In this document: positions 1-64,000 of the stretch, piece by piece | Numbering within the stretch: the stretch's first letter is position 1 | How the letters are laid out: each line of letters starts with the position of its first letter | Assembly: GCA_937873695.1 (NCBI GenBank) | Contig: CALMYL010000020.1 | Location: 124,001 to 188,000, forward strand | From: an uncultured Ignavibacteria bacterium | Lineage (GTDB): Bacteria; Bacteroidota; Ignavibacteria; Tepidaquicellales; OLB5 | Length of the DNA: 64,000 nt | Reading direction: 5' to 3' | Position numbers and translations under genes: made by a program | Notes under the pieces: generated by a model | The model's database searches: none | The model's input: only the letters and a program-made list of their open reading frames with translations | What the model was told of the DNA's origin: nothing

Positions 1-324
1 CCAGTAACTTGCGCTGTGTACTACATACTTCGCGCCAATTGTGGTCTGCCGGTCAAGCTCTTCTGCCCATCTCTTGATCTCATTTTCTGACCTTGTCAGC
101 ATGTTGAGGCAGATAGTCTTTGTACCCGGATTCCAGTAATCATTAGCTTTTTCTTTTTCCGATGCCCAGTAATTTATACCGTCTTCGGCCGACTGTATTC
201 CCTGCATAATTACCGGTGAATCTTCCGGCGCATCCACACCCTGTGCGCTTATATCCTGAGCGCAAGCGAAGGATCCCATCAATAGGACCAGAAGCATATA
301 TATTTTTGTTCTCAAATTTGCCAT
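1..324 (-). CDS. Secreted phage-arm protein, 3' end cut by window edge
   Basis: An open frame from ATG at 324 runs without a stop off the left edge (108 codons visible). The N-terminus is a signal peptide: basic start (MANLRTK), hydrophobic core, then SFACAQ, with a likely signal peptidase I cut after ACA. The mature part has several tryptophans (INYWASEKE, NDYWNPGTK, IKRWAEELD) and matches no family I recognise. It is one of four genes here with almost the same signal peptide (others start at 2710, 3211 and 3824). The signal-peptide codons contain the covarying hairpin repeat at 253-274. Role unknown; a late or moron gene of the prophage by position. Confidence 0.75.
   Translation of the reverse strand, partial: MANLRTKIYMLLVLLMGSFACAQDISAQGVDAPEDSPVIMQGIQSAEDGINYWASEKEKANDYWNPGTKTICLNMLTRSENEIKRWAEELDRQTTIGAKYVVHSASYW
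253..274. repeat. Covarying hairpin repeat inside a signal-peptide coding region
   Basis: Arms ATCCT/AGGAT close around a GCGCAAGCG core. The same core occurs at 2642-2663 and 3149-3170 with arms ACTCT/AGAGT, so both arms change together. Confidence 0.7.
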
Positions 325-361
325 GTGCCAACCGCCTCCTCAAGCGGGTATAAATATATTC

Positions 362-616
362 TTAAATTATTTTTACTATCAAAGCTACAATGCCGCCCGC
401 TATCAAACTGATAACCGAAGAATACACTACAACTTTTGTGCGTATCTCAGTCTTAAATTCTTCTATTGTGCGCAGCCGGTTTTCATGATCCGCGAATTTT
501 TCGTTTCCTGATTTCAATTCTTTCTGTACGTTATTTACTTTTTCGTCCATCCTGATAATAAGGTCCCGTAGTTCGCGCATTTCTTTTTTGAATTCCTCTG
601 TCTCTGCTTTAGTCAT
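362..616 (-). CDS. Coiled-coil protein with C-terminal membrane segment, holin-like
   Basis: 84 residues. Residues 1-58 are charged and heptad-like (EEFKKEMRELRDLIIRMDE). The C-terminus (about 62-84) is one hydrophobic helix, VVVYSSVISLIAGGIVALIV. This layout is typical of small phage XhlA/holin-type or tail-associated membrane proteins. It lies among the secreted late genes of the prophage. A lysis role is inferred from layout and place only; no endolysin gene is visible in the window. Confidence 0.6.
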   Translation of the reverse strand: MTKAETEEFKKEMRELRDLIIRMDEKVNNVQKELKSGNEKFADHENRLRTIEEFKTEIRTKVVVYSSVISLIAGGIVALIVKII

Positions 617-640
617 TCAGTTTTAGCCTTTATTATTATT

Positions 641-2710
641 TTACCTCGGTGGTACTATTTCATTTATGTTTGAAATATTCTTACCATACACACCCTCAAA
701 ATCACCCATCATAAAATAACGGATCGAGGCGGTCTGGTTATTGCAGATCACAAATCCTTCCGGCCGCATATCCCCGCCGTGAAATGATGTTATATTTGTG
801 CCATCATACACAAACCCTGAACGCGCTATATGCCCGTTAATCCGGGTAAACTGACCTATACCGTATAAATGATTGTAGGTACTGTCAACAACCATTTCAA
901 TTATATCTGCCTGCTGTGTGCCCATTGTGAAATCAGCCACTGCCGTAAAATTTGTACCATCAAACTTTACAAGATTCTTGCAGGCTACACCGTTCGCGCT
1001 GTCAAAAAAGCCACCTATGTAAAGCTCATTTTTGTACACTGCGAAACAATAAATATTACCTACTGCGCCGGTATTCAGTTTAAACCCTCTGCCGGTTGCT
1101 GCGAATGTAGAGCCGGTCCACTTACCGAAACTGTTGACTGTTACACCGTTCGCGCTTTCAAATAAACCGCCTACGTAAATATTCCCTTGGAATTTCACAA
1201 CATCAAAAACCAGTCCGCTGGTACCTGTACCAAATGAACGCCACTCACCGCCCCTGGCTATCCTGCCGATATTATTCAATGTCGTTCCGCCTGACGCTGT
1301 GAATGACCCTGTTAAATAACAGGTATCATCTATTACGCGGACGCGCACACCAACGCCGTTAATCCCGCTATCAAGCGAGTTCCAGTTTGTTCCATCCCAT
1401 CTGCCTGTACCTCTTGTTAATGCCACACCGTTAAAGCTGGTATGACTTCCGGCTACAACCAAAGAGCTATCCCATTGCGCGCAGCCGTGTATGCCCGTAC
1501 TTGGCATTTGTGAGTTCTTAAATGAACTCCATATGCCTGTATTGATGTTATACTTTGCGATATAAAATGCGCTGTCACCCATTGCTACAGGATTACTTTG
1601 GTTTATGGTGTTGAATGTACCCGCTACTACAACAAATGTGCTCTCACCCTGTCCCGTAAAATTTGTTCTGTAAACACATTCACCGTTGGTATAGCTTTCC
1701 GTGTTCATCGCTGAACCTATGGCGATGCCGTAAGTCCTTACGCCATATCCTAACGGCACTATCCAGCTTGGAGCCGTGCCCGTGTTTACCCATAACGGAT
1801 CTTTGGGATCGTTACTCGGATATAGCCCTAGTGTCATGTGCGGACTTACAAGCATTGATTCTACCTGACTGTAGCCCGACCTGTCAAAATCATACCACCC
1901 TTTCACATAACTGCCGTTTGATGTAACATTGCAGTATAAATTCTGCCCGAACCCCGGGTACTGAAAAGTATAAGTTGTGTCTCTGCCGCCTGAATATCGT
2001 GTTATTACATGATTTCTTTGACCACCGTAAAAATATGTTCCGGCACTCATGCCTGTATCAGCTACCGTGTTCAATGCACCCCACACACCAAGCGCGAATG
2101 AATATGAATGCGCTGATGCTGAATGCGTATAGCTCGTATTATGAACCTGCCTTACACCATCAACATACGCGTCAAGTGTTGTCGAAGATTTCCAGTAATA
2201 TATGTCATAAGTTTTCCATGTTGTATCATTGCTTGCGACTGTATCAATGGCACTGTATCCCTTGCCTGACATATACCACTCGACCATCCATGCGCCAAGG
2301 TTATTCCCTATTGTAACGAACCAGCCTGCCCCGCCATTAAACTTTCCAAAAACGTGCCTGCCGGTTGCCTTGAAGTAAACCTCAAAATGTACGTGAAAAC
2401 TGTCTGTGGTCGCATTAACCAACCCCAAGCCGTACTGCGTATCATTACTTCCCATGTGCTTTACAAACTGCCCGCGCGCTGATGGCGCGCCCGCAAAATA
2501 TAAATAACTCGAAGTGAACGGCGTAAGCGGCGCCTGTGTGGTATCAATGGCAAATGTTGGCAGCGGATATGATCCCGAGCTATGCCTCACCGCATACGAA
2601 TGGTCACTCCACCCATACCACGGGTCAAACTGCGCATACATACTCTGAGCGCAAGCGAAGAGTCCCATCAATAGTACTATTACCCGTAATGTCAGCTTCT
2701 TATTGTTCAT
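641..2710 (-). CDS. Large secreted phage protein: LamG-like domain plus kelch/propeller-like repeats
   Basis: 689 residues. A signal peptide (VLLMGLFACAQS) precedes a region of about residues 60-210 that resembles a concanavalin/LamG fold (YGLGLVNATTDSFHVHFEVY, LDAYVDGVRQ). The C-terminal half has about six repeats of the form 'YVGG.F..ANGV..N...KW.G..F'. The same repeat type fills the host T9SS protein at 52492-54057. There is no T9SS sorting tail. In a phage late region it could be a receptor-binding or tail-fibre-like protein, but tail fibres normally lack signal peptides, so a secreted moron product is also possible. Start at ATG 2710. Confidence 0.7.
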   Translation of the reverse strand: MNNKKLTLRVIVLLMGLFACAQSMYAQFDPWYGWSDHSYAVRHSSGSYPLPTFAIDTTQAPLTPFTSSYLYFAGAPSARGQFVKHMGSNDTQYGLGLVNATTDSFHVHFEVYFKATGRHVFGKFNGGAGWFVTIGNNLGAWMVEWYMSGKGYSAIDTVASNDTTWKTYDIYYWKSSTTLDAYVDGVRQVHNTSYTHSASAHSYSFALGVWGALNTVADTGMSAGTYFYGGQRNHVITRYSGGRDTTYTFQYPGFGQNLYCNVTSNGSYVKGWYDFDRSGYSQVESMLVSPHMTLGLYPSNDPKDPLWVNTGTAPSWIVPLGYGVRTYGIAIGSAMNTESYTNGECVYRTNFTGQGESTFVVVAGTFNTINQSNPVAMGDSAFYIAKYNINTGIWSSFKNSQMPSTGIHGCAQWDSSLVVAGSHTSFNGVALTRGTGRWDGTNWNSLDSGINGVGVRVRVIDDTCYLTGSFTASGGTTLNNIGRIARGGEWRSFGTGTSGLVFDVVKFQGNIYVGGLFESANGVTVNSFGKWTGSTFAATGRGFKLNTGAVGNIYCFAVYKNELYIGGFFDSANGVACKNLVKFDGTNFTAVADFTMGTQQADIIEMVVDSTYNHLYGIGQFTRINGHIARSGFVYDGTNITSFHGGDMRPEGFVICNNQTASIRYFMMGDFEGVYGKNISNINEIVPPR
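2642..2663. repeat. Covarying hairpin repeat in signal-peptide codons
   Basis: Arms ACTCT/AGAGT with the GCGCAAGCG core, encoding GLFACAQS of the 641-2710 protein. The identical 22 bases recur at 3149-3170 in the next gene. Confidence 0.7.
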
Positions 2711-2737
2711 TGCTCATTGATAATTGTTAATTGTATC

Positions 2738-3211
2738 TTACCTCTTAAATCCCCGAATCTTCAAATACGCTTTTCTGCCTGTATTATACACGGCATTCAC
2801 AATTACAAAATACATGTTCTCGGGATTCGGGTAATATGCCCACAGCTCTTTGCTCTCACCCGGCGGAATAATTATCAGCTGATAAAGCGTGTCGTTCTGC
2901 AGTGATTTGCCGGTATCATTCAGCACCTTAAATCTCATCGCCGTAGTATCCGCTTTCACTGTATCACTGTTGTATATCAGTTCATTTGATATATGGAATA
3001 TCTTGATCGAATCAGTCAGCGTAGCGTGCGGATTCTCAACCGATATTCTGAACAGGTCATATGCTCCGGCGCTGAGCTTAAACTTGGTGATGTACGTGCT
3101 GTCATTTGCTTCAAGTATCTTCGCGTCAGAAAAACCATCCTGCCCAAAACTCTGAGCGCAAGCGAAGAGTCCCATCAACAGTACCAAAATTATTCTACTT
3201 TTTATCTTCAT
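2738..3211 (-). CDS. Small secreted phage-arm protein, unknown function
   Basis: 157 residues with the shared signal peptide (LVLLMGLFACAQSFGQ). The mature part reads as a beta-rich single domain (FKLSAGAYDLFRISVENP, YQLIIIPPGESKELWAYYP), perhaps a decoration or attachment domain. No family recognised. Same orientation as, and 27 bp from, the 641-2710 gene. The start at ATG 3211 has a weak upstream AGAGA. Confidence 0.65.
   Translation of the reverse strand: MKIKSRIILVLLMGLFACAQSFGQDGFSDAKILEANDSTYITKFKLSAGAYDLFRISVENPHATLTDSIKIFHISNELIYNSDTVKADTTAMRFKVLNDTGKSLQNDTLYQLIIIPPGESKELWAYYPNPENMYFVIVNAVYNTGRKAYLKIRGFKR
3149..3170. repeat. Covarying hairpin repeat in signal-peptide codons
   Basis: Identical to the copy at 2642-2663, including the CCCATCAA on its 3' side, which suggests duplication of the whole signal-peptide coding block. 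Confidence 0.7.
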
Positions 3212-3224
3212 GTTGTCTCTCTTT

Positions 3225-3338
3225 TAGTAGGCGGCAGGGTTTGCCCGCCGCTCTTAAATTCCAAGCAAAGTATCTCCCCCTTACCAAGGGGGAGTGCCTT
3301 GCTGCCACCCGGTGGCAGAAAGGCGAGGGGGTCGTACC
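3225..3338. repeat. Cluster of three short palindromes between phage genes
   Basis: Three adjacent inverted repeats fill the gap: GGCGG/CCGCC around 3231-3253, CTCCCCCTT/AAGGGGGAG around 3273-3293, and CTGCCACC/GGTGGCAG around 3302-3318. Similar blocks sit at 7945-7990, 16415-16458, 30275-30335 and 39479-39582. No ORF of interest. Confidence 0.55.
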
Positions 3339-3824
3339 CTACGGTTTCCTGTACAGTACCACCCTGAAATACACTTTCACATCTTCGCGGTTGCCTGTTA
3401 ACCCCTGCACTATCGCGCCAAGATACCTTACAGGCAGTCCGTTCCATTTAATTGTGACTGTGTCATTCACCGGCTTATTGGTATATACTCCGGTTGTATC
3501 CCACTGCTGCGATAAGTTCCAGTATGTCGTGTCCTTCGTATTGTAGTTTGAAAAATACGTTGTCACCTGGAAGTTCCTTGTTGTGCCTGTTGCTTTCCAT
3601 GATACCATTGCCAGGTAATCAGCGTATGGCAGAATATTCATCAGCCCGAACTGGTACTTTGCCAGCGAGTCAGCCGCGAAGCTGATAGTACCTTCTACCA
3701 CACTGCAGCTGTTGACAGTAGGTGTGCTCTGTGTGATGCTTACCTGTGTCTGCGCTTCCGGTTTCTGCGCGGAAGCAAAGAGCCCCATCATCACCACTGC
3801 TATTACTAAAAGTCTTTTTAACAT
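3339..3824 (-). CDS. Small secreted phage-arm protein, unknown function
   Basis: 161 residues. The signal peptide VVMMGLFASAQ has Ser where the paralogous leaders have Cys, which supports an A-x-A signal peptidase I site over a lipobox for the whole set. The mature part is beta-rich (TTYFSNYNTKDTTYWNLSQQ, KVYFRVVLYRKP). No family recognised. It lies directly downstream of the virion neck genes (3874-5483), so it ends the recognisable structural block. Confidence 0.65.
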   Translation of the reverse strand: MLKRLLVIAVVMMGLFASAQKPEAQTQVSITQSTPTVNSCSVVEGTISFAADSLAKYQFGLMNILPYADYLAMVSWKATGTTRNFQVTTYFSNYNTKDTTYWNLSQQWDTTGVYTNKPVNDTVTIKWNGLPVRYLGAIVQGLTGNREDVKVYFRVVLYRKP

Positions 3825-3873
3825 TTTTCGATCTCCTTTTGTTTTATGTTTCTTGTTAAACTGTAAATTTCAA

Positions 3874-4347
3874 TTACCCTAAGAAGTAAACCGCCTTTAC
3901 CGGTACTGTCAGCATCAGTGCGGGAGTCGAATCTATCTCCACAAAGTTCAGATCGCCCGGCTCAAAACTCATTCCCGCTATCATAACTGCCTTACCGTCC
4001 TCTTCAAACTTCGGCGCAGCTGTAACGCACGCCGCTATGTAATTCTGTATCTCATCCATCCTGCTCATTATCTCAGCCTTGGCAGCCCTGTAATCAGCCC
4101 TTTTCATATCCTTAAGGTTTTCAGTCTTTATAATAAGACTCATCATATACTCGCCGTTTTTCTGCAGGTGTGTCCCGTCGCCAAATGAACCCGATGTACC
4201 GTAAGGCTTATCATCTTCAACCAGCAGCGCGGGATAATTCTCAACCGTCAGCAGACTCGTTTCGCTGATATGCTTAAGCCAGTTAAAACTGTTCGGCTCT
4301 TCCATCTCAGGCTCTATCTTCGCAATTATATATCTCTGTGGATCCAT
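3874..4347 (-). CDS. Phage neck/tail-terminator-like protein
   Basis: 157 residues, no signal peptide. It follows the HK97-gp10-like gene (4435-4998) in the order expected for connector, neck and tail-terminator genes. Length and place fit a tail-terminator or Mu gp37-like protein. The sequence alone (EPMEEPNSFNWLKHI start region, VPVKAVYFLG end) does not prove this. Start ATG 4347. Confidence 0.55.
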   Translation of the reverse strand: MDPQRYIIAKIEPEMEEPNSFNWLKHISETSLLTVENYPALLVEDDKPYGTSGSFGDGTHLQKNGEYMMSLIIKTENLKDMKRADYRAAKAEIMSRMDEIQNYIAACVTAAPKFEEDGKAVMIAGMSFEPGDLNFVEIDSTPALMLTVPVKAVYFLG

Positions 4348-4353
4348 TTCCCA

Positions 4354-4375
4354 ACCCTGAGCGCAGCGAATGGGT
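4354..4375. repeat. Covarying hairpin repeat, intergenic
   Basis: Arms ACCC/GGGT around GAGCGCAGCG, just upstream of the 3874-4347 start. Same core as the signal-peptide copies, but in non-coding DNA. Confidence 0.6.
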
Positions 4376-4434
4376 CTCGTCCGGTACGCCTTAATTTATT
4401 TTCCTTTATTACCTGCAACCTGTAACTTGTAACT

Positions 4435-4998
4435 TTACACTTTCATCTTCGCCATCTCTGCCATCAAAAATCCCCTGTTCAGATTCAGCGCCGTTCTTAA
4501 AAATGGCAGTCCCGTTGTACCTTTCCTGGCGATCTTTCTGGCAATCGCAAGCGCGATGCCTTTTGATTCTGCCCACCTGTCCATTGCGCGCCGTCTCTTT
4601 ACTCCGCTGCCTCTTATAACCGTATTCCTGATAGCCGCAAGTCTTACACCGCCTTTTGTTCCCTCGCGGTTAGATGTCAGCCCTTTCAGGAGTACCCACC
4701 TCTGCAGCGGTTCAATTGGTGGAAAGTGCGGCTTCGTTCCCTCATGCCTGTATATGGCATACGGCACATTCGCGCCGGTACCAACCACACCTATTATCTT
4801 GCCGATCTCTTTTGTTACCTGGTAACGCAGACTCTTAAGCATCTCTAAGGAAGCGTAAGCTTTCCCCTTTCTTATCTCTGCGTCTGCGTCCGTCCGGACT
4901 TTTTCAAGGAACGTTCTTAAATGCTTTTCAACTTCCGCCTCAATAGCCTTAGTCGCTTTGCCAATGTTGACCTTTATTTCATTAGTATTCTTTGCCAC
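4435..4998 (-). CDS. HK97-gp10-like neck / head-tail joining protein
   Basis: 187 residues. YAIYRHEGTKPHFPP and the C-terminal GTTGLPFLRTAL are typical of the HK97 gp10-type tail-completion family ('Y....E.GT......PF..PA'). The N-terminal region is charged and helical. It acts at the head-tail junction of the virion. Basic overall. It sits between a gp36/DUF1320-like connector gene and a terminator-like gene, the usual order. Confidence 0.7.
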   Translation of the reverse strand: MAKNTNEIKVNIGKATKAIEAEVEKHLRTFLEKVRTDADAEIRKGKAYASLEMLKSLRYQVTKEIGKIIGVVGTGANVPYAIYRHEGTKPHFPPIEPLQRWVLLKGLTSNREGTKGGVRLAAIRNTVIRGSGVKRRRAMDRWAESKGIALAIARKIARKGTTGLPFLRTALNLNRGFLMAEMAKMKV

Positions 4999-5018
4999 GT
5001 CTCATCTAGCCTTTTCGC

Positions 5019-5483
5019 TTACACATCATCTTCACTTACAAGCGCCGCGAAACTCAATCCCGGTGTTATAAGTATATCAGGATTTTCATCCTCATCAGTA
5101 TCAACAGTTTTTGCGTATGGCTTCAAAAGCTTTTCAGCCTGATCTTTATGCCTCTGTATAATGGTATTAATATCAAGCTCGCTTACATTCTCTTTTCTGC
5201 CGTCACCAACACCGCGCGCTTTTGTAATACCGTCACCTGATGTAGATATGTTAAGCCCGGGGATAAGATAATAAAGCACAAATCTCGCTTCGGCTGTGAG
5301 TACATTTTTATAACTGTCATCGTCAACGCCAAGCGCATAGATCTCTTCATACTTAGCTTCGCCAATACGGTCAATAACATCAGCCTTAGCCTCAGGCAAA
5401 TAAGCTTCTATGACAGCCTGCTTAACCTTATCACCAAGATTGCCGATCTTCTGCACATCTTCATATGTCGCAAAGTAGCTCAC
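5019..5483 (-). CDS. Head-tail connector, Mu gp36 (DUF1320)-like
   Basis: 154 residues. The start MSYFATYEDVQKIGN and the mostly helical body with KADVIDRIGEAKYEEIY resemble DUF1320/gp6-type connector proteins, which begin with a short 'Y.t..dl......' helix. It is the second gene after the capsid gene, with the tRNA-Met between. Family assignment rests on pattern and position. Confidence 0.6.
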   Translation of the reverse strand: MSYFATYEDVQKIGNLGDKVKQAVIEAYLPEAKADVIDRIGEAKYEEIYALGVDDDSYKNVLTAEARFVLYYLIPGLNISTSGDGITKARGVGDGRKENVSELDINTIIQRHKDQAEKLLKPYAKTVDTDEDENPDILITPGLSFAALVSEDDV

Positions 5484-5606
5484 GAGAAAATACTCCGTAT
5501 TTTCGAAGTCCCGCTGAAAGCGGGATCATCATAAATTAAGCAGAAGGATCCCATTCGGGTAACCTTTTTACGCGCTGTTATTTTTGTCTTTTGATTTTTC
5601 ACTTTG

Positions 5607-5678
5607 TTGCGCAGGGAAGAATCGAACTTCCGTGTTCCAGCTTATGAGGCTGGCGAGATACCACTTCTCTACCGCGCA
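5607..5678 (-). tRNA. tRNA-Met (anticodon CAT), phage-borne
   Basis: Read on the minus strand: 7-bp acceptor (TGCGCGG/CTGCGCA with one G-T), TA linker, D stem GAGA/TCTC, anticodon stem CCAGC/GCTGG around CTCATAA, 5-base variable loop, T stem GGAAG/CTTCC around TTCGATT, discriminator A. CCA is not encoded. It could act as tRNA-Met or, if lysidine-modified, as tRNA-Ile(CAU). It lies in the structural operon between capsid and connector genes, co-oriented with both. Confidence 0.93.
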
Positions 5679-5748
5679 ATGTTGCCGGGTTACTTTATTG
5701 GAGGCTCAATTTCACCCGGCTATTCTGCTATGCAATTTTTTAAAAGAA

Positions 5749-6657
5749 CTAGTTTCTTGTCGCTATTACCAATGACTTTGAGTAGCCGTAGTTAGCGTCT
5801 ATCTCAGCCTTCGGCGTGTACTCAATGATACCGCCTTTCTTTCTTTCCTGTACCTGCCTGCCGATGTACATATTCAATCCAAAACCAACGTGCAGGTTTT
5901 TAGGGTTACAGAGTACGATCTCAGTTGAAGGCACTGCGAACAAAGGCCTGCAGTTCACGCCGTTTGATACCAGCGGCTGCGTGGAAAGCATGTCGCCAAG
6001 TCCTGTAGCCTTACCGGTTAACTCCCTGCGGTACTTTGTATAGTTAGCAAACGAAAGATAAAATTTAAGGCTCTGAGGATCAGCTTTGTACTTATCCGGC
6101 AGAGTATCCCATATCGCGTCAAGCACATCAGTGATCTTATCATTTTCAACAAAACCGCCGTCCAGTTTATTGGTATTATCGTCAGCCTTGGCTCTCACTA
6201 TATAACCGTCTACCAGTTTTAAGAACGGATCGCCCACCTCCGCCTTGTCGCCGTTCCATGCAAGGTCAACTACATCACGGCTGAATAAACCCATGAACTT
6301 GCTGGTGATGGTCTGCTCGGCGCCGCCCTTTTCAATGTTCTTCCTCAGGAACTTCATTGAAATATCGAACGGCCTTGCGACTTCAACCGGGGTCAAAGTC
6401 CTGCGCGGTATCGATACCACGTTCAGATCGGTTATGTCGGTATCTTCGGTTACGCCTGTTAGACCCCTTGTGTCCGCGTCCAGCGCGTCCATATTCAGCG
6501 TACCGGAAATATCGGTCTCTACCGATATTTCGCTAAGGAAGTCGTTCTCATCAACCATTGTATCTATAAAAGCTGAAAGCTCCTGCGGTGATACCTGCCC
6601 GCCTGTGCCTGTAGTTATTGTAGCTTTTATCAGCTCAATAATTTCTTCATTCTTCAT
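5749..6657 (-). CDS. Major capsid protein, HK97-fold
   Basis: About 302 residues from ATG 6657, which has GGAG about 9 bases upstream; an in-frame ATG nine codons earlier has no such site. It reads as a phage major capsid protein: N-terminal helix, E-loop-like region (DFLSEISVETDISGTLNMDA), and a C-terminal domain with FAVPSTEIVLCNPKNLHVGF and GIIEYTPKAEIDANYGYSKS, typical of the Mu/P2-like capsid end. It follows the protease-scaffold gene, as in Mu. Confidence 0.8.
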   Translation of the reverse strand: MKNEEIIELIKATITTGTGGQVSPQELSAFIDTMVDENDFLSEISVETDISGTLNMDALDADTRGLTGVTEDTDITDLNVVSIPRRTLTPVEVARPFDISMKFLRKNIEKGGAEQTITSKFMGLFSRDVVDLAWNGDKAEVGDPFLKLVDGYIVRAKADDNTNKLDGGFVENDKITDVLDAIWDTLPDKYKADPQSLKFYLSFANYTKYRRELTGKATGLGDMLSTQPLVSNGVNCRPLFAVPSTEIVLCNPKNLHVGFGLNMYIGRQVQERKKGGIIEYTPKAEIDANYGYSKSLVIATRN

Positions 6658-6735
6658 TCTTAAAGCTCCTTTGGTCCCACCCATGGCGGGAGCAGTTAAA
6701 TTTTTATAATAGTTTTTTTCGCTTTGCCGGTTAAC

Positions 6736-6930
6736 TTACCTTAAAAAAGGTAAACCCTTTTTCACTTCATCTGCAGGCTTCTGATCTTCAACCTGCTGCG
6801 AACCTTTGGATTTCTCCAACGCAGCATTCGCTTCATCAAGCTTCTTCTGAAGCTCTGCCTTTTCATCTTCTGATTTTTTTACGGCATCAGCTACCGCTTT
6901 TTCATGATCTTCCTTTGTGATGTTTTCCAT
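6736..6930 (-). CDS. Possible nested scaffold protein within the protease gene
   Basis: In-frame ATG at 6930 (MENITKEDHE) opens a 64-residue, highly charged coiled-coil segment ending in KKGLPFLR. Mu and lambda make the scaffold from an internal start in the protease gene; by analogy this may be one. No clear ribosome site is visible, so this is a suggestion. Confidence 0.3.
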   Translation of the reverse strand: MENITKEDHEKAVADAVKKSEDEKAELQKKLDEANAALEKSKGSQQVEDQKPADEVKKGLPFLR

Positions 6931-7842
6931 AGTCGTTTTATTTTTTATTTGTTTATTGATTTCCGCTCTTTTACTTTCCGCTGTTCCGGCTGAATCCATC
7001 AGCGACTGCATCGCGTCCATTGCAGCCTGCAGCTTCTTCATGTTTGAATCACTTATAACCTTGCCGGCCTTAATAACTTCACCCTTTGCAAGATCAATAT
7101 TCTGCGCGTATGCCTTGGCGTCATCCAGCACCTGTATGACAGCCTTTAATTTTTCGTCAATGCTCTTAAACTCATCCCACAGTATATCATACAGCGAGGA
7201 GCTTATAGCGTCAACCACCGTATTCACTTTAAACCTGGTTATCTTTTCATTGAAACCTTTAACTACTTCATTGCTTATAGCTTCATCCTCTTCTGAATCC
7301 AGCCACTTCATCAGCCTGTCAACAAGCTTCTGCTTGGTGCTCTTTGCGACTTCTTCTCTTACCGCATGTCCATATAAAGAGTAACCCGTGTAGGTCCCGT
7401 CTTTAACAGATTTCCATACCTCATCATTATCCACCTTGGAAACCACATACCACGTTCCGGGCTTTTCGTCCTTGAGTATGTCATGCGTTCCTCTCAGGAT
7501 TGCGCACTCAACTATCGTTACATCATCCACCGGGTTAAGATCATGCTGTGTATCAACAGCTTTTCTCGTGTTGCTTTTTGTCATGAATCTATGGCATGCC
7601 TTTTCAACTTCTTCAATATCCATCATATCATCGTGCGCGTCAGCTTCGCCCGGAGCGTAAACAACTCCATAAACTAATCTTTTCTCTTCATCGATCTTTG
7701 CGATCTCGATATGCTTATTGAAACTGAAAGCATCATCTTCATTCACACCCGCTGCCTTGTAAATGAAATTACGCTTGTTAGCGGCTTTATCCACAAACGA
7801 GAGCAATTCGACATCTACATCTTTAAGTTTATACTTTGCCAT
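6736..7842 (-). CDS. Prohead protease (XkdF-like) fused to a scaffold region
   Basis: 368 residues. The N-terminal part (about 1-170) matches the XkdF-type phage serine protease: ELLSFVDKAANKRNF, RLVYGVVYAPGEADAHDDMM, DTQHDLNPVDDVTIVE, GTWYVVSKV, YTGYSLYGHA. The C-terminal 200 residues are coiled coil and charged, as in scaffolds. The product would cut the scaffold during head maturation. An internal ATG at 6930 starts a 64-residue segment that could be made separately. Confidence 0.8.
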   Translation of the reverse strand: MAKYKLKDVDVELLSFVDKAANKRNFIYKAAGVNEDDAFSFNKHIEIAKIDEEKRLVYGVVYAPGEADAHDDMMDIEEVEKACHRFMTKSNTRKAVDTQHDLNPVDDVTIVECAILRGTHDILKDEKPGTWYVVSKVDNDEVWKSVKDGTYTGYSLYGHAVREEVAKSTKQKLVDRLMKWLDSEEDEAISNEVVKGFNEKITRFKVNTVVDAISSSLYDILWDEFKSIDEKLKAVIQVLDDAKAYAQNIDLAKGEVIKAGKVISDSNMKKLQAAMDAMQSLMDSAGTAESKRAEINKQIKNKTTMENITKEDHEKAVADAVKKSEDEKAELQKKLDEANAALEKSKGSQQVEDQKPADEVKKGLPFLR

Positions 7843-8002
7843 TTTTCATTGCCTCTATAATAGAGTTTCAAATAATACCCCAAATATATCAGCAACTAAA
7901 CCTGTAATGTTAGATTGATTTCACAACACAAAAAGCCGTGAGAGTCTCCCCCTTAACAAGGGGCAGTACGGCTTTAGCCGGGAGGGGGTCTGTTATCCAC
8001 AC

Positions 8003-8033
8003 AAAAAAAGGCGGCCACATTGTGACCGCCTTT
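8003..8033 (-). terminator. Rho-independent terminator of the lipoprotein gene
   Basis: On the minus strand, stem GGCGGTCAC/GTGGCCGCC is followed by seven T. It lies 26 bp past the stop of the lipoprotein gene and separates it from the protease-capsid operon. Confidence 0.8.
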
Positions 8034-8058
8034 AAGGCAATACTATTTATCTATTTCC

Positions 8059-8538
8059 TTAATTCACTTTGTATAACTTTAGATTAGTTATTTTCACCGT
8101 ATCAAACATTCCCTGAAAATAACTCGTAATTCCAAATGCTGCCCTGATTGCATTCGTAGTATCACTGCCAAACTCAAATGTCTTGTTTGCGCTGATCTGC
8201 GTACTGCCTACATGCCCGTAAGTAGTATCATAGCCATAATAATTTCCTGGTTGAAATTGATAGTGTATATCAACCCCATTGTAGGAAGTCTGGATATTCG
8301 TATATAAGTCAAATGCAATCCTGTACTTTCTGCTTGGCGTTAAACTATCCTGATATATCATCTGTGTTTGCGGCGTTATATCCGGGTGAAGCAACATTAA
8401 GGGTATATCAGCAACAAGCACTTCATTATTATTGCCAGTATTATTATTCCCGCCGGTGACCGTGTCACTCCCGCAGCTTTGTAATAATACAAATCCGCAT
8501 ACAACAAAAAACATAAATAAATAATTTTTGATTTTCAT
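8059..8538 (-). CDS. Lipoprotein, prophage moron candidate
   Basis: 159 residues from ATG 8538, chosen because GGAGGAG lies about 10 bases upstream; the open frame extends further 5' without such a site. Lipobox FVLLQSC near residue 21, then a Gly/Asn linker (GGNNNTGNNN). The mature domain is beta-rich (YRIAFDLYTNI, IHYQFQPGNYYGYDTTYGHV). It has its own terminator and lies between repressor and capsid genes. Outer-membrane moron function, for example exclusion of other phages, is only an inference from context. Confidence 0.7.
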   Translation of the reverse strand: MKIKNYLFMFFVVCGFVLLQSCGSDTVTGGNNNTGNNNEVLVADIPLMLLHPDITPQTQMIYQDSLTPSRKYRIAFDLYTNIQTSYNGVDIHYQFQPGNYYGYDTTYGHVGSTQISANKTFEFGSDTTNAIRAAFGITSYFQGMFDTVKITNLKLYKVN

Positions 8539-8593
8539 TTTATTGAGCTCCTCCATTAAACGTTTTATTTTTTTGTGTAACACAATATAAGAA

Positions 8594-8704
8594 TTACAAA
8601 AGGTAAATTACAAGTCTTACAAGTACCGCAGCCAAAAACAAAATACCAACCGCTCCAAGCACACGGTTATTTCTCAGCTTTTTATAATTCATCATTTGAG
8701 CCAT
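8594..8704 (-). CDS. Small membrane protein, 36 residues
   Basis: MAQMMNYKKL then a basic turn and one hydrophobic helix (GAVGILFLAAVLVRLVIYLL). An inner ATG five codons in is also possible. It lies between the repressor and lipoprotein genes on the same strand. Function unknown. Confidence 0.45.
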   Translation of the reverse strand: MAQMMNYKKLRNNRVLGAVGILFLAAVLVRLVIYLL

Positions 8705-8775
8705 ATCAATTCTTATAATTGTTCATTGTTAATTGTTCATTGCTAATTGTTGAGCCGCGTTTTTTGCGGCGAAAC

Positions 8776-8796
8776 CTTACTCCGAAGGAGGAAGGC
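8776..8796. repeat. Palindromic repeat, CCTT/AAGG family
   Basis: Arms CCTTACTCC/GGAGGAAGG around GAA, just past the repressor stop. Close relatives are at 11011-11037, 13544-13570 and 13734-13756. Confidence 0.6.
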
Positions 8797-8802
8797 TAAT
8801 TG

Positions 8803-9453
8803 CTACGCCACATCTCGAATAATTTTTACAACCTTGTATATCTTATGCACTCTGCTCAGCGGTACTTCCTCCGGATGGTACTTTGTGTTCACACTATATA
8901 CCACAATATTTTCGCTGTTGGTTTTTTGCCTTTGGAATAATTTCACGCTCGCCTCAGTTGTACCGGGTCCTGATTTCCATTGCAGCAGTACAGCCGTATG
9001 ATCTTTTATATTTTCAAACGGTACCTCAGCGCATACAACATGATCGTTCTTTTCAATGTACGGCTTCATGCTGTCGCCAACTGCTTTCACTGCGAATACA
9101 AATTTGTAATGCCGCAAGCCATCAACTATTATAAAATCTTTTTCGCTTCTCTCCCATTGCGCCGCGGGTAACCCGCAGTCAGCCATAGCAAGCTCACTTA
9201 CTCTCCGGAAGTTTTTACCGTATCTGTCAATAATTTCTCCAGGCGCATCCTTTTCGTACATCTCCGCTTTATCATCAAAAAACCAATTAACATTTAAGCC
9301 TAGCCTTTTACGCGCAGCTTCAAAAAATTCCGGCTGAGGTTTGGTTCCCGTCTCATATCTCTGTATATTTTGATGAACTGTTCCAAGGACTTTAGCGAAC
9401 TCAGACAATGTACGATCTCCTCTTACGAGTCGTATTTTTTCTCCAATTGTCAT
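8803..9453 (-). CDS. C1/LexA-type phage repressor with S24 peptidase domain
   Basis: 216 residues from ATG 9453 (MTIGEKIRLVRGD); the longer frame upstream to 9540 would run through its own promoter. N-terminal HTH (LSEFAKVLGTVHQNIQRYETG, about residues 15-37). The C-terminal S24 domain has AVKAVGDSMKPYI (catalytic Ser in GDSM) and the AVLLQWKSGP strand where the Lys dyad is expected. It should keep the prophage silent by binding the operators at 9651-9697, and cleave itself after DNA damage. It faces the early operon divergently. Confidence 0.88.
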   Translation of the reverse strand: MTIGEKIRLVRGDRTLSEFAKVLGTVHQNIQRYETGTKPQPEFFEAARKRLGLNVNWFFDDKAEMYEKDAPGEIIDRYGKNFRRVSELAMADCGLPAAQWERSEKDFIIVDGLRHYKFVFAVKAVGDSMKPYIEKNDHVVCAEVPFENIKDHTAVLLQWKSGPGTTEASVKLFQRQKTNSENIVVYSVNTKYHPEEVPLSRVHKIYKVVKIIRDVA

Positions 9454-9475
9454 TTCACTAACTTGTGCAATACGA

Positions 9476-9504
9476 ATATAATACGATACACTTTGTAATG
9501 TCAA
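9476..9504 (-). promoter_or_regulatory. Probable repressor promoter
   Basis: Minus strand: TTGACA (9499-9504), 17 bases, TTATAT (9476-9481). Counted as the Bacteroidota form, TTG is followed 21 bases later by TATATTCG, one base off TAnnTTTG. It lies 23 bp before the repressor ATG. Confidence 0.55.
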
Positions 9505-9650
9505 TCCTAAAGCGGTTAAATAGTGGTTAAATTTATTCAAATACCATTATGCCGTTATACATATCCCCCGCGCCTTAAATGCGCCTCCTAACCCCGTTTC
9601 CGTGAGGAATTCGCTTATATCATTTATAATCAATGCTTTATAAAAATAAA

Positions 9651-9697
9651 TGCACCGTTCAGTGCATTTAGCTATTGACATTGCACCATTTAGTGCA
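9651..9697. promoter_or_regulatory. Two repressor operators (O1 9651-9666, O2 9682-9697)
   Basis: Two 16-bp palindromes of the form TGCAC-N6-GTGCA (TGCACCGTTCAGTGCA and TGCACCATTTAGTGCA), 31 bp apart centre to centre, about three helical turns. O2 lies inside the spacer of the early promoter at 9675-9705, so binding would block it. Confidence 0.75.
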
Positions 9698-9705
9698 TAT
9701 CTTTG
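9675..9705 (+). promoter_or_regulatory. Early (lytic) promoter of the prophage
   Basis: TTG at 9675 (within TTGACA), 20 bases, TATCTTTG at 9698-9705: an exact Bacteroidota-type promoter. Transcription would begin near 9711 and read the whole plus-strand early operon. Confidence 0.75.
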
Positions 9706-9745
9706 TTGTAGTTAAATTAAACAAAATTCGTAGGGGGTACGAAGC

Positions 9746-10120
9746 TTGGAATACACAACAGAATCTCTTAAAGATATGGCAGCAGAACAATTGAAAGAGT
9801 TACTTGCTGTTAATGAAATTTCCACACGTAACATTGCAGCGGCATTAGACGTTAATCATTCAATTGTAGTATGCACTATCAACGGCAATTATAAAGGAGC
9901 CAAAGCTACAAGCAATAAAGTCTACCAGCAGATCGCGAAGATGCTTGAGGTACGCGAAGATCTTTCCGATGACATCTACAATAATGCCGCAATGTTTTCA
10001 AGACTGCTTAACATCGGCATCAAGCACAAAAGCTTTGATAACAACGAAACCGCAGTGCTCATCACAATCGCAAATACAATTAACAAATTTATAGAACATC
10101 AAAACAATAACCATGAATAA
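9746..10120 (+). CDS. Small HTH regulator, Ner/Cro position
   Basis: 124 residues. TTG start chosen because AGGGGG lies about 9 bases upstream; the next ATG (9776) lacks a site. An HTH-like stretch at about 25-55 (ISTRNIAAALDVNHSIVVCTI) is followed by YQQIAKMLEV. As first gene of the early operon, opposite the repressor, it sits where Mu has ner. Overlaps the next gene by 8 bp. Confidence 0.6.
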   Translation: MEYTTESLKDMAAEQLKELLAVNEISTRNIAAALDVNHSIVVCTINGNYKGAKATSNKVYQQIAKMLEVREDLSDDIYNNAAMFSRLLNIGIKHKSFDNNETAVLITIANTINKFIEHQNNNHE

Positions 10121-10562
10121 CAATTCAAGTCCAAACACAATCGTAGTTAACGGCGTAATGTATGTGCGCCAGGATACCATCGCAGTTGACAACAGACCCA
10201 TCGCCGAAAGAGTAAAGAGCTACGAAGATGCATGTCTTGTACTTGGCATCGAGCCCGCAGCTTCGCTGCCTGATGTCAATACAATCCTCGGTGAGAGCAA
10301 ATCAATTACCGCATTCGCAAAGCTTATCGTAATCACCCGCGCATTAAACGAAGGCTGGTCGCCAAACTGGAATGATGGCAGTGAATATAAATATTACCCA
10401 TGGTTCAAAATGAACAACTCGGGCTCCGGCTTGTCGTACGACGTCTTCGGTCTCTGGTATACGTATTCGGGTGTGCCGGCTCGCCTTTGCTTTAAATCTT
10501 TTGAGCTTGCTGAATACGCAGGCAATCAATTCATTGAACTATACACAGAATATTTTTTATAA
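10113..10562 (+). CDS. DGR target protein 1
   Basis: 149 residues, no signal peptide or membrane segment. The C-terminal half has the layout shared by the three target proteins: NDGSEYKYYPWFKM, then SGSGLSYD-V-F-G-L-WYTYSGVPARLCF and a short tail (ELAEYAGNQFIELY). Residues 103-126 are encoded by a variable repeat whose differences from the template all fall at template adenines. The family is found in Bacteroidota phages, with unknown ligand. It lies about 10.6 kb upstream of the template, in the early operon. An intracellular binding role is inferred from the lack of a signal peptide. Confidence 0.8.
   Translation: MNNNSSPNTIVVNGVMYVRQDTIAVDNRPIAERVKSYEDACLVLGIEPAASLPDVNTILGESKSITAFAKLIVITRALNEGWSPNWNDGSEYKYYPWFKMNNSGSGLSYDVFGLWYTYSGVPARLCFKSFELAEYAGNQFIELYTEYFL
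10419..10490 (+). repeat. DGR variable repeat of target 1
   Basis: Aligns without gaps to template 21027-21098. It differs at 15 sites, all adenines in the template (template positions 21029, 36, 48, 52, 55, 58, 60, 61, 66, 72, 78, 79, 86, 91, 95). No C, G or T of the template is changed. Confidence 0.9.
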
Positions 10563-10564
10563 AA

Positions 10565-10639
10565 ATGAAAGATATAATATTCCCAATAGCCGGATTTCTT
10601 TTTACACTGCTTGCATTCTTAATTATTTCACTGACCTGA
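10565..10639 (+). CDS. 24-residue membrane peptide
   Basis: MKDIIFPIAGFLFTLLAFLI followed by ISLT: a single hydrophobic helix. It starts two bases after the stop of DGR target 1 and stops one base before the next gene, a coupling pattern that favours translation. Function unknown. Confidence 0.4.
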   Translation: MKDIIFPIAGFLFTLLAFLIISLT

Positions 10640-10640
10640 A

Positions 10641-10943
10641 ATGAAGATCATATTAACTAAAATACCGGTCAGTCTTATAAAGGATCTATGCCAGCCGCTT
10701 AAAGCTTACGGCGTAATAAATGAAACCGCTATCCGCGATATGGAAATTTACAATGAATACCTTGAGCGTACTTTCTCCGGACCCGCTTACGGGCACTATG
10801 GCGCCGATGATCTTGCAGCAAAGTTCGGACTATCAACTATCCAGGTAAAACGCATCATTGCAAAATATAAAGATATGTACCCGCCAAGGGTTATTAAAAA
10901 CGATTCAGCAATTGTAGACTATGGACTCGAAGATGCAGCATAA
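10641..10943 (+). CDS. Small phage protein with HTH-like segment
   Basis: 100 residues. Residues 55-75 (YGADDLAAKFGLSTIQVKRI) look like a helix-turn-helix. No family assigned. Start ATG 10641 directly follows the upstream peptide; its end overlaps the next gene by 23 bp. Confidence 0.55.
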   Translation: MKIILTKIPVSLIKDLCQPLKAYGVINETAIRDMEIYNEYLERTFSGPAYGHYGADDLAAKFGLSTIQVKRIIAKYKDMYPPRVIKNDSAIVDYGLEDAA

Positions 10944-11220
10944 ACTTCAACATACCAACCGGTATAATACCAATGGGTATAATCCGGCAAACCATGGCGA
11001 TGGCGGAACGCCTTACTCACGCGAAGCGGGAGGAAGGGGGTTAGAACCCGAATGCTTCATCTGCGGCCGCCATGAATCAAAATCTATAAGGCTCCGCATC
11101 ATCCGCCGGTGGAAAATTATGGGCAGATCAGTTTCACTCATTATTGATACAGTATGCAGCACATGCGATGATAAACATAAATTAATCTCATCCAATCCAA
11201 ACAAACATGCACGTAATTAA
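10921..11220 (+). CDS. Small zinc-ribbon-like phage protein carrying an in-frame palindrome
   Basis: 99 residues. Two Cys pairs (CFICGRHES and CSTCDDKH) suggest a zinc ribbon in the C-terminal half. Residues 30-39 (TPYSREAGGR) are encoded by a palindrome that also appears, in the same frame, in the MuA-like transposase at residues 615-624. The N-terminal 40 residues are otherwise low complexity. Function unknown. Confidence 0.55.
   Translation: MDSKMQHKLQHTNRYNTNGYNPANHGDGGTPYSREAGGRGLEPECFICGRHESKSIRLRIIRRWKIMGRSVSLIIDTVCSTCDDKHKLISSNPNKHARN
11011..11037. repeat. Palindromic repeat inside the zinc-ribbon gene
   Basis: Arms CCTTACTC/GAGGAAGG with inner CGC-GAA-GCG. Identical over 30 bases (11008-11037) to 13541-13570. 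Confidence 0.75.
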
Positions 11221-11422
11221 AACAGTAGATAACGAACTGCAGCACCTGGTAAATTTATCGGGGCTCAAAGAAGAGTACATCGCCGAAAAATGCAGCATCA
11301 CGCCGCAGTATTTTTCAATGCTTAAAACATCGGCGCGCAAAGGCAGCAAAACAAGGTTAGCCGTTAAGCTCTGGCTTACCCGTTACATTCAGTATTCATT
11401 AACATTCAAACTCGCAGCGTAA
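11207..11422 (+). CDS. Small HTH protein
   Basis: 71 residues; LVNLSGLKEEYIAEKCSITP continuing into QYFSMLK reads as a Cro/C1-type helix-turn-helix. It overlaps the previous gene by 14 bp. It may be an early regulator; target unknown. Confidence 0.55.
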   Translation: MHVIKTVDNELQHLVNLSGLKEEYIAEKCSITPQYFSMLKTSARKGSKTRLAVKLWLTRYIQYSLTFKLAA

Positions 11423-11430
11423 TTAACAAT

Positions 11431-11673
11431 ATGATCACAGAAAACATCGAACACAAAGCCGTAACGCATTATGAATCAATTCAGGTCATTGCGCCTTATG
11501 AGATCTTTAAGGTTACCAATGCCATCACGCACGATGTGCTCTGGTTTGAAGTACGCGCCTTAAAAGATAATGCCGCAGGTATCACCATGTCACCGCGCCC
11601 GTTCTTAAAGGAGTCCGAAGCGCGCGACTATATCATTCAGCAGATAACAGATAAACATCACAACGTAAATTAA
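11431..11673 (+). CDS. Small phage protein of unknown function
   Basis: 80 residues, mixed alpha/beta (YEIFKVTNAITHDVLWFEVR). No family recognised. Lies just before the transposase gene in the early operon. Confidence 0.5.
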   Translation: MITENIEHKAVTHYESIQVIAPYEIFKVTNAITHDVLWFEVRALKDNAAGITMSPRPFLKESEARDYIIQQITDKHHNVN

Positions 11674-11698
11674 TTTTATTATTTCAGCATTCGACTAA

Positions 11699-13714
11699 AT
11701 GAATTCACAACTAAATAACTACATGCAAGAAACAACTCCCGTCACTGATCCCATAGATCAGCATAATACAAACGATGGAGTGTTAACAGCTGCTCATTTC
11801 TCGCTCGAAAAATTCTGCAAAGAAGCAATTGCGTCAAACGTAAAAGGATTTGTTAAGCTAACAGAGCTTGCCAAAACTCACGGCATAAACAGATCTTACC
11901 GCACATTAATTGACCTTGTCAAAAAATATAAAACCGGCGGTCTCACCGCGCTTAAGCGCAAGGAATATTCAGGCAAAGGCGATACACGCTCATTTTCAGA
12001 TCATGCCCTCCGCATCCTGCAAAAAAAATATATTGACTGTCTTGTTATCAGGAACGCGTATGAAGATATGCACAAAGAATTGCGGAAGATCGCTCAGTCT
12101 TTTATAGATGTTTCAACAGGCGAAGAATTCCTTATCAAAGATAACCTGCTTCATGAAATGACGGGCGGTACCGCTATTTCAATTCACTCTACTAAATTTG
12201 TCGAGTGTGTTTACCGTTTGCCGGGATACGATGAATCGCGAATAAACAATGAAAAATTTCAGGTCCGCGCAGGTTCTTACAAATCGGCCTGCCGTTACTT
12301 AAGCGCTTTAAAAGAAAATGAACCCGCCCTGTTTATGAACCGTTTCGGCATTCACGATTACCGCAACAAACGCCAGCACCCCATGAAGCTGAGTTACTCT
12401 CACCTCAATCCCAACTATTACCTGGTCGGTGATGGCAAGCAGCTTGATATTATCGTGATCTCCGAGGACTGGCGCCGTGTGTACCGTCCCTGGCTCATGG
12501 GCTGGTATGATATGGCTACCCGCCGTTATTGCTACGAACTTGCAGTCCACGAGGATTCTGAAAGCATCGCTAACTCATTGGCGGTCGCTATCCGTGAGTG
12601 GGGCGTTCCTGAAAAAGTGAAAACAGATAACGGCTCATCGTACACATCTGGTAGATTTGATGAAATGTGTAAATTCTTTAATGTCGAGCAGCATCATGCT
12701 ACAGTTAAGCTCGCACGCGCAAAGCCAATCGAATCGCACCATAATGTAATTGATAATCTTTGTAAATCTTCCATCGGCTATACGGGCGGCAAGTATGTTG
12801 ATATGCCGCTTGATACACGCGAAAGGATAAAACTTGCATTAGGCGCACAGCGTGACGCAAAGAAATACGCTAAACTTATAAAAGAGAATATCGGATTTTC
12901 ATTCACTATCGCGGATCCTGATGCAAGGCTTAAGAAATCCAAACGCCGCTTAATGCATATCAGCGAACTTAATGAACTGTTATCGGAAAAATTTGATGAA
13001 TACCATGAACGCACACACGGCGGATTGAAAAAAGACAAGCTTGGTAAACAAGTATACAATCTCAACTGCAAAGATGAACTTATAAATGAGTACGGCGAGA
13101 AGCTCAACTCACCCCGCGGCAGATACCAGTACTACGTGCAGCAGGGCTTTAAACCTGTTACTGCTGACCCTGCTATAGTCGCACTGTATGCTTCTAACTT
13201 TGATCTTCGTACTGTGCAATTTAAGACGGGCATCAACCTGGCAAACGGTGAATACTTTGATGCCAAGCTTCTGGGTGTTGCAGGTAAAAAAGTACTCATA
13301 CGCTACACTTCACCCGGCGCCATGAATATTTATGTATTCACATCAGATGAATTGCAGAAAATATCTGACCGCAAACAATTAACCCACGAAATTCATCAGG
13401 GCTTGAAGTTCATCTGTATTGCAAAGCGTCAGGAAATTATAGATTACGATGACCCAAGATATAAAGATGAACTCATTCTCCAGCGCGCGGAAGAAAGATC
13501 ACTCCGCGAATCTTTGGGTATAACTAAATACGGTGCCGCTACGCCTTACTCACGCGAAGCGGGAGGAAGGCCGCAAGACGGGGTCGCTTACTCCAACATC
13601 ATCCAGCTCAACCCGGCATCTGAAATGGCTGATGAGATCAAGCAGGCGGAAAAGGAAATTATCGCAAATAAAAAACCATCTTCAAACAAATATAAAGATG
13701 TGGATCTATATTGA
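11699..13714 (+). CDS. MuA-type DDE transposase
   Basis: 671 residues, near MuA length (663). N-terminal HTH-like DNA-binding part (FVKLTELAKTHGINRSYRTL). Catalytic core with D245 (LVGDGKQLD), D310 (VKTDNGSSY) and E345 (AKPIESHH), spacing D-34-E. Then a Mu-type C-terminal beta domain (about 490-570). It joins phage ends to target DNA for integration and replicative transposition, with the MuB-like ATPase at 14233-15120. Residues 615-624 (TPYSREAGGR) come from an in-frame palindrome. Start ATG 11699. Confidence 0.92.
   Translation: MNSQLNNYMQETTPVTDPIDQHNTNDGVLTAAHFSLEKFCKEAIASNVKGFVKLTELAKTHGINRSYRTLIDLVKKYKTGGLTALKRKEYSGKGDTRSFSDHALRILQKKYIDCLVIRNAYEDMHKELRKIAQSFIDVSTGEEFLIKDNLLHEMTGGTAISIHSTKFVECVYRLPGYDESRINNEKFQVRAGSYKSACRYLSALKENEPALFMNRFGIHDYRNKRQHPMKLSYSHLNPNYYLVGDGKQLDIIVISEDWRRVYRPWLMGWYDMATRRYCYELAVHEDSESIANSLAVAIREWGVPEKVKTDNGSSYTSGRFDEMCKFFNVEQHHATVKLARAKPIESHHNVIDNLCKSSIGYTGGKYVDMPLDTRERIKLALGAQRDAKKYAKLIKENIGFSFTIADPDARLKKSKRRLMHISELNELLSEKFDEYHERTHGGLKKDKLGKQVYNLNCKDELINEYGEKLNSPRGRYQYYVQQGFKPVTADPAIVALYASNFDLRTVQFKTGINLANGEYFDAKLLGVAGKKVLIRYTSPGAMNIYVFTSDELQKISDRKQLTHEIHQGLKFICIAKRQEIIDYDDPRYKDELILQRAEERSLRESLGITKYGAATPYSREAGGRPQDGVAYSNIIQLNPASEMADEIKQAEKEIIANKKPSSNKYKDVDLY
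13544..13570. repeat. Palindromic repeat inside the transposase gene
   Basis: Same 27-bp hairpin as 11011-11037, in the same reading frame, near the C-terminus outside the catalytic core. Confidence 0.75.
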
Positions 13715-13733
13715 CCGCCCGCGGGCAATGCAA

Positions 13734-13756
13734 ACCTTGCTCCGCAGGAGGAAGGT
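13734..13756. repeat. Palindromic repeat, intergenic
   Basis: Arms ACCTTGCTCC/GGAGGAAGGT with one mismatch, loop GCA, after the transposase gene. Same family as 8776-8796. Confidence 0.6.
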
Positions 13757-13793
13757 AGAAATATAATTCATAAATTAAAGGAGGCTAATCAAA

Positions 13794-14231
13794 ATGGCAG
13801 CAAAAAAACATAAGCGTTTAAAACAGCTATATAAGTCCGCAGAAGATATTCACGATAATGTTGTGGTTGTTTACAGGAGTGATCTCTATACCTTAGGTAA
13901 TAAATACCACGATGGAGTAGAACTCTATACTTTTGAAGATAATCGTTTTGTACGGACCATAAATTATGGCAACTTAATTTTCAAATTTCTCATCAAATAT
14001 ATCATATTAATGAAAGTGTCGGAAACCAACAAATGGTATATAGTAGCAGAATATGATGATAATGGAGATATAGTCAATGATAATTTGTCCTTTGTAAACG
14101 AACATGACGCCCGTAAATGCGCTATCGAAATCATTGAATTTGACGATGAACAAAATGAAAAAGCAGAAGAAGGAGAAAACTTTATCATTCAAAAGATACT
14201 GTTTGACCCTAACATAGTGGAGGCTGAGTAA
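13794..14231 (+). CDS. Phage protein of unknown function between MuA and MuB
   Basis: 145 residues with a strong AAAGGAGG site upstream. Basic N-terminus (MAAKKHKRLKQLYK), then beta-rich parts and an acidic tail. The codons are AT-richer than in its neighbours. No family recognised. Placement between transposase and MuB-like genes is unusual, since Mu A and B are adjacent. Confidence 0.6.
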   Translation: MAAKKHKRLKQLYKSAEDIHDNVVVVYRSDLYTLGNKYHDGVELYTFEDNRFVRTINYGNLIFKFLIKYIILMKVSETNKWYIVAEYDDNGDIVNDNLSFVNEHDARKCAIEIIEFDDEQNEKAEEGENFIIQKILFDPNIVEAE

Positions 14232-14232
14232 T

Positions 14233-15120
14233 ATGAAGGAACTATTAAACAGGCTCAACGCAATCCAGGAGCAGTACGAATTCTCTGACGCGCAGCTATG
14301 CTCAAAGATCGGTATTACCCCTGATGAATTATACCTGCTTCGCAATAACCGGCTAAGCGATCCGCTCAGGCTCCAGTTCATTCAGCGCTTTGTTGAAATG
14401 ATGCAGGAAAAGATCTATCCTACAAAGCTTCTCAATAAAATGGAAAACCTTTTCACGCTCACGCACAAAGAGCAGGCTATCACCATCGTGGGCTCAATCT
14501 CAGGCGGCGGCAAAACCCTGGCATCGGAACGTTTTTCCAACGCCAATACATACGCCGTGTATTTATACATCCCTGAAATTATCACACCGCGCCACCTGCT
14601 GGCTCTTATCTGCCAGAAGCTTGCGCTTCCATGGTCAGGCCTGAACCTGCAGCAGCTTTATGAGCAGATCATCGGCTCACTTGCACAGGAAAAAAAGCTC
14701 TTGATCTTTGATGAAGCTGACCGGCTGAATAAAAAGATGTTCGAGATCATGCGCGATATATGGTCTGATGGCAAGGGCAATGTCGGACTTGTATTTGTAG
14801 GTGATGAAAACCTCATGAATAAGATCAAACGCCCGGGCACACTGCGTGATAACCTCATCCGCTTAATGCGCCGTGTGAAGTATAACGAGATCCTCGACCC
14901 GCTCCATCCCGATGATGTGAAAATGGTATTCAAAACAGAGCTGGGCAAGCACAAGATCACAGACGATATGATAAAAGCTATCTTCAACAAATACTGCAAG
15001 CTTGGCGGGTTTGGTTCTATACTCAATTTAACGGATAAAATTTCAAAGATTGCAAAGAACACCGGCGACCAGCCCAACAACGAAATGGCAGAAGAAGCTA
15101 TAAAGAGATTGAAAATATAG
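14233..15120 (+). CDS. MuB-type AAA+ ATPase, target-DNA activator
   Basis: 295 residues. The N-terminal HTH (AQLCSKIGITPDELYLLRNN, about 20-40) is followed by an AAA+ domain with Walker A GSISGGGKT (87-95) and Walker B LLIFDEAD (156-163). MuB coats target DNA and delivers it to the transposase. The C-terminal helical part (KLGGFGSILNLTDKI) is as in this family. One base separates it from the upstream gene, so translation is coupled. Confidence 0.88.
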   Translation: MKELLNRLNAIQEQYEFSDAQLCSKIGITPDELYLLRNNRLSDPLRLQFIQRFVEMMQEKIYPTKLLNKMENLFTLTHKEQAITIVGSISGGGKTLASERFSNANTYAVYLYIPEIITPRHLLALICQKLALPWSGLNLQQLYEQIIGSLAQEKKLLIFDEADRLNKKMFEIMRDIWSDGKGNVGLVFVGDENLMNKIKRPGTLRDNLIRLMRRVKYNEILDPLHPDDVKMVFKTELGKHKITDDMIKAIFNKYCKLGGFGSILNLTDKISKIAKNTGDQPNNEMAEEAIKRLKI

Positions 15121-15124
15121 TCAA

Positions 15125-15174
15125 ATCCTGAGCGCAGCGCCTGCCTTACTGCACGCAGTGCGGGAAGGAAGGAT
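15125..15174. repeat. Covarying hairpin repeat after the MuB-like gene
   Basis: Basal arms ATCCT/AGGAT, inner CCTTACTGC/GTGCGGGAAGG-like pairing, longer (50 bp) than the signal-peptide copies. Starts five bases after the stop codon. Confidence 0.6.
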
Positions 15175-15246
15175 CTCATAAATAGACAGATAAATTAACA
15201 GAACCAAATTTCACTATTCCAACATAACGGGGGCATTTCCAAATAC

Positions 15247-15609
15247 ATGAACATCAAACAGACACAGCATAACATCTACATCGCGTATCCTGAATGCGTC
15301 ACGCTCAAGCGGCTCGGACTCCCGCAGGGTAATTCCTCGGCATACTGGTCCAATGCAGATCAGGCTGTATTCACATCAGAACGGGTTGCAAAATTCCGCG
15401 GATGGGAAAAACATTTCACCGCTGCCGTCACCGGTGACGAACTTAATAAATTCATCCCGCCATTCACGCTCATCGAAAAGCCGGATGCCAATAATTACAG
15501 AATAACAAACCCGCGCTATAAAGTTACCGCTAACGCTTCCACCGAAGCGGAAGCAAAAGTAAAATTCATAGCGCAGCTTGTAAAAAATAAAGCTATCAAA
15601 TTAACATGA
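15247..15609 (+). CDS. Phage protein of unknown function
   Basis: 120 residues, start ATG 15247. Features: YPECVTLKRLGLPQGNSSAYW and a C-terminal ANASTEAEAKVKFIAQLV helix. Overlaps the next gene by 4 bp (ATGA). No family recognised. Confidence 0.55.
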   Translation: MNIKQTQHNIYIAYPECVTLKRLGLPQGNSSAYWSNADQAVFTSERVAKFRGWEKHFTAAVTGDELNKFIPPFTLIEKPDANNYRITNPRYKVTANASTEAEAKVKFIAQLVKNKAIKLT

Positions 15610-15863
15610 AAAAACTCAGAGCAATTATCAACCGTATCTTCTCTGTCATAAACCTGCTGGTTTCGGATAAATTTCTCATCATGACATACGATCACACAGA
15701 AGGCAGCAAATATGACTTTCAGTGCCGCTCAAATTTTCCCATCGGCTCAGATCTTCTCACCGATATGAATACTGCCGTATTCACCTGGGTAGCTGAGCAT
15801 CACGCACGCAAGCAGTCAAAAATTAACGATGATACAATAAATAAAATTCTCAACAGCAAATGA
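15606..15863 (+). CDS. Small phage protein of unknown function
   Basis: 85 residues; amphipathic basic N-terminus (KKLRAIINRIFSVINLLVS). Overlaps both neighbours by 4 bp, so it belongs to a tightly coupled early operon. Confidence 0.5.
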   Translation: MKKLRAIINRIFSVINLLVSDKFLIMTYDHTEGSKYDFQCRSNFPIGSDLLTDMNTAVFTWVAEHHARKQSKINDDTINKILNSK

Positions 15864-16144
15864 TAACCAAAAAAGATTTAATAACCGATGCCCAGCTTAT
15901 GGCTGATATTCGCGAGCTCCGCAAAGCGGGCGGAATGAACAAAGGTAAATCCGCCGTGATGGCATTCATAGAAACAACCAATAATTCAGGGCGCAGGCTC
16001 CGCCGCCAGTGGAAATGGCACGGTAAAAATCGCCGCGCCAAAAAGCAGCTTACACCAAAGGCTATAGCCAGCGGCTCAACCAACGGCATCCGCAAAAGCA
16101 ATGCCAGGCTTAAAGTACAGATCGAATCAATGAAATCAAGATAA
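15860..16144 (+). CDS. Small basic phage protein
   Basis: 94 residues, rich in Arg/Lys (GRRLRRQWKWHGKNRRAKKQ), which suggests nucleic-acid binding. No family recognised. Its stop overlaps the next start. Confidence 0.5.
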   Translation: MITKKDLITDAQLMADIRELRKAGGMNKGKSAVMAFIETTNNSGRRLRRQWKWHGKNRRAKKQLTPKAIASGSTNGIRKSNARLKVQIESMKSR

Positions 16145-16407
16145 TGCCAAAACAATACAATCTGAAATACTTTGAATCTATTAAGTCCCTGCCCATGAAG
16201 CGGTATGCATTATGGCTTATGGAATCACCCGGATACGGGTTCTCGATCTTCAACGGCATGGATAAAGCTTTAAAGAACGCTGATGATTCTTCGCTATCCG
16301 GATATTATGACGCATACCCGCAGGAATCCGAATGGTTTACAAAGCATCTGGAAAAACACCCCGATGCGCTTGAGATACAAAAACATTTATTTAACATACA
16401 TAACTGA
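16144..16407 (+). CDS. Small phage protein of unknown function
   Basis: 87 residues, acidic and helical in the C-terminal half (ESEWFTKHLEKHPDALEIQK). Followed by a palindrome at about 16415-16458. Confidence 0.5.
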   Translation: MPKQYNLKYFESIKSLPMKRYALWLMESPGYGFSIFNGMDKALKNADDSSLSGYYDAYPQESEWFTKHLEKHPDALEIQKHLFNIHN

Positions 16408-16469
16408 TCCACTTCGCTCCCTCCCCTTACCAAGGGGAGGGCTGGGGTGGGGTCTAAGAAAGGCAAACA

Positions 16470-16808
16470 ATGAATCCCGAATATACACCAAATGAAAATA
16501 CAGAAGAAATAAACTGCTGGGCTTTTGTCGAGATCTTTGGACACACAAAGCTTTCAGGCCGCGTATCAACCAAAAAGCTTGGCGCCAACATCATGCTGCA
16601 AGTTGATGTACCTAAAGGCGAAACTGAATTTTCGCACAGCGAATTATTTAGCCCGGCATCAATATTCAGCATAAAGCCAACAACAGAAGAGTGGTGTAGA
16701 AAGTTCGCTGCATACCGCGTTAATCATGATGTACTTCCTTACATCCCGCAACAGCGGCAGATTCCCGAATCCACAACTTTTGAAACTGATATTGAAGAAG
16801 AATTATAA
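16470..16808 (+). CDS. Conserved-looking small phage protein
   Basis: 112 residues. The pattern 'WAFVEIFGHTKLSGRV' then 'MLQVDVP', 'SPASIFSIKPTTEEWCRK' recurs in small early proteins of many temperate phages, by my recollection of the pattern. Function unknown. Confidence 0.55.
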   Translation: MNPEYTPNENTEEINCWAFVEIFGHTKLSGRVSTKKLGANIMLQVDVPKGETEFSHSELFSPASIFSIKPTTEEWCRKFAAYRVNHDVLPYIPQQRQIPESTTFETDIEEEL

Positions 16809-16833
16809 ATCACACCTAAGAAAGGAAACAACA

Positions 16834-17175
16834 ATGCCAAAAATTAACGAACAATCGAAATACGATGCTTGCAGATTCATTGATGCAACGTTGAAAGCGG
16901 AAATTTCTGAACAGATAGAACTATTCTTTAATGCTTTAATGTATGGCCGCGAATATAAAATTGAGCATGGGTCTTTTGACCAGTACGATTACTGCAAGTA
17001 CAAGGCAAAACAGTTTTGCGGCAAGGGCGAAAAGATGCCCGTTGCTCTACACATTAATGAATTCCGCTTCTTGGGTAAATCAGTTACTGACTGCAAGCTT
17101 GTTGCGCTAAGGGCTTTTCTTGGCGACAGGCCATTTTATCCAACCTTTATTTACAAAGGCGAATTAGTTCCATAA
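16834..17175 (+). CDS. Small phage protein of unknown function
   Basis: 113 residues from ATG 16834, chosen for AAAGGAAA upstream; the open frame begins earlier and overlaps the previous gene. Cys-containing middle (YDYCKYKAKQFCGKG). No family recognised. Confidence 0.5.
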   Translation: MPKINEQSKYDACRFIDATLKAEISEQIELFFNALMYGREYKIEHGSFDQYDYCKYKAKQFCGKGEKMPVALHINEFRFLGKSVTDCKLVALRAFLGDRPFYPTFIYKGELVP

Positions 17176-17207
17176 TAATTTCAAAACCAATTAAAAGGAG
17201 GTACAAA

Positions 17208-17573
17208 TTGACAGACGGATTATTCCCAAACAAGGAACCCAACTACAAACCGCACCTGCGGCAGTCGGGCACAATAACCGACTTCAAGTCATTCGAGCAG
17301 TCACTGCAGGAGCTTCGCTTCTGTAAAAACAAACTTTCAGAGGTTCGCGTTAAGAAAGCTCGCGCAGCTTTAATTGCCACTAAACCGTTCCTGGAAGAAG
17401 AGCAGCTGCTTGAAAAGCAGGTGGAAGATATGCAGGGCAACATAGATGTATATCTCAACCAGAACATGGAAACACAGGCGGACCTTATAAACAACCTGCC
17501 TGATGTAAAGATCGAAGAAGTACATAAATTCAAAATTAAATTTACAAAGGAGAGTAAAAAGAATGCCGCTTAA
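17208..17573 (+). CDS. Coiled-coil phage protein upstream of the DUF3164 gene
   Basis: 121 residues from a TTG start with a strong AAAGGAGGT 7 bases upstream. Long helical middle (LQELRFCKNKLSEVRVKKAR, EEEQLLEKQVEDMQ). Overlaps the next gene by 11 bp. Position next to DUF3164 is where some Mu-like phages carry Gam-like proteins, but the sequence does not show that family. Confidence 0.55.
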   Translation: MTDGLFPNKEPNYKPHLRQSGTITDFKSFEQSLQELRFCKNKLSEVRVKKARAALIATKPFLEEEQLLEKQVEDMQGNIDVYLNQNMETQADLINNLPDVKIEEVHKFKIKFTKESKKNAA

Positions 17574-18177
17574 AGATAGTCAGGGTAACTGGATAAACCG
17601 AAACGGCCGGCCAATACCCGAAGCAAACGTCGATCCCATTGCAAAACGCAGGGATGATGCCGTCAGCAGAATGGTAACAAAAGCTTTAAAGCTTGAAGCT
17701 GAAATGCGGAAAGTTAAAGAAGAAATACTCGCGGAAGTAATGGCGTATATCGGTCACCTGCAGCAAGCGAACAGCATAAAGAAGCAGGCAACCAAAGGGA
17801 ACTACACGCTCAGCGACTACGCAAACCTGCAGCAGGTACAGGTCTCAATGAACAATATCATTGAATTTGATGAAAGGCTTAACCTGGCAAAGACACTGAT
17901 CGATAAATGCCTGATCAAATGGACCAAGCGCGGCAACCAGAACGTACGCGCTATAATTAATGATGCCTTTGATGTGGATAAAAAGGGTAACGTAAACAAA
18001 ATGCGCATTTTCGGTTTGATGGCATTACAGATAAATGACAAGGACTGGAAGCAGGCTATGGAGCTTATCCGTGCGAGCATGCAGGTATCTGATACAAGGC
18101 AGTACCTCAACATACGGACCCGGAAGAATAACTTCGATAAGTGGGATTTTATCAACCTCAACTTTTCAAGCTTATGA
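17563..18177 (+). CDS. DUF3164-family Mu-like phage protein
   Basis: 204 residues. Typical DUF3164 order: N-terminal DSQGNWINRNGRPIPEANVDP, helical middle, then FDERLNLAKTLIDKCLIKW, AIINDAFDVDKKGNVNKMRI, DKDWKQAMELIRASM. These proteins are common in the early region of Mu-like phages; function unknown. Start ATG 17563 overlaps the upstream gene. Confidence 0.8.
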   Translation: MPLKDSQGNWINRNGRPIPEANVDPIAKRRDDAVSRMVTKALKLEAEMRKVKEEILAEVMAYIGHLQQANSIKKQATKGNYTLSDYANLQQVQVSMNNIIEFDERLNLAKTLIDKCLIKWTKRGNQNVRAIINDAFDVDKKGNVNKMRIFGLMALQINDKDWKQAMELIRASMQVSDTRQYLNIRTRKNNFDKWDFINLNFSSL

Positions 18178-18275
18178 TCCGGCTCGTTCAAAAGCCGGTA
18201 ATATTACCGCAGGCAATATTATCGGCAATGCTTTTCATCCTGCTTGTAATTTCAATAATTAATTATCCATGGTGA
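18174..18275 (+). CDS. 33-residue membrane peptide
   Basis: Overlaps the DUF3164 stop (ATGA). MIRLVQKPVILP then a hydrophobic helix AILSAMLFILLVISIINYPW. The next gene begins one base after its stop. Function unknown. Confidence 0.4.
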   Translation: MIRLVQKPVILPQAILSAMLFILLVISIINYPW

Positions 18276-18276
18276 T

Positions 18277-18507
18277 ATGAAGAGCCTTAGATATTCGATA
18301 TACGTAGATATTACAGACAATGAATTTATATGGGATAGTATTTATGCTTTCAATGTAAAAGATGCCATCAAAACATTCAGGCTCATATACCACCAGCTTA
18401 GACAGATGACAGATGAAAAGCTTGAAGAACACATTTATCTAAACGAAGATAAACAACAGGCATTGTGGAAAGATTATCTTCCAACATGGCAAAGAAATAT
18501 TAAATAA
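18277..18507 (+). CDS. Small phage protein of unknown function
   Basis: 76 residues (YSIYVDITDNEFIWDSIYAF, LRQMTDEKLEEHIYL). No family recognised; part of the coupled early operon. Confidence 0.45.
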   Translation: MKSLRYSIYVDITDNEFIWDSIYAFNVKDAIKTFRLIYHQLRQMTDEKLEEHIYLNEDKQQALWKDYLPTWQRNIK

Positions 18508-18843
18508 TTGAATATGCAAACAAGTACTTTGAATCCAGGCAAGCGCAGAGTTAGAACCGGCTTCTACAGCGAGGTCACCCGTGATAATGCTTTTGGGTTA
18601 TCCATGGATTCACATCAGCCGCAGAAGCTCAGAGTATATGCCGCGCTTATTCATTCGGGCAAGCTCACACGCCACCAGCTGGCAGATAAGCTTTCAATTC
18701 CGCTGCACACCATCTGCGCAAGAGTGAAAGCCCTGATGGATGACGGACTTGTTATCGATACCGAAAAAACTATAATGAATTCAGTTACCAACACACCAAA
18801 CAACCTGGTTGAAGCGGTTGTAAAAGAACTAAGTCTATTCTGA
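18508..18843 (+). CDS. Winged-helix DNA-binding protein
   Basis: 111 residues (TTG 18508, or ATG two codons later). Residues 40-85 form a winged HTH: RVYAALIHSGKLTRHQLADK, LSIPLHTICARVKALMDDGL. It may regulate early or middle phage transcription. Its TGA stop lies inside the hairpin repeat 18837-18886. Confidence 0.6.
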   Translation: MNMQTSTLNPGKRRVRTGFYSEVTRDNAFGLSMDSHQPQKLRVYAALIHSGKLTRHQLADKLSIPLHTICARVKALMDDGLVIDTEKTIMNSVTNTPNNLVEAVVKELSLF

Positions 18844-18886
18844 GCGAAGCGCCTGCCTTATAGTGCAGCGCACGAGAAGGAAGAAT
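18837..18886. repeat. Covarying hairpin repeat supplying a stop codon
   Basis: Basal arms ATTCT/AGAAT, against ATCCT/AGGAT in the related copy at 15125-15174: a paired change. The stop of the winged-helix gene is within its 5' arm. Confidence 0.65.
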
Positions 18887-18896
18887 CTCAAAAGGT

Positions 18897-19076
18897 ATGC
18901 CGACATTGAAATTCAAAGTTAAAAGATATATTAAAACTAAATGCGTTAAATGTAACGAGGAAATCACTATGCTAATTAATACAGAAAAGACTACCGACAC
19001 CAGAGTAACTTATACGGCTACTTGCAAATGCGGTTTTAAAAATGAGTTTGGGAAAGGAAAATTTTTCTCATATTAA
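18897..19076 (+). CDS. 59-residue zinc-ribbon protein
   Basis: AAAGG just before ATG 18897. Two Cys pairs, CVKC (residues 16-19) and CKC (43-45), about 24 residues apart, with basic flanks (KFKVKRYIKTK): a small zinc ribbon. Function unknown. Confidence 0.5.
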   Translation: MPTLKFKVKRYIKTKCVKCNEEITMLINTEKTTDTRVTYTATCKCGFKNEFGKGKFFSY

Positions 19077-19078
19077 AA

Positions 19079-19371
19079 ATGCACTATCCCACTATCTCAC
19101 TATTTCGCTATTTAAATTTTCCCCGGGTTGCGGGTGAATTGACGGATGACTTGGGATCATCCGGGAACGCTTCCTCCCCATGCGGCAGCCGAGCCCGTAG
19201 CTTGGTATCCGACGGCTCCGCAAAAATCCCCCATCACGCGCACTTCGTGCGCCGGGGGCAGGCAGGGCAAAGGTGACCCGCGTAAATCATATACACCTAA
19301 GGAAGCGACCCAAAACAAATCCTGAACCCCGCGCAAGCGGGGAAAGGATCTTAAACTAAAAGGAGAATAAA
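19079..19371. other. GC-rich non-coding stretch with several hairpins
   Basis: No convincing gene. Contains GGATGA/TCATCC near 19142-19160, GCGCAC/GTGCGC near 19237-19251, and a covarying-family hairpin at 19319-19349 (outer arms ATCCT/AGGAT, inner CCCCGC/GCGGGG). It may be a structured RNA or stacked palindromic repeats. Confidence 0.4.
19319..19349. repeat. Covarying hairpin repeat with extended inner stem
   Basis: ATCCT/AGGAT outer arms and a perfect CCCCGC-GCAA-GCGGGG inner hairpin, 23 bp before the next start codon. Confidence 0.65.
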
Positions 19372-19563
19372 ATGACACAAACCAATCAGGAAGACTTCAT
19401 GGATTACGACGAAGATATTGATTTTTACGATGATGATGAAGATGAAGAAGAAATTTGCGGTTACCACTGCTTATGCTGTGGCAGTACAGTGGGTCCCGAT
19501 GAATGCGATGGCGAAGACTGCCCGCACTGTATGTCAAATGCTTTAGATGAAATATACTTCTAA
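19372..19563 (+). CDS. Small acidic cysteine-rich protein
   Basis: 63 residues with AAAGGAGAA upstream. Acidic first half (DDDEDEEE), then seven Cys between residues 29 and 53 (CGYHCLCCG, CDGEDCPHC): likely zinc-binding. Overlaps the next gene by one base. Function unknown. Confidence 0.5.
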   Translation: MTQTNQEDFMDYDEDIDFYDDDEDEEEICGYHCLCCGSTVGPDECDGEDCPHCMSNALDEIYF

Positions 19564-19781
19564 TGAACCAGCAAGCATGGGCACATAATAGGGCAATACC
19601 AAATGTTTACGGACCCGAAATGTTTATCGTAACACATGAAGATGGCAAAGCAACTCGCTGGTATGCCAACAATAAAAAGCACCTTGAATTACTATTAAGA
19701 CTTGAAACAAATTTGGGCTGGTGCCCAAAGGTAACACACATTGAAGCAGTCACTGATGAACAGTTAATACTTGAGTTCTAA
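19563..19781 (+). CDS. Small phage protein of unknown function
   Basis: 72 residues (MFIVTHEDGKATRWYANNKK, VTHIEAVTDEQLILEF). Overlaps both neighbours by one base. Confidence 0.45.
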   Translation: MNQQAWAHNRAIPNVYGPEMFIVTHEDGKATRWYANNKKHLELLLRLETNLGWCPKVTHIEAVTDEQLILEF

Positions 19782-20095
19782 TGCGCAAAAAATTCACCAA
19801 CACAACAACCGGCAGATTCTCACCAATACGGGTCAACCGGCTCGGACTCAATTCCGAAATACCCATCGGCAAATACCGCGGATGCCGTGTGCTGAGAATG
19901 ATTTGCTCACCCGGGGGTATGCCCCGCCGCGAGACTATGGAAGTTCTTTTAACACATCTCAAAAATGGCAGCTATGAGCTTACCAAACCGGCAATGGAAT
20001 TCTTTAAAGAAAAAACATCGGAGCTTATCAAACTCGAAAAATCCGGCAAGCTCCATACATTCAACAAACTACAAACTAAATTTAAGGATGAATAA
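19781..20095 (+). CDS. Small phage protein of unknown function
   Basis: 104 residues, basic, with a charged helical C-terminus (KEKTSELIKLEKSGKLHTFN). No family recognised. Directly precedes the DGR locus. Confidence 0.45.
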   Translation: MRKKFTNTTTGRFSPIRVNRLGLNSEIPIGKYRGCRVLRMICSPGGMPRRETMEVLLTHLKNGSYELTKPAMEFFKEKTSELIKLEKSGKLHTFNKLQTKFKDE

Positions 20096-20123
20096 TCCAA
20101 CAAACCAAAGAAAGGAATTAACC

Positions 20124-20516
20124 ATGAAACAAACCGAGGCAAACAGGGTAAAATTTGATTACCCGGCTGCATTGAATCTTTACACTGAGTTCTGTAAAGA
20201 GAATAATTTGGAAGTAAATCTTCCATATGCAGAACCCGCAACGGAAGATGAAATGAACACCAACGCATTTGTGATGGTGAAAAACATCAAGCTTATTGGC
20301 AACAAAGGAGTTGTACCTAATTCCATCAATGCCAACGAGTGGAAATATTACCCATGGTTCAAAATCAACAATTCGGGCTCCGGCTTGTCGTACGACGACT
20401 ACGATCGCTGGTATACGTATTCGAATGTGCCGGCTCGCCTTTGCAGTTTGGATTCTGATAATGTAGAATCAGATGCAAATAAGTTTCAGCCAATTTACGA
20501 TATTTTACAAAGTTAA
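20124..20516 (+). CDS. DGR target protein 2
   Basis: 130 residues from ATG 20124, chosen for AAAGGAAT upstream. Shares EWKYYPWFKINNSGSGLSYD and the VPARLC end of the variable module with targets 1 and 3. Residues about 83-108 are encoded by the variable repeat closest to the template (10 changes, all at template adenines). The tail after the repeat (SLDSDNVESDANKF) differs from targets 1 and 3. No signal peptide. Ligand unknown. Confidence 0.8.
   Translation: MKQTEANRVKFDYPAALNLYTEFCKENNLEVNLPYAEPATEDEMNTNAFVMVKNIKLIGNKGVVPNSINANEWKYYPWFKINNSGSGLSYDDYDRWYTYSNVPARLCSLDSDNVESDANKFQPIYDILQS
20372..20446 (+). repeat. DGR variable repeat of target 2
   Basis: Aligns to the full template 21026-21100. 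Ten differences, all at template adenines (21029, 36, 48, 60, 61, 66, 72, 86, 91, 95). Confidence 0.92.
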
Positions 20517-20528
20517 ATCTAAACAAAC

Positions 20529-20990
20529 ATGAAAAAGAAATCAAAGAAGTTTCTGCAGTTGTGCAAAAAGTACAACGTAAACCCTGATGAAGTCAGGGAA
20601 GTTTTAAGCGTCAAGCAGGCATTCAAATTACTCAATCTTGATCTGTTTAAAATGCCTGGCGTTTCAAAAATACCAAAGAGATTCAGACTTTGGCTGGAGT
20701 GGCTGTACAAAATGGCGGTTGTTACTGAGGCATTCAATACGGACGAAAACGGAAAGCTTTGGATTCCGAATTACAATGATTCCAGTGAATATAAATATGA
20801 AATATGGTGGGATGTAAAGGCTGATAAGAAACACCCTTCGGGCTCCGGCTTGTCGTACGACGTCTTCGTTTGCTGGGTTACGGCTTCGGATGTGCCGGCT
20901 CGCCTTTGCTTTAAAAATCGGGACACGGCGATTTTTGTAGGCAAGCATTTTGCCAAAGAATTCAAGTTCGTTCAACTTCATTTTGAATAA
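20529..20990 (+). CDS. DGR target protein 3
   Basis: 153 residues. Basic N-terminus (KKKSKKFLQLCKKYNVNP), a middle region absent from target 2, then NDSSEYKYEIWWDV, SGSGLSYDVF and VPARLCFKN. Residues 103-127 are variable. It is the target nearest the template, 36 bp upstream. No signal peptide or membrane helix. Starts 12 bp after target 2. Confidence 0.8.
   Translation: MKKKSKKFLQLCKKYNVNPDEVREVLSVKQAFKLLNLDLFKMPGVSKIPKRFRLWLEWLYKMAVVTEAFNTDENGKLWIPNYNDSSEYKYEIWWDVKADKKHPSGSGLSYDVFVCWVTASDVPARLCFKNRDTAIFVGKHFAKEFKFVQLHFE
20836..20909 (+). repeat. DGR variable repeat of target 3
   Basis: Aligns to template 21025-21098. Sixteen differences, all at template adenines, including two double changes (21066-67 and 21072-73) in AAT codons. 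Confidence 0.92.
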
Positions 20991-21025
20991 TATTTAAGGT
21001 TGTGCTCTCAAGATAGCTGTAGCGC

Positions 21026-21100
21026 TTCAGGCTCCAGCTTGTCGTACAACGACTACGATAACTGGAATACGAATTCGAATGTGCCAGCTCACCTATGCAG
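21026..21100 (+). repeat. DGR template repeat (TR), with 107-bp spacer to the RT
   Basis: 75 bp between target 3 and the reverse transcriptase, same strand. In the target frame it encodes SYNDYDNWNTNSNVPA: five Asn codons (AAC/AAT), the codon class that lets adenine mutagenesis reach many residues. Six adenines are changed the same way in all three variable repeats (29, 36, 48 near the 5' end; 86, 91, 95 near the 3' end), which suggests fixed homing or recognition segments. Eleven adenines between them vary. The spacer 21101-21207 probably belongs to the template RNA, as in Bordetella phage DGR; this is inference. Confidence 0.93.
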
Positions 21101-21207
21101 AAGTAAACAAAAGAGCAAACCCTGCCCGCATGGCAAAAGATTACGCTTCAAAAAACAAGGGCACCGGTACCGCAAGGGAACGTGACCTTGAGACCAAGCA
21201 AAGCAAA

Positions 21208-22161
21208 ATGAAAACAAGAAATAACTTATACAATCAGATCTGCAGTATTGAAAACCTGAACCTGGCCGATGATAAAGCCAGGAAAGGAAAGGTATACCAA
21301 TACGGGATAAAACAGCATGATAAACATAGGGAATCAAATATTTTACTCCTGCGTGAAATGCTGTTAAATAAAACCTATCGCACTTCTGCATATAAGAAGT
21401 TTACAATCCACGATCCCAAAGAACGTGAGATATTCTGCTTGCCGTATTTTCCTGATAGAATTATCCACCACGCCATTATGAATATACTTGAACCGGTATT
21501 TGTTTCAGTATTTACAGCGGATACATATAGCTGCATAAAAGGTAAAGGTATTCACGGCGCACTTCGGGCCATCAAAAAGGCATTGCTTGATAAAACAGGT
21601 ACCCGGTACTGCTTAAAGCTTGATATAAAGAAATTTTATCCAAGCATTGATCACGCGATACTGAAAGCATTACTGCGGAAAATCATTAAGGATTCAGATC
21701 TCCTGATGCTGCTTGATGAAATAATAGACAGCGCAGATGGTGTGCCGATTGGCAATTACTTAAGCCAGTATTTCGCAAATTTTTATATGGCTTATTTTGA
21801 CCACTGGATCAAAGAAGTTAAGCGGGTTAAATATTATTTCCGGTATGCTGATGATCTTGTAATATTTTCCGGTGATAAAGAAAGTCTGCATAAGCTTCTG
21901 GTTGAAATCCGCGAATACCTGGGCGATCATTTGAAGCTTACAGCAAAAGATAATTATCAGATATTTCCGGTTGATGCCAGAGGTTTGGATTTTGTTGGTT
22001 ACAGATTTTACCATACACACATTCTTTTAAGGAAACGCATAAAGCAAAGATTTATTAAAATGCTTAAGTACCGCAAGAACGATAAATCAATAGCATCATA
22101 TAAAGGCTGGATTCAGCATTGCAACGGGAAACATTTATTAAAAAAACTATTACATGAATGA
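21208..22161 (+). CDS. DGR reverse transcriptase
   Basis: 317 residues from ATG 21208 (MKTRNNLYNQICSIENL), which matches the usual N-terminus of DGR enzymes. An upstream in-frame ATG at 21079 lies inside the template repeat and is unlikely. Catalytic LKLDIKKFYPSID (136-148, D139) and YADD (213-216). The IGNYLSQ motif (181-187) is the DGR form of motif 4. It copies template RNA with errors at adenines, giving cDNA that replaces variable repeats. No typical Avd accessory gene is visible nearby; the next gene may serve instead. Confidence 0.93.
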   Translation: MKTRNNLYNQICSIENLNLADDKARKGKVYQYGIKQHDKHRESNILLLREMLLNKTYRTSAYKKFTIHDPKEREIFCLPYFPDRIIHHAIMNILEPVFVSVFTADTYSCIKGKGIHGALRAIKKALLDKTGTRYCLKLDIKKFYPSIDHAILKALLRKIIKDSDLLMLLDEIIDSADGVPIGNYLSQYFANFYMAYFDHWIKEVKRVKYYFRYADDLVIFSGDKESLHKLLVEIREYLGDHLKLTAKDNYQIFPVDARGLDFVGYRFYHTHILLRKRIKQRFIKMLKYRKNDKSIASYKGWIQHCNGKHLLKKLLHE

Positions 22162-22457
22162 GAACTTTTAAAGATTTCGGCATCAAAGCAGAGGCTGCAA
22201 GTTTCGTCGGTGACAAGATAAAAATAACAAGGATCCTGAATAAAGAAATAACCGTATATGCATACAAAATTGAAGACTCAAAATTTGGTGAAGATAAGAA
22301 AAGATTGTGCCTGCAGATTGAATTTGATAATGAAAAGCGCATTGTATTCACCGGTTCCGTTGTGTTAATGAACATGATTAAATCTGTACCCAAAGATGAT
22401 GGCTTCCCATTTAAAACAATAATTATCAAGACAGATGAAAGATATGAATTCAGTTGA
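22158..22457 (+). CDS. Small beta-rich protein coupled to the DGR reverse transcriptase
   Basis: 99 residues, overlapping the RT stop by 4 bp. Alternating strands (KIKITRILNKEITVYAYKIE, RLCLQIEFDNEKRIVFTGS, TIIIKTDERYEF) suggest a small OB-like fold. Tight coupling makes it a candidate DGR accessory or nucleic-acid-binding partner, but it is not an Avd-type four-helix bundle. Function inferred from context only. Confidence 0.6.
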   Translation: MRTFKDFGIKAEAASFVGDKIKITRILNKEITVYAYKIEDSKFGEDKKRLCLQIEFDNEKRIVFTGSVVLMNMIKSVPKDDGFPFKTIIIKTDERYEFS

Positions 22458-22665
22458 TCTCAAACCTGCCGCCGGGCTGTATATCGTTTGGCGAATTCGT
22501 GGATACATCACACTTGGTTACGTAAAGGCTGTAACCCTGGCAGGCAATTGTTATGTCGATTATCCCGGTATAGAGGGTACCATAAAAGCCCATCAAATAA
22601 TTGATGTGGTACGCACATATGAAGATTACAAAGAAAATGAAAAAGCAGGTAAATACAGATTATGA
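22435..22665 (+). CDS. Small phage protein of unknown function
   Basis: 76 residues (AGLYIVWRIRGYITLGYVKA, IDVVRTYEDYKENEK), overlapping the previous gene by 23 bp and the next by 4 bp. No family recognised. Confidence 0.45.
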   Translation: MKDMNSVDLKPAAGLYIVWRIRGYITLGYVKAVTLAGNCYVDYPGIEGTIKAHQIIDVVRTYEDYKENEKAGKYRL

Positions 22666-23093
22666 ACCTCATCCAAAATCCAATAACACCACAGCAGCGC
22701 GGCATGATCTTCGGACTTGCCAAAGACTGCAAGCTTTCAAACGACCAGCTGCACGACCTTATGCCCTCGTGGTCAGGCGCGCACTCTCTCAAACAAAATG
22801 CCTGCACAAAAGCCCAGGCAGATAAGATCATCGAAGCATTAAAAGCAATGAAAGATAACACCGTAGACGGCGTGGCTTGCCCGCCGCAGTCGCGGGTCTC
22901 CACCGGCAATATCGGCAAACCCGGATTCATCACACAAAATCAATACACCGCCATTAACAAAATATGCGCTGCCAAAAAGTGGAATATCGAACATCTCAAC
23001 AACTTCATCAAGCATACAACTGGCACGCTTACAGCGGATGAACTCACCATGAAAGAGGCTTCCGCCGTTATCACCGGCTTAAAAAAAATATAA
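22662..23093 (+). CDS. GemA-like (Mu gp16 / DUF1018) protein
   Basis: 143 residues. ITPQQRGMIFGLAKDCKLSN and SLKQNACTKAQADKIIEALK match the GemA layout: 'iTp.Q...I..l.....l' then 'S...lt..qa..ii..L'. A related helical unit appears again in the C-terminal half (ITQNQYTAINKICAAKKW). In Mu GemA is an early protein affecting host gene expression and DNA topology. It ends the early operon. Confidence 0.65.
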   Translation: MNLIQNPITPQQRGMIFGLAKDCKLSNDQLHDLMPSWSGAHSLKQNACTKAQADKIIEALKAMKDNTVDGVACPPQSRVSTGNIGKPGFITQNQYTAINKICAAKKWNIEHLNNFIKHTTGTLTADELTMKEASAVITGLKKI

Positions 23094-23135
23094 AAACAAG
23101 CTAACATTTTTTGGTAAACTTTAATATATTGTTCT

Positions 23136-23357
23136 ATGACACTTGACGCAAACACAGAGCGTGTAATCAAAGAAGCAGAAGGGCTGGGTATTGCCGATGA
23201 AATAAAGATCAGAGATCTCCGCATACGGTGCGCATTCAGATCGATGCGCACCAACGGCATGAAATATGAAGATGCATTATATAAATGTCATCTCCAGTTC
23301 TGCCTCTCAGAAGAACGGATCAGATCTATAACTAAAGGTATTACAGTTAAATCATAA
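23136..23357 (+). CDS. Small protein before the terminase genes, Mor-like position
   Basis: 73 residues. The C-terminal half (KYEDALYKCHLQFCLSEERI) could be a helix-turn-helix like that at the end of Mor-type activators. In Mu, mor follows gemA, as here. Overlaps the next gene by one base. Assignment tentative. Confidence 0.4.
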   Translation: MTLDANTERVIKEAEGLGIADEIKIRDLRIRCAFRSMRTNGMKYEDALYKCHLQFCLSEERIRSITKGITVKS

Positions 23358-23851
23358 TGGCAGATAAAAAGAAAGAATCAATTAAACAGCTAAAGCCATA
23401 CATCAAAAAATTGTATGTTGAAGATTGCTGGGATGTACCCGGCATAGCTGCCGCATTGAATCGTAATGCCAAAACAATCTACAACTGGGTCAAAGCTGAA
23501 AATTGGGACCAACTCCGCGAAGAGCTTAATAAAAAATCCGCTAAAACCCCGGAGATACTTCTCAAAGCTTTGGAAGAGCAGATCGAAAAACTCAGCGAAG
23601 CAGGCGGAGTTGACGCCATCTCAAAAGTTGCTGATAGTATTTCCAAAATTTCCAAAACAATAAAATCACTCTACAAAGATCAGGATAGGCTTGGCTCTAT
23701 TCTTTTTGTCATTGCTGATATTGGCAAGTTCATAAAGGAAGAAGCCCGCACCGGCATACTGCCCGAGGACTTCTTCGGCAATTTGCGCACACTGCTTGAC
23801 CGCTACATGATTTACGCACTCAAAACTTACTCGCCGGGGATAAAGCAATAA
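23357..23851 (+). CDS. Terminase small subunit-like protein (Mu gp27 position)
   Basis: 164 residues. N-terminal HTH (CWDVPGIAAALNRNAKTIYN followed by WVKAENW), as in small terminases and Mu gp27-type proteins, then a long helical region for oligomerisation (KVADSISKISKTIKSLYKDQ). It would recognise phage DNA for packaging. Overlaps the large-subunit gene by one base. Confidence 0.7.
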   Translation: MADKKKESIKQLKPYIKKLYVEDCWDVPGIAAALNRNAKTIYNWVKAENWDQLREELNKKSAKTPEILLKALEEQIEKLSEAGGVDAISKVADSISKISKTIKSLYKDQDRLGSILFVIADIGKFIKEEARTGILPEDFFGNLRTLLDRYMIYALKTYSPGIKQ

Positions 23852-25359
23852 TGTCAACAACACCAATACAATTTAAGAAAAATTATCAGGAATTACTCGA
23901 CTTCATTTGCGCGGGCGTTCCTGTCTTTGGTGATAATGACCCCGTAATTCAGCGTGAAAGAATTGCAGCCTGCAAAACCGATAAAATACTTTTTGCAAAA
24001 ACTTACTTTCCGCATTACTGCGAAAATGAACCTGTTGAAATGCACTCCGAAATGTTCCGCATTTCCAGCCTCTCAGGTATCGGCGCGATTGTTTACGGCT
24101 TCCGCGGATGCGCCAAATCAACAATAATTTCTCTTATAGATGTAGTACATAAAATTGTTTACAACTCCAAACGTTTCATCGGCTTTATCTCTGCGTCAGA
24201 AGATAACGCTGCGGAATATACCATGCCCATCAGGGCTGAACTTGAAGCAAATGCCAGGCTGATAAATGACTTCGGCGAGCTCATGCAGGGAGCAAAGAAG
24301 AATCGCGATACTGATTTCATCACAAAAAACGGCGTGAGAGTTTTGGGGATAGGTCCAAAAATGTCACCCAAGGGCAGAAAGAATGTGCAGTACCGCTTCG
24401 ACCACTTCATCATTGAAGATATTGAAAGCCGTACTTCACCAAACAGCCCCCGCGTTGTAAAAAAGATCGTTAACTTCCTGCTGAAAGACGCATTCAAGGC
24501 AATGGTACCAATCAATTATAGCTTCATTTTCCTTGGTAACTATTTCAGTAAAAAATCAATACTGCATAAACTGCTGCATCACAACGATTGCAGGCATTTT
24601 ATAAAGGCAGGTTTTCCCGCATTGGTTGATGATGGCAAGGGTAATCTTGTTTCAGCATGGCCGGAAAGATTCCCGACAGATAAGCTGCTCCAGGATCTCG
24701 AACAGATGCCCGATACAGAGCGCGTAGAAATGCTGCAGAAACCCGAAGATGAAGACGCGTATTTCAATCCTGATTGGTTCAAACGTGTTGAGCCGTCAGA
24801 TGTTCCCGCTAACTTAAAGGTAGTTACATATTGCGATCCCGCAGTAGGCGAAACAAAAAAACAATGCTTTCAGGCTCTCGGCGCGGTCGGTCTCGAAGAG
24901 ACCAAAGATGAAACCGGCAAGCGCATTGACTACAAATATTACGTTCTATTTTCATCGCTTCGCCGTGAACCGAAATCCGCAATGGTAAAAAGGCATTTCG
25001 AAATATCAAAAGATTATGATTCAGCCTATGATTGCGTTGAAGCATTCGGCTACCAGGCTTCACTTAAAGATGACTACGAACAGGAAGAAGTACGGCAGGG
25101 TAAACGCATTAATTTGGTGATGGATAGAAATTACAGGTCAAAAGAAACAAGGATTGAAAGCCTGCAGTCACCCATATTGCGGGGCAAAATAGTGTTTGTA
25201 ATTCATAATGGCTTGAATGCGCTTATAGATCAATTCACCGATTACCCAGAGGGCTTCGTCGATGGTCCCGATATGATCGCCTGCGCAATCGATTTCATCA
25301 ACTTTAAGATTCTCAAAATTAAAAAGAAAGTTACATCTAGAATACTTGGTGCCGCATGA
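23851..25359 (+). CDS. Terminase large subunit (Mu gp28-like)
   Basis: 502 residues. ATPase Walker A GFRGCAKST (83-91) and Walker B-like FDHFIIEDIE (183-192). The nuclease domain begins near VVTYCDPAVGE (D329). It translocates DNA into the prohead and cuts it. Starts on the last base of the small-subunit gene and overlaps the portal gene by 4 bp. Confidence 0.85.
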   Translation: MSTTPIQFKKNYQELLDFICAGVPVFGDNDPVIQRERIAACKTDKILFAKTYFPHYCENEPVEMHSEMFRISSLSGIGAIVYGFRGCAKSTIISLIDVVHKIVYNSKRFIGFISASEDNAAEYTMPIRAELEANARLINDFGELMQGAKKNRDTDFITKNGVRVLGIGPKMSPKGRKNVQYRFDHFIIEDIESRTSPNSPRVVKKIVNFLLKDAFKAMVPINYSFIFLGNYFSKKSILHKLLHHNDCRHFIKAGFPALVDDGKGNLVSAWPERFPTDKLLQDLEQMPDTERVEMLQKPEDEDAYFNPDWFKRVEPSDVPANLKVVTYCDPAVGETKKQCFQALGAVGLEETKDETGKRIDYKYYVLFSSLRREPKSAMVKRHFEISKDYDSAYDCVEAFGYQASLKDDYEQEEVRQGKRINLVMDRNYRSKETRIESLQSPILRGKIVFVIHNGLNALIDQFTDYPEGFVDGPDMIACAIDFINFKILKIKKKVTSRILGAA

Positions 25360-26789
25360 GTACAAAAACTGTAAAGACAGATAAAAATAACATTCACATA
25401 CATCTGCATAGTGATGTTCCGGACTTTGCGAAAAACAAAGTATTTCATGTAAAGAAAGGAAAGGTAACTTCCAGCTACCAAACCTCAGTCTTTTATCCCG
25501 GTCAGATATTCAATTCAGATACTCCCGCAGCTTCCGCTGCGTCAAGAATGATAGCCAAAGCTTCCGCGCAGATCGAAAAAGATGAAAACAATTTTAGCCA
25601 GGGCATTACTCCGCCGGTGGATCCAAATGTATTAGCGGAACTTCGCACATACAACGCCTATCATGATAGATCTATTCGTATCAAAACTCAGGCTGTTGCC
25701 GGCATGGGCTATAATATCCTGCCTGTTGATGAGTCACTTGAAAACTATGATAACAGCCCAAACTACAAACGGCTCAAGGCTTTTACTGATATGCCAAACA
25801 ATCACGGCGAGGAATTTATTGATATTGTAAAAGCATATGCGGAAGATTACTACACCTTTTATTCTTCTTACCTTGAATTAGTCCCGAATCTTAAAGGTGA
25901 AATTGCCGAGATTTACAACATGCCAGCCTGTAATGTTCGCTTAAAAAAGCATTATAAGTCTGTGCGCTTTATTCAGAAAGAAGGAGCCAAAGAACAGCAG
26001 TTTGCTTTATTCAATCCCGATAGAAAAAAAAGGGATACTGAATTAAATGAAGTGTTGTGGCTTAAAGCTTATTATTCAAAATCAAAATATTACGCCGTAC
26101 CTGATTATTACAGCGCGGTTGGCGACATCATGCTTGACCGTTCATCTGTCGAATACAACATTAATCGCTTTAAAAATGGTATGATGATCGATTTTATGAT
26201 TATTGTTGAAGGCGGCGAAGTTGATTCGCAGGTGCTTACTGATATTAACAGCTTCCTTTCTAAGAATTATAAAGGCGTTTCCAACGCCGGCAAAGCTCTG
26301 TATCTTAATTCTGATTCACCCGAAGTGAAGATACACATTGAAAAAGTATCTGCCGATGTTAAAGATGCCAGCTTCCTCAAGCAGCGCGAATTCTCGCGCG
26401 ATGTTGTTATGGTCGCCCATGGGATGAATGCTAAAGTGTGGGGACTTGCCACTGCCGGGCAGCTTGGCTCAGGCGAGGGTGATATGATGTTCCGATTATT
26501 TGAGGAGCTTATTGGTAAACCCGATAGACAGATGTTCCAGAATAAGCTGAACAAGATCGTAAAATACGGCCTTGGCATTGATGATTTTTACATTGAGCTT
26601 AAGGAATTAACCGTTGAATCATGGAGAGATCTTCTTACTTCTCTGCGGCTTGCGCCATTCCTCACAGAAAATGAAAAACGTATTGCTGCAGGATATGAAG
26701 CAATTGATGATGCGGAAATTACACCTGAGCAAACGCTGAACAAAATGCATAATGAACTTTTGAAAATCAAAAAGCAGCTTGCGGAATAA
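25356..26789 (+). CDS. Portal protein
   Basis: 477 residues. VLAELRTYNAYHDRSIRIKT and VAGMGYNILPVDESL are typical of phage portal proteins (crown/wing entry), with VRFIQKEGAKEQQFALF and QREFSRDVVMVAHGMNAKVW later. Length fits. It forms the dodecameric ring through which DNA enters. Between terminase and F-like genes, as in Mu gp29. It is closer to PBSX-type portals than to DUF935. Confidence 0.82.
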   Translation: MSTKTVKTDKNNIHIHLHSDVPDFAKNKVFHVKKGKVTSSYQTSVFYPGQIFNSDTPAASAASRMIAKASAQIEKDENNFSQGITPPVDPNVLAELRTYNAYHDRSIRIKTQAVAGMGYNILPVDESLENYDNSPNYKRLKAFTDMPNNHGEEFIDIVKAYAEDYYTFYSSYLELVPNLKGEIAEIYNMPACNVRLKKHYKSVRFIQKEGAKEQQFALFNPDRKKRDTELNEVLWLKAYYSKSKYYAVPDYYSAVGDIMLDRSSVEYNINRFKNGMMIDFMIIVEGGEVDSQVLTDINSFLSKNYKGVSNAGKALYLNSDSPEVKIHIEKVSADVKDASFLKQREFSRDVVMVAHGMNAKVWGLATAGQLGSGEGDMMFRLFEELIGKPDRQMFQNKLNKIVKYGLGIDDFYIELKELTVESWRDLLTSLRLAPFLTENEKRIAAGYEAIDDAEITPEQTLNKMHNELLKIKKQLAE

Positions 26790-27718
26790 TGAGTATCTAT
26801 GCGCAAAATATCGCAGCTAAACAAGTTGACTCAATGCTATTGCTTGTCGAGGATATGCAGTCAGTTGTTTTGCTGAAAGATGATAAAGCTTATACAAAAT
26901 TATTAAATAAGCTTCGCGATGCTATTGCCACAGCATACAATGAACAGACCCGCAGCGCATTGAGGGAAGCAATTGAATACCTCGTAAATAAAGGTGCTGA
27001 TAAATTCATTTTGGCTGATGCATTAAAGATCGATGAAATACTTTCCGCTAAGCTTGGCAAGGATCTCGAAAAACTTGTTGCTGATGATGTTAATAAATTA
27101 ACATCTGATATATTAAAGCTTGGCAAAAGTGAGATACTTAAGCCTCTGAAAATGAAATTATCATTCAATGTCAATGATGTTGAAGCATCGAAGATACTAG
27201 CTGAGCAAAATTTATTTTGGGTTGGCGAGCATTACAGCAAGAACCTGAAAGCAAAGTTTGATGAAATTACATCAGGTTATTTTGATTCAGATAAAACGCT
27301 CCAGCAGATAGCCGATGATTTTGAAAAGAATTTTAAAAACCTCACTAACCAGGGTGAGCAGTACTTCTACGATCTTGCGGAGCATCAAACCAACACAGTC
27401 AGAGAGCTTGGCAAAGTAAATGGATTCGAGCAAGCCAATGTGCAGTATTATGAAATTCGCGCTATTATCGATGACCGCACCAGTGACATTTGCCGGCGCA
27501 TGAATGGAACCATCTTTCCGGTTGAACGTGCCATTGAATACAGGGATAACATTTTGAATCTCAATGATCCTGAAAAGATCAAAGAGGCTTCGCCCTGGCT
27601 ATCGCCGGAAGAAGTGCAGGCACTCCCTGCTGACGCAGCGGACCTGCCCCCGGGTCTATCGTTGCCTCCATACCATTTCCGCTGTAGAACTTTATGCGTT
27701 GCATACTTCAAAGAATGA
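26789..27718 (+). CDS. Mu F-like / SPP1 gp7-like minor head protein
   Basis: 309 residues. The C-terminal motif ends PPYHFRCRT, preceded by EIRAIIDDRTSDICRRMNGT: the defining part of the Mu F-like domain, with its Cys/His residues. It helps head assembly. It is the last recognised phage gene on the plus strand; the protease and capsid genes that normally follow are on the minus arm. Confidence 0.88.
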   Translation: MSIYAQNIAAKQVDSMLLLVEDMQSVVLLKDDKAYTKLLNKLRDAIATAYNEQTRSALREAIEYLVNKGADKFILADALKIDEILSAKLGKDLEKLVADDVNKLTSDILKLGKSEILKPLKMKLSFNVNDVEASKILAEQNLFWVGEHYSKNLKAKFDEITSGYFDSDKTLQQIADDFEKNFKNLTNQGEQYFYDLAEHQTNTVRELGKVNGFEQANVQYYEIRAIIDDRTSDICRRMNGTIFPVERAIEYRDNILNLNDPEKIKEASPWLSPEEVQALPADAADLPPGLSLPPYHFRCRTLCVAYFKE

Positions 27719-27906
27719 AAAGCAAAAGCTTACCCCGTTTTGGATATAGTGCCTGCGGCGCAAAAAGCAAAAATTTGTTCGGTGCTAAAATTTGTGGCGG
27801 TGGTATAATAAAAACAGTTAAAAAGTTAACAAATTACAGGTTACAGGTAAAAGATAAATGGTACAATTGTTAATAAATGTATACAAAATAATGTATTTAA
27901 GTAATA

Positions 27907-28531
27907 AAATAGGGGGTCGGTAAATATTTGCATCCGGCAAAAACGCAACTTATTTGGTTGAAAAAGAGAGCTCCGCTCAGTCCGCAAAAAATTATTGCAT
28001 TTTCTGTTATTCTATGGGCGGTATTGAGCGGCTTTGCTGCACTTTGCGTCTATAACTATAGTTTTCACTGCGTGGGTGCTCCTAATTGCACCCACTCCGT
28101 TCAGCATTCACAATATAGTGATGCTTCGGCAATATGCTCACTTGTGGGTGTTTTTGCATTCGCAAAAAGCACTGCGTTCGCATTCTCATTGCCTCAGCGC
28201 ACCATCCCAGCCACAAGCGCAGCCAAACCGAAAAGCGCAAAGGTTTCAGCTGGTTTCGCCAGCCTTGCTTTACCTCAACCGCTTCCACCTTTGCATACCG
28301 CCTTCCATCGTGACAATTTGTCAAATATACCCAAAATAATCCCTGTAAATTCCACCCTGCGAAATTTAATCAAAAATGCAATATTGCAAAAATTTGTGTC
28401 AATCGGCGGGTCAATTTTTGCAGGCAATTGTAAAAATTGCAATTTTTTGTGTCCTTAAGCGTTCGCTATGTTATTGAAATATAAATAAGTTGCGTTTTTG
28501 CCGGATGCAAATATTTACCGACCCCCTATTT
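27907..28531. mobile_element. 625-bp element with 49-bp perfect terminal inverted repeats
   Basis: The ends 27907-27955 and 28483-28531 are perfect inverted copies (outer end AAATAGGGGGTCGGTAAATA). The interior has a strong hairpin GTGGGTGC/GCACCCAC (28072-28095) and T-rich or A-rich stretches. Open frames exist on both strands (27928-28458 plus; 28082-28324 minus), but neither resembles a known transposase, so it is non-autonomous or an RNA-bearing element. No clear target duplication seen. It sits between the last phage gene and the first host gene. Nothing else is recognised in 27719-27906. Confidence 0.75.
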
Positions 28532-28548
28532 ATACATCCTGAATTAAC

Positions 28549-28607
28549 TTGACAAATCAAGTTTGTTGTATTATTTTGGAAACTAATAGAACGAAAATCG
28601 TTTCCAA
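28549..28607 (+). promoter_or_regulatory. Promoter and operators of the TetR-exporter operon
   Basis: TTGACA (28549-28554), 17 bases, TATTTT (28572-28577). Two inverted repeats overlap it: AACTTGA/TCAAGTT (28547-28564) and TTGGAAAC/GTTTCCAA (28576-28607, arms 16 bp apart), fitting autoregulation by the TetR protein. Confidence 0.55.
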
Positions 28608-29266
28608 TGTACTCGCTAAAAAATGAAATGATAACAGAAGAACTGATAAAACCGAAACTTAATCCGATACCCGAAGATAAGCTTAAAGTACTGAACTACG
28701 CCCAGGATAGATTTTTTAAAGAAGGATTCTACAAGATAACAATGGATGAAATATCCAAAGAGCTTGGAATGAGCAAAAGCACATTATACAAATTTTTCCC
28801 GTCAAAGCTTGAAATGCTTGATGAAGCCATATTTCTGCTTGTATCAACTGTAAAAAACAGGGTACAAAGTTCAATAGCCTCTGATGAGAACGCAGTTGAA
28901 AAATTTGTGATGGTTATCAGGGTGCTTACAGCTACTATAACCAGGTTTTCGGATAAGTTCATGAGTGATCTTCAGCACCACGCCCCGCAGATATGGGTGA
29001 GGGTTGATGAAACCAGGAAAAAGCTGCTGTATGAAAATATCTCTAAGATCATAATCCAGGGGCAAAAAGAAGAGCTCATAAAAAAATATCCACCTGAATT
29101 GATAATAACACTTATTACAGGGGCAATTCGCGGCGTAGTAAATCCGCAATTCCTGATAGCAACCCGCTTCAGCTACAACGATGCTGTTCATTATGCATTC
29201 AAAATTCTGCTAAGCGGAATTCTAACAGTAAAAGGACAGGTAATTTTTAATAAAATAAAATTATGA
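28607..29266 (+). CDS. TetR-family regulator of the exporter operon
   Basis: 219 residues (an inner ATG at 28628 is also plausible, as the first start overlaps an operator). N-terminal HTH: ITMDEISKELGMSKSTLYKF, about residues 43-62. The C-terminal ligand domain is helical. It resembles CecR/YbiH, which controls ybhGFSR in E. coli. Overlaps the HlyD gene by 4 bp. Probably a repressor released by a toxic compound. Confidence 0.82.
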   Translation: MYSLKNEMITEELIKPKLNPIPEDKLKVLNYAQDRFFKEGFYKITMDEISKELGMSKSTLYKFFPSKLEMLDEAIFLLVSTVKNRVQSSIASDENAVEKFVMVIRVLTATITRFSDKFMSDLQHHAPQIWVRVDETRKKLLYENISKIIIQGQKEELIKKYPPELIITLITGAIRGVVNPQFLIATRFSYNDAVHYAFKILLSGILTVKGQVIFNKIKL

Positions 29267-30246
29267 AAAGGAAATTAAGAATAATTTCAATTGTTTTGGC
29301 CGCTTTTGTTCTCACATTATATATTTCAGGCTGCGGCAACGGGAAGGACACCAATTCAATAAGCGCTTCGGGCACGATCGAGTCAGTTAACGTTACCATA
29401 AGCAGCAAAACATCCGGAACAATAAACAAAATTAACTTCAAAGAAGGAGACCGTGTTAAAAAAGGCGACCTTCTGATTGAAATAAGCCATGACTTGCTTG
29501 ATATTCAGCTTAGACAATCAGAAGCGGGAGTTGACCTTGCGAACGCACAGCTAAAGCTGCTGCGCTCAGGCGCCAGACGCGAAGACATAAAGCAATCCGA
29601 AGATCTGGTTAAACAGGCAAAAATTAATATGGAGCTTGCATTGCAGGATAAAGAACGCGCTGAAGAGCTCTACAGGCAGGATGCAACGACAAAAAAACTG
29701 TATGACGATGCAATAGGCAGGTATGATCTAACAGTAACGCAGTATAATTCCACAAAAGAAAATCTCGCAAAGGTAAAAACAATAATCAGACCCGAAGAAA
29801 TTGAACAGGCGCAGGCAAATCTCAAAAAAGCAGTATCAATGGTTGACCTGCTGAAGCAGAATATTGAAGACTGTAAAGTATATGCACCTTCAGACGGATT
29901 CGTTTCAAAAAAATTCATTGAAGAAGGCGAAAATGCAGTTATGGGCGGCTCCTTACTCAGATTAAGCAATCTTGAAACAGTGAACCTGGTTATATATATA
30001 CCTGAAACTGAACTTGCCAAGGTAAAACTCGGGCAGGAAGCTGATATAACAATTGATGCATTTAAAGATAAGAATTATAAAGGTAAAATAATTTTTATTT
30101 CACCTGAAGCGGAGTTTACACCCAAGAATATACAGACTCCAGACGAACGTACGAAGCTTGTATTTGCCATAAAAATTGAAATACCGAATCCGCAATTTGA
30201 GTTAAAGCCGGGTCTGCCGGCGGATGCAAAGATCAATTTTCAATGA
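29263..30246 (+). CDS. HlyD/membrane-fusion lipoprotein of an ABC exporter (YbhG-like)
   Basis: 327 residues. Signal peptide with lipobox LYISGC. Biotinyl-lipoyl-like halves (SGTIESVNVTISSKTSGTIN, IEDCKVYAPSDGFVSKKF) flank a coiled-coil hairpin (about 85-190). The C-terminal barrel has VYIPETELAKVKLGQEADI-type residues. It links the inner-membrane pump to the outer membrane. Matches YbhG in place and layout. Confidence 0.85.
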   Translation: MKRKLRIISIVLAAFVLTLYISGCGNGKDTNSISASGTIESVNVTISSKTSGTINKINFKEGDRVKKGDLLIEISHDLLDIQLRQSEAGVDLANAQLKLLRSGARREDIKQSEDLVKQAKINMELALQDKERAEELYRQDATTKKLYDDAIGRYDLTVTQYNSTKENLAKVKTIIRPEEIEQAQANLKKAVSMVDLLKQNIEDCKVYAPSDGFVSKKFIEEGENAVMGGSLLRLSNLETVNLVIYIPETELAKVKLGQEADITIDAFKDKNYKGKIIFISPEAEFTPKNIQTPDERTKLVFAIKIEIPNPQFELKPGLPADAKINFQ

Positions 30247-30274
30247 TCAATCAGCAATGAGTAATAATACACAC

Positions 30275-30335
30275 CCTCCCGCATGGCGGGACAAGCTATC
30301 ACCGCTTTCAGCGGTGCCACCCCTCTTGAGAGGGG
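30275..30335. repeat. Short palindromes before the first ABC gene
   Basis: CCCGC/GCGGG, ACCGCT/AGCGGT and CCCCTCT/AGAGGGG in series. The last ends at GAGGGGAA, which may also serve the ribosome site of the 30346 start. Confidence 0.5.
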
Positions 30336-30345
30336 AATTAAAAAA

Positions 30346-31257
30346 ATGACAGAACAGGCTATTGAAATTAAGGGATTGACCAGGGCATTTGATACGCTGA
30401 TTGCCGTAAATGATATTTCCTTCAATGTGGGAAAGAAAGAAGTCTTTGGTATAGTTGGACCCGATGGCGCCGGTAAAACCACACTTATCAGAATGCTCTG
30501 CGGCCTTATAAAACCTGATAGCGGTAACGCAAACCTGCTGGGCTTTGACCTGCTTAAACAAACAGGAAAGATCAAAGATGAGATCGGTTACTTATCGCAG
30601 AAATTCAGCCTATACGCTGACCTGACAATTGATGAGAATATTGAGTTCTTTGCTGAACTGCATGGAGTGAAGAATTTTAAGGAAAGAAGAAACGAACTTC
30701 TGGAATTCACACGCTTAACCAAATTCCGTAAATTCCTTGCGGGAAAACTTTCGGGGGGAATGAAACAGAAACTGGCGCTTGCCTGCACACTTATTCACAA
30801 ACCCAAAATCATTTTTCTTGATGAGCCTACAACTGGCGTTGACCCGGTTTCCCGGCGCGATTTCTGGAAGATACTTTCTGAGCTGCATAATGACGGTGTT
30901 ACAATAGTAATATCAACGCCATACATGGATGAAGCAGAGCGATTTAATACCATTGCTATGATGAATAATGGTAAATTGCTGATGAATGACTCACCTGCTG
31001 CCATAAAAGCCGGTATGAATAAGGTCATTTTAGAAATTGTTACTCCGGCCTTAAGAAAAACATATAAACTGATCGCAGATAAGACTGATTTTGAATCACA
31101 ATTGTTTGGCGATAGAATTGATATAGCCATAAATAATACAGGCGATGTACCGGTAATTGAAAAATTACTGGCGGAAAATAATGTTGAATTAAAAGATAAG
31201 AGGATTAAGCCGGTTTCACTTGAAAATGTATTTATACATGTTTTGAAAGAACAATAA
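30346..31257 (+). CDS. ABC exporter ATPase 1 (YbhF N-terminal-half-like)
   Basis: 303 residues from ATG 30346 (MTEQAIEIKG); the open frame starts 63 bp earlier within palindromic DNA. Walker A GPDGAGKTT with Asp, as in the first half of YbhF; Q-loop; LSGGMKQKLALA signature; IIFLDEPTTGVDP Walker B. Pairs with the second ATPase at 31312-32277. Confidence 0.88.
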   Translation: MTEQAIEIKGLTRAFDTLIAVNDISFNVGKKEVFGIVGPDGAGKTTLIRMLCGLIKPDSGNANLLGFDLLKQTGKIKDEIGYLSQKFSLYADLTIDENIEFFAELHGVKNFKERRNELLEFTRLTKFRKFLAGKLSGGMKQKLALACTLIHKPKIIFLDEPTTGVDPVSRRDFWKILSELHNDGVTIVISTPYMDEAERFNTIAMMNNGKLLMNDSPAAIKAGMNKVILEIVTPALRKTYKLIADKTDFESQLFGDRIDIAINNTGDVPVIEKLLAENNVELKDKRIKPVSLENVFIHVLKEQ

Positions 31258-31311
31258 TCGAAACAGAATACATTACCAAACAAGAGTCTGGAAATAAGAT
31301 AAATAGAAAGA

Positions 31312-32277
31312 ATGGATCCTTCGTTGCACTCAGGATTAAAGAATTCGATAGAAGTTAAAGATCTGACGAAAAAGTACGGCAAGTTCACTTCGGTTGACAG
31401 CATTTCATTTGAAGTTGAACAGGGTGAAGTATTTGGATTCTTAGGCGCCAATGGCGCTGGGAAATCCACGACCATAAAAATGCTGTGCGCGATTCTGGAG
31501 CCGACAAGCGGCGATGCGATGGTCGCAGGATACAGCATAGAAAAAGAACCTGATATGGTAAAACGCAATATCGGGTATATGTCTCAAAAATTTTCATTGT
31601 ATACCGATCTTACCGTGGAAGAAAACATCAATTTCTTCGCAAGTGTGTACGGACTAAAAGGAACTGCACTGGATGACAGGAAAAAATGGGTTTTGAATAC
31701 TGCGGGGCTTACTGACCGGAAGGACTCTTTAACGGGAACGCTTTCAACAGGCTTTAAGCAAAGGCTTGCCTTAGGCTGCGCCGTGATACATGAGCCAAAA
31801 ATTGTATTTCTGGATGAACCGACGGGCGGAGTTGACCCGATATCGCGAAAAAATTTCTGGGACCTGATAAATGATCTCTCAACTAACGGTACAACTGTTT
31901 TTGTTACAACACATTATCTGGATGAAGCGGAATTCTGCAACAGGATAATGATGATAGACGCCGGAAAAATAATCGCAGGCGGCTCGCCGGGCGAGCTTAA
32001 GACAAAGTATCTTTCGAATCCCATTTTTGAAGCTGAAACCGGCAATGCTGATGCCGCAATAAAAATACTGGATAATATCCCCTGGATAAAAAGCAGCGCA
32101 TACTTTGGGGAGTACATACATATAACATTGAATAAAGATGAGCTGAATAATGCAGATACGCGGAAAAATGAGATTATAGAAATACTTGGCAAAAATAATA
32201 TTGGGGTTAACAGAATTGAAAGAATCGCTCCCTCACTTGAGGATGTGTTTGTTAATTTACTAGAGAAGGATAAATAG
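31312..32277 (+). CDS. ABC exporter ATPase 2 (YbhF C-terminal-half-like)
   Basis: 321 residues. Walker A GANGAGKST, Walker B IVFLDEPTGGVDP, H-loop VTTHYLDEAE. The signature is LSTGFKQRLALG, with Thr-Gly for the usual Gly-Gly, so the two ATP sites may not be equal. With ATPase 1 it equals a YbhF protein split into two genes 54 bp apart. Confidence 0.87.
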   Translation: MDPSLHSGLKNSIEVKDLTKKYGKFTSVDSISFEVEQGEVFGFLGANGAGKSTTIKMLCAILEPTSGDAMVAGYSIEKEPDMVKRNIGYMSQKFSLYTDLTVEENINFFASVYGLKGTALDDRKKWVLNTAGLTDRKDSLTGTLSTGFKQRLALGCAVIHEPKIVFLDEPTGGVDPISRKNFWDLINDLSTNGTTVFVTTHYLDEAEFCNRIMMIDAGKIIAGGSPGELKTKYLSNPIFEAETGNADAAIKILDNIPWIKSSAYFGEYIHITLNKDELNNADTRKNEIIEILGKNNIGVNRIERIAPSLEDVFVNLLEKDK

Positions 32278-32338
32278 ATTACAGATTACAGATTACAGAT
32301 TGCAGATTACAGATTACAGATTACAGATTGCAGATTGA
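32278..32338. repeat. Tandem AGATTAC/AGATTGC repeat
   Basis: About eight 7-bp units between the ATPase and permease genes. The reverse complement of the same unit appears at 37843-37880. Confidence 0.8.
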
Positions 32339-32439
32339 AAATTTTTTCTCTAAAAATAGTAAATATTGTCTGTACAAAAAAACGGAAAATATGCTATTAG
32401 TATTAATTGCTAATTGTTAATTGATCATTGTTAATTGAA

Positions 32440-33567
32440 ATGTTAAACAGGATATACGCACTGGTAAAAAAGGAATTCAGGCAGATAAGGCGTGATGCGC
32501 GAACGCTTTCACTGATATTTATTTTCCCTGTATTTCTGCTTATGCTATTTGGGTATGCCCTTTCACTGGACGTGAAGAACGTGAAGATCGCGGTATTGAA
32601 CAATGATAACTCACCTGAGACCCGTGATTTTATCGCAATGCTTGAAAGTTCGAGTTATTTTAATGTAACAGGTTACCTGCGCTCTGAAAGTGAAATAAAC
32701 GGTATGCTTGATGAGAAACTTGTTCAGTGTGTAGTGGTCTTCCCTGCCGGCTTTACCGAAGATATGCGCTCTGGCAGAAATGTTCAGCTGCAGTTCCTTG
32801 TTGATGGTGTAGATGGCAATACAGCTACTGTGATAATGAATTATGTGACTTCAGCAACACGTTTTTATAATAATAAAATTACACAGGAGTTTCTTGCCCG
32901 TACAGGAGTTAAATCGTTTGTACCCATTGATCCGCAGCCGCTTTTCTGGTATAACCCTGATCTGAACACAACAAAATTCCTTATACCCGGATTATTTTGT
33001 ATGATACTCATAACAACAGCCGTAATATTAACAACCCTTTCAATTGTACGCGAAAAAGAGCTTGGCTCAATGGAGCAGCTCAGGGTATCACCTTTAGGTT
33101 CCTTTGAGTTGATCATCGGCAAGACTATTCCGTATACAATTGTTGCACTGTTTGTCGCGGCTTTTACATTATTTATAAGCAATATCGCATTCGGTCTGGA
33201 AATAAAGGGCAGCTACCTGACACTATTCTGGACAACAATAATTTTTTTGATAGGAACACTAAGCCTGGGAATATTTATTTCAACAGTATCTGACTCACAG
33301 CAGGTAGCATTTCAGATCGCTTCTATTGCAACAATGCTTCCAACTTTTATACTATCGGGATTTATTTTCCCGATTGAAAGTATGCCCTGGCCAATACAGA
33401 TATTGACAAATATTACTCCCGCAAAATTTTACATCATTATACTTCGTGCTATAATCCTGAAGGGAGCGGGTATAGCGGCATTCTGGCCGCAGATATTAAG
33501 CCTTCTGGCTTTCACAGCATTTTTCATTGGTATATCAACAATCAGGATGAGGAAGTCGAACGGGTAA
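32440..33567 (+). CDS. ABC-2 type permease 1 (YbhS-like)
   Basis: 375 residues from ATG 32440 (a TTG lies four codons earlier). N-terminal membrane helix (LSLIFIFPVFLLMLFGYAL), a large periplasmic domain, then five C-terminal helices with IVREKELGSMEQLRVSPL. Typical ABC-2 exporter subunit; paralog of the next gene. Confidence 0.85.
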   Translation: MLNRIYALVKKEFRQIRRDARTLSLIFIFPVFLLMLFGYALSLDVKNVKIAVLNNDNSPETRDFIAMLESSSYFNVTGYLRSESEINGMLDEKLVQCVVVFPAGFTEDMRSGRNVQLQFLVDGVDGNTATVIMNYVTSATRFYNNKITQEFLARTGVKSFVPIDPQPLFWYNPDLNTTKFLIPGLFCMILITTAVILTTLSIVREKELGSMEQLRVSPLGSFELIIGKTIPYTIVALFVAAFTLFISNIAFGLEIKGSYLTLFWTTIIFLIGTLSLGIFISTVSDSQQVAFQIASIATMLPTFILSGFIFPIESMPWPIQILTNITPAKFYIIILRAIILKGAGIAAFWPQILSLLAFTAFFIGISTIRMRKSNG

Positions 33568-33570
33568 TTC

Positions 33571-34710
33571 ATGAATCTGATAATAAATTTTATAAAGAAG
33601 GAATTCCTGCAGTTCAAACGTGATAAAAGAATGTTTGCTGTAATTCTGATCGCTCCTGTGCTTCAGCTTGTGTTTTTGGGATATGCGGCAACGCTTGATG
33701 TGAAAAATGTCAAAACAGCTGTATGGGATCAGGATAAGAGTTCTACCAGCCGGGAGTTCCTCGAAAAGTATGAGAAGTCAGGTTACTTTACTATGCAATA
33801 TTATGTATCAAGTTACAGTGAAATAACAGAACTTCTTGATAACGGTGAAGTTGTTATGGCGATTGTGATTCCCCCAGATTTTGAAAAAGACGTTCTAAGC
33901 GGAAGGACATCAAAATTGCAGACTATCTTTGACGGCTCAGACGGTAATAAGGCATTGATAGCCGCGGGATACTCACAGGGCATTACAATCAGCTTCGCAT
34001 CGAACATTGTAAGTGAATTCATTGAGCGTTCAGGCAGAAAAAATCTGCCTGTTATGAAAATTCCCGTTATTGAAGCCCAAACGCGGGCATGGTATAATCC
34101 GGATCTTGTTACCAGAAATTACATGCTTCCCGGCATTGTCGGGTTGCTGATTATGGTAGTTACGATAAATCTTACTTCACTTGCAATTGTTAAGGAAAGA
34201 GAGATCGGGACATTTGAACAGCTTATTGTGACGCCGTTAAAATCATACCAGATAATTATTGGTAAACTGGTTCCGTTTTCAATACTCGGATTTGTTTCCG
34301 TTACAATTGTGATGACAGTAATGCGTTTCTGGTTCGGCATTGAAGTAAAAGGCAGCGTTCCCCTGCTCTATTTTGCTGCGCTGTTGTTTATGCTTTCTAC
34401 TTTGGGGCTTGGACTCTTTGTATCTACAATATCCAAAACGCAGCAGCAAGCAACCATGACATCATTTTTTGGTGTAATGATGCCTATGATATATCTCAGC
34501 GGATTTTCTTTCCCGATCGAAAATATGCCGCAATGGGTGCAGTACATAACTTACCTTATTCCCCTGCGGTATTTTATAACTATTGTCAGGGCCATAATAT
34601 TGAAGGGCGTTGGCATTGAGCATTTGTATGATCAGTTCCTTGCGCTGTTTATTTTTGGTGTGGTGATATTGGCTTTAAGCTCGCTGAGGTTCAATAAGAA
34701 ACTGGAATAG
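33571..34710 (+). CDS. ABC-2 type permease 2 (YbhR-like)
   Basis: 379 residues, 3 bp after permease 1. Same layout: MFAVILIAPVLQLVFLGYAA, periplasmic domain, then IVKEREIGTFEQLIVTPLKS and C-terminal helices. The two permeases form the pump with the two ATPases and the HlyD lipoprotein. Last gene of the operon. Confidence 0.86.
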   Translation: MNLIINFIKKEFLQFKRDKRMFAVILIAPVLQLVFLGYAATLDVKNVKTAVWDQDKSSTSREFLEKYEKSGYFTMQYYVSSYSEITELLDNGEVVMAIVIPPDFEKDVLSGRTSKLQTIFDGSDGNKALIAAGYSQGITISFASNIVSEFIERSGRKNLPVMKIPVIEAQTRAWYNPDLVTRNYMLPGIVGLLIMVVTINLTSLAIVKEREIGTFEQLIVTPLKSYQIIIGKLVPFSILGFVSVTIVMTVMRFWFGIEVKGSVPLLYFAALLFMLSTLGLGLFVSTISKTQQQATMTSFFGVMMPMIYLSGFSFPIENMPQWVQYITYLIPLRYFITIVRAIILKGVGIEHLYDQFLALFIFGVVILALSSLRFNKKLE

Positions 34711-34874
34711 AAACACAATTTCAAATGTCCAAACAAAGAAATGTAAACCCATAATTAACAGTAACAATTAAACTTTTATTTGGGTTTTGGGATTTGAAAT
34801 CCGAATTACGGCATTTTTGCAAACATTTCCTTGAAAATTTCTCAAAAATTAACTGATATTTAATTGTAAAATAC

Positions 34875-34905
34875 TTGCATTTTTTAATAAATGCATATAT
34901 ATTTG
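34875..34905 (+). promoter_or_regulatory. Bacteroidota-type promoter, near-leaderless transcript
   Basis: TTG (34875-34877), 20 bases, TATATTTG (34898-34905). Start of transcription near 34911, only a few bases before ATG 34917, and no Shine-Dalgarno sequence. Confidence 0.7.
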
Positions 34906-34916
34906 AATAATTTCCA

Positions 34917-35333
34917 ATGAAAAAGCCACTAAAAATAACGAGCATAGCTTGTCTGCTGATTATGTTAGTTGCCGGCGTAGTTTACGCAGCAACTGAACTG
35001 CAGTATTTTACCGGTAAGAATGAATCAGATTCAATTCTTTTGGAGTGGAAAACGGGTACAGAAGATAACCTGAACCGGTTTGAAATAGAAAGAAGTGCAT
35101 CTGAGCCAAACAACTACGTAAATATTGGCAGTGTAACTGCAATTGGAAGTAATTCATATTATTATTACAGAGATAATACTTCCGTGCAAAACACCTCAGC
35201 TCCTGTGTATTATTACAGGCTGAAGATAGTAGATAATAACGGCAATTATGTATATTCGCAGACAATAACCGTTACTCATGTTATTTCCAGTGTACGCGAT
35301 ACCTGGGGAAGCATAAAGGCTATCTTCAGATAG
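34917..35333 (+). CDS. Secreted FN3-like protein
   Basis: 138 residues. Signal peptide (SIACLLIMLVAGVVYAA), then one domain with LEWKTGTEDNLNRFEIERS and YYYRLKIVDNNGNYVYSQT, the pattern of fibronectin-III-like domains in T9SS-associated proteins. No sorting tail. Role unknown. Confidence 0.65.
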   Translation: MKKPLKITSIACLLIMLVAGVVYAATELQYFTGKNESDSILLEWKTGTEDNLNRFEIERSASEPNNYVNIGSVTAIGSNSYYYYRDNTSVQNTSAPVYYYRLKIVDNNGNYVYSQTITVTHVISSVRDTWGSIKAIFR

Positions 35334-35468
35334 CAGACGGTTACCGGATTTCTTAACATCGTGCGGCTGTACAAAATTACCAACCAACCCTTCTTTCTGA
35401 TATTTTAGGTTATACCAATTAACAGCAATTCAAATTCATTTTTTTCATAATTAACCTAAAGGAGAGTC

Positions 35469-35858
35469 ATGACTGACAATACATCAACAAGACCGGCAGT
35501 AGCTTCAATAACACAGGCAGAAATTGAAGACGGGAAAATGATGGCAATACTTGCTTACATTTTCTTTTTAGTACCGTTATTGGCAGCAAGAGATAAAAAG
35601 TTTGCAATGTATCGCACAGAGCAGGCAATTGCTTTGTGGATTGCATTTATAGCGATATATATAGTTATGACGATTTTGACTATTATAGTTAACCAGATCA
35701 GCAGTACACTTGGATGTGTGGTTTCAATATTGGGCATATTGCCCTGGCTGGCATATGTTGTGTTATGGATAATGGGATTGATGAACGCAATTGGCGGCAA
35801 GATTAAAGAACTGCCGGTAATAGGCGCTTGGGGCGCGAAACTGAATTTAGTAAAATAA
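35469..35858 (+). CDS. DUF4870-like membrane protein A
   Basis: 129 residues with AAAGGAGAG upstream. Three membrane helices: LAYIFFLVPLLA, IAFIAIYIVMTILTIIV, LGILPWLAYVVLWIMGL. Ends in 'W.GAKLNLVK', nearly the same as its neighbour at 35922-36260, so the two arose by duplication. Function unknown. Confidence 0.7.
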   Translation: MTDNTSTRPAVASITQAEIEDGKMMAILAYIFFLVPLLAARDKKFAMYRTEQAIALWIAFIAIYIVMTILTIIVNQISSTLGCVVSILGILPWLAYVVLWIMGLMNAIGGKIKELPVIGAWGAKLNLVK

Positions 35859-35921
35859 TAACTTTTGAAGGCGCAAATTAGTTTTACAAAATAATATACA
35901 GGATCAACAGGAGAAAATTTA

Positions 35922-36260
35922 ATGGCAGAATCAACAAGACAGGTTAACTTCACACAGGAAGATGTAAATAACGGAAAAACTATGGCTATCATAGCCTATC
36001 TGATATTTTTCATTCCGTTACTGATGGATGACATGAAAAGGAATAACTTTGTAATGTACCATACAGAGCAGTCAATTGTACTGCTTATTGTAAATATTCT
36101 TGCGGGAATTATCGGCACAATTACCTGCGGTATAGGTTTTATACTCTATATTCCATGGATAGTATTTCTTATCATGGGTATGATGAATGCGTCTAAAGGT
36201 GAATGCAAACCGCTTCCTATGATTGGACAGTTTGGCGAAAAATTCAACCTTGTCAAATAA
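35922..36260 (+). CDS. DUF4870-like membrane protein B
   Basis: 112 residues, paralog of the upstream gene (YHTEQSIVL against YRTEQAIAL; FGEKFNLVK end). Three membrane helices. Followed by a terminator at 36293-36322. Confidence 0.7.
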   Translation: MAESTRQVNFTQEDVNNGKTMAIIAYLIFFIPLLMDDMKRNNFVMYHTEQSIVLLIVNILAGIIGTITCGIGFILYIPWIVFLIMGMMNASKGECKPLPMIGQFGEKFNLVK

Positions 36261-36292
36261 ATAGTTTAAGCTTTTTGCAGTTTTCAATTAAG

Positions 36293-36322
36293 GCGCATTC
36301 TGAAAAAGGATGCGCTTTTTTA
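36293..36322 (+). terminator. Rho-independent terminator
   Basis: GCGCAT/ATGCGC stem followed by TTTTTT, after the DUF4870-like pair. Confidence 0.75.
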
Positions 36323-36344
36323 TTTATTCACTTTACCGGCTTAC

Positions 36345-36692
36345 ATGAAAAGTGCATTTAAAACGGCCTGGGTGTTCTACAGCACCGCAATTGTGATGCT
36401 GATTCTCGTTTTATTCATTTTACCGGGTGAAGTGATACTGAACAATACACCTTTATGCGAAAGCATTTCAAGGTATAATATAGAGTGTTTTGCCTGCGGT
36501 ATGACGCGCGGATTTGTTCATATAGCGCATTTTGAATTTTATGCAGCCTCCGAAGTCAACCGCGGTTCAATTTATATATTTGTAATATTTGTTTTAAATA
36601 CGCTGTTATTTTTTAAATACTTGTTCAATTTAAAAAGATCTGGAAAAATAATCTATCTGAAAAGGAAACAAAAATGGGCAAAGGCGGTTTAA
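36345..36692 (+). CDS. DUF2752 membrane protein
   Basis: 115 residues. IECFACGMTRGFVHIAHFEF is the DUF2752 hallmark (usually 'CPgCGlTRa'), between membrane helices. Function unknown. Overlaps the next gene by 19 bp. Confidence 0.75.
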   Translation: MKSAFKTAWVFYSTAIVMLILVLFILPGEVILNNTPLCESISRYNIECFACGMTRGFVHIAHFEFYAASEVNRGSIYIFVIFVLNTLLFFKYLFNLKRSGKIIYLKRKQKWAKAV

Positions 36693-36931
36693 TTATTGGC
36701 ATCATAGCAATAGTAGCTATGATTATAGGGTATATTCCGTGCCTGGGGTGGACATTCTGGGTAACATTACCGGTAGCTTTAGTTGGTTTGATATTAAGTA
36801 TAGTGGGATTGATACAGGATACTGACCGTTACAATCCCAGCAAAACACCCGCTTCAATTGGCATGGTTCTGAACCTCATAACACTGGTTTTCGGCTTTAT
36901 CAGGTGGGCAATTGGCGGTTTTATTTTATAA
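36674..36931 (+). CDS. Small membrane protein, DUF4190-like
   Basis: 85 residues, two to three hydrophobic helices (IIGIIAIVAMIIGYIPCLGW, LPVALVGLILSIVGLI, LNLITLVFGFIRW). Resembles short DUF4190-like proteins. Overlaps the DUF2752 gene. Confidence 0.55.
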   Translation: MGKGGLIIGIIAIVAMIIGYIPCLGWTFWVTLPVALVGLILSIVGLIQDTDRYNPSKTPASIGMVLNLITLVFGFIRWAIGGFIL

Positions 36932-36945
36932 ATTAAATATATTGA

Positions 36946-37317
36946 ATGAACAATAACGAACAGCTGAATTTACTTAGAACGTTTTTTCTGATATCCGGTA
37001 TCATAAACGGACTTTATGCATTCGGATGGACCGGTTATACATTCATAGGCGGACTCATTTCGTGCGGAATCGGCTGCCTGTTCGGGGCATTCCCAATTAT
37101 AAACATTATTGCCTGCGTTATGGATTTTGTTGCATACAACAGGCTTAACAGTATGAACCGCTCCGGCACTTACAGTTCAGTTCAGTTCGCTTCAATATTT
37201 GATATTGCATCTGTTCTGACGGGAAATGTCGCAAGTATGGTATTTGGTATAGTAGGACTGGTATTCCTGAACAATGAAGAAGTTAAGCAGTATATGAAGG
37301 AAAAAGGAATTTATTGA
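36946..37317 (+). CDS. Four-helix membrane protein, paralog 1
   Basis: 123 residues, four hydrophobic segments. Shares 'F.cYNRL..MNR.GTY' and a C-terminal 'EKGIY' with the next gene. Function unknown. Overlaps the next gene by 4 bp. Confidence 0.6.
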   Translation: MNNNEQLNLLRTFFLISGIINGLYAFGWTGYTFIGGLISCGIGCLFGAFPIINIIACVMDFVAYNRLNSMNRSGTYSSVQFASIFDIASVLTGNVASMVFGIVGLVFLNNEEVKQYMKEKGIY

Positions 37318-37703
37318 ATCAACAGGAGTTAGTGAGAAACGACAAAAAACTGGGTTCGTTTAAAGTTCTGTTCCTGGTTTCGGGGATATTAAACCTTCTG
37401 ACCGCGGTATCATGGGTACTTATTACGGTTTTAGCAACGGTAACTTTTACTGCTCTGGGCTGCGGCGGATTTTTGATCACCCTGATCTGCGCAGCTGCAT
37501 GTACTTTTGATTTTATCTGTTATAACAGGCTGAGCAAAATGAACAGAACCGGAACTTATAAAACAATAAGAATTGCCGCCATTCTGGATATTTGTGTCAT
37601 TTTTACTTTAAACATTACAAGTGTTGTTTTTGGGATGGTCATACTCGCAAAACTCAATAACCCTGATACCATGCAGGAACTGATGCAGAATGGAATTTAT
37701 TGA
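37314..37703 (+). CDS. Four-helix membrane protein, paralog 2
   Basis: 129 residues from TTG 37314, coupled to paralog 1. FICYNRLSKMNRTGTYKTIR matches FVAYNRLNSMNRSGTYSSVQ there. Four membrane helices. Followed by a symmetrical terminator. Confidence 0.6.
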   Translation: MNQQELVRNDKKLGSFKVLFLVSGILNLLTAVSWVLITVLATVTFTALGCGGFLITLICAAACTFDFICYNRLSKMNRTGTYKTIRIAAILDICVIFTLNITSVVFGMVILAKLNNPDTMQELMQNGIY

Positions 37704-37785
37704 TTTGAACGAAGTTGGATTTATTTCTTTGTGTGCATTTTTTTCAGAAATAAATTTGTATAGTACCGCTATAAGTCAATTGTAC

Positions 37786-37827
37786 AAAACAGAAACCCGA
37801 AACTATAAGTTTCGGGCTTTCTGTTTT
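37786..37827. terminator. Bidirectional terminator
   Basis: Long stem AACAGAAA-CCCGAAAC / GTTTCGGG-CTTTCTGTT with A-run before and T-run after. Lies between convergent genes (37703 plus and 37936 minus). Confidence 0.75.
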
Positions 37828-37842
37828 ATGCTGCATAAACTG

Positions 37843-37910
37843 TAATCTGTAATTTGTAATTTGTAATCTGTAATTTATAATTTACCTGCCTTACTGAGCG
37901 ACAGCGAAGG
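37843..37910. repeat. TGTAATC tandem repeat and CCTT/AAGG palindrome
   Basis: 37843-37880: units of CTGTAAT/TTGTAAT, reverse complement of 32278-32338. 37889-37910: CCTTACTGAGCG/CAGCGAAGG hairpin, a host copy of the palindrome seen in the prophage. Confidence 0.6.
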
Positions 37911-37935
37911 AATGTTATATGGTATTTAGTGTTTG

Positions 37936-39333
37936 TTATTTGTTATCCACTCCATCCATATCAGTTACCATGCCTTCAGTACCCGATAGCGGCTTTGGCT
38001 TTTCATCGCGATTCTGAATGTAACTTTCTTCCTTATACCTTGAAGCAATCAGCATAAAGATCAAAGCGGTAACAAACATTAAGCCTGCAAAGAACCAAAA
38101 ATATGTAGGTGTACCTATAACTATGATAGTCTCAAGTCTTGATGTTACCTGCGCTGTTATGAAATTACCCAACGCAACAGAGAGCAGCCACAAACCCATC
38201 ACGAATGATTTCATGCTGTTGGGAGCCTGCGTGTAGGAAAATTCAAGTCCGGTGATAGAGACCATAACTTCGGCAGCAGTAAGTATTACGTAAGCAAAAA
38301 ATTGCCAAAGTATACTGGGAGTAGCGCCGCCGATAATTGCCATTTGGGCAATACCCAATAATGCAAATGAAAATCCGGCAATGAACATACCGATAATTAT
38401 CTTCCTTGGTGCTGTAAGTTTGAACACTTTATTTATCGCCGGATAGACAAATGAGGTGAAGGCGGGAATAAAAAGCATAATAAGCAGCGGGTTAATTGCC
38501 TGTATTTGCGAAGCGAGAAGCTCGAACTTGACAAACCCCAGGTTCACGAATTTATCCATTTGTTCTGCCTGGAGAACCCAGCTTGATCCCGTTTGATCGA
38601 ACAGAGACCAGAATACTGCGACGAATACATACATTAATGAAAGACTGCCAATTGCTTTTTTGCCCTGCTTACTGAAGACATCATTTTTATACTGCTTCCA
38701 CCCTACCGGCGGAACTGCTATGAATACTTTGCGACCCATAAAAAATACTACAGTCGCAACAAGCATCAAAAAGCCGGGAACGCCGAAAGCTATATGGGGA
38801 CCGTATTTATCAAGCAGCACCGGCGTCAGCAGAGATGAAGCTGCAGCACCAAGGTTAACGGAAAAATAAAAATAACCGAATATTTTTTCGAGTAAATGTT
38901 TTTTTGCCCTTGTGAACTGATCTCCAACGTGAGCCGATACACATGGTTTTATACCGCCTGAGCCCATTGCTATAAGCGTTAAACCGATCGATAGCCCAAG
39001 CCTTGTATCATCCACAGCAAGCGCAACGTGACCGAGCACATATACAACAGAAAGGGTCATGATGGTTTTATATTTACCCCACAGAACATCTGATAGTATT
39101 GCGCCTAGTATGGGGAAAAAGTAATTTGCCATTGAAAAGTAGTGATACCATGTTGTAGCATCGGCATCACTCATTGGGTCAACAGTACCTGAGCGGTTCA
39201 TTATATACTGCGTCATAAATACAACGAGTATAGTTTTCATTCCGTAGTAGCTGAAACGCTCGGCAAGCTCATTGCCTATAATGTAGGGTATGCCTTTAGG
39301 CATTTTGTTTACATCTGCGGTATCCTTAGTCAT
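37936..39333 (-). CDS. POT/PTR2-family proton-coupled peptide transporter
   Basis: 465 residues, about 12 membrane helices. GNELAERFSYYGMKTILVVF carries the family E-x-x-E-R-F-x-Y-Y-G motif in helix 1 (proton coupling). Further family segments: GSGGIKPCVSAHVGDQF and FGYFYFSVNLGAA. It imports di- and tripeptides across the inner membrane. Monocistronic; start ATG 39333. Confidence 0.92.
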   Translation of the reverse strand: MTKDTADVNKMPKGIPYIIGNELAERFSYYGMKTILVVFMTQYIMNRSGTVDPMSDADATTWYHYFSMANYFFPILGAILSDVLWGKYKTIMTLSVVYVLGHVALAVDDTRLGLSIGLTLIAMGSGGIKPCVSAHVGDQFTRAKKHLLEKIFGYFYFSVNLGAAASSLLTPVLLDKYGPHIAFGVPGFLMLVATVVFFMGRKVFIAVPPVGWKQYKNDVFSKQGKKAIGSLSLMYVFVAVFWSLFDQTGSSWVLQAEQMDKFVNLGFVKFELLASQIQAINPLLIMLFIPAFTSFVYPAINKVFKLTAPRKIIIGMFIAGFSFALLGIAQMAIIGGATPSILWQFFAYVILTAAEVMVSITGLEFSYTQAPNSMKSFVMGLWLLSVALGNFITAQVTSRLETIIVIGTPTYFWFFAGLMFVTALIFMLIASRYKEESYIQNRDEKPKPLSGTEGMVTDMDGVDNK

Positions 39334-39478
39334 AAATTCTGAAATTAATGTTATGAATAATTACGCAATTAAGTAATTGAAAATGTTAGATTCAATGTAA
39401 AATATAAATTAGGAATTTTAAAGCTCTGAATTAAGAATTTAAAATTTCGTATATTTGCAATCATTCCATTTAAATAAT

Positions 39479-39582
39479 GAACCTCACCCACCGTCTCCCT
39501 CTCCTGAGAGGAGAGGGAGGGCAATAATTTTAGATTTTCTCCTCCCCTCTCCTTCCAGGAGAGGGGCTGGGGAGTGAGGTCA
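39479..39582. repeat. Palindromic CT/AG-rich repeat before dnaE
   Basis: CCCTCTCCT/AGGAGAGGG and CCCCTCTCCT/AGGAGAGGGG hairpins inside an outer CCTCAC/GTGAGG pair. Ends 11 bp before the dnaE start. Confidence 0.65.
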
Positions 39583-39593
39583 CAAAATAACAA

Positions 39594-42500
39594 TTGTCTA
39601 AATTCATACATTTACATAACCATTCTCACTACTCACTGCTTGATGCCATTTGCACCATAGAGGGACTTGTCAACGCCGCTAAGGAGCATAATATGCCCGC
39701 TATTGCGCTTACAGATCACGGCGTGATGTACGGCTCAATGGAGTTCTACAACAAGGCTAAAAAAGCCGGTGTAAAACCCATCATTGGCTGCGAGGTATAT
39801 ATAGTAACAAAAGGCTCAAGGCTGCAAAAGGGAAAGGCTGATGAAGAATCAGATACTTTGCTGGGCAGGGATAAATCGGGCAAGACTATAGGGAAGCTCT
39901 CGGGGCGTAAATCAAATTACGACCATATGGTGCTGCTTGCAAAGGACCTTGAAGGTTACCAGAATCTTGTGAAGCTTTGCTCGATCGGACACACCGAAGG
40001 ATTTTATTACAAACCAAGAATAGATTCAGAAATACTGCGCAATTACAGCAAGGGACTTGTGTGCCTCTCGGCATGTGCGGGCGGAGTGGTTTCTTCTCAC
40101 ATTGCGCGCGGCGATATTGCCCAGGCTAAGGAAGCCGCCGAAATATACAAAGATATTTTCGGTACTGAAGATTTTTACCTCGAAATGCAGAACCATGGCA
40201 TGTCAATAGAAGCAAAGATACGCGAGCATGTTCCAGCGCTGGCAAAAGAGCTTGGCTTAAAAACGATTGCCACTAATGATATTCATTACATAAAATACGA
40301 GCACCACATACCGCATAATCTTTACCTTTATATAAGTACTGATCTCTCGAAAGATAAAGAAGGCAAGAACCTTGAAACGGATCTGAGGTATGAAACTGAC
40401 CAGGTTTATTTCAAATCAGCCGAAGAGATGTGCAAGATTTTCAAGGATTTCCCGGAAGCGATACAATCGACATTAGAAGTTGCGGATAAATGTAACTTAG
40501 AGCTGCCGCGCGGCGTGTATCATATGCCGGACTTCCCTATCCCAAAGGAATCCGGCGCGAAAACCCTTGATGATTATTTCAGACTGCTTTCACACGAAGG
40601 TTTAAGGGAAAAAATAAAAAACGTTACTGATGCCGATATTGAAAGGCTTGACCTTGAGCTTGATGTTATCACGAAAATGAAATTTTCGGGTTACTTCCTT
40701 ATTGTGGCTGATTTTGTTAATCATGCCAAGCGCAGCGGCATTTATGTAGGACCCGGCAGAGGTTCTGCCGCAGGTTCACTTGTCTGCTACGCGCTGGGTA
40801 TAACCAATGTTAATCCGCTGGATTACAACCTGCTCTTTGAAAGATTCCTGAATCCCGAGCGTGTTTCAATGCCCGATATCGACATCGATTTCCAGGATGA
40901 TAAGCGCGATGAGGTTATTGAGTATTCCAGGCAGAAATACGGCGCGAATTCAGTTTCACAGATTGTGACTTTTAACAAGCTTAAAACAAAAGCAGTATTG
41001 AAAGATGTCGGAAGGGTTCTGAATTACCCATTTGATACTATCAATGAAATAACAAAGCTTGTGCCTTCAGTTTTCGGTAAGATAAAATCACTGACTGATT
41101 GCTACAATGAAATACCTGAGTTCAAGCAGTATTTTGACCAGGCAAAGGAAAAGAAAAAGCTGCTAGATTACGCTATAGTACTTGAAAACCTGAACAAAAA
41201 TGTAAGCATGCACGCTTCCGGGGTTGTGATTGCGCCTTCGGATATTTCAGATTATGTTCCAATTGCCAAAGCTCCGCAATCAGATAACCAGTACATGACG
41301 CAGTATGACATGAAGATGCTGGAAGATGCGGGCCTTATCAAAATGGATTTCCTTGGACTGAAGGAATTAAAAATTCTTCAGCAGGCAGTTGATCTTATTG
41401 AGCAAAGGCATAAAATAAAAATTGATCTTGATTCACTTCCTTTGAATGACGCGAAGACATACGAAATCTTTGCAAACGGTTATACTATCGGTATCTTCCA
41501 GTTCTCCAAACCGAAGATGCGCGAGTACCTTGCGAAACTGAAGCCAAAGGATATCAATGACCTGGCTGCTATGAACGCGCTATACAGACCGGGTCCGATG
41601 GATCTTATTCCTGAATTTATTGAAAGAAAACACGGTAAAAAGGAAGTTACGTATCTGCATCCTGATATGGAACAGGTACTTAAGGAAACATACGGCGTAA
41701 TAGTCTACCAGGAGCAGGTTATGCAGCTTGTTCGCGTAATTGCAGGTTACTCGCTGGCAAAAGCCGATCTTGTAAGGCGCGCAATGGGTAAAAAAGATGA
41801 GAAGCTGATGAAGGAACAGGAAGAAGAGTTCATCAAAGGCGCAGCGGAAAAAGGTTATAATAAAAAAGTCGCGAAGGAAATATTTAAATTAATCTTAAAA
41901 TTCGCTGATTACGGTTTTAACAAATCGCATAGTGTAGCATACTCAGTGCTTGCGTATTATACGGCATATTTAAAGACCCACTACCCTCTTGAGTTCATGA
42001 CAGCGCAGCTTAACTGCCGACATGAAGATATGGATGAAATGGTTCTGCTTATAAATGAATGCAAGCGCATGAAAATTACACTCAGTCTGCCTGATATTAA
42101 TGAATGCTTCGCGGCATTTACAATAAATCCCGCAATAGAAAACCAGATACTCTTCGGACTTGCGGCAATTAAAAATGTTGGCAGAACGGCTGTTGATAAT
42201 ATTGTTAAAGAAAGAGATAAAGCCGGAAAGTTTGAAAATTTTGTGGATTTTGTTTCAAGGGTCGATTCACGCGTAGTTAACAAGAAGACCCTTGAAGCCC
42301 TTATCTACGCAGGGGCATTTGATTGCTTTGACAAGAACAGGAAGAAGTTCTACGATAATTACGAAGCGGCAGTTCACCGCTACGCTGCGAAGAAGACCGA
42401 AAGCAAGGGACAATCAAATTTATTTGATACAGGCAAAAAACAGCAGATAAAGGATGTGATATTTTCAAGGTTACCCGAAGATTACAGAGACTGGTCTGAC

Positions 42501-43151
42501 AGGGAAAAACTTTCCCTGGAAAAGTCAGTGCTTGGCCTATATGTAAGCGCGCATCCGCTTAGCGATTACGAAGACGAGATAAACCTGCTTAACCCGTTCC
42601 GTTTCAGTGATGTTGCCGATGTTGATTCAGACGAAATTGATTTTGCCAAACTGCAGCGTGTAAGGATGTGCGGGATAATCACAGATATGAAAGTGAAAAT
42701 GAGCAAAAAGGGCAACCGCTTTGCTGTGTTCACACTCGAAGATTTTTCGGGTCAGGGCGAGTGTGTTGTATTCCCCAAAACCTACGAGCAGTTCAAAGAG
42801 ATCCTTCTGGATGATTCTATTGTTACATTAATAGGCAAAGCCGAAGAGAACGGCAATTCCGTGAAGCTGATAGTGGATGAAATAAAGCCGCTGGTAAAAT
42901 CAGCCGGCATTACCAAAATGCCTGAGACTATAACCATCAGGATTGATTCCAATAGCTTTGATGCAGCCAAATTATTTGAAATTAAGACTATTTTCAGGGG
43001 AAATGAAGGCGAATCAGCTGTAATCATACATCTTAAGAATGGTCATAAAGAAAGCTTAATGGAACTTGAAAATGTAAAAATACATTATGATAAATACACT
43101 GAAAAACTTTTAACAGAGATTTTCGGCAAAGATAATATTATATTGCAGTAG
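39594..43151 (+). CDS. dnaE: DNA polymerase III alpha subunit
   Basis: 1185 residues from a TTG start (no in-frame ATG before the PHP motif). PHP domain first (FIHLHNHSHYSLLDAICTIE), then the C-family polymerase core with GPGRGSAAGSLVCYALGI and PDIDIDFQD (catalytic Asp). The helix-hairpin-helix part is near residues 850-900, and an OB domain near 1000 (VRMCGIITDMKVKMSKKGNR). Replicative polymerase subunit. Length fits the DnaE1 class. Confidence 0.96.
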   Translation: MSKFIHLHNHSHYSLLDAICTIEGLVNAAKEHNMPAIALTDHGVMYGSMEFYNKAKKAGVKPIIGCEVYIVTKGSRLQKGKADEESDTLLGRDKSGKTIGKLSGRKSNYDHMVLLAKDLEGYQNLVKLCSIGHTEGFYYKPRIDSEILRNYSKGLVCLSACAGGVVSSHIARGDIAQAKEAAEIYKDIFGTEDFYLEMQNHGMSIEAKIREHVPALAKELGLKTIATNDIHYIKYEHHIPHNLYLYISTDLSKDKEGKNLETDLRYETDQVYFKSAEEMCKIFKDFPEAIQSTLEVADKCNLELPRGVYHMPDFPIPKESGAKTLDDYFRLLSHEGLREKIKNVTDADIERLDLELDVITKMKFSGYFLIVADFVNHAKRSGIYVGPGRGSAAGSLVCYALGITNVNPLDYNLLFERFLNPERVSMPDIDIDFQDDKRDEVIEYSRQKYGANSVSQIVTFNKLKTKAVLKDVGRVLNYPFDTINEITKLVPSVFGKIKSLTDCYNEIPEFKQYFDQAKEKKKLLDYAIVLENLNKNVSMHASGVVIAPSDISDYVPIAKAPQSDNQYMTQYDMKMLEDAGLIKMDFLGLKELKILQQAVDLIEQRHKIKIDLDSLPLNDAKTYEIFANGYTIGIFQFSKPKMREYLAKLKPKDINDLAAMNALYRPGPMDLIPEFIERKHGKKEVTYLHPDMEQVLKETYGVIVYQEQVMQLVRVIAGYSLAKADLVRRAMGKKDEKLMKEQEEEFIKGAAEKGYNKKVAKEIFKLILKFADYGFNKSHSVAYSVLAYYTAYLKTHYPLEFMTAQLNCRHEDMDEMVLLINECKRMKITLSLPDINECFAAFTINPAIENQILFGLAAIKNVGRTAVDNIVKERDKAGKFENFVDFVSRVDSRVVNKKTLEALIYAGAFDCFDKNRKKFYDNYEAAVHRYAAKKTESKGQSNLFDTGKKQQIKDVIFSRLPEDYRDWSDREKLSLEKSVLGLYVSAHPLSDYEDEINLLNPFRFSDVADVDSDEIDFAKLQRVRMCGIITDMKVKMSKKGNRFAVFTLEDFSGQGECVVFPKTYEQFKEILLDDSIVTLIGKAEENGNSVKLIVDEIKPLVKSAGITKMPETITIRIDSNSFDAAKLFEIKTIFRGNEGESAVIIHLKNGHKESLMELENVKIHYDKYTEKLLTEIFGKDNIILQ

Positions 43152-43242
43152 CAGCAAAAAGAAGTATTTAAACCATACGAGATAACAGCAGGGAAACGGA
43201 CAATTTTAAAATTACACAAATACTTATTTTAAAGGAGAGAAA

Positions 43243-43572
43243 ATGCATCCAATTGAATTCACAGACGCTAATTTTGACGCAGAGGTAATAAAATCAAATG
43301 TACCTGTACTGGTAGATTTTTGGGCTGTTTGGTGCGGCCCGTGTAAAATGATAGCGCCGTTTGTTGCAGAGCTTGCCGGCGAATATGAAGGTAAAGCTAA
43401 GATAGGAAAAGTTGATGTTGACAATAACCCAAACATATCTATGACATATGGAATCAGAAGTATACCTACAATTCTTATTTTCAGGGATGGAAAAGTAGTA
43501 GACCAGATCATAGGAGCGGTTCCGAAGCAGGCACTTGCTCAGAAACTTGACGCTCAGCTTCAGCCGGCTTAA
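43243..43572 (+). CDS. trxA: Thioredoxin
   Basis: 109 residues with AAAGGAGAG upstream. VDFWAVWCGPCKMIAPF holds the WCGPC active site; GIRSIPTILIF holds the cis-Pro. No signal peptide, so cytosolic. It reduces protein disulphides, e.g. ribonucleotide reductase. Followed by a terminator. Confidence 0.97.
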   Translation: MHPIEFTDANFDAEVIKSNVPVLVDFWAVWCGPCKMIAPFVAELAGEYEGKAKIGKVDVDNNPNISMTYGIRSIPTILIFRDGKVVDQIIGAVPKQALAQKLDAQLQPA

Positions 43573-43595
43573 TCATAAATTGAAGATTTTAATTG

Positions 43596-43626
43596 AAAGA
43601 CAGGTCATTGACCTGTCTTTTTTATT
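43596..43626 (+). terminator. Rho-independent terminator of trxA
   Basis: AGACAGGT/ACCTGTCT stem then a T-run. Confidence 0.85.
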
Positions 43627-43667
43627 TATTCCATTTTTTTATTAAATTTTGAGTAATTTTACAGCTA

Positions 43668-44411
43668 ATGTCACCCCAAATTGAAATATTGGAATTAATA
43701 CTGTTGTTTGCTGCAATCGCAGTTTTTACAGCCGGAATTGCAGGCTCCAGAATGAATCTGCAGGGGAAAAAATATTTTCGGTTATCATTTGTGGTAATAT
43801 TGGCACTTTCTGTGGTTATTATCCAAATGGCAGTGCTGACTTATTTAACAAAGTTTGAAATTTATTACGGATGGAACGCAGCAATAATGGTTTTTGCTAT
43901 TGCAGCAATTATCATATCGCCTTTCATTTTCAGAATAGCAGGCACATTAAGACCGGTCTTAAGGAGTTTTCCGGAAATGCGAAGGCAAAGCAAACCTGCA
44001 CTTCAGAATGCAGAAGAAGTTCCTGAATCTGTAGTTGATGAGCGGGCTGATTATGGGTCAAAATCTGCTGAAACGAAGCTTTCTGCTGAAATCACCGCAA
44101 TAACAGAGCTTGTTAATGACACAAAACCGTTTGGCATGGCACAGGATGAAATTAATCCAGAGAACGCAGCCGCAGAAAATATGACCGCAGATAAAGAAGA
44201 AAAATCAGCGGAGAAGCATATTGAGCCTGAAAACGAAAAAATAAAGGCTGCAGAATATCAGCTTGATTCTGATGTTACAGAAAAGGGCGCTGTTGAAAAG
44301 CTGCCAAAGACCAATAGCATAAAAAAATCACAGACCGGGAAACGTACACCCGTTAAGAAAGCACCTTCCCGGAAAACCGCTTCAAAAACAAAACGCCGCG
44401 GTAAGAAATGA
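43668..44411 (+). CDS. Membrane protein with acidic middle and Lys/Arg-rich tail
   Basis: 247 residues. Three membrane helices in the first 95 (LELILLFAAIAVFTAGIA, LSFVVILALSVVIIQMAVL, AAIMVFAIAAIIISPFIF), a Glu/Ala-rich linker, then a basic tail (KKSQTGKRTPVKKAPSRKTA). The tail resembles H1-like nucleic-acid-binding ends. Overlaps the lipoprotein gene by 4 bp. Function unknown. Confidence 0.6.
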   Translation: MSPQIEILELILLFAAIAVFTAGIAGSRMNLQGKKYFRLSFVVILALSVVIIQMAVLTYLTKFEIYYGWNAAIMVFAIAAIIISPFIFRIAGTLRPVLRSFPEMRRQSKPALQNAEEVPESVVDERADYGSKSAETKLSAEITAITELVNDTKPFGMAQDEINPENAAAENMTADKEEKSAEKHIEPENEKIKAAEYQLDSDVTEKGAVEKLPKTNSIKKSQTGKRTPVKKAPSRKTASKTKRRGKK

Positions 44412-45034
44412 AAAATATGAGTAAAATAACATTAATAATTGCTGCTGTTTTCACCCTAACTGCATTCAGCTGCAACTCGAGTGATACTAAATCTAAAATT
44501 GAAACCAAAAAATCTGAAAGCGGGAATTTTAATCCTTACTTTCCTTTGAAGGAAAACAACAAATGGGTATACATCAATGAAGCACCGCGCGAAGAGACGA
44601 TCACATTTACTGTTGAGATAAAGGATGTTAAAAAAGTTGAAAGTGGAATTCAGATGAAGGTCAGCTCGTTCCCCTATTTGACACAGGATAATGAAGAACG
44701 TACCCTGCTGGTTAAAAATAATGGTGAGATAGAAATAAATAATTACATGGGTACATCCGGTGTTATTATTCCTTCTCCTGACAATTTTAAGACAGGAAGC
44801 AAATGGAGCTTCGGAATATTCAATGCTTCTGTGAACAGTGAAAAGGAATTAGCTGTTACAGAAGACGGTACATATAACGACTGCATTTATGTGATGATGA
44901 CTGATGGTTTTACATTTTCATATGAAATGTGGTTTGTAAAAGATATTGGAATTGTTAAGTGGGGCGCAAACAGAACGAATCCCCCGCAGTTGACACCTAT
45001 TTATTACGTTTTAAAAGAACATAAGATAAATTGA
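44408..45034 (+). CDS. Lipoprotein of unknown function
   Basis: 208 residues (an ATG three codons in is also possible). Lipobox LTAFSC at about residue 22. The mature part has YFPLKENNKWVYINEAPREE, typical of a small Bacteroidota lipoprotein family with a 'pl..gn.W.Y' start. It sits 11 bp before the nuoJ-like gene. Confidence 0.65.
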   Translation: MKNMSKITLIIAAVFTLTAFSCNSSDTKSKIETKKSESGNFNPYFPLKENNKWVYINEAPREETITFTVEIKDVKKVESGIQMKVSSFPYLTQDNEERTLLVKNNGEIEINNYMGTSGVIIPSPDNFKTGSKWSFGIFNASVNSEKELAVTEDGTYNDCIYVMMTDGFTFSYEMWFVKDIGIVKWGANRTNPPQLTPIYYVLKEHKIN

Positions 45035-45045
45035 AATAAACAGTC

Positions 45046-45522
45046 TTGAAAGAAAGTCTATTCTATATCTTTGCTTCGGTTACTTTGCTGGCGGCGTTTT
45101 TTGCCGCATTTTCAGGGGAAGTCAAAACTTCACTTAAAGCAGCTGTATACCTAATGAGCGGTATTACCGGATTACTGCTGCTCCTGAACTTTCATCTTTT
45201 CGGTTTATTTTTGATCTTATTTTCATTACTTTTATTCTCACTTGTCATTCTGCTGAAGGAAAGAATTTCAGTTTATTTACATGATACCGGAGCCGTGGCA
45301 AAAGTTAATTTTGTTTCACTCCTCCTGATCAGTCTGATATCTGCCATACTAGCCGGGTTGCCCGGAGCGGCAAAATGGCCGCAGTTTGATATTATGTTCG
45401 GACCAAACTCTATTGGTTTGATATTTACAAAATATTTCGCAGCAATTTTAGGAATAGGGTTATTGGTTTCCGTGATCATATCAGCAGGTTATAATATTTT
45501 AAAGAATGAGGCTGCCGAATGA
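45046..45522 (+). CDS. nuoJ: NuoJ-like complex I membrane subunit (divergent)
   Basis: 158 residues from TTG, five helices. The end (FGPNSIGLIFTKYFAAILGI) matches the NuoJ 'iG..lf..y...fe..s' region, but with the usual Glu absent. The helix-3 region is far from consensus. Overlaps nuoK by 4 bp, as in nuo operons. See the findings on loss of proton-path residues. Confidence 0.7.
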   Translation: MKESLFYIFASVTLLAAFFAAFSGEVKTSLKAAVYLMSGITGLLLLLNFHLFGLFLILFSLLLFSLVILLKERISVYLHDTGAVAKVNFVSLLLISLISAILAGLPGAAKWPQFDIMFGPNSIGLIFTKYFAAILGIGLLVSVIISAGYNILKNEAAE

Positions 45523-45821
45523 CAGGAATCAACTATTATATATTCATTTCTGCTTTGGTATTCGGTTTAGGGCTGTACACATTGCTGACCGCTAAAGAGG
45601 CAATCCGAGTTATAATTGCGCTGGTTATGCTTTTTTCGGCGTCACTGATAAATATTGCTGCATTCAGCGGCTTTTGGGGATTCAATCCCGAAGGTCAGTT
45701 GATAATGTTTGCAGTAACAACGGTATGTTTATTAAATTTAGCCGCAGGTATAGTTTTGTTTGTGAACAATTTTAAAATGTATAAAAATAACTTGATAAAA
45801 GAGCCTGATCCCGTTGAGTGA
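45519..45821 (+). CDS. nuoK: NuoK-like complex I membrane subunit lacking key Glu
   Basis: 100 residues, three helices, typical NuoK length. Layout matches ('YYIFISALVFGLGLY', 'MLFSASLINIAAFSG', 'EGQLIMFAVTTVCLLNLAAG'). The two buried Glu essential for proton transfer in NuoK (near 36 and 72) are Val36 and Asn73 here. Overlaps the next gene by 8 bp. Confidence 0.75.
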   Translation: MTGINYYIFISALVFGLGLYTLLTAKEAIRVIIALVMLFSASLINIAAFSGFWGFNPEGQLIMFAVTTVCLLNLAAGIVLFVNNFKMYKNNLIKEPDPVE

Positions 45822-46245
45822 CTTATTCATAAATACTACTGCCTATTTTATAATTGCGGTTATAGTTTATATTGCTGCCGTAATTTTCTTTATCATGCTG
45901 ATTTCCCCGCGGGCAAGGAAAATAGCAGGCGAATATTTGGAGAAAATATCCAAAACAATAACGCATCAAAAATTCTACAGTTCTCTAAAGACTAGTTTTG
46001 CAAAATACCTGGCAAAGCCGCTTGGAAAAGCCATTTCAATTGTCTTTAGGTTTGTTTCAAATATTTCAGTTTACTTAAGAAAAGCTGAGGAAATCTTTAC
46101 ATCGAAAATACTTCCTCTAACAATAGAACCTGTAAATATTGCTTCGCTGCTTGTTAGAAAAGCGTATACAGATAGTCAAACTGCCGTCATAACAGTTTTG
46201 GCGAGCTTAATTGTGGCATTTTATTTCATTTTAACTGTTTTCTAA
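45814..46245 (+). CDS. Membrane protein in the place of NuoL/NuoM
   Basis: 143 residues from TTG. Helix near residues 10-32 and at the C-terminus (AVITVLASLIVAFYFILTVF), with a basic amphipathic middle. It may be the C-terminal part of a NuoL-type protein (long amphipathic helix plus last helix), or a new subunit. No antiporter core is present. Confidence 0.5.
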   Translation: MSDLFINTTAYFIIAVIVYIAAVIFFIMLISPRARKIAGEYLEKISKTITHQKFYSSLKTSFAKYLAKPLGKAISIVFRFVSNISVYLRKAEEIFTSKILPLTIEPVNIASLLVRKAYTDSQTAVITVLASLIVAFYFILTVF

Positions 46246-46272
46246 AATTGTTATTATTGCAGTTTAGTACTT

Positions 46273-46423
46273 GCCGACATGGCGGAATTGTCCGAACTCA
46301 CTTTAACAAGTTAAAGCAAGTCGAGCGCTCTAAAACTCAAAATCCAGTAATGGCAACATTGTAACGGTGAGAGTCCTTGACTTACAGAGCTGCGGCAGCA
46401 GCGAAGGAAGTCGTTTGGCGGTG
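46273..46423 (+). pseudogene. Degenerate tRNA-Leu copy A with arm insertions
   Basis: Matches the tRNA-Leu at 46493-46576 at both ends and over the anticodon/variable arm (ACTCAAAATC, TAATGGCAACATTGTAACGG). It carries a CTTTAAC/GTTAAAG hairpin insertion in the D arm and a GACTT/AAGTC hairpin insertion between T stem and acceptor. Anticodon-stem pairing is lost. Not a working tRNA. Confidence 0.8.
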
Positions 46424-46492
46424 AAAACATTTTGAGAGTAAAAAGTTTTTTACAGTAAGTATATACAGTTCATTTAATTTAAAGTTGTACAT

Positions 46493-46576
46493 GCCGCCAT
46501 GGCGGAATTGGTAGACGCGCTAGACTCAAAATCTAGTAATGGCAACATTGTAACGGTTCGAGTCCGTTTGGCGGTA
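46493..46576 (+). tRNA. tRNA-Leu (anticodon CAA)
   Basis: 84 nt class II tRNA: acceptor GCCGCCA/TGGCGGT (first pair G-T), anticodon stem CTAGA/TCTAG around CTCAAAA, long variable arm, T stem AACGG/CCGTT with loop TTCGAGT, discriminator A. CCA not encoded. Intact, and flanked by three degenerate copies. Confidence 0.96.
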
Positions 46577-46590
46577 CAGATATTAGTTAA

Positions 46591-46728
46591 GCGTGGAATT
46601 GTCGAAACTTTCTTTAACAAGTTAAAGCAAGTCAAGCGCACTAAGTTACAAAACCTGGTAATGGTTACATTGTAAGGGTGAGAGTCCTTGACTTAAAACG
46701 CTTTAGCGGAGGAAGTCGTTTGGCGGTA
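46591..46728 (+). pseudogene. Degenerate tRNA-Leu copy B with arm insertions
   Basis: Same CTTTAAC/GTTAAAG insertion in the D arm and GACTT/AAGTC hairpin (46690-46717) before the 3' acceptor TGGCGGTA. The 5' acceptor is lost and the anticodon stem is broken. Confidence 0.78.
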
Positions 46729-46743
46729 CAAATATTATTATAA

Positions 46744-46914
46744 GTGCGGAATTGATAGAAACTTTCAACTGCTCCGCAGTCGCAAGTCATAGCTTTCCAC
46801 TGGTACTTAGATAAAGCTTAAGCGCGCAAAGACTCAAAATCCGGTCATTGCCACATTATAACGGTTCGACTCCCTGACTTAAAACGCTTTAGCGGAGGAA
46901 GTCGTTTGGCGGTA
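46744..46914 (+). pseudogene. Degenerate tRNA-Leu copy C with larger D-arm insertion
   Basis: Keeps GACTCAAAATC and ACGGTTCGACTCC, plus the same 3' hairpin insertion and TGGCGGTA end as copy B. The D-arm insertion is longer and contains ACTGC/GCAGT pairing. Ends 20 bp before the GIY-YIG start. Confidence 0.78.
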
Positions 46915-46934
46915 CAAATCTTAAATCTTCATTT

Positions 46935-47207
46935 ATGAGTAAATTCTTTGTCTATTGCCTGTATTCTGATCTGCATGACAGGCTGTATATTGGACAGACA
47001 AATAATATTGAAAAAAGATTTAAGCAGCATAGTGATGGCAAAGTGCTTTCAACAAAGAAGTTCCTTCCTTACAGAATAATTTATTTTGAAGAAGTACCTG
47101 ACCGCTCTTCAGCGTTCCGGCGTGAAAAAGAATTGAAGGTTTCATCCAAAAGAAAGTTTTTAAGAAAATTGATCAATCACAATATAATTGAGCCAGGAAA
47201 CAATTAA
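46935..47207 (+). CDS. GIY-YIG endonuclease domain protein
   Basis: 90 residues, a stand-alone GIY-YIG domain: FVYCLYSDLHDRLYIGQTNN with the YIG motif, then R32 and FRREKELK. Small proteins of this group (UPF0213/URI type) are common in Bacteroidota. It lies between the tRNA-Leu array and nuoN; its last 20 bp overlap the nuoN start. It may be linked to spread of the tRNA-derived repeats; inferred only. Confidence 0.8.
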   Translation: MSKFFVYCLYSDLHDRLYIGQTNNIEKRFKQHSDGKVLSTKKFLPYRIIYFEEVPDRSSAFRREKELKVSSKRKFLRKLINHNIIEPGNN

Positions 47208-48639
47208 TATTCTTTTCAATTTTCTACCTGAAATAACAGCAGCCCTGACAGTTTTAATACTTAACATATTTACCGGTTCGGATAAAAAAGGAACCCGTTT
47301 AACTTATTACATTTTTGTCATAGGAATAGTGGCCTCGGCAATGTTCAGTTTTGCACAGGCGTATTACGCTCCTCAGCAATTGCTCTCGGGAATGTTCTGT
47401 GCGGATCATTATTCATACGCGGGCAGAGCAATAATGAGCTCGGTTATGGCAATATCAGCAGTGTCTTTTTTCGGCGGCAAAAGCAAACCGCACGAGCTTT
47501 CGCTTTCGCTGGTTTCTTATGCAGGAGCTTTACTTACCGTAAGTGCTTCAAATATATTCATGCTTTTTATTTCAATGCAGGTCATGCTGATTCCCCTTTA
47601 CTTGCTGACGCACTACACAATAAAACCTGTAATCAGGTATTTTGTGTTCAGTTCTTTGTTCACAGCCATAATGCTGTACGGTATTACACTTCTTTATGGT
47701 TTAACCGGCTCAGGTGAGTATACGTCTATTTCCAAATTCCTTTCTTTCAATCCTTTTAATACGCTCATTCTTGTTTTATCTTTTGTTCTGATCATCACCG
47801 GATTGGCGTTTGTTTCCTTACTTGCACCGTTTAACTTAAGTTTCCCCGTGTTCAGCAATAAGCTAAAGAATGCTCACCTGGTGCAATTCACAATTATCAA
47901 TGTTACCGCGGTTCTGTTTGCAGCGGGCAGGTTTATTTATACCGCATTTCAGGATCACAACACCTTTATCACAACTGCCGGGAATATAAGTTTCATTGGC
48001 GGAGTGAACTGGAAGTTAATGCTTGCGGTGATCTCGGTTTGTTCAATCCTTGCCGGTAACCTGGTAATATTATGGCAATATGACCTGAAGAAGATAACAG
48101 TATATATAATTATTTCACAAACAGGATATCTGCTTACCGGGATAATTTCTGGTTCACAACAGGGGCTTGCAGCAATGTTGGCCGGCGCCGTGATTCTTGC
48201 CGTAAATTCCATTGGGCTGTTTTATTGTGTTGAACTCATTAACTCACGCTATAATGTAACTGAAACTTCGGGGCTAAAGGGGCTTGGAAGAAGTGACAAA
48301 TTACTGTTTATTGCATTCATATTTTTTCTTTCATCATCCGCCGGGTTTCCGCTTACCTCCGGCTTTAACTCCAAACTTATTTTATATTCGCTTCCCGGTA
48401 TGCAAGGCTATTTTTGGCTCATAGCAGCGGGAATTTTTTCATCGGCAGTATTTCTGTTCTTCATATTCAGACTATTAGTAGTTTTGTTTACCGGTAAAAA
48501 TGCCCAAAATCCCCCTAAAATTGGAACGGGACCCCTCATTATATTGTTAATTCTGTTGTTTCCTGCGATATTCTTTAGTATTTTTATTTCCCCACTTTTG
48601 AACTGGGCAAATTATTGTTCAAATCTATTCGGAATTTAA
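47188..48639 (+). CDS. nuoN: NuoN-like antiporter-type subunit lacking key charged residues
   Basis: 483 residues from TTG 47188, inside the GIY-YIG gene; about 14 helices. Homology to NuoN is clear over 'LIPLYLLTHYTIKPVIRYFV' and 'GLAFVSLLAPFNLSFP'. Where NuoN has Glu in helix 5, Lys in 'GFK....PFH' and Lys in the next helix, this protein has Gln131, Val209 and Val239, and the His of PFH is Asn216. The later Lys (SGFNSKLILY) is kept. It may be structural without pumping. Confidence 0.78.
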   Translation: MSQETINILFNFLPEITAALTVLILNIFTGSDKKGTRLTYYIFVIGIVASAMFSFAQAYYAPQQLLSGMFCADHYSYAGRAIMSSVMAISAVSFFGGKSKPHELSLSLVSYAGALLTVSASNIFMLFISMQVMLIPLYLLTHYTIKPVIRYFVFSSLFTAIMLYGITLLYGLTGSGEYTSISKFLSFNPFNTLILVLSFVLIITGLAFVSLLAPFNLSFPVFSNKLKNAHLVQFTIINVTAVLFAAGRFIYTAFQDHNTFITTAGNISFIGGVNWKLMLAVISVCSILAGNLVILWQYDLKKITVYIIISQTGYLLTGIISGSQQGLAAMLAGAVILAVNSIGLFYCVELINSRYNVTETSGLKGLGRSDKLLFIAFIFFLSSSAGFPLTSGFNSKLILYSLPGMQGYFWLIAAGIFSSAVFLFFIFRLLVVLFTGKNAQNPPKIGTGPLIILLILLFPAIFFSIFISPLLNWANYCSNLFGI

Positions 48640-48663
48640 AGAAATAGTAACGTATATGTGGTA

Positions 48664-48694
48664 TTGTTAACATACACCATTTATACTATGTTTA
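48664..48694 (+). promoter_or_regulatory. Probable glmS promoter
   Basis: TTG (48664), 20 bases, TATGTTTA (48687-48694), one base off TAnnTTTG. Confidence 0.5.
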
Positions 48695-48738
48695 CTGGTA
48701 AATAAGTCCGATTTTTAAACATTTAAACAAATAAATTA

Positions 48739-50583
48739 ATGTGTGGTATTGTTGCATATTTAGGTAATAAACAGGCACTTCCGATCATTTTAAGCGGTTT
48801 GAAGAAGCTTGAATACAGGGGATATGATTCCGCCGGTGTTGCGCTTATGTTTGATAACGAAATAGCCGTCAGGAAAACCGCAGGTAAGGTAACTGATCTC
48901 GAAAATCTTTTGGGCACCAACGGGTACGATCAAAACGCCAGCATAGGTTTTGGCCATACACGCTGGGCTACACACGGTGAGCCCAATAACCGCAATGCAC
49001 ACCCTATATTTGATGAAGGCAACGAAATAGTTGTAATTCACAACGGCATTATCGAAAATTACAGCGTACTTAAAACAAGACTTGAACGCGAAGGATACCA
49101 GTTCATAACTGATACCGATACTGAGTGCCTTGTGCATTTAATTCGCTCACACTACAAAAACGTAATGGATTTTGAAACCGCGGTTAGACTTGCTCTTGCT
49201 GAAGTTGACGGAACATACGGAATGTGCGTGCTTTCAAAATTCGACCCCGACAAAATTATCGCAGCAAGAAAAGGCTCACCGTTAGTTCTAGGTGTTGGCG
49301 AGGGCGAGTTCATTATCGCATCTGATGCGACAGCAATTGTACCATACACCCGCCAGGTGCTTTACCTGATGGATGGCGAAATGGTTATTTGCGATAAAGA
49401 TAAGTTTGAGATCAAGACAATACATGATGAAGTAATAGAGCGTGAGCTTGAAGAGATTACATTTGATCTTGAAGAGATAGAAAAAGGCGGATATGAACAT
49501 TTCATGCTCAAGGAGATTAATGAGCAGCCTGAATCTATCACAAACACAATGCGCGGAAGGATAATTAAGGAGAACGGACTTGTTAAGCTTGGCGGCTTAA
49601 TGAACGTTACCGATAAATTAAAATTCGCGCCAAGGATAATTATTTCAGCATGCGGAACGGCATGGCATGCCGGTTTGGTTGGCGAATATATGATAGAACA
49701 GATGTGTAAAATTCCCGTTGAGGTTGAATACGCATCGGAGTTCCGTTACCGCAACCCGGTAATTTACCCCAACGATATAATGTTCGTTATCAGCCAGAGC
49801 GGTGAAACCGCTGATACACTTGCAGCGCTTAAAGAAGCAAAATCACGAGGCGCTGATGTGTATGGCATAGTAAATGTTGTTGGAAGCACTATCGCAAGGG
49901 AAACACATGCGGGGGTATACACTCACGCGGGACCCGAAATTGGTGTTGCTTCAACAAAAGCGTTCACTTCACAGCTTACGGGACTTGCGCTCATATCGCT
50001 TATGATAGCGCAGTACAGAAATTCACTGCCTGCACATGAAATTAAGGAAATTACTGATGAACTGCTGAGAATTCCCGAGAAAATAAAAGAAATACTTACT
50101 TTAAACGATAAGATACTTGAAATTGCAAAAGTATTTAAGTTCTGCCAGCACATGTTATACCTGGGCAGAGGTTATAACTTCCCTGTTGCGCTTGAAGGCG
50201 CATTAAAGCTTAAGGAAATATCATACATTCACGCCGAAGGATATCCAGCGGCTGAAATGAAACATGGTCCGATTGCTTTAATTGACCAGAATATGCCGGT
50301 AATTGTGATTGCACCTAAGGATTCAACTTACGAGAAAGTAATTTCAAATATCCGCGAAGTTAAGGCAAGAAAAGGCGTTGTGATAACTATCACCGATTTT
50401 GACAGCGATAGCCACATCGAAGAGTACTCTGATTACATCATTAAGATTCCTCATACTTTGGAGATGCTCTCCCCTATTTTAACGACTATCCCGCTGCAGA
50501 TGCTTGCATACCACTTAGCGGTGCTGAGGGGCTGTAATGTTGACCAGCCGCGCAACCTGGCAAAGAGCGTTACTGTGGAATAA
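48739..50583 (+). CDS. glmS: Glutamine-fructose-6-phosphate aminotransferase
   Basis: 614 residues. N-terminal class II glutaminase with nucleophile Cys2 (MCGIVAYLG), GHTRWATHGEP and NGIIENY; then two SIS domains (ISACGTAWHAGL, SQSGETADT, GRGYNFPVALEGALKLKEIS) and the usual LAKSVTVE end. Makes glucosamine-6-phosphate for cell-wall and LPS precursors. Own promoter and terminator. No GlmS ribozyme seen upstream. Confidence 0.97.
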   Translation: MCGIVAYLGNKQALPIILSGLKKLEYRGYDSAGVALMFDNEIAVRKTAGKVTDLENLLGTNGYDQNASIGFGHTRWATHGEPNNRNAHPIFDEGNEIVVIHNGIIENYSVLKTRLEREGYQFITDTDTECLVHLIRSHYKNVMDFETAVRLALAEVDGTYGMCVLSKFDPDKIIAARKGSPLVLGVGEGEFIIASDATAIVPYTRQVLYLMDGEMVICDKDKFEIKTIHDEVIERELEEITFDLEEIEKGGYEHFMLKEINEQPESITNTMRGRIIKENGLVKLGGLMNVTDKLKFAPRIIISACGTAWHAGLVGEYMIEQMCKIPVEVEYASEFRYRNPVIYPNDIMFVISQSGETADTLAALKEAKSRGADVYGIVNVVGSTIARETHAGVYTHAGPEIGVASTKAFTSQLTGLALISLMIAQYRNSLPAHEIKEITDELLRIPEKIKEILTLNDKILEIAKVFKFCQHMLYLGRGYNFPVALEGALKLKEISYIHAEGYPAAEMKHGPIALIDQNMPVIVIAPKDSTYEKVISNIREVKARKGVVITITDFDSDSHIEEYSDYIIKIPHTLEMLSPILTTIPLQMLAYHLAVLRGCNVDQPRNLAKSVTVE

Positions 50584-50640
50584 AAATAATTGTTGAAAAA
50601 TACTGTCTGAGAAACCAGTTTTTCAATTAATTAAATGAAG

Positions 50641-50663
50641 CCCGGCGAAAGCCGGGTTTTTTT
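50641..50663 (+). terminator. Rho-independent terminator of glmS
   Basis: CCCGGC-GAAA-GCCGGG (GNRA loop) then seven T. Confidence 0.92.
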
Positions 50664-50695
50664 ATTTCATTGTTCAAAAAACTTGAATTATGTGA

Positions 50696-50726
50696 TTGAC
50701 AAATCTATATTACCATATTATTTTTG
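50696..50726 (+). promoter_or_regulatory. Bacteroidota-type promoter
   Basis: TTG (50696), 20 bases, TATTTTTG (50719-50726), exact fit. Leader of about 30 bp to ATG 50765. Confidence 0.7.
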
Positions 50727-50764
50727 TATAAATAACTTAAAGCACAATGACAACATTGTAGAAA

Positions 50765-51415
50765 ATGAACCTTAATACCTTAAAATATTTTACAATTTTA
50801 TTACTTTCCATTTGTTCCTTAAATGCTTCTAATTCCTATGGTCAAGAATCTATAAAATTAAACCCTCACACAACAGATCTTTCGCACATAAAATTAAGAC
50901 TTAAAACAGAAAAGAATTATTCTGTTTTTTCGTTTTGTGTAAAGACATCTCGAAAATACAACACTGTAAATCGTACTTCAAACAATCTTAAGCATTTTCC
51001 GTTTGGGTTTGGGATTAATGTTGGGATTGGTATGGATTTTAAACAGAAATTAATAACACCAGGGATCATTGGCAATTTCAATATTAATCTATCAGAAAGA
51101 ATATTTTTCTTTCAATTAGAATATGGTTCGTTTTTTGAAAGTGATTTAGAAACAAATACTTCATATTTATCTTTAGGAATAAAATATAAATTCTTAAAAT
51201 CAAAAAAAAATAATCTGTATTTACATCCTGCAATATTCGGGACCTGGAATAAATCTGGGGGAGGAGGAATTGGTGGAGGATTCTCCGGGTTTTTAGCAAT
51301 AAACTATTTGTACTCAACTACGGATTATTTTGGAATTGGCGTAAGTTTGAAATATCCATTTGGAAGTTTTCGTAATATCTTATTAACAATAGGCTTTCAA
51401 TTATTAACCAATTAA
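50765..51415 (+). CDS. Secreted protein, likely small outer-membrane barrel
   Basis: 216 residues. Signal peptide (LLLSICSLNASNSYGQ). The mature part has alternating strands and Gly-rich turns (FGFGINVGIGMDFKQKLITP, YLSLGIKYKFL, YFGIGVSLKYPFGSF), ending IGFQLLTN: barrel-like. More AT-rich than its neighbours, next to an IS remnant, so possibly acquired. Confidence 0.65.
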   Translation: MNLNTLKYFTILLLSICSLNASNSYGQESIKLNPHTTDLSHIKLRLKTEKNYSVFSFCVKTSRKYNTVNRTSNNLKHFPFGFGINVGIGMDFKQKLITPGIIGNFNINLSERIFFFQLEYGSFFESDLETNTSYLSLGIKYKFLKSKKNNLYLHPAIFGTWNKSGGGGIGGGFSGFLAINYLYSTTDYFGIGVSLKYPFGSFRNILLTIGFQLLTN

Positions 51416-51431
51416 CTAAAAGAGGCAAAAA

Positions 51432-51575
51432 ATGAAACTCTTAAAGACTTTACTAATTACTTGCACTTTTTATATGTAACAAATTTATGTTCACAAAACG
51501 ACCATGTTCAGGATGCACACAAACATGTTGTCAAGGAAGCTTTGGAATGCCCTCAAAAAAATGGACAAAAAATTA
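51432..51575 (+). pseudogene. Frameshifted small secreted-protein remnant
   Basis: MKLLKTLLITCTFYM stops after 15 codons; another frame continues with CSQNDHVQDAHKHVVKEALE. Read together they look like a signal peptide and mature part broken by a frameshift, then cut by the IS3 remnant at 51573. Low certainty. Confidence 0.3.
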
Positions 51576-51848
51576 AGAGTGATAATTTAAGTTTTCAAAT
51601 TCTACAGGAGAAAGATAATTCAGTTTAGAATGTCTCCTGTAGCGGTTATAAAATATTTCTATGTATTCAAAAATCTGCTGCTTTGCTTCTTCCCTTGTTA
51701 AAAAATAATTCCTGTAAATAAATTCTTTTTTTAATGTTGCAAAAAATGATTCTACTGCTGCATTGTCATAACAGTTTCCTTTATAACTCATGCTTTGAGT
51801 AATATTGTTTTCATTAAGAAGCTGTCTGTATCTGATGCTTGCGTATTT
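51573..51848 (-). pseudogene. IS3-family transposase, C-terminal remnant
   Basis: KYASIRYRQLLNENNITQSM, GNCYDNAAVESFFATLKKE, NRYRRHSKLNYLSPVEFE: the last third of an IS3-type OrfB, including the final catalytic Glu (VESFF). The first two catalytic Asp and OrfA are missing; no inverted ends found. Confidence 0.88.
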
Positions 51849-51926
51849 CCCCATTGTTGGTATTGCCTGTTTTGTTTCTAAGTTTATCAACATCATAAAA
51901 CTAAAAACGTGACAACAAATAATCAA

Positions 51927-52491
51927 TTAATATTAATGTACAGATGGTTTATTAAGAGAACACATAAATGCATTATTTAATGGTACTGGCAATTAAGGCA
52001 ACAGAAAAAAAATAATTTAGCAATCTTTACTGAGAGACATTTCATCAGATTTCCATCTAATTTAATACAAAAATTTCTAGATTTAACATATTGAATTTAT
52101 TATTGCTAAAAATTGAACATAGTTATCAATTTACTTTTGTGTATCAAGGTCATTTGTATATAACTATCAAACAACTTGCATTTTAGCACAAAATAATATA
52201 TCTTTGGTATAAATTCCTACAATTAATGGCTATTATTCCTACACGATTGTGCGCCATTATCCTACAATAATGAATAAATGAAACATTTAACAATATTCTG
52301 TTAATTGGGCAATTACTTAAAAATTAAATCAGTCCTATTCATAAATACAATCATTTAGGTTTTCATTTTTAATATAAGTTACTCCAGTATATACATAAAT
52401 GATCTAAATGAATCATTATTTACTAATTGTTTTTCAAAATGACTAATATATAATTAGCAAAAATGTAAATTTAATAATTAATAAAAATCAA
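51927..52491. other. AT-rich non-coding stretch
   Basis: No gene, RNA or clear terminator recognised. Strongly AT-rich, probably decayed IS flank and the leader of the T9SS cargo gene. Confidence 0.5.
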
Positions 52492-54057
52492 ATGAAAACA
52501 ATAGTACTTTCTTCATTTCCAAAAGTATATGTTAATTGTACTGGATATTTTTGCCATACTATAAAAATTATCATTCTACTCAGTCTATTCTCAGTTTCAT
52601 CATTTAGTCAGCAAGATCCAATTTCTTCAGGAGAACAAATTGAACCATTAAGTCAACTTTTGAGATCCAATAATTTTAAAACACCATTTGATATCGGAGT
52701 GCAGGGAGTATTTTCAGAATCCGGATTGGTGGATCCAATTTATTCCACGAATTACGATATTCCATTTACAATTACATGGGAAAATGTTGGCGGGACCGGG
52801 ACTACAGACGGTTTGATTTTGGCAATTGCAGTAGATGCATCCGGTAATGTATACGCTGGGGGAAATTTTCTAACAATTGTAGGAATATCCGCAAATCGTA
52901 TCGCAAAATGGAACGGAAGCAATTGGTCTGCTTTGGGTTCCGGATTAGATGGAGAAGTGGGAGCAATTACCATCATTGGAAATGATGTTTATGCTGCAGG
53001 AAGTTTTAATACTGCCGGCGGTGTAACTGTTAACAGAATTGCCAAATGGAATGGCAGTTCATGGTCAGCACTTGGTACAGGATTGAATTTTTTTGCAACA
53101 TCTTTAGCAGCAAGCGGTGGTAATTTGTATGTAGCCGGGGGATTTACAACTGCAGGCGGGATAACTGTCAACCACATTGCGCTTTGGAACGGTAGTTCAT
53201 GGTCGGCACTTGGAACAGGTACAAACAATAATATTACTACAATTTCCGTAAACGGCAATAATGTTTATGCTGGAGGTATTTTTACTACTGCAGGGGGAAT
53301 GTCCGCGAATTATATTGCTAAATGGAACGGAAGTTCTTGGTCTGCTCTTGGTACCGGAATGAATACCTTTGTGAATTCAATTGCTGTTAACGGCAGCGAT
53401 GTTTACGCAGGAGGCAATTTTACAACTGCGGGCGGAATATCAGCAAGCCGGATAGCGAAGTGGAACGGGAGTTCGTGGTCTGCACTCGGTTCAGGTTTAA
53501 ATAATACGGTTCGGTCAGTTCAGATTATTAGTAATATTGTTTTTGCAGGCGGTAATTTTAATAATGCGGGAGGAATATCTGCAATACGTATTGCTAAATG
53601 GAATGGGAGTTCTTGGGCTGCTCTTGGCTCAGGTGTAAATGCTGAACTGTTTGCAATTTATCCCAATACCACTGATGGGAAGATCTATGTGGGTGGTAAT
53701 TTTACGAATGCAGGAGGTATAACGGCATCAAAAATTGCAAGATTTAATGACAGTGAAACTCCAGTAGGTATTTCACAATATCAAGAAATTCCGGGTGAAT
53801 TTAAATTATTCAGTAATTATCCAAATCCCTTTAATCCCAAAACCAAAATAAAATTCAGTCTGCCGCATGCAGGGAATATTAGATTAACTGTTTATGATGC
53901 TTTGGGAAAAGAGGTTATTGTACTGGTGAATGAAAATCTGCAGGCAGGGATATATGAAACTGAATTTGAAGCGGCAAATATTCCAAACGGTGTGTATTTT
54001 TACAGGATAGAAACTGCCGGATATAAAGAAACAAAGAAAATGGTTGTGGTTAAGTAA
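52492..54057 (+). CDS. T9SS-secreted protein with seven propeller-like repeats
   Basis: 521 residues. N-terminal signal region (ILLSLFSVSSFSQQ); about seven repeats of 45 residues with 'YAGGNFTTAGGI....IAKWNGSSWSALGTG'; then a C-terminal sorting domain from about residue 440 (NYPNPFNPKTKIKFSLP, GVYFYRIET, MVVVK end). Type IX secretion would place it on the surface or outside. Repeats are similar at DNA level, so recent expansion is likely. The phage protein at 641-2710 has the same repeat type. Confidence 0.88.
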   Translation: MKTIVLSSFPKVYVNCTGYFCHTIKIIILLSLFSVSSFSQQDPISSGEQIEPLSQLLRSNNFKTPFDIGVQGVFSESGLVDPIYSTNYDIPFTITWENVGGTGTTDGLILAIAVDASGNVYAGGNFLTIVGISANRIAKWNGSNWSALGSGLDGEVGAITIIGNDVYAAGSFNTAGGVTVNRIAKWNGSSWSALGTGLNFFATSLAASGGNLYVAGGFTTAGGITVNHIALWNGSSWSALGTGTNNNITTISVNGNNVYAGGIFTTAGGMSANYIAKWNGSSWSALGTGMNTFVNSIAVNGSDVYAGGNFTTAGGISASRIAKWNGSSWSALGSGLNNTVRSVQIISNIVFAGGNFNNAGGISAIRIAKWNGSSWAALGSGVNAELFAIYPNTTDGKIYVGGNFTNAGGITASKIARFNDSETPVGISQYQEIPGEFKLFSNYPNPFNPKTKIKFSLPHAGNIRLTVYDALGKEVIVLVNENLQAGIYETEFEAANIPNGVYFYRIETAGYKETKKMVVVK

Positions 54058-54427
54058 GACCACTACCATAAAATATTTAATGTGCGACTCCTATGGAGTC
54101 GTATTATTTTTTTAGGCATTTTTTATAAATGTTCAACTCCTACGGAGTTGTTGTAAGTAATAAACTTCGTAATTTATCGTTTGACCGCAGAGCGGTCATA
54201 CATTTATAGAAAACAATACGATATAATACTCACCACCCCATAGGGGTGACACGTAATACTTTTCATGAGGCACGAGATGAGCAGTTAATAACTCTATAAA
54301 TGGATTGCTTCCTAATGTATAGTGCTTCGCTCGCAAAAAAAGAAGTATTGGATAATTTTTTTACATTCACACTTTTTATTTATTTCCTAATTTTTGTATA
54401 ACCACAGCTAATTAATTTATACTAATA
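54058..54427. repeat. Short palindromes derived from 'CTCC-ACGGAG' type repeats
   Basis: GACTCC/GGAGTC, CAACTCC/GGAGTTG, GACCGC/GCGGTC and CACCCC/GGGGTG hairpins spaced 40-60 bp apart. No gene. Confidence 0.65.
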
Positions 54428-54931
54428 ATGAAAAATATCAAATATTTTCTACCTATTCTCTTTCTATTCATGGCTCTTTCCGCAAATGCGCAGAATGATG
54501 ACATGAAAAAAGAGGGCGAGAAGGTCGAAGCAAAAGAGCTTTCAGACGGTACGCTTTACGGCGCTGATATCAACGCCGATTCAAAAATACTCACTATTGC
54601 CGATATATACGCGGATACTGCCGGCTTTTCAGGTAAAACCGTTGTTGTAAAGGGCAATATGTCAGAATTATGCCGCTCAGGCGGATGCTGGACTGTCATA
54701 AGTGATGGCAGCATGAACATCAGGGCATTAACCCTGCATAAATTCATAATGCCAAAAGAAATGGATATCACAGGCAAGGTTGCAGTTATTGAAGGTGTAT
54801 TCAGCGTGAAAGAAATCACCGAAGACCAGGCGAAACATTTCGCTGAGGAAGCGGGTACTGACCCGAATTTGATAACGGGTCCCCAGAAGATGTACAGGAT
54901 AACTGCGACGGGGATAAAAATTCTTAAATAA
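54428..54931 (+). CDS. DUF4920 periplasmic protein
   Basis: 167 residues. Signal peptide (LPILFLFMALSANAQ). OB-like domain with VVVKGNMSELCRSGGCWTVI and MDITGKVAVIEGVF, the DUF4920 pattern (Cys pair in 'C...GCW'). May bind a metal; function unknown. Followed by a terminator at 55068-55091. Confidence 0.75.
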   Translation: MKNIKYFLPILFLFMALSANAQNDDMKKEGEKVEAKELSDGTLYGADINADSKILTIADIYADTAGFSGKTVVVKGNMSELCRSGGCWTVISDGSMNIRALTLHKFIMPKEMDITGKVAVIEGVFSVKEITEDQAKHFAEEAGTDPNLITGPQKMYRITATGIKILK

Positions 54932-55067
54932 GGCAAACCTTTCGAAGCTGACGCTTCGCAAGGCAGGCGTGATCCCGCCAGGGCCCCCAAGGGGTAAACA
55001 GGGACTGCTCCGAAGGAGTTCCTTCGGAACGAAAACCCGATGGGTTTTCTTGAAGGCAAAAAGTTAT
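54932..55067. repeat. Palindromic stretch after the DUF4920 gene
   Basis: GAAGC/GCTTC, GGAGTTCC/GGAAC and ACCC/GGGT hairpins in series, same style as other intergenic palindromes. Confidence 0.45.
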
Positions 55068-55091
55068 GGGGGCTAATGAGCCCCTTTTTTT
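55068..55091 (+). terminator. Rho-independent terminator
   Basis: GGGGCT/AGCCCC stem then seven T. Confidence 0.88.
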
Positions 55092-55149
55092 GGGGAACGT
55101 TTGACCTGTAATCAAAGACATCACGAAAACAAATTATAAAATAATTATA

Positions 55150-55415
55150 ATATCACCCTTTCAGGGTTTCATTCATTCTCTTCATTTCATTCTACAAAAA
55201 TTCCACTCCTTCGGAGTTGCATTCCAGTTAAATATGGCGGGAAATTAACTTTGGGGATAGGCAATAGTATTGTGGATAAGATTATGGTACAGTATTAATC
55301 CCGAAGGGGTGACATTATTGTAAACAGAATCAGATAATCAAATAATCCCGAAGGGATGACATTATTGTAAACAGAATTAGATAAACCAGCAAACCCCGAA
55401 GGGGTGACATTATAA
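55150..55415. repeat. Tandem array of CCCGAAGGG-type units
   Basis: Three units of 'CCCGAAGG(G/A)(G/A)TGACATTAT' about 42-45 bp apart, the first two sharing 'TGTAAACAGAAT.AGATAA', preceded by CACCC/GGGT and ACTCC/GGAGT palindromes. Related units at 57292-57360. Confidence 0.75.
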
Positions 55416-55419
55416 TAAA

Positions 55420-55447
55420 AAAAGGAACGCAATATTGCGTTCCTTTT
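55420..55447 (-). terminator. Terminator of the M28 peptidase gene
   Basis: AAGGAACGCAA/TTGCGTTCCTT stem with a T-run on the minus strand. Confidence 0.8.
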
Positions 55448-55486
55448 AAATCGCATTGACCTAGTCAATGCACTCCAAAAGATCAA

Positions 55487-57283
55487 TTATTTTGCGAATG
55501 TAAATTTAACCGTTTTCGTTTCTGTCCCCCTTACAAAAGTAACTTCAGATTCTTCGCCCGGTTTGAATTTGGTTAATGCATCGGTGTAGTCATAGATATT
55601 CTTTATTTCATACTGGCCAAGTTTTGTGATTACATCCCCTGCCTGCAAGCCTGCTTTTTCGGCTACGCCGCCTGATTTAACACCCGTAATTTCGAGCCCT
55701 TCTTTTGTGCTGGAGTAATCCGGTATAACACCCAAAGTAACCCTGAAGCCCATATTGGTTTCTTTCTTTTCTTCGGTTACTTTTATAAAATCAGGTTTTG
55801 CTGAAAGTGTGTTAACGTAGTTTACTATACTTACTACCATATTCAGTACTTTTGCTTCGCCATCGGCGTTTATAAGCTGCCAGTCATCGCTTGGTTTATG
55901 GTAATCCTTATGAAGTCCTGTGAAAAAGAACAACACAGGAATATCCTTACCATAAAAGCTTGCATGGTCACTGGGTCCATAGCCATCTTTGTTGTATGCA
56001 GCGGTGAAGTTGTAAGTTTTGTTGAGTGAATCAAGTAATCCCTGCCAAATAGACGATGTTCCTGTCCCGCCAATTGTCAGTTTGTTATCAGTAAGCCTGC
56101 CAACCATATCCAGATTTATCATTGAAACAATATTATACTTCTTCATCAATTCGCTTTTTGTGAAGTAAGCAGAGCCTATCAAACCGGCTTCTTCTCCGCT
56201 GAATGTCATAAAAATTATGCTGCGCTTCAGGTCTTTTTTCTTTGTGGAGTAATACTGCGCCAATTCCAGAATACCCGCAACACCTGATGCATTATCATCT
56301 GCGCCGTTGTGAATTTCAGCCACATGGCTATCGTGAAGTGAGCCGTATTTTAAGCCGTCGCCCAAATGATCCATATGCGCCCCGATAACTATATATTCAT
56401 TCTTAAGTACAGGATCTTTTCCTTCAATCTTGCCGATAACATTATTTGTTAATGCTTTTATTCTTACAAGGTCAGCTTTTAGCTGCGCCATTCCACCGCC
56501 GAACTCAAATGATATCGGGGTTCTGAGGCTATCGATATTTTTCTGAACTTCTGACAAAGTCATTTTTTTTGAATTGGTGAAAATGTACTCAACGTATGAA
56601 CGCTTTACGTTCATAACCGGAATATCCATTGTTTCACCGGGACCTGACATTCTAAGCTTAACCAATTCATCTTCACCGCTCTCGGGTCCTTTAACAACAA
56701 TAATACCGGCCGCACCCTGTTCCTTTGCGGCAGCGCATTTTATGCGCAGCCTTTCGTATTTGCTGAACGGATTATCATGCGGATTGTTGTAACCCGGTGA
56801 GTACATAAGCATCAAGGCGATCTTCCCTTTCAGGTCAATACCTGCATAATCGTTGTAATTAAGCTCAGGGGCATTTATGCCATAGCCTACAAATACAATG
56901 TTACCCTGAGCAGTTCCGTTTGCTGAAAGGTACAGCGTAGTGAATTCCTCGCCGGAGCCTTTGATAAGCTCGCCGTTACCTATTGATAGTGAGTTATCTT
57001 TGCCAAGCTTAATTTCGCTTATGTAATCAAACGGCTGCAAATAGCCGTCTTCGCCGGCGGGAGTGATGCCGTACTCTTCAAATTCATTGACGATATACTC
57101 AACGGTCAGTTTATCGCCATCTGTCCCCGGGAAACGGCCTGCAAGCTCATCGCTTGCGAGGTATTTGATGTGATCTGTCACTTCACCTGATGTAATCTTA
57201 GGGGATTTATCACCCGGATTAACAAATGCCGCAAATGAAGTCAGCAGCAGGATTGAAAGTAAAAATTTTATTTTAATGTTCAT
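55487..57283 (-). CDS. Secreted M28 metallopeptidase with PA and PDZ domains
   Basis: 598 residues. Signal peptide (LLSILLLTSFAAFVNPG); PA domain (about 130-240, GKIALMLMYSPGYNN, GAAGIIVVKG); zinc peptidase with IGAHMDHLGDG, NGADDNASGVAG, FSGEEAGLIGS, INLDMVG and DHASFYG (metal ligands H, D, E, D, H); C-terminal PDZ (about 500-590, GVAEKAGLQAGDVIT). An aminopeptidase acting outside the cytoplasm. Confidence 0.9.
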   Translation of the reverse strand: MNIKIKFLLSILLLTSFAAFVNPGDKSPKITSGEVTDHIKYLASDELAGRFPGTDGDKLTVEYIVNEFEEYGITPAGEDGYLQPFDYISEIKLGKDNSLSIGNGELIKGSGEEFTTLYLSANGTAQGNIVFVGYGINAPELNYNDYAGIDLKGKIALMLMYSPGYNNPHDNPFSKYERLRIKCAAAKEQGAAGIIVVKGPESGEDELVKLRMSGPGETMDIPVMNVKRSYVEYIFTNSKKMTLSEVQKNIDSLRTPISFEFGGGMAQLKADLVRIKALTNNVIGKIEGKDPVLKNEYIVIGAHMDHLGDGLKYGSLHDSHVAEIHNGADDNASGVAGILELAQYYSTKKKDLKRSIIFMTFSGEEAGLIGSAYFTKSELMKKYNIVSMINLDMVGRLTDNKLTIGGTGTSSIWQGLLDSLNKTYNFTAAYNKDGYGPSDHASFYGKDIPVLFFFTGLHKDYHKPSDDWQLINADGEAKVLNMVVSIVNYVNTLSAKPDFIKVTEEKKETNMGFRVTLGVIPDYSSTKEGLEITGVKSGGVAEKAGLQAGDVITKLGQYEIKNIYDYTDALTKFKPGEESEVTFVRGTETKTVKFTFAK

Positions 57284-57291
57284 TTTATAAT

Positions 57292-57360
57292 TTCACCCCT
57301 TCGGGGTTATTTTGATTATTTATTCGCAAATATTACAGTAATATCATCCCTTCGGGATTA
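57292..57360. repeat. CCCGAAGGG-type palindromes before the peptidase gene
   Basis: CACCCCTTCGGGGT and CATCCCTTCGGGAT, inverted relative to the 55150-55415 array on the other side of the gene. Confidence 0.65.
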
Positions 57361-57496
57361 ACATCTAAATGGCTCTTTTTGCAATGCCTGCATTCAGCCT
57401 AACTGCCGACGCCACTATCAAAATCAGTTGTGCCACCCCACAAGAGTGGAGTTAAATCAATTTGTCATTTGGGCTTTGACATTTGGAATTTTGTTT

Positions 57497-58576
57497 CTAT
57501 TCTACCCAGTCGCAGATAAACACATTTGTTTCGCCCTGCTTGGCGTTGAAGCGGTTTGAGCAGAACACGAATTTTTTGCCGCCATCGTGAAGCGAAAACA
57601 TCGGGAAACCGTCGAATGTTTCGTTGAATGTTATCTGTTCATTTCCAGTACCATCTGAGTTTATCAGGAAGAGATCAAAATTTCTGCCCTTCGGGTCAGC
57701 CTGGTTTGAACAATAAATTATCCTTTTGTTATCCGGCAAAAAATACGGACCAAAGTTAGCTGCTCCGTTGTTTGTCACCTGGCGTATATTCGAACCATCT
57801 GCATTCATAATGTATATCTCAAGCTGGCCGGGCCTGATCAATCCTTCGGCAAGCAGGTCCTGGTATTCCTTTAGCTTTGCCGGGTCGTCAAATCTTGATG
57901 CGCGGAAAACTATCATAGTTCCGTCATATGAATAATACGCGCCGCCATCGTAGCCCGCAATATCTGTCAGCTGTTTAACATTACTGCCGTCAAGGTTCAT
58001 TGAATAAAGGTCAATATCGCCATTACGCGTTGAGGTAAATACTATTTTATCGCCCTTAGGAGAAATTGTTGCCTCGGCATCATAACCCTTAACATCTGTA
58101 AGTTTTACAGGATTTGAGCCATCAACATTTGCTTTAAAAATATCATAATCTGAATAAAGCGCCCAGACATAACCTTTTGAATGGTCCGGTTTCTGAGGAC
58201 ACATATCGCCGCCTAAGTGAGTTGAAGCATATAGTATACTCTTGCCATCAGGATAAAAATATGAACAGGTTGTTCTGCCTTTGCCTGTGCTAACCAGGTG
58301 TTTGCCTGAACCGTCTGTATTCATAATGAAGATCTGGTCACATTCATATTCCCCGGTTGATTGGAATATTATCTTAGAGCCATCAAATGAAAAATATGCT
58401 TCGGCGTTCTCGCCCCCATTGGTAAGCATCTGCATATTTTTGAAGTGCTTTTCCTGAGGATATATCAGTGAATCTCCGGTTAAACTTCCTTTTGATGCAG
58501 TGATTTCATTAAAATTCCAAATAAATGAGTATGCTGCAAGGCATACTATGATAAATGATATAATTTTTGTTTTCAT
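57497..58576 (-). CDS. TolB-like WD40/PD40-repeat exported protein
   Basis: 359 residues. N-terminal signal/anchor (IISFIIVCLAAYSFIWNF). At least five PD40 units ('FSFDGSKIIFQST', 'ISPKGDKIVFTSTRNGDIDL', 'YSYDGTMIVFRASR', 'FLPDNKRIIYCSNQ'). A periplasmic beta-propeller. TATATTTG at 58582-58589 (minus) suggests a start of transcription almost at the ATG, but no TTG box is seen. Confidence 0.8.
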   Translation of the reverse strand: MKTKIISFIIVCLAAYSFIWNFNEITASKGSLTGDSLIYPQEKHFKNMQMLTNGGENAEAYFSFDGSKIIFQSTGEYECDQIFIMNTDGSGKHLVSTGKGRTTCSYFYPDGKSILYASTHLGGDMCPQKPDHSKGYVWALYSDYDIFKANVDGSNPVKLTDVKGYDAEATISPKGDKIVFTSTRNGDIDLYSMNLDGSNVKQLTDIAGYDGGAYYSYDGTMIVFRASRFDDPAKLKEYQDLLAEGLIRPGQLEIYIMNADGSNIRQVTNNGAANFGPYFLPDNKRIIYCSNQADPKGRNFDLFLINSDGTGNEQITFNETFDGFPMFSLHDGGKKFVFCSNRFNAKQGETNVFICDWVE

Positions 58577-58672
58577 AATTGCAAATATATTAATAATTGT
58601 AATTACCTTTTATGATAAAAGTCATAAGTCGTGATTCAATGCAAATAAGGGGGAAATAATAAGAAAAAAGCA

Positions 58673-60898
58673 CTATTCTTCAAATCTCTTCACTTCAAAA
58701 ACGCCTTCAATATTTTTTATTTTTTCGATCAGCTCATTTAAGTGTGTGATATTCTTAACCATAAGTATTACTGTACCATCAAACAAAGAACCTTTTGAAG
58801 CTATACTTACGCTCTTGATATTTGTATTGCTGTAAACGGATATGACGTTTGTAATTTCGTTAAGCATACCGGGTCTGTCTTCGCCGCTTATTTTTATGCC
58901 AACAAAGAACTCATCTTCAACCTGTTCGGGCCATTGTACATCAATTATTCTCTGAGGGTCAGATAGAAACAGGTTTGAAAGATTCTTGCACGATTTCTTG
59001 TGTATCTTGATACCCTCTGTCTTTGAAATAAAGCCAATAATATCTTCACCGGGGATAGGATTACAGCAGTTTGCGTAGCTGAAAAGCAGGTCTTTTACAT
59101 CACCACCGGCAATTATTTTGTTTTTTGTGGAACGCGCGGTTTTGATATAGGTTTCAAACAAAGATTGTTCATTTTCTTTGATCTTAATTGTCTGAGATTT
59201 TTCAATCGGCTTAACCCAGGGAGAGACTACTTCACCGCTAATGAGTTTATTTCTATCCTTAACAAGCTCGTAAAGCTCCTCGGCTGAAAGCCTGCCTTCG
59301 GCAAGGCTTAAATACATATGCTGCAGGCTTTCAAACTTAAGCCTGGCAAGCAATTTTATCATGTCATCCTCGCTGAGTGTCAGTTTCATTTTCTTTAGCT
59401 TTTTGTTCCACTGCTCCCTGCCTTCATCAATTTTCAGCCTGCGTTCATTGTTGAAATATTTATGAATGTCTGATTTCGCTTTGTGTGTTACTGCGAATTT
59501 TTCCCAATCCTGATGCGGCTTTTTAATTTTCGAGGTAATTACCTCGATCTGGTCGCCGCTTTTGAGCTTTGAATCAAGCGGAACTATCTTGCCGTTAACC
59601 TTTGCCCCAATGCATTTGTACCCCACTTCACTGTGAATATCGAAAGCAAAATCGATAGGTGTAGAATTTATCGGAAGTATCTTCAGGTCACCCTTTGGAG
59701 TGAACACATAAATTTCATCCTGGTAAAGATTGAGCTTCAGCCCTTCCATTATCTGCTTGGGGGTTGATTCTTTAGAAGTGCTGTCAAACAAGTCGCGTAT
59801 CCAGCTTATCCAGTCTTCCATCTGGTTGTCGTTTACGCTGATATTCTCCTTGTACTTCCAGTGGGCAGCAACACCTTTTTCAGCTACTTCATGCATATCG
59901 CGGGTCCTGATCTGCACTTCAACCATCTTGCCCTCGGGACCGATAAGTGTGGTATGGATTGATTGGTACCCGTTCTGTTTGGGCAGCGAGATGTAATCCT
60001 TAAATCTTTCGGGCACGGGAATATATATTTCTGAAGCTATCCCGTAAGCGGTAAAGCAGTCATTCCTGTCATCGGTATCGAGAATAATTCGTACAGCAAA
60101 GAGGTCATAAATTTCCTCAAATGACTTTCCGCGTGAAACCATTTTTTTAGCTATACTGTTCAGGTGTTTTGCGCGCCCTGAAATTTCATATTTGAATCCT
60201 TCTTTATCAAGCTCTTCTTTAATAGGCTGAATAAACTTCTTTATATAATTTTCGCGTTCGCGCTTTTTTGCAATAACTTTCTTTGAAATCTCTTTATAGA
60301 ACTGGCGGTCAAGATACTTGAATGCCATATCCTCGAATTCTATTTTAACCCTGCTTAAACCAAGCCTGTGAGCAAGCGGAGCGTATATTTCCATAGTTTC
60401 TCGCGCCATTCTAACCTGCCTCTCGGGATTAAGGTATTCAAGGGTCTTCATGTTATGAAGCCTGTCTGCAAACTTTACGAGTATTACGCGTATATCATTT
60501 GACATGGAAAGCAGCATCTTCCGGTAATTTTCCACCTGCTTGGCCTCGTAATTTTCGAACATACCTTCTATCTTGGTAGCGCCATCAACAATATCGGCAA
60601 TGGTTTCGCCAAACTCAGCTTTGACATCATCATAAGTGAATTTGGTATCTTCAACCACATCATGCAGCAGCGCTGCTGCAACAGTTATATCATCAAGCGG
60701 AATTTCTTTGGCAACTATAGAAGCAACTTCGTAGGGATGAATTATAAACGGCTCGCCCGATGCGCGCTTATCCATACGGTGCGCGTTAAGGCTGAATTTG
60801 AAGGCATCGGTTATGAGCTTTTCGTTAAATTCAACCAGATTTTTCCTGCAAACAGAAAGCAGGTCATCGAGCTTCTTTTTATATAAAGTATTTAGCAA
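58673..60898 (-). CDS. spoT: Bifunctional (p)ppGpp synthetase/hydrolase, RelA/SpoT homologue
   Basis: 741 residues. HD hydrolase (IIHPYEVA, LLHDVVEDT, FADRLHNMKTL), synthetase (RFKDYISLPKQNGYQSIHTT, EVQIRTRDMHEVAEKGVAAH), TGS (YVFTPKGDLKILP) and C-terminal ACT (GEDRPGMLNEITNVI). Both catalytic parts keep the usual motifs, so a two-way Rsh enzyme governing the stringent response. A hairpin at 60906-60934 lies just upstream. Confidence 0.95.
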   Translation of the reverse strand: MLNTLYKKKLDDLLSVCRKNLVEFNEKLITDAFKFSLNAHRMDKRASGEPFIIHPYEVASIVAKEIPLDDITVAAALLHDVVEDTKFTYDDVKAEFGETIADIVDGATKIEGMFENYEAKQVENYRKMLLSMSNDIRVILVKFADRLHNMKTLEYLNPERQVRMARETMEIYAPLAHRLGLSRVKIEFEDMAFKYLDRQFYKEISKKVIAKKRERENYIKKFIQPIKEELDKEGFKYEISGRAKHLNSIAKKMVSRGKSFEEIYDLFAVRIILDTDDRNDCFTAYGIASEIYIPVPERFKDYISLPKQNGYQSIHTTLIGPEGKMVEVQIRTRDMHEVAEKGVAAHWKYKENISVNDNQMEDWISWIRDLFDSTSKESTPKQIMEGLKLNLYQDEIYVFTPKGDLKILPINSTPIDFAFDIHSEVGYKCIGAKVNGKIVPLDSKLKSGDQIEVITSKIKKPHQDWEKFAVTHKAKSDIHKYFNNERRLKIDEGREQWNKKLKKMKLTLSEDDMIKLLARLKFESLQHMYLSLAEGRLSAEELYELVKDRNKLISGEVVSPWVKPIEKSQTIKIKENEQSLFETYIKTARSTKNKIIAGGDVKDLLFSYANCCNPIPGEDIIGFISKTEGIKIHKKSCKNLSNLFLSDPQRIIDVQWPEQVEDEFFVGIKISGEDRPGMLNEITNVISVYSNTNIKSVSIASKGSLFDGTVILMVKNITHLNELIEKIKNIEGVFEVKRFEE

Positions 60899-60905
60899 TT
60901 TTTAA

Positions 60906-60934
60906 TAAAAAATCAGGGGCCAATTAGCCCCTGA
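60906..60934 (-). terminator. Terminator between upp and spoT (or attenuator)
   Basis: Minus strand: TCAGGGGC/GCCCCTGA stem then T-run, ending only 8 bp before the spoT ATG. It would end upp transcripts; because of its place it could also act in a spoT leader. Confidence 0.7.
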
Positions 60935-61018
60935 CAATTTTTGCGGCTAAAGCCGGTTTTAATATAAAACGAAATCTAAGAAGAAAAAATTCCTTTTGGA
61001 TTATTGTTCAAACCGTTA

Positions 61019-61075
61019 AAACGGTTTTGTGGTTTTTGTTACTCTATTTACCCACGACTGAAGTCGTGGGCTGAA
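61019..61075. repeat. Two palindromes in the upp-spoT gap
   Basis: ACCGTT/AACGGT and CCCACGACT/AGTCGTGGG. Same style as palindromes flanking the peptidase gene. Rest of 60935-61154 shows only TTCGTAATTCGTAAT-like tandem bases near 61125-61150. Confidence 0.6.
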
Positions 61076-61154
61076 ACTGAAAGATTAAAATTCTAATTCA
61101 ATTGATTATGCTAAGTGAGATAAGCCGTAATTCGCAATTCGTAATTCGTAATTG

Positions 61155-61808
61155 TCAAAGTGTGCCAAAAAGCCTGTCTCCTGCATCACCAAGTCCCGGG
61201 ACAATATAACCGGAGATATTCAGTTTCTTATCAACTGCGCAAGTGAATATTTTGATATCTTTGTGGAATTTCCTTACTTCCTTAATTCCCTCCGGCGCTG
61301 CCACAAGGCAGGCCACAACGATCTTTCCCGCGCCGGTCTTCCTGGCTTCATCAATTGCGCTGCACATGCTGCCGCCTGTGGCAAGCATGGGATCTAAAAT
61401 GTAAATGATGGTATTTTTTTTATCTTTCAGCCTCGGAAATTTGAAATAATACCTTATCGGCTGCAGCGTAACTTCGTTACGGAAGACACCAAGGTGACTT
61501 ATTCTTGCCTCCGGGAATATGGATGAAAATCCGTTCATCAATCCCAGACCCGCCCTTAAGATTGGCATCAAAACAATTTCATCCTTAATCACGGAACCAT
61601 TATATGCCGCAAGCGGTGTTTTAATTTTGCGGGATCTTAAGCCTAGCTCCTTGCCGGCTTCATAAGCAAGCAGTACGGAAAGTTTATCAACATACTGCCG
61701 GAATTCGAAATAAGATGTGTTCTTATCCCGTATTTTTGACATATAGCTTTTTACAAGCGGGTGTGTAAGCTGAATTAAATTCCTGAATGCAGTACTATTA
61801 GTTGACAT
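61155..61808 (-). CDS. upp: Uracil phosphoribosyltransferase
   Basis: 217 residues. PRPP loop ILDPMLATGGS, substrate region MPILRAGLGL, and GYIVPGLGDAGDRLFGT at the end: standard UPRTase. Converts uracil and PRPP to UMP (pyrimidine salvage). Last gene of a three-gene operon starting at 63843; 11 bp after the upstream gene. Confidence 0.96.
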   Translation of the reverse strand: MSTNSTAFRNLIQLTHPLVKSYMSKIRDKNTSYFEFRQYVDKLSVLLAYEAGKELGLRSRKIKTPLAAYNGSVIKDEIVLMPILRAGLGLMNGFSSIFPEARISHLGVFRNEVTLQPIRYYFKFPRLKDKKNTIIYILDPMLATGGSMCSAIDEARKTGAGKIVVACLVAAPEGIKEVRKFHKDIKIFTCAVDKKLNISGYIVPGLGDAGDRLFGTL

Positions 61809-61819
61809 TTATACAATAA

Positions 61820-62818
61820 TTAATTCAATAATTTAACTCTGATTCCGGTTTCTATACTTTGTTGAGTATAACCTTCTTCGTCTTTAGTTTTAAGGTTTAT
61901 TCTGATCATCATTTTGGTTCTGGTATCTTTTTGTTTAACACAAGATCGGACAATATCAATCACTGAGTTTCCATCACCTCCCAGGGAATAATCGTCAAGA
62001 GTGATCTTGATCCCCTCATCTTCAACTTCTTCAGCTCTTGGGATCTTTACCTTTAGCTTTGCTTCCACGCTTATAGTACTCAAAGTCCGCTCCGTAATCT
62101 CATAACTTCCGGTACTCTCAGTTTCCCAGTAGGAAACTTCAGTCTTCATTTTTCTTACCCAATCCTTCGTATTACTTTCTATGCCTTTATCAGGAAGAAT
62201 AAGGTACTCATTCTGGAATATTTCACACAAGCTTTCAGAACCCAAAGAACCCCTGACACTCTCTTTTTCAGATTCATTTAGGGTATCTTTGAAGACTGCG
62301 ATAAGATTCTTAAGAATTCTATGCAGACCGTAAGCTTCAAGCACTTCACCATTCCTGCTCACACGCAGGCTAAAGGGTTCATTAATCAGCACAAAATAAC
62401 TGATATAATCGCTGGTATCAATATCATTAGGGTCATTCAGAAAACACTTGCCTGGATGATATGAAAACTTCCTTACAAAATCCTGGCTTCCATCCTGTCC
62501 GGTTATCGAATCGAACTTAACTTCAAAAATAATATCCCCGTTACTTTCAATGCTCTTTACCGCCTTGGTATAATAGTAACCTCTTTTATCAAAAGTTTTT
62601 TCTGTGACATAATCATTTGCAACACTTTTATCAGTATTATCACTTTCGGTTTCGATGCCGTACCTGAAAATATGACCGGTTTCAGGAGAATAAACAAATG
62701 CTGATCCGGATGAATCACTGTTTTGGGCAGAATACAGATCGGGAAACATCTGTATAACAGCAATTGCAGTTATCAAAAACCTGAATGCGAAACCTATATA
62801 AGAGTATTCTAAGGTCAT
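61820..62818 (-). CDS. Exported protein, paralog of the next gene upstream
   Basis: 332 residues. N-terminal hydrophobic segment (IGFAFRFLITAIAVIQMF). Shares order and phrases with the 62821-63843 product: 'FSLRVSRNGEVLEAYGLHRIL', 'ESVRGSLGSESLCEIFQNEY', and a Gly-containing 'GDGNSVIDIVRSCVKQKDT' end region. Probably periplasmic or surface; function unknown. Starts 2 bp after its paralog. Confidence 0.65.
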   Translation of the reverse strand: MTLEYSYIGFAFRFLITAIAVIQMFPDLYSAQNSDSSGSAFVYSPETGHIFRYGIETESDNTDKSVANDYVTEKTFDKRGYYYTKAVKSIESNGDIIFEVKFDSITGQDGSQDFVRKFSYHPGKCFLNDPNDIDTSDYISYFVLINEPFSLRVSRNGEVLEAYGLHRILKNLIAVFKDTLNESEKESVRGSLGSESLCEIFQNEYLILPDKGIESNTKDWVRKMKTEVSYWETESTGSYEITERTLSTISVEAKLKVKIPRAEEVEDEGIKITLDDYSLGGDGNSVIDIVRSCVKQKDTRTKMMIRINLKTKDEEGYTQQSIETGIRVKLLN

Positions 62819-62820
62819 AG

Positions 62821-63843
62821 TTAATTCAGCAAGGTTACATAAAGATTTGTTGTAACTGCTTGCGTTGAATTAGCCGTCTGTCCCTGAGCTGAGAGTTTCA
62901 TATCAAGTTTCAGGTTTGTTGAAGTTTCTTTGTTTTGAATGCATCCGCGGCTGAGATTCAGAGCAATTTTACCGCTGCCGGATGTTTCGGCATTTTCAAC
63001 TTTTATTGTCATACCGCGCTCTTTAACTTCTTTGTTCTTGAACTCAACCACAAGCGCAGCTTCGATGTTGGCAATTTTCTGGCCATTTTTATCTTCCACT
63101 GATTTCATTGTGTATTTGGCATTATTAACCACTTCAAAGAACAGAACTGAGGTATTGAATGCTTTAGTCCAGTTCGAATCCATAACTACGGGATTTGCCG
63201 GGCAAACCTGGTACTCCTGCTGGAGAATTTCTTTTATTGATTCCTCACCGAATGACTGCTTTATTTCCTGCTTATCTTTTTCTTTTAAGGTATCACCAAG
63301 AGCTTTGAAAAGTACTTCATATATCTTTTCCATTCCGTAAACATCGGTAATTTCGCCGGATGAGTTAACCCTGATGAAAAAAGGATTTGCTATTACAGCA
63401 TTGTACTGAATGAATGCGGGATTCTGCTTTACGCTGTCATTAACATTTGAGTTATATTTGATACTCTGATCACCCATTGACGATGATATGTTAATAGAAT
63501 CAAATGTGATCTTATAGCTTACAATTCCGGATGCATCAACGTTATCAGCTTCTTTGGAATAGTAGTAATTGATCTCATTATCCTGTTTAACCTCTTTATC
63601 TTCTGTTGCAGGTGATTTCTCCATATTAGATGTTTTTGCAACCATCTTATAATAGAACTTATCACCTTTTTTCACAACGTACTTTAGTGTAACAACATCT
63701 TTGCCGGTAATACTGTCTTTCTTTACAAACTCAGAAATATTGTTATTACCCTCAGTTTTTTTATCGTCTTTTTTATCGCCGCATCCGTAAACATAAATAA
63801 ACAAAGCAGCAAGTATAAAGTTCAGGATAAAATATTTACGCAT
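62821..63843 (-). CDS. Lipoprotein, DUF6263-like
   Basis: 340 residues. Lipobox IYVYGC at about residue 21. Family-like segments: LKYVVKKGDKFYYKMVAKTS, NPFFIRVNSSGEITDVYGME, SGSGKIALNLSRGCIQNKET. First gene of the operon with its paralog and upp. Function unknown. Confidence 0.68.
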   Translation of the reverse strand: MRKYFILNFILAALFIYVYGCGDKKDDKKTEGNNNISEFVKKDSITGKDVVTLKYVVKKGDKFYYKMVAKTSNMEKSPATEDKEVKQDNEINYYYSKEADNVDASGIVSYKITFDSINISSSMGDQSIKYNSNVNDSVKQNPAFIQYNAVIANPFFIRVNSSGEITDVYGMEKIYEVLFKALGDTLKEKDKQEIKQSFGEESIKEILQQEYQVCPANPVVMDSNWTKAFNTSVLFFEVVNNAKYTMKSVEDKNGQKIANIEAALVVEFKNKEVKERGMTIKVENAETSGSGKIALNLSRGCIQNKETSTNLKLDMKLSAQGQTANSTQAVTTNLYVTLLN

Positions 63844-63913
63844 TATATGCCTTTCCAGTATTAAAATGCATCATTCCCAGCGGATATGATGCCTCTGATT
63901 TTATTATAATCTG

Positions 63914-63944
63914 CAAATATACCCAAAATTTGAGGGAGTTTCAA
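63914..63944 (-). promoter_or_regulatory. Promoter of the lipoprotein-paralog-upp operon
   Basis: Minus strand TTG (63942-63944), 20 bases, TATATTTG (63914-63921): exact fit. Nothing else recognised in 63844-64000. Confidence 0.72.
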
Positions 63945-64000
63945 AGTAAAAGCGAAATAGCGAAACTGTGAAATAATGTGCTGAATCAGGCTATCAGATT

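Follow-up and report, generated by a model that had tools for sequence, protein, structure and literature searches.

A diversity-generating retroelement in a Mu-like prophage of the Ignavibacteria, and a conserved reading frame that is probably part of it

The window, by which we mean the whole stretch of 64,000 nucleotides analysed, carries a prophage in the genome of a member of an Ignavibacteria genus, and the plus strand of this prophage contains a diversity-generating retroelement (DGR). The features of the locus are listed below (TR, template repeat; VR, variable repeat; RT, reverse transcriptase; L034, the corresponding locus of a sister species).

4435-7842, minus strand: virion genes (neck protein, capsid protein, head maturation protease), on the strand opposite to the DGR
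8803-9540, minus strand: S24-type phage repressor (profile matches)
10113-10562, plus strand: target gene 3, 149 aa, with its VR near the C-terminus (phrog_11581, unknown function)
10418-10492, plus strand: VR3, 15 core differences, 15/15 at TR adenines
11699-13714, plus strand: MuA-like transposase (profile matches)
14233-15120, plus strand: MuB-like transposition ATPase (profile matches)
20124-20516, plus strand: target gene 1, 130 aa (orthologue with identical length and start at L034:15278-15670)
20372-20446, plus strand: VR1, 10 core differences, 10/10 at TR adenines
20529-20990, plus strand: target gene 2, 153 aa (orthologue L034:15683-16144)
20837-20911, plus strand: VR2, 16 core differences, 16/16 at TR adenines
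21026-21100, plus strand: TR (ungapped alignment with the three VRs)
21101-21207, plus strand: structured spacer RNA, Rfam RT-17-like, 107 nt (covariance model R1, covarying pairs)
21208-22161, plus strand: DGR reverse transcriptase, 317 aa, with IGNYLSQ and YADD (motifs, profiles, tree)
22158-22457, plus strand: conserved DGR-linked ORF, here called ACC, 99 aa, overlapping the RT stop by 4 nt (ATGA), predicted OB-like
22662-23093, plus strand: GemA-like (Mu gp16 region) protein (profile matches)
23357-27718, plus strand: small (DNA-binding) and large terminase subunits, portal and MuF-like protein (profile matches)

The prophage contains MuA, MuB and Mu-type early genes including DUF3164 and GemA, followed by terminase, portal and MuF genes, in agreement with the preliminary description of this DNA, which had recognised a Mu-like prophage in a probable Ignavibacteria host. 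Its layout between positions 362 and 27718 is split: the minus strand holds the virion genes, to the left of the repressor, and the plus strand holds the early genes, DGR, terminase and portal. A tape-measure gene is located further left, beyond the window. The prophage of the sister species shows a similar split layout. A truncation of the prophage to the right of MuF was ruled out, since head and tail genes were found on the minus strand. A search of the same genome for the PF10124 capsid family returned nothing. Directly behind the last gene of the phage, and ahead of a host efflux operon, 625 bp (27907-28531) are enclosed by inverted repeats, about 46 bp long and almost perfect (AAATAGGGGGTCGGTAAATATTTGCATCC...), and this stretch looks like a small non-autonomous transposable element.

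To compare the repeats, we aligned the TR and the three VRs as 75-mers, which required no gaps. Over the core (positions 2-73 of the 75-mer, 72 nt with 20 template adenines), all 41 differences summed over the three VRs are at template adenines, with hypergeometric P values of 3.4e-7 for VR1, 1.2e-12 for VR2 and 1.3e-11 for VR3. Our counts reproduce the 10, 15 and 16 adenine-only differences reported in the preliminary description (VR1 10, VR3 15, VR2 16), and the pattern recurs in a second species and at about 160 related loci. The span given there for the element, 20372-22161, contains the TR, VR1, VR2 and the RT but leaves out VR3, which lies about 10 kb upstream of the other repeats. Beyond the TR and these three VRs, no further repeat copies were found in the genome. 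When the full 75 nt are considered, the only non-adenine mismatches are one in VR2 and two in VR3, solely at positions 1 and 75, which fall beyond the repeat proper.

Six template adenines (positions 4, 11, 23, 61, 66 and 70) have the identical replacement in all three VRs of the window; these shared replacements point to the IMH/IMH* end or to common ancestry and thus are not independent events. Independent variation among the three VRs is found at positions 27-54. Positions 61, 66 and 70 are A in the TR and G, G and T in all six VRs of the window and the sister species, and the location of three of the six shared sites at the 3' end is as expected for IMH versus IMH*; a difference of this kind at the 3' end of VR and TR is one of the features by which DGRs are recognised. 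An 8-bp inverted repeat, also present in the sister species, is located just after VR2 and was equalled by 8 of 500 shuffles. Since a hairpin after the VR is clear at VR2, weak at VR1 and missing at VR3, we make no general claim for it. Codon analysis of the TR revealed 12 variable codons and about 1e10 possible products with zero stops, and its AAC/AAT codons leave five positions open to any of 15 amino acids, stop-free.

The same analysis in a second species of the genus (genome G011, locus L034) revealed a TR that equals that of the window except for 2 bases near the 5' end, and three repeats in genes homologous to the window targets but mutated differently. These repeats show 12, 16 and 17 adenine differences from their own TR and one other base, so that the six repeats pooled have 86 adenine differences and one other change in about 312 non-adenine cells. 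Changes outside the adenines in related genomes had been named beforehand as evidence against a DGR, and a single cell is all that was found. The target-gene DNA upstream of the VR is 73-80% identical between the two species and the RT genes are 77% identical; changes restricted to adenines in the VRs, despite 20-27% divergence of flanks and RT, are as would be left by repeated rewriting from a conserved template. The comparison shows DGR activity after the two species split.

The pattern was also detected in G004 (L036), of the same genus, and in the viral contigs L005, L006, L007, L008 and L010, and five of the first viral contigs inspected have the same cassette. At least one adenine-type repeat pair is present at 162 of 183 related loci, which are partly non-independent because some contigs recur. 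Pooled over the related loci, there are 4,845 differences at adenines and 576 others, a count that includes unfiltered repeat ends.

The reading frame of the RT opens at 21079, within the TR, and its homologues begin at the ATG at 21208. The protein has both motifs reported earlier, IGNYLSQ and YADD, corresponding to the DGR-clade motif [I/V/L]GxxxSQ (QGxxxSP in introns) and to YxDD. Among phage RT families it matches phrog_1423 with an E value of 1.5e-123. Its best solved relative is PDB 8ub7 (E 1.8e-80), which we take to be the Bordetella phage DGR RT, and the best group II intron RT scored 2.7e-35. In the tree, the window RT groups with BPP-1 and apart from the intron-type RTs with full support, the branches of BPP-1 and Hankyphage being long. 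The profile check suggested in the preliminary description therefore places the RT, by its sequence, among the DGR enzymes, and the scores together with the tree rule out a group II intron or retron origin.

The VRs are located at the 3' end of the targets, 70-79 nt before the stop, and the TR is near the RT, an arrangement typical of DGRs. The targets are short proteins of about 150 aa encoded in early phage modules: near RTs of the type with a downstream ORF, 225 of the 235 targets that are complete have fewer than 250 aa, with a median of 151, the short targets occur two or three per locus, and their neighbours are DNA methyltransferases, primase/helicase, exonuclease, DUF3164 and GemA. Target gene 3 is located before MuA in the window and after MuB in the sister prophage (L034:12520-12960), as if targets were mobile inside the early region. 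In the model of a target protein the VR has a pLDDT of about 40, and no known fold was matched, C-type lectin included.

In several DGR clades the majority of phage targets carry a tail-protein annotation (PMC8144416), and those relatives of the window RT that have long targets include annotated tail proteins. From this it could be argued that the three short targets serve in the virion as receptor-binding proteins and are not intracellular early proteins, a serious alternative to which we give not quite an even chance. The size of the targets and the genes around them argue against it, as does the position of target gene 3 between an early regulator gene and MuA; moreover, no hydrophobic or membrane segment was found in the targets, and the window targets did not match virion families in a profile search. 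If the targets are indeed intracellular early proteins, such short, multiple, non-tail targets would broaden the range of proteins that phages diversify.

The spacer between TR and RT is conserved and has a structure of 12 pairs that forms in 95% of cells, compared with 34-47% when slid, and compensatory changes were found in 12 of the 12 pairs (64 sequences in both analyses). The covariance model R1 matches the window at 21097-21208 with 74.5 bits, the window being part of its training set. It gave 40 matches in 48 sources, each of them in the spacer and many in loci outside model building, and no match in intron-type outgroups. A structured RNA 3' of the TR is a further mark of DGRs, and the BPP-1 control was also positive.

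Comparison with Rfam indicates that RF03020 (RT-17) aligns with the window spacer over its full length, reaching 20.4 bits where the gathering score is 40.4. At three related DGR loci RT-17 exceeds its gathering score in the spacer between TR and RT, where R1 matches too, and we describe the window spacer as an RT-17-like RNA on this basis. The spacer of Hankyphage p00 (L228:38551-38700) is Rfam RT-3 (146.6 bits) and that of BPP-1 is RF03022 (Phage_DGR). RT-17 and RT-3 thus appear to be the spacer parts of DGR template RNAs, which would give these two Rfam RNAs a likely role.

The ORF that overlaps the end of the RT gene is conserved together with it. When the linked ORF was used as query, 17 of 17 loci found in 2.9 million viral contigs adjoin a DGR-type RT (this search used a short peptide pattern that reaches close relatives only), as do both loci found in 50,697 phage records (ANMV-1 virus and vir525) and all four in 396 genomes of the phylum, the own genome being one of the four. 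When RTs were used as query, the linked ORF was directly 3' in 77 of the 79 viral loci and 45 of the 79 genomic loci that extend far enough. It forms the C-terminal domain of 13 further RTs and of one at a contig end, and in the Hankyphage p00 RT the linked domain occupies residues 327-423. Eight loci carry it in the position that avd occupies in BPP-1, between target and template; three more loci show a longer overlap with the end of the RT, and in one it is 1.2 kb away. Overall, the linked ORF is present in about 167 of the 183 related RT loci, and 117 distinct separate sequences were collected. The iterated profile was built without the RT fusions, which pull in RT sequences, and given the long BPP-1 and Hankyphage branches in our quick tree we claim no number of fusion events.

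The linked ORF had no match in Pfam, NCBIfam or PADLOC. Its AlphaFold model (pLDDT 87) has the strand order beta-beta-beta-alpha-beta-beta, which is of OB type; its PDB matches are weak (best E 0.08) and include RPA-, Teb1- and HIN-type OB proteins, and the nearest viral models in BFVD are phage RT C-termini and one 'SsDNA binding protein'. The product is thus predicted to be OB-like.

The accessory protein Avd is present in many DGRs but not in all, and is no requirement for membership. The preliminary description had called the element complete; bAvd, however, is absent, and the different, conserved ORF is found beside the RT instead. A search with PF22296 detected bAvd in BPP-1, and not in the own genome (G000), G011, Hankyphage, ANMV-1, vir525 or cr55_1. 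PF05635 was dropped as a test for Avd, since it does not detect the Avd of BPP-1. Six proteins of this family (23S rRNA-intervening-sequence) are encoded elsewhere in the genome, away from the DGR (G000 C6, C7, C20 and C30; L229-L234).

These data suggest that the linked protein is probably part of the DGR machine. We infer that it binds nucleic acid and takes the role of Avd, which the ORF may replace. Fourteen of the 183 related RTs have enough flanking sequence and no detectable copy, as would be expected if 22158-22457 were an unrelated phage gene hitchhiking behind the RT with no role in the DGR. We consider this unlikely, since the linked ORF was never encountered apart from a DGR RT, forms a single protein with the RT in 13-14 loci and in Hankyphage, takes the place of avd in eight loci, and persists from archaeal viruses to Bacteroidota phages. 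The DGR itself belongs to a known lineage, and any novelty would lie in assigning the linked ORF to the DGR and in identifying the two Rfam RNAs. The novelty of the ORF link is uncertain because Wu et al. 2018 are said, in a passage of PMC10053308, to propose one further DGR-associated protein without a Pfam entry.

Taken together, we hold with high confidence that this is a genuine phage DGR, active since the split from the sister species, with the following pathway and targets. The TR and the structured spacer 3' of it would be transcribed, and the RT, probably assisted by the downstream OB-like protein in the place of Avd, would make a cDNA of the TR in which adenines are matched by random bases. 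The cDNA would then replace the matching end of any of the three target genes, with the outcome shown by the TR/VR pattern and the pathway taken from BPP-1, and the five AAC/AAT positions could receive any of their 15 amino acids with no stop codon arising. The diversified targets would be the three short proteins among the early phage genes. That the cassette is a fossil, formerly active and now inactive in this prophage, is quite improbable: the six replacements common to all VRs and the stretch GACGTCTTCG shared by VR2 and VR3 would fit it, but the RT, the linked ORF and the targets are all open, the catalytic motif is intact, and the VRs differ from each other and from those of the sister species almost only at adenines, with the one change in about 312 non-adenine cells. 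From this DGR we extend, tentatively and with more doubt than conviction, to a large phage DGR lineage without Avd. In it an OB-fold cofactor, either a separate protein or a domain of the RT, would act together with an RNA of the RT-17/RT-3 type, and the proteins hypermutated would be small, cytoplasmic and early, in place of receptor-binding tail proteins.

Among the known systems, the DGR is of the ordinary Bacteroidota/crAss type. The DGRs of Bacteroidota and crAss-like phages correspond to RT lineage 3 in Wu et al. 2018, as cited in PMC7290462, where this lineage is described as having no accessory protein. They share with the window the target-TR-RT order, the absence of Avd and the adenine-only differences, and the identity of the window RT to crAss-like phage RTs reaches 60% (cr55_1). 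They differ in their target, which is one tail protein in the crAss-like type and two to three short proteins of an early module here. The accessory ORF of the window is a separate, well-conserved gene, and cr55_1 has no more than a poorly scoring tail on its RT. BPP-1 has the same TR-spacer-RT order, adenine mutagenesis and a spacer RNA; it differs in having bAvd (PF22296, E 2e-37) between target and TR and a tail-fibre target, and the linked ORF was not found in its DGR. The archaeal viruses ANMV-1 and Caudoviricetes vir525, with DGR-type RTs, have the linked ORF directly 3' of the RT as in the window, but their RTs are 37-42% identical to that of the window, they have a single long target and their spacer is not matched by R1.

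Hankyphage p00 (BK010646) is, like the window prophage, a Mu-like transposable phage, here of Bacteroides, with a DGR that is experimentally active in culture (PMC12135933), a linked domain (fused to the RT) and a structured spacer RNA in the same place. It differs in an RT that is 32% identical, one very long target and a spacer that is RT-3 and not RT-17. The DGR described here is one more clear case, and the linked ORF may matter more: with this conserved partner fused to the RT in the culture-active DGR of Hankyphage (PMC12135933), the question of the missing Avd is directly testable in a laboratory strain of Bacteroides.

Follow-up and report, generated by a model that had tools for sequence, protein, structure and literature searches.

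A GIY-YIG nuclease gene beside hairpin-bearing degenerate tRNA-Leu copies in an Ignavibacteria genome: a candidate tRNA-targeting cassette

The tRNA-Leu locus

The window, which is the whole stretch of 64 000 nucleotides analysed from an uncultured Ignavibacteria bacterium, contains an intact tRNA-Leu(CAA) gene accompanied by three degenerate copies and by an open reading frame (ORF) for a small GIY-YIG protein. The features of the locus are as follows (window coordinates; all on the + strand).

45814–46245, +: upstream neighbour of 143 aa without a Pfam match; forms the left edge of the locus and lies partly within the high-identity tract
46273–46423, +: degenerate tRNA-Leu copy 1; 5' and 3' acceptor-like ends kept; 93% identity over 42 nt and 94% over the first 18 nt of the tRNA
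46296–46321, +: D-arm hairpin insert of copy 1, ACTCA-CTTTAACAAGTTAAAG-CAAGT; G011 has an insert at the same position
46379–46412, +: T-stem hairpin insert of copy 1, type X (GACTT...AAGTC)
46493–46577, +: intact tRNA-Leu(CAA), the parent gene; found by ARAGORN; Rfam 58.9 bits
about 46590–46729, +: degenerate tRNA-Leu copy 2; 5' acceptor strand gone; 82% identity to copy 1 over 108 nt
46607–46632, +: D-arm hairpin insert of copy 2
46690–46717, +: T-stem hairpin insert of copy 2, type Y
about 46744–46915, +: degenerate tRNA-Leu copy 3; 83% identity to copy 2 over 104 nt
46761–46787, +: D-arm hairpin insert of copy 3; stem unlike those of copies 1 and 2
46791–46818, +: extra hairpin of copy 3
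46876–46903, +: T-stem hairpin insert of copy 3, type Y
46935–47207, +: stand-alone GIY-YIG nuclease ORF, 90 aa; Pfam PF01541, 54.3 bits; 3' end overlaps the nuoN start
47188–48639, +: downstream neighbour, NuoN-like antiporter subunit; Pfam PF00361, 83.1 bits; right edge of the locus

The initial annotation had described a tRNA-Leu(CAA) flanked by three degenerate, hairpin-bearing copies, and this layout was borne out by ARAGORN, Rfam and BLAST. A BLAST search with the tRNA-Leu returned three fragments (E values of 1e-14, 7e-9 and 6e-6) and an 18-nt 5' piece (E 3e-4). A 42-nt block is present in four copies, three of which are 79–93% identical to the reference copy. The three degenerate copies were not scored as tRNA by Rfam, even at E ≤ 1. 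The 5' acceptor strand is missing from copies 2 and 3; the T-loop motif GTTCGAGTC is gone from copies 1 and 2, and copy 3 retains GTTCGACTC.

The D-arm insertion, previously taken to be common to the copies, is a hairpin in 3/3 of them, but it is the same hairpin in copies 1 and 2 only, which have CTTTAACAAGTTAAAG in common; in copy 3 a different stem stands between the retained ends (ACT..AAGT). The GACTT/AAGTC hairpin is likewise present, but its position is within the 3' strand of the T stem (CC|GTT) and not at the junction of T stem and acceptor. Cross-pairing of the D-arm and T-stem inserts (AAGTC with GACTT) was discounted and is not counted as evidence, because both hairpins carry these ends and the pairing is automatic. 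A group I intron in the tRNA-Leu, or another known RNA family, was also considered and rejected: the tRNA-Leu is uninterrupted, Rfam gave the tRNA, one sub-threshold antisense match and nothing else at 45000–48500, and the nuclease ORF is not inside an intron or intein.

The nuclease gene

The nuclease ORF begins nineteen bases past copy 3. Its product is 97% identical to its counterpart in G005 and 96% identical to that in G011, and in an alignment of 19 sequences the GIY-YIG catalytic residues Tyr7, Tyr18, Gly20, Arg28 and Glu64 are invariant, with His32 conserved in at least 90%. A Pfam scan of the protein gave GIY-YIG and a marginal, overlapping T5orf172 match only, and no known DNA-binding module. 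The best profile matches of solved structure were UPF0213 proteins (PDB entries 1zg2, E 4e-15, and 1ywl, E 2.5e-12), followed by SLX1. Membership of the I-TevI-type homing endonuclease lineage was rejected: TIGR01453 scored 25.2 bits against a cut-off of 56.05, a C-terminal DNA-binding module is lacking, and UPF0213/SLX1 match best. By sequence profile, the predicted lineage of the nuclease is UPF0213/Slx1-like.

No integrase was seen among the ORFs at 43000–50000 by reading; the Pfam scan covered the nuclease and four neighbours. At two other loci (L102 and L114), nuclease ORFs read on towards tRNA-Leu-like sequence (an MAELVD-type tail), a possible source of spurious annotation.

The same locus across the genus

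The upstream ORF was located in 12 of 13 genomes of the genus, one being without a match. The intact tRNA-Leu adjoins it in 11 of these 12, and the remaining locus ends at a contig end. Nuclease and degenerate copies are both present in six genomes (that of the window, G002, G004, G005, G008 and G011), and neither was detected in five (G003, G006, G007, G009 and G012) by BLAST, for two of them also by eye. Insert-bearing units, sought in relatives, were thus found at the same locus in five other members of the genus, with related forms next to many tRNA genes in many phyla. The first 84 nt of the window tRNA-Leu(CAA) are 100% identical in the element-free relative G009.

D-arm hairpins occur in all six carriers and have common ACT..AGT ends with differing stems. 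T-stem types X and Y occur together within one copy in G005 and in G011, and therefore the hairpins come and go.

Linkage of nuclease and tRNA genes across bacteria

Named genomes were scanned with an alignment of Leu-type nucleases, and the best 80 of 270 relatives were kept. Because the query was the window's own subfamily, the 80 loci represent that one subfamily and the counts are silent on GIY-YIG proteins at large. A tRNA gene lies within 600 bp of the nuclease in 64 of the 80 loci (best 80 of 270), compared with 2 of 116 control positions 2.6 kb away. As read from the listing of these loci (best 80 of 270), the nearest tRNA is on the strand of the nuclease in 64/64. In nine of the 14 loci where no tRNA was present within 1 kb, a fragment of one lies no more than 350 bp away (control 0/18). 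Where a tRNA does lie within 1 kb (66 loci), a degenerate copy of the same tRNA was found in 52 (mismatched control 2/66), and the nuclease is sandwiched between intact tRNA and pseudo-copy in 41. Many pseudo-copies are without half the tRNA.

The nuclease tree has 97 rows and 81 columns, and its forks are mostly unresolved; only the label-shuffle result was used. The tRNA labels change 35 times over 83 rows, whereas the minimum in shuffled sets was 55 when labels moved freely and 49 when they moved within phylum (500 shuffles each). Nuclease clades track tRNA identity across phyla. The tRNA-labelled rows span 19 named phylum-level labels, many rows being metagenome bins whose single phylum assignments may be wrong. 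Cultured carriers include Flavobacterium beibuense and Gelidibacter gilvus.

A phage origin of the nuclease was considered and rejected: relatives occur in ten Rhizobium phage records, and in the single record inspected no tRNA is annotated within 2.5 kb. A scan of viral contigs for nuclease relatives gave none, and plasmids gave two weak matches.

Architecture of the pseudo-tRNAs and empty sites

In these sequences, the recurrent unit is a stand-alone GIY-YIG gene on the same strand as an intact tRNA, usually within 600 bp of it, often with a pseudo-copy of the same tRNA on the other side. A palindrome replaces or expands one arm of the pseudo-copy, most frequently the anticodon arm and at times the D or T arm. 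Two layouts were seen: tRNA, GIY-YIG gene, hairpin and tRNA 3' end, or tRNA 5' end, hairpin, GIY-YIG gene and tRNA.

A perfect hairpin (arm of 6 or more, loop of 3–10) was found in 61 of 74 pseudo-tRNA regions, compared with 246 of 1277 windows taken as controls; the criterion is not exclusive, since 21 of 51 intact tRNAs satisfy it too. Automatic insert mapping was noisy, and hairpin counts were taken from this analysis and from a set of 46 cases, in tRNAs of standard length, where a hairpin abuts a tRNA fragment. The hairpins cluster at tRNA arm boundaries, and 36 of the 46 start with TCC, CCC or ATCC/AATCC. The tRNA sequence breaks off at positions 18–28 in 16 of 20 hairpin junctions and picks up again at 42–46 in 14 of 26 and at 54–57 in 6 of 26; the anticodon arm is therefore the usual replacement, followed by the stretch before the T loop.

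At all 17 of the 5'-type loci, the sequence before the pseudo-copy is unlike that before the intact tRNA (identity 0.47–0.68). The flanks of the 20 3'-type loci differ in 11 (0.42–0.65), match in seven (0.85–1.0) and gave no value in two; the seven loci with same-looking flanks are simple tandem duplications. Two empty sites in G009 could be compared with occupied ones. The original flank of the empty Gly(tcc) site follows, in the window's genome, the pseudo-copy and not the intact tRNA, and the original terminator of the empty Val(tac) site follows the last pseudo-copy. Since the original flank follows the pseudo-copy at these loci, the cassette appears to have entered the tRNA, with one intact tRNA restored.

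The identity tract

Between the window's genome and G005, identity is 0.60–0.63 just upstream of the array, 0.81–0.97 where the array and the nuclease align and 0.60–0.78 in nuoN. A like identity peak, extending further upstream, was obtained for G011. Fourfold-degenerate sites agree at 18/24 and 19/24 in the nuclease versus 60/145 and 59/143 in nuoN (Fisher p of 0.0034 and 0.0007, respectively). The sharp-edged peak looks like a gene-conversion tract in these alignments, to which slow evolution of the nuclease could contribute. The nuclease is absent from sister alleles (six with, five without) and the flank carries the identity tract, which is the pattern of co-conversion. Together, the empty sites, the differing flanks and the sharp-edged peak indicate insertion and gene conversion.

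Degenerate tRNAs and palindromes elsewhere in the genome

A degenerate copy lies within 1.5 kb of 14 of the 42 tRNAs tested in the window's genome, set against matches in 4/236 comparisons in the mismatched-locus control of the BLAST search. For 10 of these 14, no nuclease gene was seen in the stretch examined, which counts against reading nuclease and array as one cassette. The search for degenerate copies is incomplete: an Ile(tat) copy in G009 was seen by eye and missed by the search. The Val, Pro(cgg), Ser, Arg(acg) and Leu(gag) copies carry a T-loop double hairpin of type TCCCGAAGGGACTCCTTTGGAG, in some cases diverged, and the Cys, Ile(tat) and Gly copies have a TCCCG..CGGGA-like hairpin in place of an arm. 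Allowing three mismatches at most, 26 double hairpins were counted in the genome (reversed control 0); most of those inspected outside tRNAs are, by eye, nested in the loop of another hairpin.

The suggestion in the initial annotation that the T-stem hairpin is akin to a palindrome family holds in so far as CTTA...GGAAG examples occur elsewhere in the genome. As a genome-wide family, CTTA..GGAAG was rejected: the loose pattern (422/397) was not above its reversed control (564/527), and for this reason no count uses it. Individual palindromic examples are what supports this family.

Eleven GIY-YIG matches were found in the genome, and eight of them are strong and in small proteins. Those on contigs C14 (three), C4 and C20 are near tRNA genes or near a tRNA cut by the contig end, and that on C13 adjoins a tRNA-Cys pseudo-copy; for those on C10 and C18, ARAGORN gave no tRNA in the 3-kb stretch. 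Several contig ends fall in tRNA arrays. Beside a 16S rRNA end (L058 at about 189–640, G000:C23), degenerate Ile(gat) and Ala(tgc) copies with double hairpins sit between and past the tRNAs that follow the rRNA, where an element-free relative has a short, plain spacer.

G009, element-free at the Leu locus, has the full set of nuclease, hairpin and pseudo-copy at two other tRNA genes, Pro(cgg) and one Met. At its Gln(ctg) locus (L302), about six tandem 111-bp pseudo-tRNA units bear TCCCGACAC..GTGTCGGGA hairpins, with no nuclease gene in the stretch inspected. Using the best 30 tRNA loci per genome, degenerate copies were found at 14 of 60 tRNAs in two genomes with nuclease relatives (G009, 3/30; the window's genome, 11/30) and at 0 of 62 in two genomes without a detected one. 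Over 59 genomes, palindrome excess per Mb correlates with nuclease number (rho 0.355, p 0.006, kinship uncorrected).

Other features of the window

Four related 75-bp repeats (10418–10492, 20372–20446, 20837–20911 and 21026–21100) differ mainly where the copy at 21026 has A. Judged from sequence, they look like a diversity-generating retroelement in which one repeat is the template and the other three are variable. At 55296–55437, a 47-nt unit containing CCCGAAGGGGTGACATTATTGTAA is repeated in tandem, and its tail is the same as that of repeats flanking a Y1 transposase gene (L308); the array is probably a REP array of RAYT type. Six tandem units at 138-nt spacing, with 66–77% identity to a reference unit, lie at 52843–53640, and a tandem array of the 14-mer AGATTACAGATTGC lies at 32262–32350.

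Proposed element and alternatives

In our reading, the array and the GIY-YIG gene are probably one tRNA-targeting cassette, spread by homing-like double-strand-break repair. The nuclease is presumed to be active and mobile. It would cut the tRNA gene on a cassette-less chromosome; repair off a cassette-bearing chromosome, with the two tRNA parts as homology arms, would copy in the nuclease, the hairpin and the new flank and would restore one intact tRNA. Later breaks or unequal exchange could multiply the units in tandem. The hairpin in each pseudo-copy would take away the cut site there, a presumed protective role, and the three Leu copies of the window would be such amplified, protected copies. 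Against the protection step, copy 3 still has the GTTCGACTC T-loop. The T-loop-type motif GTTCRANTC is present in 53 of 65 intact tRNAs of nuclease loci. The intact tRNA of the element equals that of the element-free relative, so some other safeguard against self-cutting is required. That the protein is a bare catalytic domain also counts against the cassette reading.

Ordinary tandem duplication of tRNA genes with decay, in which REP-like palindromes later enter dead copies and the nuclease is a bystander, is a rival that we consider unlikely. A bystander is hard to reconcile with the linkage of nuclease and tRNA (64/80 loci, control 2/116), with the complete co-occurrence of nuclease and copies at the Leu locus or with nuclease clades that track tRNA isotype. 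Duplication does describe the Val, Ser, Pro and Arg arrays, which duplicate the tRNA with its terminator, and the seven of 20 3'-type loci with near-identical flanks, but not the 17/17 5'-type loci at which flanks differ. Later entry of palindromes agrees with the double hairpins found outside tRNAs, and a bystander role with the many arrays of this genome that are without a nuclease; the concentration of hairpins at arm boundaries speaks against this rival.

It seems improbable that RAYT (Y1) transposases with a preference for the hairpin loops of pseudo-tRNAs moved the palindromes as REPs. The genome has seven Y1_Tnp matches above the cut-off, one of these genes is about 300 bp from a double hairpin nested in the loop of another hairpin, and TCCCG..CGGGA palindromes lie 0.4–1.1 kb from three of six Y1 genes inspected; however, the repeated palindromes that directly flank the Y1 genes at these six loci are, by eye, of other families (for example CCGCGAAGCGGTGACATT or CCGACCCC..GGGGTCG repeats) and not those of the pseudo-tRNAs. 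Little credence is given to a role of the hairpin-armed copies as structured RNAs with a function of their own, for instance in decoying tRNA-cutting toxins or in signalling the processing of the nuclease mRNA: hairpin sequences do vary while the same arms are affected, and several pseudo-copies retain tRNA parts on both sides of the swapped arm, but half of the tRNA is missing in many copies, the window copies are not recognized as tRNA by Rfam, and promoter and terminator scans were not above the shuffled background.

Beyond the cassette itself, we raise more tentatively the possibility that the stand-alone Slx1-like GIY-YIG nuclease represents a class of very small mobile elements, widespread in bacteria, resident within tRNA genes and with one tRNA identity per lineage. 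The nuclease may also seed the palindromes (TCCCG..CGGGA and double hairpins) that take the place of arms in tRNA copies and are scattered over the genome. Should it indeed move palindromes, this would be a new class of element. In the open-licence literature, which mostly excludes subscription papers and preprints, we found no description of GIY-YIG genes with pseudo-tRNAs in bacteria.

The initial annotation had offered tRNA-derived repeats and integration scars as explanations. Both pointed in the right direction, and its interpretation is partly supported overall; it was incomplete without the adjoining GIY-YIG gene, the recurrence at 14/42 tRNAs and the layout of insertion with regeneration. 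The cassette reading gives a large set of minimal GIY-YIG proteins, for which a repair function is the usual guess, a concrete role as tRNA-gene parasites, and ties cellular genomes to the recently shown amplification of phage tRNAs by SegB. It would account for the several contig ends of the assembly that fall in tRNA arrays, and it suggests a testable source for some of the dispersed palindromes of bacteria. Annotators may need caution with degenerate tRNAs and with spurious ORFs that run from nucleases into tRNA genes.

Comparison with known systems

Integrative elements that target tRNA genes by means of integrases insert at a tRNA gene, restore one intact tRNA and leave a displaced fragment. 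The present loci are alike in that one tRNA is regenerated with a fragment at the other end (the 41/66 sandwiched loci and the Gly(tcc) empty site), but the cassettes are only a few hundred base pairs long, and reading of the ORFs that surround the window array showed no integrase. Small dispersed repeats of cyanobacteria were reportedly treated by Elhai in 2008. The likeness to these and to REP/RAYT systems lies in short palindromes that occur genome-wide and are nested in the loops of other hairpins; the difference is that the palindromes here are at pseudo-tRNA junctions linked to a GIY-YIG gene.

Prokaryotic Slx1-like proteins are described, in the parts available to us of a 2006 survey of the superfamily (PMC1564403), as minimal single-domain proteins with a predicted role in DNA repair and methyltransferase neighbours. 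The present proteins share the minimal single GIY-YIG domain and match UPF0213/Slx1 structures best, whereas a linkage to tRNA genes is unmentioned in those parts of the survey.

SegB, a free-standing GIY-YIG nuclease of T-even phages, cleaves DNA within tRNA genes and causes tRNA and nuclease to be amplified in tandem, according to the portion of PMC13096335 available to us. The motif given there is RAWTSGAAC, whose reverse complement, by our own derivation, is close to the tRNA T-loop consensus. How the intact tRNA escapes cutting is posed there as an open question for the phage, and hairpin-armed pseudo-tRNAs are unmentioned in that portion. Both systems have a free-standing GIY-YIG nuclease in a tRNA region, but SegB is a phage protein acting on phage tRNA clusters, whereas the present proteins are cellular, 80–90 aa long and nearer to UPF0213/Slx1. 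Being UPF0213/Slx1-like and not I-TevI-type by profile, the nuclease would therefore be SegB-like in its working while standing outside the SegB lineage.
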